14,610 bases of DNA from Gammaproteobacteria bacterium (GTDB lineage Bacteria; Pseudomonadota; Gammaproteobacteria; Burkholderiales; Thiobacillaceae): the NCBI GenBank assembly GCA_018820745.1, contig JAHJNP010000152.1:1-14610 (forward strand). Direction: 5' to 3'. Of the stretch, positions 1 to 14,610 are shown one piece after another; position 1 is the first letter of the stretch, and each line of letters begins with the position of its first letter. Under the pieces are notes generated by a model that was not told where the DNA came from, made no database searches, and saw only the letters and a program-made list of their open reading frames with translations. The position numbers were made by a program, and so were the translations under genes.

Positions 1-418
1 GCATCATGCGGCCGGATTCGTGTTGCGCCATCGAGGTGCCGAGCAGGGTGCCGGTTTCGTTGCGATATTCGTAATCGCCGGTCAGGAAGTCGAGCGCCGC
101 GTCTTCGGCGATCCACTCGGCATGCAGCTTGATGCGGTCGGGGGCATACCAGTCGTCGGCGTCGAGAAACGCCAGCCAGTCGCCGCTGGCAGCCGCCGCG
201 CCGGCGTTGCGGGCGACCGAGACGCCGCTGTTTTTTTGCCGGATCAGGCGCACGCCGTCGAAGCCGGCCGCGATTTCTGCGGTGGCATCGGCCGAGCCGT
301 CGTCGACCACGATGATTTCGTGCGCCGGCCAGCTTTGCGCGCGCACCGATTCGACTGCGCGCGCCAGTGTGGCAGCGGCGTTGAAGGCAGGGATGACGAC
401 CGAGAAGCGCGGGTTCAT
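1..418 (-). CDS. Family 2 glycosyltransferase (3' end beyond window)
   Basis: This is the N-terminal 139 residues of a GT-A fold family 2 glycosyltransferase that probably adds a sugar from a nucleotide-sugar donor to the growing glycan at the cytoplasmic face of the membrane. The sequence begins MNPRFSVVIPAFNAAATL, the usual first beta strand. It continues with IIVVDDGSADAT (nucleotide-binding acid), then NSGVSVARNAG, and then FLDADDWY, the metal-binding DxD region. It is open at the window edge, so the acceptor half is not visible. The ATG at 418 is preceded by GGGAGG six bases upstream and overlaps the TGA of the deacetylase-like gene by 4 bp (ATGA), so the two are almost certainly co-transcribed and translationally coupled. 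The family is certain; the sugar transferred cannot be read from the sequence. Confidence 0.92.
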   Translation of the reverse strand, partial: MNPRFSVVIPAFNAAATLARAVESVRAQSWPAHEIIVVDDGSADATAEIAAGFDGVRLIRQKNSGVSVARNAGAAAASGDWLAFLDADDWYAPDRIKLHAEWIAEDAALDFLTGDYEYRNETGTLLGTSMAQHESGRMM

Positions 419-1608
419 GCGCGGCCTCCCAGCAACGCCAGCGGCAGGGCCAAGCCGCTTAATTGCGACAGGCGGCGAAAACGCGGGATTTCGTCGAGGC
501 GCGCGCGCCAAGCGGCAAGCCGGGGCGTGAGCCGGGTTTCGATCCAGGCCGGGTCGCGCTGCCGGATCGCGCGCGCGAGATCGACCGGAGCGGCAAAGCG
601 CAGGTCGGGGCAGCGTGCGAGGGCTTCGCGCAGGCCGGTTTCGAGGGCGGCCAGGCTGGCGTCCGGCGCCTGCAGGAAATTGAAGCGGTGGGTCTCGACC
701 AGGCAGGCGCGTCCCTGCCGGGTGCGCGCCTGCAGGCCGTCGACCAGACGCTGCGGCACATGCCCCAGCGCCGGCTCGAAATACACGTCGCGCACCAGCC
801 AGGTTTGACCGGCGAGTGAACGCTCACCCGTCAGCATGGTGGCATCCACGCAGCCCGGTTGGCCGGCGCCATTGCGGCAGGTGGCGCGGCGGCCCGGGGT
901 GATGATGGCCTCGACGCCGGCCTGCGCCCAGGCGGCTTCGACGGCGTCGTTCCAGACGAAGGTGGTGGCGACGGCCACCTGCGGCGCGTTGCCGAACAGG
1001 GCCTGGTAGTCGGCGGCCTCGGTGGCGATGGCTTGCTGGATCGCGTCGGGCGTCAGCGCGTGCGACGGCAGGCAGGACGCATCGACCCAGCGGCTTTGCA
1101 GGGGCGCGGGCAGGTCTTCGGTGGACGCAGGGTCGGGGGCGGTGAGCCAGTCGCGCACGACGGGGTTGTCCTGTGCTGCCGCCAGCAGCGCGGGCGGCCA
1201 GTAATGGCACTGTCCGTGCAGCTGCGGGACGAAGACACCGGCCTGGATGCCGGCCTGGATGGCAGCGCGCACGGCGTCGAAGCGGGGATCGGCCAGGGGC
1301 AGCGCGTGGTATTCGGTGCAGTGGGTGGCGGCAATGCGGGGGCCGTCGGGGACTTCCAGGATGACGCCCAGGGTCATGACTGCGGGCCGGCCGCTGCGGT
1401 CGCGGATGCCTTTCAGGGTGCCGGTCAGGCGCGTCAGTGCGTCGGCCTGCTGCAAGGGGCCGGCGCCCCAGTCGTCGCTTTCGATGATGAGGACGGGGTG
1501 GCGCAGGACGGGTTCGCGCCAGCGGGCGGCGAGTGGGGTTGCGAAGGCGAGCAGAACGGCTGCCCATAGCAGGAGGATGGCGGCGAGGGCGAGGGCTGGC
1601 ATCGTCAC
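415..1608 (-). CDS. Membrane-anchored polysaccharide-deacetylase-like protein
   Basis: A 397-residue protein with one hydrophobic N-terminal segment (about residues 3-28), which should anchor it in the inner membrane with the rest periplasmic. The body looks like a divergent NodB/polysaccharide-deacetylase barrel. IIESDDWG at 41-48 supplies the paired acids of the first motif, LHGQCHYWPP at 130-139 supplies candidate metal-binding histidines (H131, H135), and ETHRFNF at 305-311 supplies a late catalytic-type histidine. A second short hydrophobic stretch lies at the extreme C terminus. If the assignment is right it would remove N- or O-acetyl groups from the glycan. The motifs differ from textbook NodB (TFDD, HSxxH), so an inactive or altered-specificity member is possible. 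The start is taken as GTG at 1608 because AAGGAGG lies 7 bases upstream; the ATG at 1602 is 13 bases away. It overlaps the downstream glycosyltransferase by 4 bp. Confidence 0.8.
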   Translation of the reverse strand: MTMPALALAAILLLWAAVLLAFATPLAARWREPVLRHPVLIIESDDWGAGPLQQADALTRLTGTLKGIRDRSGRPAVMTLGVILEVPDGPRIAATHCTEYHALPLADPRFDAVRAAIQAGIQAGVFVPQLHGQCHYWPPALLAAAQDNPVVRDWLTAPDPASTEDLPAPLQSRWVDASCLPSHALTPDAIQQAIATEAADYQALFGNAPQVAVATTFVWNDAVEAAWAQAGVEAIITPGRRATCRNGAGQPGCVDATMLTGERSLAGQTWLVRDVYFEPALGHVPQRLVDGLQARTRQGRACLVETHRFNFLQAPDASLAALETGLREALARCPDLRFAAPVDLARAIRQRDPAWIETRLTPRLAAWRARLDEIPRFRRLSQLSGLALPLALLGGRA

Positions 1609-1615
1609 CGGGGGG

Positions 1616-1622
1616 CCTCCTT
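1616..1622 (-). promoter_or_regulatory. Strong ribosome binding site deciding a GTG start
   Basis: A perfect AAGGAGG on the minus strand sits 7 bases before GTG at 1608 and 13 bases before the in-frame ATG at 1602. The spacing favours the GTG as the true start of the deacetylase-like gene. This gene does not follow the overlapping-start pattern of the rest of the locus and therefore needs its own site. Confidence 0.65.
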
Positions 1623-1676
1623 CATAACGTCATTCCGGCGGACGCCGGGAAGCGTGCTCGCCCGCCCCCGGGCCGA

Positions 1677-1729
1677 TTGTGGGCGATGGTGCGGCGCGGG
1701 CAATCGCGGCGAGGGCGCCGCTCCCACAA
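1677..1729. repeat. REP-like palindromic element
   Basis: The 159-base gap between the sulfotransferase and deacetylase-like genes contains a nested palindrome. The core is GCGGCG at 1706-1711, loop AGGG, and CGCCGC at 1716-1721, a perfect 6-bp GC stem. Around it, TTGTGGG at 1677-1683 is mirrored by CCCACAA at 1723-1729. The form (GTGGGAGCGGC...GCCGCGATTG on the minus strand) is that of the dispersed extragenic palindromes common in proteobacteria. There is no T-run after the stem, so it is not a standard intrinsic terminator, although such elements can stabilise upstream mRNA. A further imperfect inverted repeat, TTCCGGC / GCCGGGAA, lies just beside it at about 1633-1651. Copy number elsewhere in the genome cannot be seen here. 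Confidence 0.6.
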
Positions 1730-1767
1730 CAACCGCTGGCCATAGCTGGCGAGGGGGGCGCTGCCCA

Positions 1768-2685
1768 TCAATACCCCATCCTTGCCGCCACATCAGCCAC
1801 CTGCGGCAGCACGCGCTCGATCTTGTCCCGATTGCGGCCGTCCTTCCATTTGTCCAGACGGATTTCTGAGAAGGCGTTGTAGGGGATGTCGAGCACTTCG
1901 GCGCAGTGCGCCTGCAGGCGGGCGTCGAATGCCAGGCCACAGCCTTCGAACACCTGGCGGAAGGTGGCGACCGGGTCGCGCAGAAAATCCTCGTAGAACA
2001 CATCGACCCATTGCCCGGCGGGCACGCTGGCCTTCGCGTCGAGGATGGCCTGGTTGATGGCGGCGTACTGAAACGCGGCGACATCTTCGACCGGCGCATT
2101 CACGAACTCGCGCCAGCCGTCGGCGAGGAAGAAGCACCACTGGGTCAGGGTGCCGTTTTCCACCGCCACCGTCGCCGGCAGGTCGTTCGACCAGGTGGCA
2201 AATTCGTCAGGTTTGCGCCAGCCCTCGATCAGCGAATTGAGGTTGTCGCCGGGGCTGCGCTTGATGAAGACGAACACGGCATCGGGAAACAGCGCCTGCA
2301 GATAGGGTACGCACAGGCCGTTCTGGTTGTTCTTGTCGACCCAGCGATGCTGCCCGGTCCAGCTGTAGAAATAACGGCTGACGGTGTCGCGATCCGCCGG
2401 GCTGGCGTCGCCGGCATCCAGCGCATGGGTGTCCCAGTGCTTGTCGGCCGGCGGATGCAGGTCGGTCCAGTAATCGTGGGTTTCGCGCTGCAGGCTGCCG
2501 ATCTCGCGCGATTCGGACAGGGTCTTGTAGACCAGCGTGGTGCCGGCACGCGAGCAGCCGACCACGATGATCGGGCGCTGCGCGGGTTGCCTCGCTAGCG
2601 CCCAGCGCAAACTGCGCACGCCACGTTGGGCGCGCCGAGCATGGTAGGCAAGTGTTTTGCTGACTTTAATCAGGAATTCATTCAA
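1768..2685 (-). CDS. Sulfotransferase family protein (first of two)
   Basis: A 305-residue PAPS-dependent sulfotransferase-like protein, likely cytoplasmic or membrane-peripheral. GCSRAGTTLVYKTL at 43-56 is the 5'-phosphosulfate-binding loop, the P-loop-like motif with the usual small-residue/Thr end. FIKRSPGDNLNSL at 140-152 matches the 3'-phosphate-binding motif (basic residue R143 followed by the Ser/Asn patch). Length is typical for bacterial carbohydrate sulfotransferases. It would transfer sulfate from PAPS to a sugar hydroxyl; the acceptor is unknown. The open frame begins at a TTG at 2685 with no clear ribosome binding site, and the only nearby ATG (about 2705) is in another frame and stops after seven codons. 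The N terminus is therefore uncertain: a GTG at codon 23 would also leave the PAPS loop intact. It is divergent from the asparagine-synthetase-like gene across a 243-base gap. Confidence 0.85.
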   Translation of the reverse strand: MNEFLIKVSKTLAYHARRAQRGVRSLRWALARQPAQRPIIVVGCSRAGTTLVYKTLSESREIGSLQRETHDYWTDLHPPADKHWDTHALDAGDASPADRDTVSRYFYSWTGQHRWVDKNNQNGLCVPYLQALFPDAVFVFIKRSPGDNLNSLIEGWRKPDEFATWSNDLPATVAVENGTLTQWCFFLADGWREFVNAPVEDVAAFQYAAINQAILDAKASVPAGQWVDVFYEDFLRDPVATFRQVFEGCGLAFDARLQAHCAEVLDIPYNAFSEIRLDKWKDGRNRDKIERVLPQVADVAARMGY

Positions 2686-2788
2686 CGGCTTGGGCTTTCT
2701 GACATTAGGGCAACGCTGATTAATTCGGTATGGCCGTCATCCTATGCTTGCAGCAACTCGCGCGGCAATCCCGCTGCTGATCAAATAA

Positions 2789-2820
2789 CTGGATTGCTTC
2801 GTTGCACTCGCAATGACCGG
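2789..2820. repeat. Dispersed-repeat-type palindrome (GGATTGC...GCAATGACC)
   Basis: Inside the divergent gap (2686-2928) a segment begins CTGGATTGCTTCGTTGC and ends CTCGCAATGACCGG. Its ends pair as ATTGC (2793-2797) with GCAAT (2810-2814). This is the form of the very common short interspersed repeat seen in many proteobacterial intergenic regions (TCATTGCGAG...GAAGCAATCCAG when read on the other strand). A second, poorer match to one half (GCGCGGCAATCC) lies at about 2760-2771. The rest of the gap is AT-richer than the genes. It holds one weak sigma70-like candidate (TATATT at 2885-2890 with TTCGTG 18 bases upstream) and no convincing coding sequence. Confidence 0.55.
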
Positions 2821-2928
2821 AAACAAATCAGTGTTTCCTGACCATCTTCAACATACAGGATTCGTGCCAAGCGGCAGGCTCGTTTATATTGGCGGACATT
2901 ATCCCGCATCACTCTGGCACACGACACC

Positions 2929-4755
2929 ATGGATGGCATTTTTGGCTGGCTGGGCGACCACGGCGCGCATCAGGATTTGATCAAGCACATGGGACAGGCG
3001 GCCTGTCTGTCACCGGAAGGCCTGCTACACGAGCACAGCAGCCAGATGCTGGGGGTGGCGGGCTGCTCGCGCTTCGGCAAGGCCGGGATTCACGTTGAGA
3101 ACGGGCTGGCAGCGGCGCTGTATGGCCGACCGCGCTTTCTCGACGCGGATCTGGCCTTTATCGCCCGCGACCAGAATCCGGCCATGGCGGTGGCGCACGG
3201 CTGGCTGCGCTTCGGCGAAACACTGCCCACGCTGATGCAGGGAAATTTCGCCTTCGCCGTGCTCGAACCGCTGAAGAAAAAAGCCTTTCTGGCGCTCGAC
3301 CGCGTCGGTGCCGAGCGCCTGTGTTACGCCAAACATGGCGGCCAACTGATGTTCGGCAGCAGCGTGCAAAGCGTAGCCGCCCACCCCGCCGTCGGCCGCG
3401 TCATCGACCCCCAGGCGATCTACGACTATCTCTATTTCCACGCAATCCCCGCGCCGCGCAGCCTCTATCAGGGCGTGCACAAGCTGCTGCCCGGGCAAGC
3501 CCTCACCCTGAAAAACGGTCAGGTTAGTACCGCGTTTTACTGGCAGGCCGACTACAGCCCGGTCGATGCCGGATTCGACCCCCTCCGCCGCGATTTCCGC
3601 AACGTGCTGGATCAGGCGGTGCGCGATGCCGATGCGCCGGCCACCGCGGCGTTTCTGTCCGGCGGCACGGACAGCTCGACTATCGTCGGCGCCCTCACCG
3701 AGGCGCGTGGTGCGCCGGTCGACACCTTTTCCATCGGCTTCGACGCCGCCGGCTTTGACGAAATGGAATACGCGCGCTGCGCCGCCGAGCGCTACGGCAG
3801 CCGCAGCCACGAGTATTACCTGAAGCCCGCCGACATCGTGACCGCGATTCCCATCATCGCGCACGAATACGACGAGCCCTTCGGCAACGACTCGGCGGTG
3901 CCGACCTATTTCTGCGCCAAGGCTGCGCGCGAAGCGGGATTCGAGAACATGTTCGCCGGCGACGGCGGCGACGAAATATTCGGTGGCAATGCGCGCTACG
4001 CCAAGCAGCGCCTGTTCGAGGCCTATGCCCACCTGCCCGCCGCGCTGCGGCGCGGGCTGATCGAGCCGGTTGCAAACTTGCCGGGCCTGTCGGACCGGTT
4101 TCCGCTGTCCAAGCTCAAGAGTTATGTGCGTCAGGCCAAGGTCGGCCTGCCGCTGCGGCTGGAAAGCTACAACTTCCTGCACCGCACCCCGCTCGACCAG
4201 ATTTTTGCTGCGGATTTCATTCGTGCCGTCGACCCCTCCTCGACGGACGCTGCCCTCAGCGAAGTTTACGACCGCACCAGCTCCGACCATTACATCAACC
4301 GCCTGATGCACCTGGACCTGAAATTCACCCTGGCCGACAACGACCTGCGCAAGGTCGGCACGATGACAGAAGCGGCGGGGATCGAGGTGCACTACCCCCT
4401 GCTCGACGACCGCCTGGTGGCGTTTGCCAATCATCTGCCGGTGGATTACAAGGTGCGCGGGCAAAAGCTGCGCTGGTTCTTCAAGGAGGCCCTGGACGAC
4501 CTGCTGCCGGAAAAGATCATCAACAAGAGCAAGCACGGCTTTGGCCTGCCGTTCGGCGTGTGGAGCACGCAATACGCCCCGCTCGGCGACATCGTCGGCG
4601 ACAGCCTGTCGGACTTCAAAAAGCGCGGCTTGATCCAGCCGGCGTATCTGGACCACATGCTGGCCATGCAGCGCGGCCAGCATGCCAGCTATTACGGCGT
4701 GATGATCTGGGTGGTGATGATGCTGGAGCAGTGGTTGAGAGCGAACGAGCCCTGA
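2929..4755 (+). CDS. Asparagine-synthetase-like amide synthetase with degenerate glutaminase domain
   Basis: A 608-residue protein with the two-domain layout of glutamine-dependent asparagine synthetase. The C-terminal synthetase half looks fully active: pyrophosphate loop FLSGGTDSS at 242-250, DTFSIGFD at 265-272, DEPFGNDSAVPTY at 315-327 and FAGDGGDEIFGGN at 342-354. It should adenylate a carboxylate and form an amide. The N-terminal half starts MDGIFGWLG, so the catalytic Cys2 of the class II glutaminase (normally MCGI) is Asp. The hRGPD and NGEIYN signatures expected near residues 25-35 and 60-80 are also not present, although later structural motifs (GNFAFAVLE at 105-113) survive. It probably uses free ammonia or another amine, as beta-lactam synthetase and lasso-peptide cyclases do in the same superfamily. 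It is the only plus-strand gene, divergent from a sulfotransferase and convergent with gtrB. A tailoring role on a uronic or amino acid in the glycan is inference; ordinary asparagine synthesis is the alternative. Confidence 0.88.
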   Translation: MDGIFGWLGDHGAHQDLIKHMGQAACLSPEGLLHEHSSQMLGVAGCSRFGKAGIHVENGLAAALYGRPRFLDADLAFIARDQNPAMAVAHGWLRFGETLPTLMQGNFAFAVLEPLKKKAFLALDRVGAERLCYAKHGGQLMFGSSVQSVAAHPAVGRVIDPQAIYDYLYFHAIPAPRSLYQGVHKLLPGQALTLKNGQVSTAFYWQADYSPVDAGFDPLRRDFRNVLDQAVRDADAPATAAFLSGGTDSSTIVGALTEARGAPVDTFSIGFDAAGFDEMEYARCAAERYGSRSHEYYLKPADIVTAIPIIAHEYDEPFGNDSAVPTYFCAKAAREAGFENMFAGDGGDEIFGGNARYAKQRLFEAYAHLPAALRRGLIEPVANLPGLSDRFPLSKLKSYVRQAKVGLPLRLESYNFLHRTPLDQIFAADFIRAVDPSSTDAALSEVYDRTSSDHYINRLMHLDLKFTLADNDLRKVGTMTEAAGIEVHYPLLDDRLVAFANHLPVDYKVRGQKLRWFFKEALDDLLPEKIINKSKHGFGLPFGVWSTQYAPLGDIVGDSLSDFKKRGLIQPAYLDHMLAMQRGQHASYYGVMIWVVMMLEQWLRANEP

Positions 4756-4776
4756 GGGAAAATGCGCTGGGTTTGG

Positions 4777-4788
4777 CAGGCCGGCCTG
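4777..4788. repeat. Perfect 12-bp palindrome between convergent genes
   Basis: The 51-base gap where the plus-strand synthetase and minus-strand gtrB converge contains CAGGCCGGCCTG, a perfect palindrome without a loop and without a T-run on either side. It is a weak hairpin candidate and not a standard terminator. It could be a protein-binding site or chance in GC-rich DNA. No other termination signal was seen between the two convergent genes. Confidence 0.35.
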
Positions 4789-4806
4789 TAGCCGCTGTTT
4801 CGTCAG

Positions 4807-5739
4807 TCACGCACGGTCTTCTATGAAAAAGTGGGGGCGTCGCTTGGTTTCCATATAGGTTTTGGCGAGGTACTCGCCGATGATTCCGATGCAAAGCAAC
4901 TGTATTCCTCCGAGCAGATATATCGGCACAACGGTCGACGTCCAACCCGGTACCGCCTGATCGGAGAACAGGCGTATGAACAGTGCCCATAGTGTGATGC
5001 CAAAGCTGACAAACGAAATCAGGAAGCCGAGCGCAGTGATCATGCGCAGTGGCACCGTGGAGAATGAGGTGATGCCCTGCCAGGCCAGGGCCAGCATTTT
5101 CCCGAGCGGATATTTCGACTCGCCAGCAAAGCGTTCTGCACGATCGTAGTAAATGATGGACGAAGGGAAGCCTAGCTGCGGAATGATGCCGCGCAGGAAC
5201 AGATTGACCTCATTGAATTCTCTCAAGGCCTCGATGGCGCGCCGGCTCATCAGGCGATAGTCTGCATGGTTAAAAACCACTTCGACGCCGAATCGTTCCA
5301 GCAGGCGATAATACCCCTCGGCGGTAAACCGCTTGAAAAATGTATCGGTGTCGCGGCTTTTCCTTACGCCAAAGACGATATCGCTGCCTTGGCGATGCGC
5401 CAGGATCATTTTTTTAATCGCGTCGAGGTCATCCTGCAGGTCGGCGTCTACGCTGATGGCCACATCGCCTTTGGTATCCAACAAACCGGCCAATAAGGCA
5501 TTTTGATGGCCCTGGTTGCGGGATAGCTTGATTCCCTGGACTGCCTGGGAGTTCGCTGATGCGTCCTGAATGATCTGCCAGGTGCGGTCACGACTTCCAT
5601 CGTCAACAAAAATGACATGGCTGCCCGCGTCCACCAGATTGTTCTCGACAAGATGTTCCAAAAGCCTCGTCAACCGGCTAATGGTTTCAGGCAGGACTGC
5701 CTCTTCGTTATAACAGGGGACGACTAAGCTAAGCATCAT
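4807..5739 (-). CDS. gtrB: GtrB-type polyprenyl-phosphate glycosyltransferase
   Basis: A 310-residue family 2 glycosyltransferase of the GtrB / DPM1 type, which loads a sugar (glucose in the studied cases) from a nucleotide donor onto undecaprenyl phosphate at the cytoplasmic face. SLVVPCYNEE (4-13), FVDDGSRDRT (44-53), NQGHQNALLAG (75-85) and SVDADLQDD (96-104, the catalytic acid cluster) make up the GT-A domain. The family-typical YDRAERFAGESKYPLGKM spans 198-215. Two transmembrane helices follow (about 231-257 and 268-291), then the characteristic IGEYLAKTYMETKRRP tail. The length matches the family. Its ATG overlaps the gtrA stop (ATGA), so both are made together and presumably act as donor-loading enzyme and flippase. 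GC and codon use are lower than in flanking genes. Family call is firm; glucose as the sugar is only by analogy. Confidence 0.93.
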   Translation of the reverse strand: MMLSLVVPCYNEEAVLPETISRLTRLLEHLVENNLVDAGSHVIFVDDGSRDRTWQIIQDASANSQAVQGIKLSRNQGHQNALLAGLLDTKGDVAISVDADLQDDLDAIKKMILAHRQGSDIVFGVRKSRDTDTFFKRFTAEGYYRLLERFGVEVVFNHADYRLMSRRAIEALREFNEVNLFLRGIIPQLGFPSSIIYYDRAERFAGESKYPLGKMLALAWQGITSFSTVPLRMITALGFLISFVSFGITLWALFIRLFSDQAVPGWTSTVVPIYLLGGIQLLCIGIIGEYLAKTYMETKRRPHFFIEDRA

Positions 5740-6140
5740 TTTGTGGTCTCCGGATCAGATTTGGCTTCCGCGAACGTCCAGGTGCGATTCGCAAGAAAAT
5801 TCCAGACAAGGGTGACGGCGGTCGCAATTATCTGACCGAGCATGTAATGCAAACTGAGCACGGAAACCATAAACCCGAGAACTGCCGCGTTCAAGAGCAG
5901 CCCTACCGATGCGATAGCATAAAACTTCGGCAAGGCATGCAGATGGGCAGCCTCGGATCGGAAAGTGTAGACACGGTTGAGCTGATAATTCAGCAGTGCA
6001 CTCAGCAGGTATCCGGCGGTGCTTGCCATGACGGGGTGGACATCAAGAAATGTCACCAGCAACACCAGAATAAGGTATTGCAGCGCGGTGCATACGCCGC
6101 CAATGCCTGCAAAGCGGATGAATTGCCCGAGGATGCTCAT
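5736..6140 (-). CDS. gtrA: GtrA-family flippase-like membrane protein
   Basis: A 134-residue protein with four predicted transmembrane helices (about 10-32, 36-54, 70-95, 100-118), the size and topology of GtrA proteins, which are thought to flip undecaprenyl-phosphate-linked sugar to the periplasm. Family signatures are present: FIRFAGIGGVCTALQY near the N terminus, NYQLNRVYTFRS at 51-62 and NFLANRTWTF at 114-123. The frame is open back to a start at 6200, but ATG 6140 is chosen because it begins the conserved FIRFAGIGG region and overlaps the upstream stop by the same 4-bp ATGA seen throughout the locus. It sits between the GT39-like gene and gtrB, with 4-bp overlaps on both sides. Confidence 0.9.
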   Translation of the reverse strand: MSILGQFIRFAGIGGVCTALQYLILVLLVTFLDVHPVMASTAGYLLSALLNYQLNRVYTFRSEAAHLHALPKFYAIASVGLLLNAAVLGFMVSVLSLHYMLGQIIATAVTLVWNFLANRTWTFAEAKSDPETTK

Positions 6141-7594
6141 TTCGCTCTCTGAGAGTTTTGCGTGGCGATTGCACAAGCCACCCAGATGCACAGCACCCAT
6201 ACCATGGGTATGTGGTATTTGCCATTTGATTCAAATACGCTGTGTAGGACGAAGAGATAGAGCCAACACCAGGCAATAATCCTGTGGGCTGCGGCATGGC
6301 GGCGTGATGACCAGACCATGGCGGCAATCAACAACCACACGGCAAGCCACCATGTATTGGCAGCAAGCTTGGCCAACAAATATGTATTGGGGTTATCCGT
6401 CCCCCCGCCACGCTTGAGGGTGGTATAGATGCCAGTCGAATCGTCGCCCATAAATCGTATTTCTTTTTCTACGACCAATTTGAAAAAGTCAACCGGGTTC
6501 TGCTTGATCCATGCAACAGCGTGTTGCTTGGCTGCGCGATCCTTTTCGATTTCATCATAAGCAGAAAAACTAATCTCGCCCCTGGGGCGATAGCCGCCAT
6601 CGGCCAGGGGGTTGTTGGCTCGGTAAAGGTTGTAACCACCATTGGTGCTGACAAGAACGAACTGTCCAAATTGTTGGTAATTGCGTAGGGTCCATGGCGC
6701 AATAACTGCTGCTGCACATACGACCAGCAAGATGGCCCTGTGGACCGTGCGCCAGCCATGGAGCATGGGGGTCAGGACGGCAAATGCAATCAACAGGAAT
6801 TGCAGCGAGGGTTGCACAAGTATTCCAAACCCCAACACCATACCTGCAAGCGCCATTGGCAGGATGTGCGGCCTCATGACGCCCATGCAGATCCAGGGAA
6901 GGATTGCCAGAATCAGCGCTTCCTTCTCGGGTGTTCCGGTCAGCGCGATGAGGTTTGGCCAGATCGAGAAAAGCAGGGCGGCAAGCCTGCCAGCCTGGTC
7001 GCCAGATAGCATCTGGGCGAGTTTGTAACATCCGACAACGCCCACCAGATAAAGGGAAAACTGGCTGAGAATGACTGCCAACTTGGAGCCGAATGCCCAC
7101 AACCAGGGGACAAGAAAGAAAGGGTACCCAGGCGGCCAATAAGCGCGCGTGCCGTCTGTTTCGTAGTGTCCCTCATGCAGCAGTTGTTCTGCCAAACCCA
7201 GGTAGGTTGCGCCATCCGAGCTTGGGGTTGCAGGAAATGCCAGTACCCACGCCAGCCGGAGTGCCAGTCCTGCAGCAATGATGACGAGCAGCGAGGGCGG
7301 TTGCCATTGCGAAATGAGCTTGAGCCCAATCCCGTTGAAAGGCGGACGTATGGCGAGTGCAAGAAGCAGGGCTCCGGCGGTCAATCCGGCAAGCGCAACC
7401 AGGTATTGCGTGTTTCCTCCGTCAATACCCAGCCCGCGTGCGAGAAGTAGTGGGGTGGATGCCCATGCGAGGCCGGCGAGCGCAAGCATGACCCAGTCAA
7501 GCCACCTGCCTGCCAGCAAGCGATTGGATGACCAGGCAGGACTCTCATGACGGCCAGGCTTGTTCGAGGATTGCATCAGCTTTGTTGATTGCAT
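6137..7594 (-). CDS. ArnT/GT39-like integral-membrane glycosyltransferase (GtrC-like third gene)
   Basis: A 485-residue multi-pass membrane protein with about ten or more hydrophobic segments, resembling GT-C fold glycosyltransferases (ArnT, protein mannosyltransferase). These use polyprenyl-phosphate sugars on the periplasmic side. SSDGATYLGLAEQLL at 125-139 places the expected catalytic aspartate (D127) in the first periplasmic loop. AYWPPGYPFFLVPWLW at 151-166 and PWTLRNY at 300-306 are usual companions, and the C-terminal loop carries NNPLADGGY (327-335) and FESNGKYHIPM (454-464). Directly followed by gtrA and gtrB, it fits the type-specific transferase of a gtr module that decorates a surface glycan. 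Start ATG 7594 has AGGGA six bases upstream; a second in-frame ATG is at 7576. The gene is lower in GC than the operon upstream. The transferred sugar and acceptor cannot be read. Confidence 0.85.
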   Translation of the reverse strand: MQSTKLMQSSNKPGRHESPAWSSNRLLAGRWLDWVMLALAGLAWASTPLLLARGLGIDGGNTQYLVALAGLTAGALLLALAIRPPFNGIGLKLISQWQPPSLLVIIAAGLALRLAWVLAFPATPSSDGATYLGLAEQLLHEGHYETDGTRAYWPPGYPFFLVPWLWAFGSKLAVILSQFSLYLVGVVGCYKLAQMLSGDQAGRLAALLFSIWPNLIALTGTPEKEALILAILPWICMGVMRPHILPMALAGMVLGFGILVQPSLQFLLIAFAVLTPMLHGWRTVHRAILLVVCAAAVIAPWTLRNYQQFGQFVLVSTNGGYNLYRANNPLADGGYRPRGEISFSAYDEIEKDRAAKQHAVAWIKQNPVDFFKLVVEKEIRFMGDDSTGIYTTLKRGGGTDNPNTYLLAKLAANTWWLAVWLLIAAMVWSSRRHAAAHRIIAWCWLYLFVLHSVFESNGKYHIPMVWVLCIWVACAIATQNSQRAK

Positions 7595-7924
7595 GTTATT
7601 TCCCTGCGCCAGGCGTGTTCGATAATGATGACATCCAGGCCATCGCAGCGGCGCGGCAAGATGGCTTCGATGAGCTTATGTACGAAAAAGCCTGCCGAAT
7701 TAGTGGGCGGCGCCGCATCCTGCAGATGGATGCCGCAAGTAAACTTAAAGGTCAGTGCTGCTGTGGCGAGTCGCGCCCGAGGCGATGCCGCGAAGGGTGC
7801 GACGGTGCGAATATCGCAGCGAGGACGACGGCACGTAGTAGTTGACGACTGGCGTCTTGCAAGCCACTGCCAGCCCTTTGGCGGGCACCCTCGCTTGCCT
7901 ATATACACCGTGCCACAGCTTCAT
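7576..7924 (-). pseudogene. Possible decayed gene between ligase and gtr module
   Basis: This stretch of some 330 bases has no intact gene. On the minus strand an ATG at 7924 overlaps the ligase stop by the same ATGA arrangement used at the other junctions, and opens a 59-codon frame (starting MKLWHGVYRQ) that ends at TAA 7745-7747. A neighbouring frame is open across that stop to 7576 and its last third looks coding (HKLIEAILPRRCDGLDVIII). The pattern suits an old gene broken by a frameshift near 7750 and shortened, or two unrelated chance frames. I do not recognise the product. GT39-like translation starts afresh inside its end with its own ribosome binding site, as expected if upstream coupling was lost. 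No strong hairpin or promoter is obvious. Confidence 0.35.
7601..7605 (-). promoter_or_regulatory. Ribosome binding site opening the gtr-like module
   Basis: AGGGA lies six bases before the ATG at 7594. It is worth noting because this gene, unlike its neighbours, does not begin inside an intact upstream gene. It supports 7594 over the second in-frame ATG at 7576 and suggests that the module was designed to be translated independently. Confidence 0.5.
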
Positions 7925-9222
7925 GACCGAACCGGCTGGACGGATGCGGCAACACGCCTTTTTATCACCGGGTTCATGACAGGCGCAGTTTTGTCCAGCA
8001 CACCCGAGAACTTTGCCGCCAGTAGCAGAATAATCATCAGATGATAAGTCAGGTCGAAATAGGCCAGCCCCAGGAAAACACCTCCCACCCCGTACCCGAC
8101 CAGACTGACCTGGATCATCGCGGCCAGATCGGCCGCCCATTTTCGCTCGGGATCATTCTTGCACTCGCGGATGACCTGATTGGCTCGCAACCAGGCAAAC
8201 ACGGCCAGCAGGATGAACATGCCGAAGCCGATGAAGCCGTGCTCGCCCATCACCTCGAAGTAGATGCTGTGCACGTCGTGCACCCTGAAGGGCTCGGGAG
8301 CGTACTGGCGGAAGGTCGGCGCCCTGAACATTTCGAACCCGCCGCCGGTGACCCGGTCCTTCGCCACATTGAATGCGGTATGCCAGGCATTGATGCGCCC
8401 CAAGGCCGAAGTGTCTTCCTGGTAGGTCTTGATCGTATTCATGCGGTCATACCATTCCTGCGGCATCACCGATGCCATGATCGCGACCGCGATCACCATG
8501 TAGATCGTCATGACGAACTTGTGGCGGCTCTTGAACCACAGGAACAAGCCCATGGCGGCCAACGCCAGCAATCCGCCACGTGATTGGCTGCCGATGGCAG
8601 CGACGCCGGATAACACCATGGCTGACGCGAGTCCCCAGCGTACCCATTGCTGCGTAGCCTGCAGATGCAAATAGCGGATCAGCGGAATGAGCATAGCCAG
8701 AACCAACGCCATTTCATTGTTGCCGCCAAAAAAGGTTCCTGCTGGCCCCTGTACCCTGAACTGGCCGCCGTGCATGATAGTGAAAATGCCGCCCTTGACC
8801 CCGTAGTAACCCAATGACAGCGCAATGACCCAGATCATCCAGTGCAGATGCTGGCGTTCCTTGATGATCATGGCAGTGAGAAACACCATGAGTTGGATTC
8901 TCCAGACCTTGTTCCATTGCTCCCATGCGAGGTCTGAATAAAAAGCAAAGAATGTGGTGGTCAGCATCCAACCGACAAATATCAGCAGCAATGTCGTCTC
9001 GCGCGTCCAGACCATTTCTTTTTTCTCTTTCGAGAAAATGAAGGCCGTGATGGTGACGACGGCACAGATGAAAGCGAACGGCATGTCATAGGCGAAGCCC
9101 CAAGCCTGCCGATGCGGGTTCATGTAGCCGAGCCAGCACCACAGCAGGATGCCGATCCAGGGGCGCTTGAATATGAAAGGCAGCGCGCCGAACACAATTG
9201 CGGTGACCAGTATGTCTCTCAT
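7921..9222 (-). CDS. Exosortase A-associated O-glycosylation ligase / O-antigen ligase-polymerase family
   Basis: A 433-residue inner-membrane protein with about ten hydrophobic segments. The start MRDILVTAIVFGALPFIFKRPW followed by GYMNPHRQAWGFAYDMPFA (32-50) is the hallmark of the 'probable O-glycosylation ligase, exosortase A-associated' family (DUF5935 plus Wzy_C). The core has SQSRGGLLAL at 212-221 and the periplasmic loop TGGGFEMFR (292-300) and VHSIYFEVMGEHGFIGF (317-333), typical of WaaL/Wzy/PglL-type enzymes that move a polyprenyl-linked glycan to an acceptor. Whether it polymerises exopolysaccharide or glycosylates protein is unresolved for the family. ATG 9222 overlaps the formyltransferase stop by 4 bp and has GGAG about 9 bases upstream. 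This gene is the main clue tying the locus to the PEP-CTERM/exosortase A system. Confidence 0.9.
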   Translation of the reverse strand: MRDILVTAIVFGALPFIFKRPWIGILLWCWLGYMNPHRQAWGFAYDMPFAFICAVVTITAFIFSKEKKEMVWTRETTLLLIFVGWMLTTTFFAFYSDLAWEQWNKVWRIQLMVFLTAMIIKERQHLHWMIWVIALSLGYYGVKGGIFTIMHGGQFRVQGPAGTFFGGNNEMALVLAMLIPLIRYLHLQATQQWVRWGLASAMVLSGVAAIGSQSRGGLLALAAMGLFLWFKSRHKFVMTIYMVIAVAIMASVMPQEWYDRMNTIKTYQEDTSALGRINAWHTAFNVAKDRVTGGGFEMFRAPTFRQYAPEPFRVHDVHSIYFEVMGEHGFIGFGMFILLAVFAWLRANQVIRECKNDPERKWAADLAAMIQVSLVGYGVGGVFLGLAYFDLTYHLMIILLLAAKFSGVLDKTAPVMNPVIKRRVAASVQPVRS

Positions 9223-10049
9223 GCGTTTCGCTCCGGTACTGATTCACTCGTAAACCAGCGGACTCTTCCAGGCAAAGCCATCCCCACCAGCATGCCGGAG
9301 GCCAGTCGCGCAGCCAGCGCTCGCTCATGGCGCAGGCCACGGTCCCTGACCTGATACAGCCGACCCTTGCCAGGCTGCGCCAAACCGAGCTGTTCGCCTT
9401 GGGCAAGCCGGGCAACGGCTTCAGCGTAGACCACGGCGCCATCCTGTACCGCGCGCCAGAACAGCTCCAACTCACCGTCGCCCTCGCGCACTTCCGGACT
9501 GATGTGGGCGATGAGGCGGCCGGTGTCGATGCCGGCATCGATGTAGTGCAGGGTGCAGCCGATTTTTTCCGGCTCGCCGTTGTATAGCGCCCAGAAGGTG
9601 CAGTCGGCGCCGCGGTATTCGGGCGAAAGTCCGCCGTGCAGGTTGATGATGCCAAGGCGACCTTCGTTCAGCAGGTCACCGCGAATCAGCGAGGTGCCAA
9701 ACACGCAGATGAGATCAGGCTTGAGTTCGCGCGCCAGTCTCACCACGTCGGGATGGTTGATATGCGGGACTTCTCTCACCAATTCGGGGCGATCGAGCCG
9801 CGCCGCGCCCTGCGGGAAAAAGAACTTTGCCTCCGGGTTGCCGGTATAGCGGCGGCGGTCGCGCAGCCAGCGCCAGGCTTTGCGGAACAGATTGTCGGGG
9901 CGCAGTTTTTTCAGGGTCTTTTTCAGCTTCCACTCGCCGCCGGTTTCCTGAACGATGGCCACGGCTTCGCCCGCCTGGCACAGGGCATTGGCGACATGCA
10001 GGTGGCGGGCGCTGCGCCCGCACAGGATCATGATCCGCAGCCGACTCAT
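9219..10049 (-). CDS. Formyltransferase-fold enzyme (sugar N-formyltransferase-like)
   Basis: A 276-residue protein with the formyl-transferase N-terminal fold. The active-site signature is clear: IINLHGGLSPEYRGAD at 134-149 supplies the Asn (N136) and His (H138), and HYIDAGIDTGRLI at 168-180 supplies the catalytic Asp (D171). The Leu-Ser-Pro after the His matches Fmt and ArnA-type enzymes, which use N10-formyltetrahydrofolate. In a glycan locus the likely substrate is an amino sugar nucleotide, giving an N-formyl sugar. The first 80 residues are unusual for the family, with a very basic stretch (KLKKTLKKLR at 41-50 and following arginines), so membrane or nucleic-acid-like charge contacts are possible. 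The protein lacks the long OB-type C-terminal domain of Met-tRNA formyltransferase, arguing against the housekeeping role. It overlaps both neighbours by 4 bp. Confidence 0.87.
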   Translation of the reverse strand: MSRLRIMILCGRSARHLHVANALCQAGEAVAIVQETGGEWKLKKTLKKLRPDNLFRKAWRWLRDRRRYTGNPEAKFFFPQGAARLDRPELVREVPHINHPDVVRLARELKPDLICVFGTSLIRGDLLNEGRLGIINLHGGLSPEYRGADCTFWALYNGEPEKIGCTLHYIDAGIDTGRLIAHISPEVREGDGELELFWRAVQDGAVVYAEAVARLAQGEQLGLAQPGKGRLYQVRDRGLRHERALAARLASGMLVGMALPGRVRWFTSESVPERNA

Positions 10050-11260
10050 CGCGCCAGCCCCTTGGCCGCAGCCGGGATTGGGGGCACGGCAACATTGGCC
10101 ATGTCCATGATCAATGCATCGGAAAAGAACTTGGCTGCCCAGTTGGGGAATTCGAAGCGTGAATACGCGCCCCAGATCGGCGCCGACCCGGGAATGGCAC
10201 CGCGCACGATGTCGTCGCCCTCTTCCAGCCGCTGGGTGCGCTTGACGTAAGCGATCGCGCGCCCGGCAGCGTCGCGGTAACTTTTATCCCCGGTGATTTG
10301 TGCCAGGCGAAGCCAGCACAGGGCCATTTGCGCGACGCCGGTGACGCATGCGTAGCTTGCCGTGGGCGACCAGCCGTCGCCGTAGGTTCCCGCAAGCCAG
10401 CCATCGCTGCGCTGTTTTTCCATCAGGCCGCGGGCGGCGATTTCTGCCGCGTTGAGATAACGCTCCTCGCCCAGCAGCACCGCCACTTCGATGAAGCCGC
10501 GAATGGCGTAGGCGATGGTGTGGGTGAAGGGATGCCGTCCCGGCACGAAGGCATTGGTGGCGAACCAGCCGCTCGGCGTCTGCTGGGTCAAGGCCCAGTC
10601 AAGGTTGCGCCGCGCAGCCGCTAGAAAACTGGCCTCGTTCGCCACTACGCCGATGGCCGCCAGCGCCCAGATGGCGCGCGTGTTGTAGACGTGCGGTACG
10701 CCGTTGTGCTCGTACTTGCGGTAACAGCCGTCCTCGTCCTGCTGCGCCACCAGCCAGTGGCCGGCGCGCACGCCGGCTTCCAGACAATCCTGACGCTTGA
10801 GCGATGTGTAGCCGGCGACCAGGCCATGCATGATCTGGCCCTGGTTGAATATAACCGGGTGGCTTCCGGCCTCGCCGAAGTGGCCGGGAAACGCGCCGTC
10901 GGCGGTTTGCAGCGAGAGCTCCCAGTCGACCATTTTCTGGCTGCGCTCGATCAGTTCCGGGCGGTCGAGGTGTTCCGCGGCGGCGATGAAGGTCTCGATG
11001 ATGTAACCGGTGGTTTCGGGATAGCTGGGCAGCCAGCCATCCTCGAAGCTCCAGCCCGCAGCGACTCCGCCCGCATCGGATTGGCTGTTGCGGATGTCCT
11101 GCGCGCGGCATAGCCAGTCGATGGCGCCACGCAAATGGGTGCGATGGTCGTGCTCGCGCTGGCGGGCAGTTCCGGCAATGTCCTGCAGCACCAGACGCAG
11201 ATGGCGTCCGTGCCAGGGTTTGTAGCGCAGGGGAAGCTGTAGGAGCGATGACGGTTTCAT
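10046..11260 (-). CDS. Alpha/alpha-toroid protein resembling polysaccharide protein VpsJ
   Basis: A 404-residue, probably cytoplasmic protein with no signal peptide or membrane segment. Its clearest feature is an internal repeat of the type W-x-L-x2-Q-x3-DG-(W/A/C)-F: at 49-65 (first, weak), 113-126 (DWELSLQTADGAFPG), 168-180 (HWLVAQQDEDGCY), 221-233 (DWALTQQTPSGWF) and 278-290 (GLMEKQRSDGWLAG). Spacing is about 55 residues. Paired helices with such turns form an alpha/alpha toroid as in terpene cyclases, prenyltransferases and six-hairpin glycosidases. In exopolysaccharide clusters this fold appears as VpsJ-like proteins of unclear function. The conserved WSFEDGWLPSYPETTGY (70-86) and HPFTHTIAYAIRGF (243-256) may line the central cavity. 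A glycan lyase/hydrolase or an isoprenoid-lipid binding role are both possible. It starts 24 bases after the PaaK-like gene ends and overlaps the formyltransferase by 4 bp. Confidence 0.75.
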   Translation of the reverse strand: MKPSSLLQLPLRYKPWHGRHLRLVLQDIAGTARQREHDHRTHLRGAIDWLCRAQDIRNSQSDAGGVAAGWSFEDGWLPSYPETTGYIIETFIAAAEHLDRPELIERSQKMVDWELSLQTADGAFPGHFGEAGSHPVIFNQGQIMHGLVAGYTSLKRQDCLEAGVRAGHWLVAQQDEDGCYRKYEHNGVPHVYNTRAIWALAAIGVVANEASFLAAARRNLDWALTQQTPSGWFATNAFVPGRHPFTHTIAYAIRGFIEVAVLLGEERYLNAAEIAARGLMEKQRSDGWLAGTYGDGWSPTASYACVTGVAQMALCWLRLAQITGDKSYRDAAGRAIAYVKRTQRLEEGDDIVRGAIPGSAPIWGAYSRFEFPNWAAKFFSDALIMDMANVAVPPIPAAAKGLAR

Positions 11261-11284
11261 AGTCTGGTTCGAATCAATTTCAGT

Positions 11285-12670
11285 TTAGTCAGCAATCAGC
11301 TTCAGGGCCCCGGCCAACGGCACGTGGCTCACCACATAGCGATGCTTGCCGGAGGCTTCGGGCGGAATGTCATCCAGCATACGCAGGTCCACCTGCAGCG
11401 CATTGCCGAGGCGGGCGCGCAGTCCGGCTATTACGGCTTCACGGGCGGCCTCGTTCCAGTCTACATCCGGCACGATCTGCACCTCCATGCGGTCGAGCGC
11501 ATGCTGGATGCACTTGAACTGGGCGATGCCCGGCACGGCGCGCAGCACATAAATCACCGCCAGCGCATGCATGACGCGGCCATCAGCGGCGACGACAAAA
11601 TCGGTCTGCCGCCCGGTTACTTCGGCAATCACGTGCAGGCCCTGCCCGCCTGCGGCCGGCTCGCTGGACAGCCGCAGCACGTCACCGGTTCGATAACGGA
11701 TGAACGGCTGGGCTGCTGAAGTCAGGCCGGTGACCACGGCTTCGCCGGCTTCTCCGGGCGCCACCGGCTGTCCGGCCTCGTCCAGCACTTCGATGATGTG
11801 GCTTTCGCTCATCAGCAACATCTGCCCCCCCGGCGCCTCGTGTGCGGTGAAGCCGATATCGCGGCTACCGAACTCGTTCGCCACCGGCGCGCCGAATACG
11901 CGGGCGATGAGTTCACGCTGGTGCGGATAAAGCGGTTCGCCGGTGGTGCACACCACGCGCAACTGCGGCAAACGCAGCGTGCGCCGCCGTACCTCGGCGT
12001 GCGCTGCCAGCAGGGCGACGCTCGATGCATAGCCATACAGGCACCTAGGCTGCCAGGCCTGCAGCGCATCGAGATAGTCATCCATGTGCTCGGGCGACAT
12101 GGCGAAGGCGTTCAGCACCATCTGGTTGACCAGCCGGTCGCGCAGGGTCTTGATGCGGTCGGTCTTGTCGAGTTCCACCGGCGCGCCCCACAGATAGGCC
12201 TCGCGCTCGCCCGGCTGCACGCCCCACCACCGCCGTGCGCGCATGCGCCCTGCCGCATCGGAAGCCTGGCGCTCACGGCCGAAATAGAAGATCAACGGCT
12301 CGCCGCTGGAACCGCCGGTGGTGTACTTGAAGACGCCGCCCGGTGCTTCACGCCAGGCCAGCTTCTCGACGTTGTCGCGGGCATCGCGCTTGTTCATCGT
12401 CGGCAGGCGTGACAAGTCATCCAGCGTCACAGCCCCTGCCCTGGTGGCTGCGTCCAGGCCAGCTACGCGCAGGTGATCGGCGTGCCAAGGGCTGTGTGCC
12501 AGCGCACTGGCCAGCAACTGATTGAGCCGCTGGGTCTGATAGGCCTCGATGCCCTCCCGCGACAGCCATTGCGTGCGCTCAAGCTCGGCCAGCATCGTAA
12601 AGGTGGGCCTGTGCATCGCAGCTTCCTGCGCGCGGTAGACGCTACGGGCGAACCAGGCTGGGACGCTCAT
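11285..12670 (-). CDS. PaaK/CapK-like adenylate-forming enzyme
   Basis: A 461-residue member of the phenylacetate-CoA ligase (PaaK) branch of the adenylate-forming superfamily, the group that includes CapK-type proteins of capsule loci. The phosphate-binding loop is YTTGGSSGEPLIFYF (116-130). CTTGEPL (241-247), EFGSRDIG (266-273), the ATP-ribose aspartate in YRTGD (326-330) and the hinge-region TGRQTDFV (352-359) follow in order. ASGKHRYVVSHV near the C terminus holds a candidate catalytic lysine. The enzyme should activate a carboxylic acid as an acyl-adenylate and possibly pass it to CoA; the acid and its destination on the glycan are unknown. ATG 12670 has AGGAG five bases upstream and overlaps the sulfotransferase stop by 4 bp. 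Family call is firm; involvement in acylating the polysaccharide is inferred from neighbours only. Confidence 0.88.
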   Translation of the reverse strand: MSVPAWFARSVYRAQEAAMHRPTFTMLAELERTQWLSREGIEAYQTQRLNQLLASALAHSPWHADHLRVAGLDAATRAGAVTLDDLSRLPTMNKRDARDNVEKLAWREAPGGVFKYTTGGSSGEPLIFYFGRERQASDAAGRMRARRWWGVQPGEREAYLWGAPVELDKTDRIKTLRDRLVNQMVLNAFAMSPEHMDDYLDALQAWQPRCLYGYASSVALLAAHAEVRRRTLRLPQLRVVCTTGEPLYPHQRELIARVFGAPVANEFGSRDIGFTAHEAPGGQMLLMSESHIIEVLDEAGQPVAPGEAGEAVVTGLTSAAQPFIRYRTGDVLRLSSEPAAGGQGLHVIAEVTGRQTDFVVAADGRVMHALAVIYVLRAVPGIAQFKCIQHALDRMEVQIVPDVDWNEAAREAVIAGLRARLGNALQVDLRMLDDIPPEASGKHRYVVSHVPLAGALKLIAD

Positions 12671-13512
12671 GCACGCTCCTGATGTGACTGCGCCCGGAAA
12701 CGCGCCAACAGTTCATCGCACAAAGCCACCACGGCAGGTGCGATGTCCGGCGGGCTGCGGTGCTTGACCGAGCGCGCGTGGATACGCCCGGCAATCCTCT
12801 GATTGAAACCCCGCAAGCCGAGATAATCGTAGACTGCCGCCACTTCACGCATGGGATGCTGGACCAGACCCTCGTAAAACACCACGCGCACACGCGGATC
12901 GGCGGCCAGCTGCTGCTCGAAGAACAGCGCATTGCGATAGAACCACATGATCGCCGCACCCTCAGCTTCGCTGGCGTCCGGATGGTACAACGCAGCGAGC
13001 AATTCTCGGGTGGCGGGCGACATGCCGCGCCCACGCCAGTCGCTCGAATCCCCGTGCGCCAGCCGCTTCCATTGCGGCACGAAGTTGCCGAAGGACTTGA
13101 TCGCCGAATTGACGCTGTCGCGCCAGTCGCGCACGACCCACAGCGTTTTTGCCGGAGTGAAGGCATCCATCAAGGGCTTGATGCGATCGAGCTCGCACAG
13201 CGCCTTGATCACGAACACCGGTGCCGGGCATTGCTGCGCAAGCTGCCGGATCACGGCCAGATCGCGCATTTCGTAGCGTTCGAACGCGCGCGGGTCGGTT
13301 TCGTGGAACACCTGGGTATCCGCACTGGCATCCAGCACATCCATCAAGAGGTTTGTTCCTGAACGCTGCATGCCTGCAACGAACACATGCTGGGCGACAG
13401 GTCGCGGCAGGATGCGCTGGCGCAAGACCTTGCCGTGGCGCCAGATTGCATGGCGAATGCGCATTGGCAGGCCGCGTGCATCGTGTCCGGTGGCGGGTTT
13501 GGCTTGGCTCAT
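12667..13512 (-). CDS. Sulfotransferase family protein (second of two)
   Basis: A 281-residue PAPS-dependent sulfotransferase-like protein. HVFVAGMQRSGTNLLMDVL at 42-60 is a textbook 5'-phosphosulfate loop with the RSGTNLL signature. TLWVVRDWRDSVNSAIKSFG at 123-142 is the 3'-phosphate-binding motif (R128 and the following Ser/Asn). VVFYEGLVQHPMREV near residue 200 matches the region just after the substrate pocket. Apart from the shared motifs it shows little resemblance to the sulfotransferase at 1768-2685, so the two are not a recent duplication and may act on different positions. An alternative start at Met17 would skip a charged, non-conserved leader, but ATG 13512 is preferred because it overlaps the glycosyltransferase stop by 4 bp. 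Likely part of the same operon and acting on the glycan, though small-molecule or lipid acceptors cannot be excluded. Confidence 0.9.
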   Translation of the reverse strand: MSQAKPATGHDARGLPMRIRHAIWRHGKVLRQRILPRPVAQHVFVAGMQRSGTNLLMDVLDASADTQVFHETDPRAFERYEMRDLAVIRQLAQQCPAPVFVIKALCELDRIKPLMDAFTPAKTLWVVRDWRDSVNSAIKSFGNFVPQWKRLAHGDSSDWRGRGMSPATRELLAALYHPDASEAEGAAIMWFYRNALFFEQQLAADPRVRVVFYEGLVQHPMREVAAVYDYLGLRGFNQRIAGRIHARSVKHRSPPDIAPAVVALCDELLARFRAQSHQERA

Positions 13513-14610
13513 CGTTTGGCGGCTGCCGGAGCAGACTGTTCAGCGCGGGAGACGATGGCGAGCAAGGGCTCATAGGCCCGCAGCAATTGCGCCACGCGCT
13601 TGTCCCAGTGATTGTCGCGGGCGTAATCGAGGATCGAGGCGCGGTCCCAATCCTTGTTGAGCGCGGCATCCAGCGCCTGCTGCAGGGCAGCGCTGTCGCC
13701 GAACGGGACGATGCAGCCGAGTTCCTCGCGGCACACCACTTCGGCGTTTCCGCCGACGTTGGTGGTGACCACCGGCAGGCCGCAGGCCATGGCTTCCAGA
13801 AATACGTTGGCCCAGCCTTCGTTGCGGGTGGCGAGCACGAAGACGTCGGAAGCCGACAACGGCCACTTGATTTCGTCCGGCGGGAGTGCGCCAAGGAAAT
13901 GCACGCGTCCGGCCAGCCCCAGCCACGCGACCTGGGCGGTGAGTTCGACGCGATTGTCGCCTTCCGGGCTGGCGCCGCCGACGATGAGATAGTGCAGGTC
14001 AGGGTGATGCTTGAGCAGCGCCGGCAGGACGTCGATGACGCGGTGCATGCCCTTGCGCTCGACCAGGGCGCCCACCGAGACCAGCACCTTCGCGCTGTCC
14101 GGCAGGCCGAGGCGGGCGCGGGCGGCGGCGCGGGCCACCGGCTGGAAGCGCTCAGTGTCGATGCCGTTGCCGACGACTTCGGTTTTATCTTCGGCAGCGC
14201 CCAGTTCGATCGCCAGCCGGCGCAGGGAATCGGAGACGGAGAACACCCGGGCAGCGGATTTCAGGGCGCGCGACAGCCGGGGGCGCAGCACGGGGTTCCT
14301 GCTGTGCGGCACTTCGGTGCCGCGCAGGGTGATCGTCGCCGGCAGGCCCAGCCAGCGCCCCAGTCGGGTGGCGGCTTCGCCATCGGGGTAGGTGAAATGG
14401 GCGTCGATCAGCTGCGCGCCCTGGCGCTTCAGTTTTCGCATCAGACCGACGCTCGCCAGTGCCATCGACCAGCCGTCGAACTGGCGCAGCAGGCCTGGAA
14501 CCGACAGATAGCGCGGGTGGTAGACGCGGATGCCCTGCTGGATTTCCAGCGCCGGGGCCTGTGGGCGGTAGCCGGGGCGCAGCAGGCGGATCAGCGACTG
14601 CCCGGGAAAC
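13509..14610 (-). CDS. Family 4 glycosyltransferase (5' end beyond window)
   Basis: The C-terminal 366 residues of a GT-B fold family 4 glycosyltransferase; the frame is open to the window edge, so the true start lies outside. The visible N-terminal part contains VYHPRYLSVPGLL and then IDAHFTYPDGE, the region of the first Rossmann domain typical of TuaC-like enzymes. The C-terminal domain has VVGNGIDTERFQP, LVSVGALVERKGMHRVI and, near the end, NEGWANVFLEAMACGLPVV, the retaining-transferase EX7E motif with both glutamates present, followed by VGGNAEVV. It should add a sugar from a nucleotide donor to the lipid-linked glycan at the cytoplasmic membrane. An internal ATG at 14465 is not the start, because conserved sequence continues upstream of it. 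It is the first visible gene of the main minus-strand operon and overlaps the sulfotransferase gene by 4 bp. Confidence 0.93.
   Translation of the reverse strand, partial: FPGQSLIRLLRPGYRPQAPALEIQQGIRVYHPRYLSVPGLLRQFDGWSMALASVGLMRKLKRQGAQLIDAHFTYPDGEAATRLGRWLGLPATITLRGTEVPHSRNPVLRPRLSRALKSAARVFSVSDSLRRLAIELGAAEDKTEVVGNGIDTERFQPVARAAARARLGLPDSAKVLVSVGALVERKGMHRVIDVLPALLKHHPDLHYLIVGGASPEGDNRVELTAQVAWLGLAGRVHFLGALPPDEIKWPLSASDVFVLATRNEGWANVFLEAMACGLPVVTTNVGGNAEVVCREELGCIVPFGDSAALQQALDAALNKDWDRASILDYARDNHWDKRVAQLLRAYEPLLAIVSRAEQSAPAAAKR

Follow-up and report, generated by a model that had tools for sequence, protein, structure and literature searches.

Nitrogen can be taken from glutamine by class II amidotransferases only through their glutaminase, so what does a member of this group do in a glycan locus when its glutaminase half appears to be dead? 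The question is raised by a single forward-strand ORF (2929..4755, 608 aa, start MDGIFGWLGD), given here the working name AsnL, in a window of 14,610 bases that constitutes the entire contig C116 of a draft metagenome-assembled genome (75 % complete, 431 contigs). The initial annotation, whose range 2929-3400 corresponds to residues 1-157 of this ORF, described an amide synthetase with an intact synthetase half and a dead glutaminase half, and both parts of this description hold. The PP-loop SGGTDSS (residues 244-250, 3658..3678) and the GDGGDEIFGGN motif (residues 344-354, 3958..3990) are present in the ORF; residue 2 is Asp, and HRGPD and NGEIYN are missing.

The protein has two domains, both encoded on the forward strand. 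The N-terminal one (residues 1-205, 2929..3543) belongs to the Ntn/glutaminase fold and lacks Cys2, HRGPD, NGEIYN and the DTE residues; the GATase_7 model matches it with its second half alone, at residues 94-149. The C-terminal Asn_synthase domain (PF00733, residues 223-604, 3595..4740) reaches 258.8 bits where the cut-off is 21, and its PP-loop is intact. None of the NCBIfam models reaches its own cut-off on the window protein. The best match is TIGR03108, the XrtA amidotransferase (302.1 bits, cut-off 816.9), and it begins at profile position 102; the asparagine synthase TIGR01536 (240.5 bits, cut-off 267.1), the lasso-peptide cyclase NF033535 (126.3 bits, cut-off 525) and NF033561 (67 bits, cut-off 300) also fall short.

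A wrong start codon masking a Cys was considered and rejected, as there is no ATG, GTG or TTG in frame 5' of 2929, and M1 and G6 of AsnL fall in the same columns as M1 and G6 of the canonical paralogues, where both are invariant. That Asp2 (codon 2, 2932..2934) is a point mutation, a sequencing error or the mark of a decaying pseudogene, as a draft assembly in 431 pieces might invite one to think, is practically out of the question: Thiobacillus denitrificans RG has a copy with 96 % identity, 116 of the 120 closest proteins listed share the residue, and dN/dS among Thiobacillus-type orthologues is 0.13-0.17, with purifying selection in both domains.

The absence of the nucleophile extends across the family. 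The protein searches, in which the best 120 relatives per search were listed, returned as closest proteins (window's own included) 116 with MDGI, 2 with MNGI, 1 with MDGF and 1 over-extended sequence with an internal MDGIFGW. Neither Cys2 nor HRGPD nor NGE[IL][YF]N occurs in any of the 285 proteins among the matches listed, 6 of which lack an exact SGGxDSS and 1 an exact GDGGDE. Likewise, Cys2, HRGPD and an NGEIYN-like motif are found in 0/95 family loci, and SGGxDS[ST] and GDGGDE in 95/95; in this set start codons were picked by a set rule (L046 and L114 are without a Met start), two contigs enter twice (L037/L050, L038/L051), L047 is truncated and L032 has a broken frame. Among 42 loci from named records, the 29 Thiobacillus-type copies all read MDGI, and the other 13 start with MTGVCGW, MAGICGW, MSGICGW, MKGICGW or MRGLMGW, except L046 (LLGLLGS, no clear Met start); none has Cys2. 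Orthologues with Cys2, which the initial annotation had named as the sign of a point mutation or error, are thus found in neither the 95 loci nor the 285 proteins listed. A sulfotransferase is the divergent neighbour in 23 of the 29 Thiobacillus-type loci.

What surrounds residue 2 has changed as well. A joint alignment of 91 family rows (L032, L047, L050, L051 and L114 left out, the window protein added) with 30 canonical paralogues was inspected at the positions of the class II (Ntn) glutaminase site, whose working parts we take to be the N-terminal Cys nucleophile, Arg49, an Asn-Gly oxyanion pair and Asp98/100. The Arg49 column is gapped in 90/91 family rows and the Asp100 column holds Asp in 6/91. 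At Asn75 the commonest letters are Ala (15), Tyr (13) and Ser (12), at Glu77 Arg is found in 52/91 rows, and Gly76 is kept in 89/91. The family therefore lacks the set of residues that marks a class II glutaminase (Cys nucleophile, Arg49, Asn-Gly pair, Asp98/100), and AsnL does have the Ntn fold in its N-terminal domain. The AlphaFold model (pLDDT 92.5) aligns with AsnB (1ct9) from model residue 2, paired with 1ct9 residue 1, so that codon 2 occupies the structural place of the AsnB N-terminal residue. The glutaminase loss in AsnL is genuine and runs through the relatives read; it is neither an error nor a local mutation.

Many non-Thiobacillus members (P0121-P0285, L034-L124) start with M[STAK]G[ILM]CGW and have a conserved Cys5. 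One could imagine that Cys5 (as in MSGICGW) becomes the N-terminal nucleophile on trimming and that the family still uses glutamine, and a start of the [MV]xGxCG[WYF] type is indeed found in 23/66 non-MDGIFGW loci and in at least 123 of the 165 proteins listed as P0121-P0285. However, 35 of these 66 loci, and likewise the window protein, have no Cys in the first 12 residues, the remaining glutaminase residues are mostly lost, and it is residue 2, not 5, that pairs with AsnB residue 1 in the structure alignment. Cys5 as nucleophile is disfavoured, and we regard it as very improbable.

Concerning its distribution, AsnL occurs in 54 of 369 genomes sampled from the class (window's own included) with matches of at least 365 bits, the other 53 at 35-54 % identity, and is set apart by a gap, the next-best match scoring 254 bits; of eight weaker copies that were read, seven start with MCG and one is cut. 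Named members among the matches listed come from Thiobacillus, Sulfuriferula, Sulfurimicrobium, Sulfuricella, Nitrosomonas, Thioalkalivibrio, Massilia, Noviherbaspirillum and a Rhodocyclaceae bacterium. A phylum sample of 398 genomes yields 8 genomes with matches at E 1e-90 or better, including the window's own and G323 again, with one outside the class (36 % identity, start MTGICGW). Three of the phylum matches (L132-L134, 37-40 % identity) have shorter N-terminal parts and no recognisable M.G..G start; these and the cut L130 lie outside the 95-locus set.

XrtA scores above cut-off in 73/369 class genomes and in 49/54 of those with AsnL, leaving five AsnL genomes without an XrtA above cut-off. 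Of the initial annotation, the glycan-locus setting stands, and the term 'locus-specific' is too narrow for a family of 54 genomes, 49 of them with XrtA. In the window's own genome (G000), XrtA is found above cut-off on contig C173, which is 3,690 bases long, beside the edge-cut N-terminal part of a TIGR03108 gene, and the XrtA/TIGR03108 locus has probably been split by the assembly. With a TIGR03097 ligase in the window itself (see below), the setting corresponds to an XrtA exopolysaccharide locus.

Co-occurrence was counted over the 78 genomes having XrtA or AsnL (54 with AsnL, 24 with XrtA and without AsnL), with statistics that ignore kinship. TIGR03108 is present in 53/54 AsnL genomes (50 above cut-off, 3 as contig-end fragments) and above cut-off in 9/24 without AsnL. 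At a lax E 1e-80, a level which also catches other AsnB-type genes, the counts are 53/54 and 21/24, and hence it is the curated cut-off that carries the contrast. In 31/54 genomes AsnL is on one contig with the best TIGR03108 copy, and in 24/54 the two are within 20 kb of each other. The FemAB-like TIGR03019 is above cut-off in 51/54 genomes with AsnL and 16/24 without, and the PLP decarboxylase TIGR03099 in 23/54 AsnL genomes and 4/24 XrtA genomes without AsnL, two more having pieces only. An amine made by TIGR03099 was considered as a general source of nucleophile and rejected on this 23/54 count and its absence above cut-off from the window's genome.

Within the window, the remaining gene-like ORFs that were followed all lie on the minus strand. 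AsnL is separated by a divergent intergenic region (2686..2928) from a sulfotransferase-family gene (Sulfotransfer_3 profile match, 1768..2685, -). A sigma-54 promoter pattern searched over the window gave 26 matches with 24.4 expected, i.e. no excess. A 397-aa protein (415..1608, -) matches no family above cut-off, with a weak GH57 hit (E 0.008); the majority of Thiobacillus-type loci have it as a conserved neighbour of the sulfotransferase. On the other side of AsnL lie a family 2 glycosyltransferase (profile match, 4807..5739, -), the exosortase A system-associated O-glycosylation ligase TIGR03097 (7921..9222, -; 591.5 bits, cut-off 188.1), a 404-aa alpha/alpha-toroid protein (10046-11260, -) with GH127-like and squalene-cyclase-like matches, and a PaaK/CapK-like AMP-forming ligase-family protein (11285..12670, -), for which every match is below cut-off. 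In all, the AsnL neighbours in the window include glycosyltransferases, two sulfotransferase-family genes and a GtrA-type membrane protein. The alpha/alpha-toroid protein is found in some Thiobacillus-type loci and is unmatched in others. The stretch from AsnL to the O-ligase and PaaK genes (4807-13512) differs in length and content among close Thiobacillus relatives, as expected of a glycan-diversity locus.

A second AsnB-type gene, about 30 % identical, lies 5-9 kb from AsnL in the 18 Thiobacillus-type loci whose sequence extends that far. In the 12 loci where it can be read from its start it shows MCGITGIF, HRGPD and NGEIYN without exception, the other 6 copies being cut or broken, and the L006 copy scores 1130 bits against TIGR03108. 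Since this canonical paralogue reads as complete, such a cluster combines one working-looking glutamine amidotransferase with one protein without a glutaminase site. Besides the AsnB type, neighbourhood clustering of 59 loci (on stretches of unequal length) found no constant companion of AsnL; the biggest clusters otherwise comprise the TIGR03097-type ligase (26 loci), one group of glycosyltransferases (26) and PaaK-like proteins (18). In several genomes, represented by clusters 19, 26, 27 and 28 (e.g. L089, L090, L115, L122-L124), AsnL adjoins the exosortase-associated genes TIGR03098, TIGR03099 or TIGR03101.

The synthetase half tells the opposite story to the glutaminase half. Each of the seven ATP-site and synthetase positions counted is kept in 91/91 family rows. 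D345 of the GDGGDEIFGGN motif, which aligns with AsnB Glu348, falls in a column that is Asp in 91/91, and Lys535 of KHGFGLPFG (4531..4533) is present in 91/91 alignment rows. The canonical paralogues used for comparison are 30 copies from 37 loci (the 7 left out are 5 truncated ones and 2 with Cys second after a non-Met residue); they were picked by their MCG start, so that their Cys2 holds by selection, and HRGPD and an NGEIYN-like motif are each found in 29. In an unrooted tree with several long branches, built without beta-lactam or lasso relatives as outgroup, the AsnL and TIGR03108 classes are parted by one branch of support 100. Of 20 class-specific positions, 19 fall in the synthetase domain, and LPGDILTKVDRASMA of the canonical consensus becomes LADNDLRKV in the AsnL family consensus. 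Most Thiobacillus rows were left out of both the tree and the position analysis, the tree also omits L032, L047, L050, L051 and L114 and includes the window protein, and mean column identity is 73 % for canonical and 50 % for family rows, the lower canonical divergence inflating the contrast in conservation.

These data bear on the possibility that AsnL has also lost amide synthesis, or catalyses AMP ligation of another kind, its role being that of a scaffold or a regulatory partner for TIGR03108. Its co-occurrence with TIGR03108 and the replacement of the canonical stretch by LADNDLRKV would fit such a role, but the seven invariant ATP-site and synthetase positions and the purifying selection acting on the synthetase domain argue against it, and we consider it unlikely.

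The reading we favour, to which we would give an even chance, is that AsnL represents an unnamed class of the AsnB fold, found mostly in XrtA genomes, with a scaffold Ntn domain and with amide synthesis from a source other than glutamine, preferably an amine. The N-terminal Ntn domain would be a non-catalytic scaffold. The C-terminal domain, judging from its intact PP-loop, GDGGDE and Lys, would use ATP to adenylate a carboxylate, which would then be transferred to a nitrogen nucleophile to give an amide. Since AsnL should not hydrolyse glutamine, the nucleophile would be supplied as such, most likely as an amine carried by a surface-glycan intermediate, be it a sugar, an amino acid or a lipid. 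The usual primary amide, with its dependence on glutamine, would be the product of the co-occurring, WbpS-like TIGR03108. Known AsnB-fold enzymes that share this glutaminase loss use a substrate amine, and the changed synthetase residues point to a substrate other than that of TIGR03108, so that an amine and a glycan-locus carboxylate are favoured as substrates; that almost all of the glutaminase site has gone speaks for an amine as well. An amine other than ammonia is, as far as sequence comparison can tell, a plausible nucleophile; we infer the adenylation, the amine and the glycan substrate alike. It counts against the amine that no amine-making gene is obligatory with AsnL, as the TIGR03099 counts illustrate.

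Ammonia remains a serious rival as nucleophile because D345 is acidic at the place of AsnB Glu348, like the residue of ammonia-using enzymes and unlike the Tyr presumed for beta-lactam and carbapenam synthetases. AsnL could then be an ammonia-dependent amidotransferase that makes a primary amide, e.g. a uronamide, with ammonia that is either free or delivered in trans by the TIGR03108 glutaminase; TIGR03108 is present in nearly all AsnL genomes, in 24 of them no more than 20 kb away. In the same direction, a report on Porphyromonas places WbpS in eps_aminotran_1 (TIGR03108) and describes it as needed for a uronamide (PMC7468200). A family-wide glutaminase loss is, however, hard to square with a primary-amide product, and the 19 class-specific substitutions in the synthetase domain point to a different substrate. 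We judge this alternative possible and less probable than the amine reading.

Several known systems can be compared with AsnL. With TIGR03108 it shares the fold family, often the locus, and the synthetase motifs; the TIGR03108 copies read carry Cys2, HRGPD and NGEIYN, whereas AsnL has none of these and stays far under the cut-off. With asparagine synthetase B (1ct9, TIGR01536) it shares both domains, the PP-loop and the acidic residue at Glu348, and differs in the missing glutaminase site and in its score below the TIGR01536 cut-off. The beta-lactam synthetase and CarA structures (1jgt/1mbz, 1q15/1q19) have the AsnB fold in common with AsnL at an identity of only 16-20 %. In these beta-lactam and carbapenam synthetases the Ntn domain is dead too, and their catalytic residue at the AsnB Glu348 position is presumably a Tyr, where AsnL has Asp; their context is antibiotic synthesis, that of AsnL a glycan. 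All 36 AsnL members scanned are matched, with E values of 1e-10 or below, by the profiles of the lasso cyclase NF033535 and the albusnodin/ikarugamycin-type macrolactam cyclase NF033561. The hydroxyamidotransferase TsnB9 (7ylz) is 19 % identical to AsnL and acts in a pathway that differs from the AsnL setting.

A parallel in gene content is offered by the exopolysaccharide clusters of floc-forming PEP-CTERM bacteria, which have more than one AsnB-type gene as AsnL loci do. The Zoogloea and Aquincola clusters contain two asparagine synthetase genes each (PMC9012009), and Rubrivivax psc1 contains three, two of which received transposon insertions in a suppressor screen (PMC3684757). A further article states second-hand, citing the Zoogloea study, that asnB and asnH are needed for floc formation (PMC7662799). 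A difference from AsnL lies in how the genes are labelled: the two Zoogloea-type genes are called glutamine-dependent (PMC7662799), and the name glutamine-hydrolysing is given to two of the three in Rubrivivax. A term search of the main text of the original exosortase paper (PMC1569441) found neither 'asparagine' nor 'amidotransferase', and our literature search, which mostly did not cover subscription journals, found no work separating a glutaminase-dead AsnB class of exosortase loci. The label 'asparagine synthase (glutamine-hydrolysing)', given by one source to many AsnL proteins, looks wrong.

A more specific role can be sketched. In the Porphyromonas report the compound to which exosortase attaches its cargo is described as unidentified, and a link is suggested between VimA/FemAB-like proteins, TIGR03108 and this acceptor (PMC7468200). 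The AsnL amide might create or complete the glycan acceptor for exosortase A joining of PEP-CTERM proteins. AsnL would then couple either an amine or amino acid with the carboxylate of a uronic acid, or an amino sugar with the carboxylate of an amino acid, and would act together with the FemAB-like TIGR03019 and the uronamide-forming TIGR03108. We regard this extension as speculative and rather improbable; if true, the case would be comparable to the 2-N-seryl/glycyl sugar that links the cargo of type IX secretion.

By its sequence, AsnL is a real, conserved and unnamed glutaminase-dead class of AsnB-type proteins that is tied to exosortase loci. Given the presence of TIGR03108 in 53/54, XrtA in 49/54 and TIGR03019 in 51/54 of its genomes, it makes a concrete candidate for the tailoring of the exosortase-acceptor glycan, and it may represent a further glutaminase loss in the AsnB superfamily, outside the antibiotic and lasso-peptide pathways.
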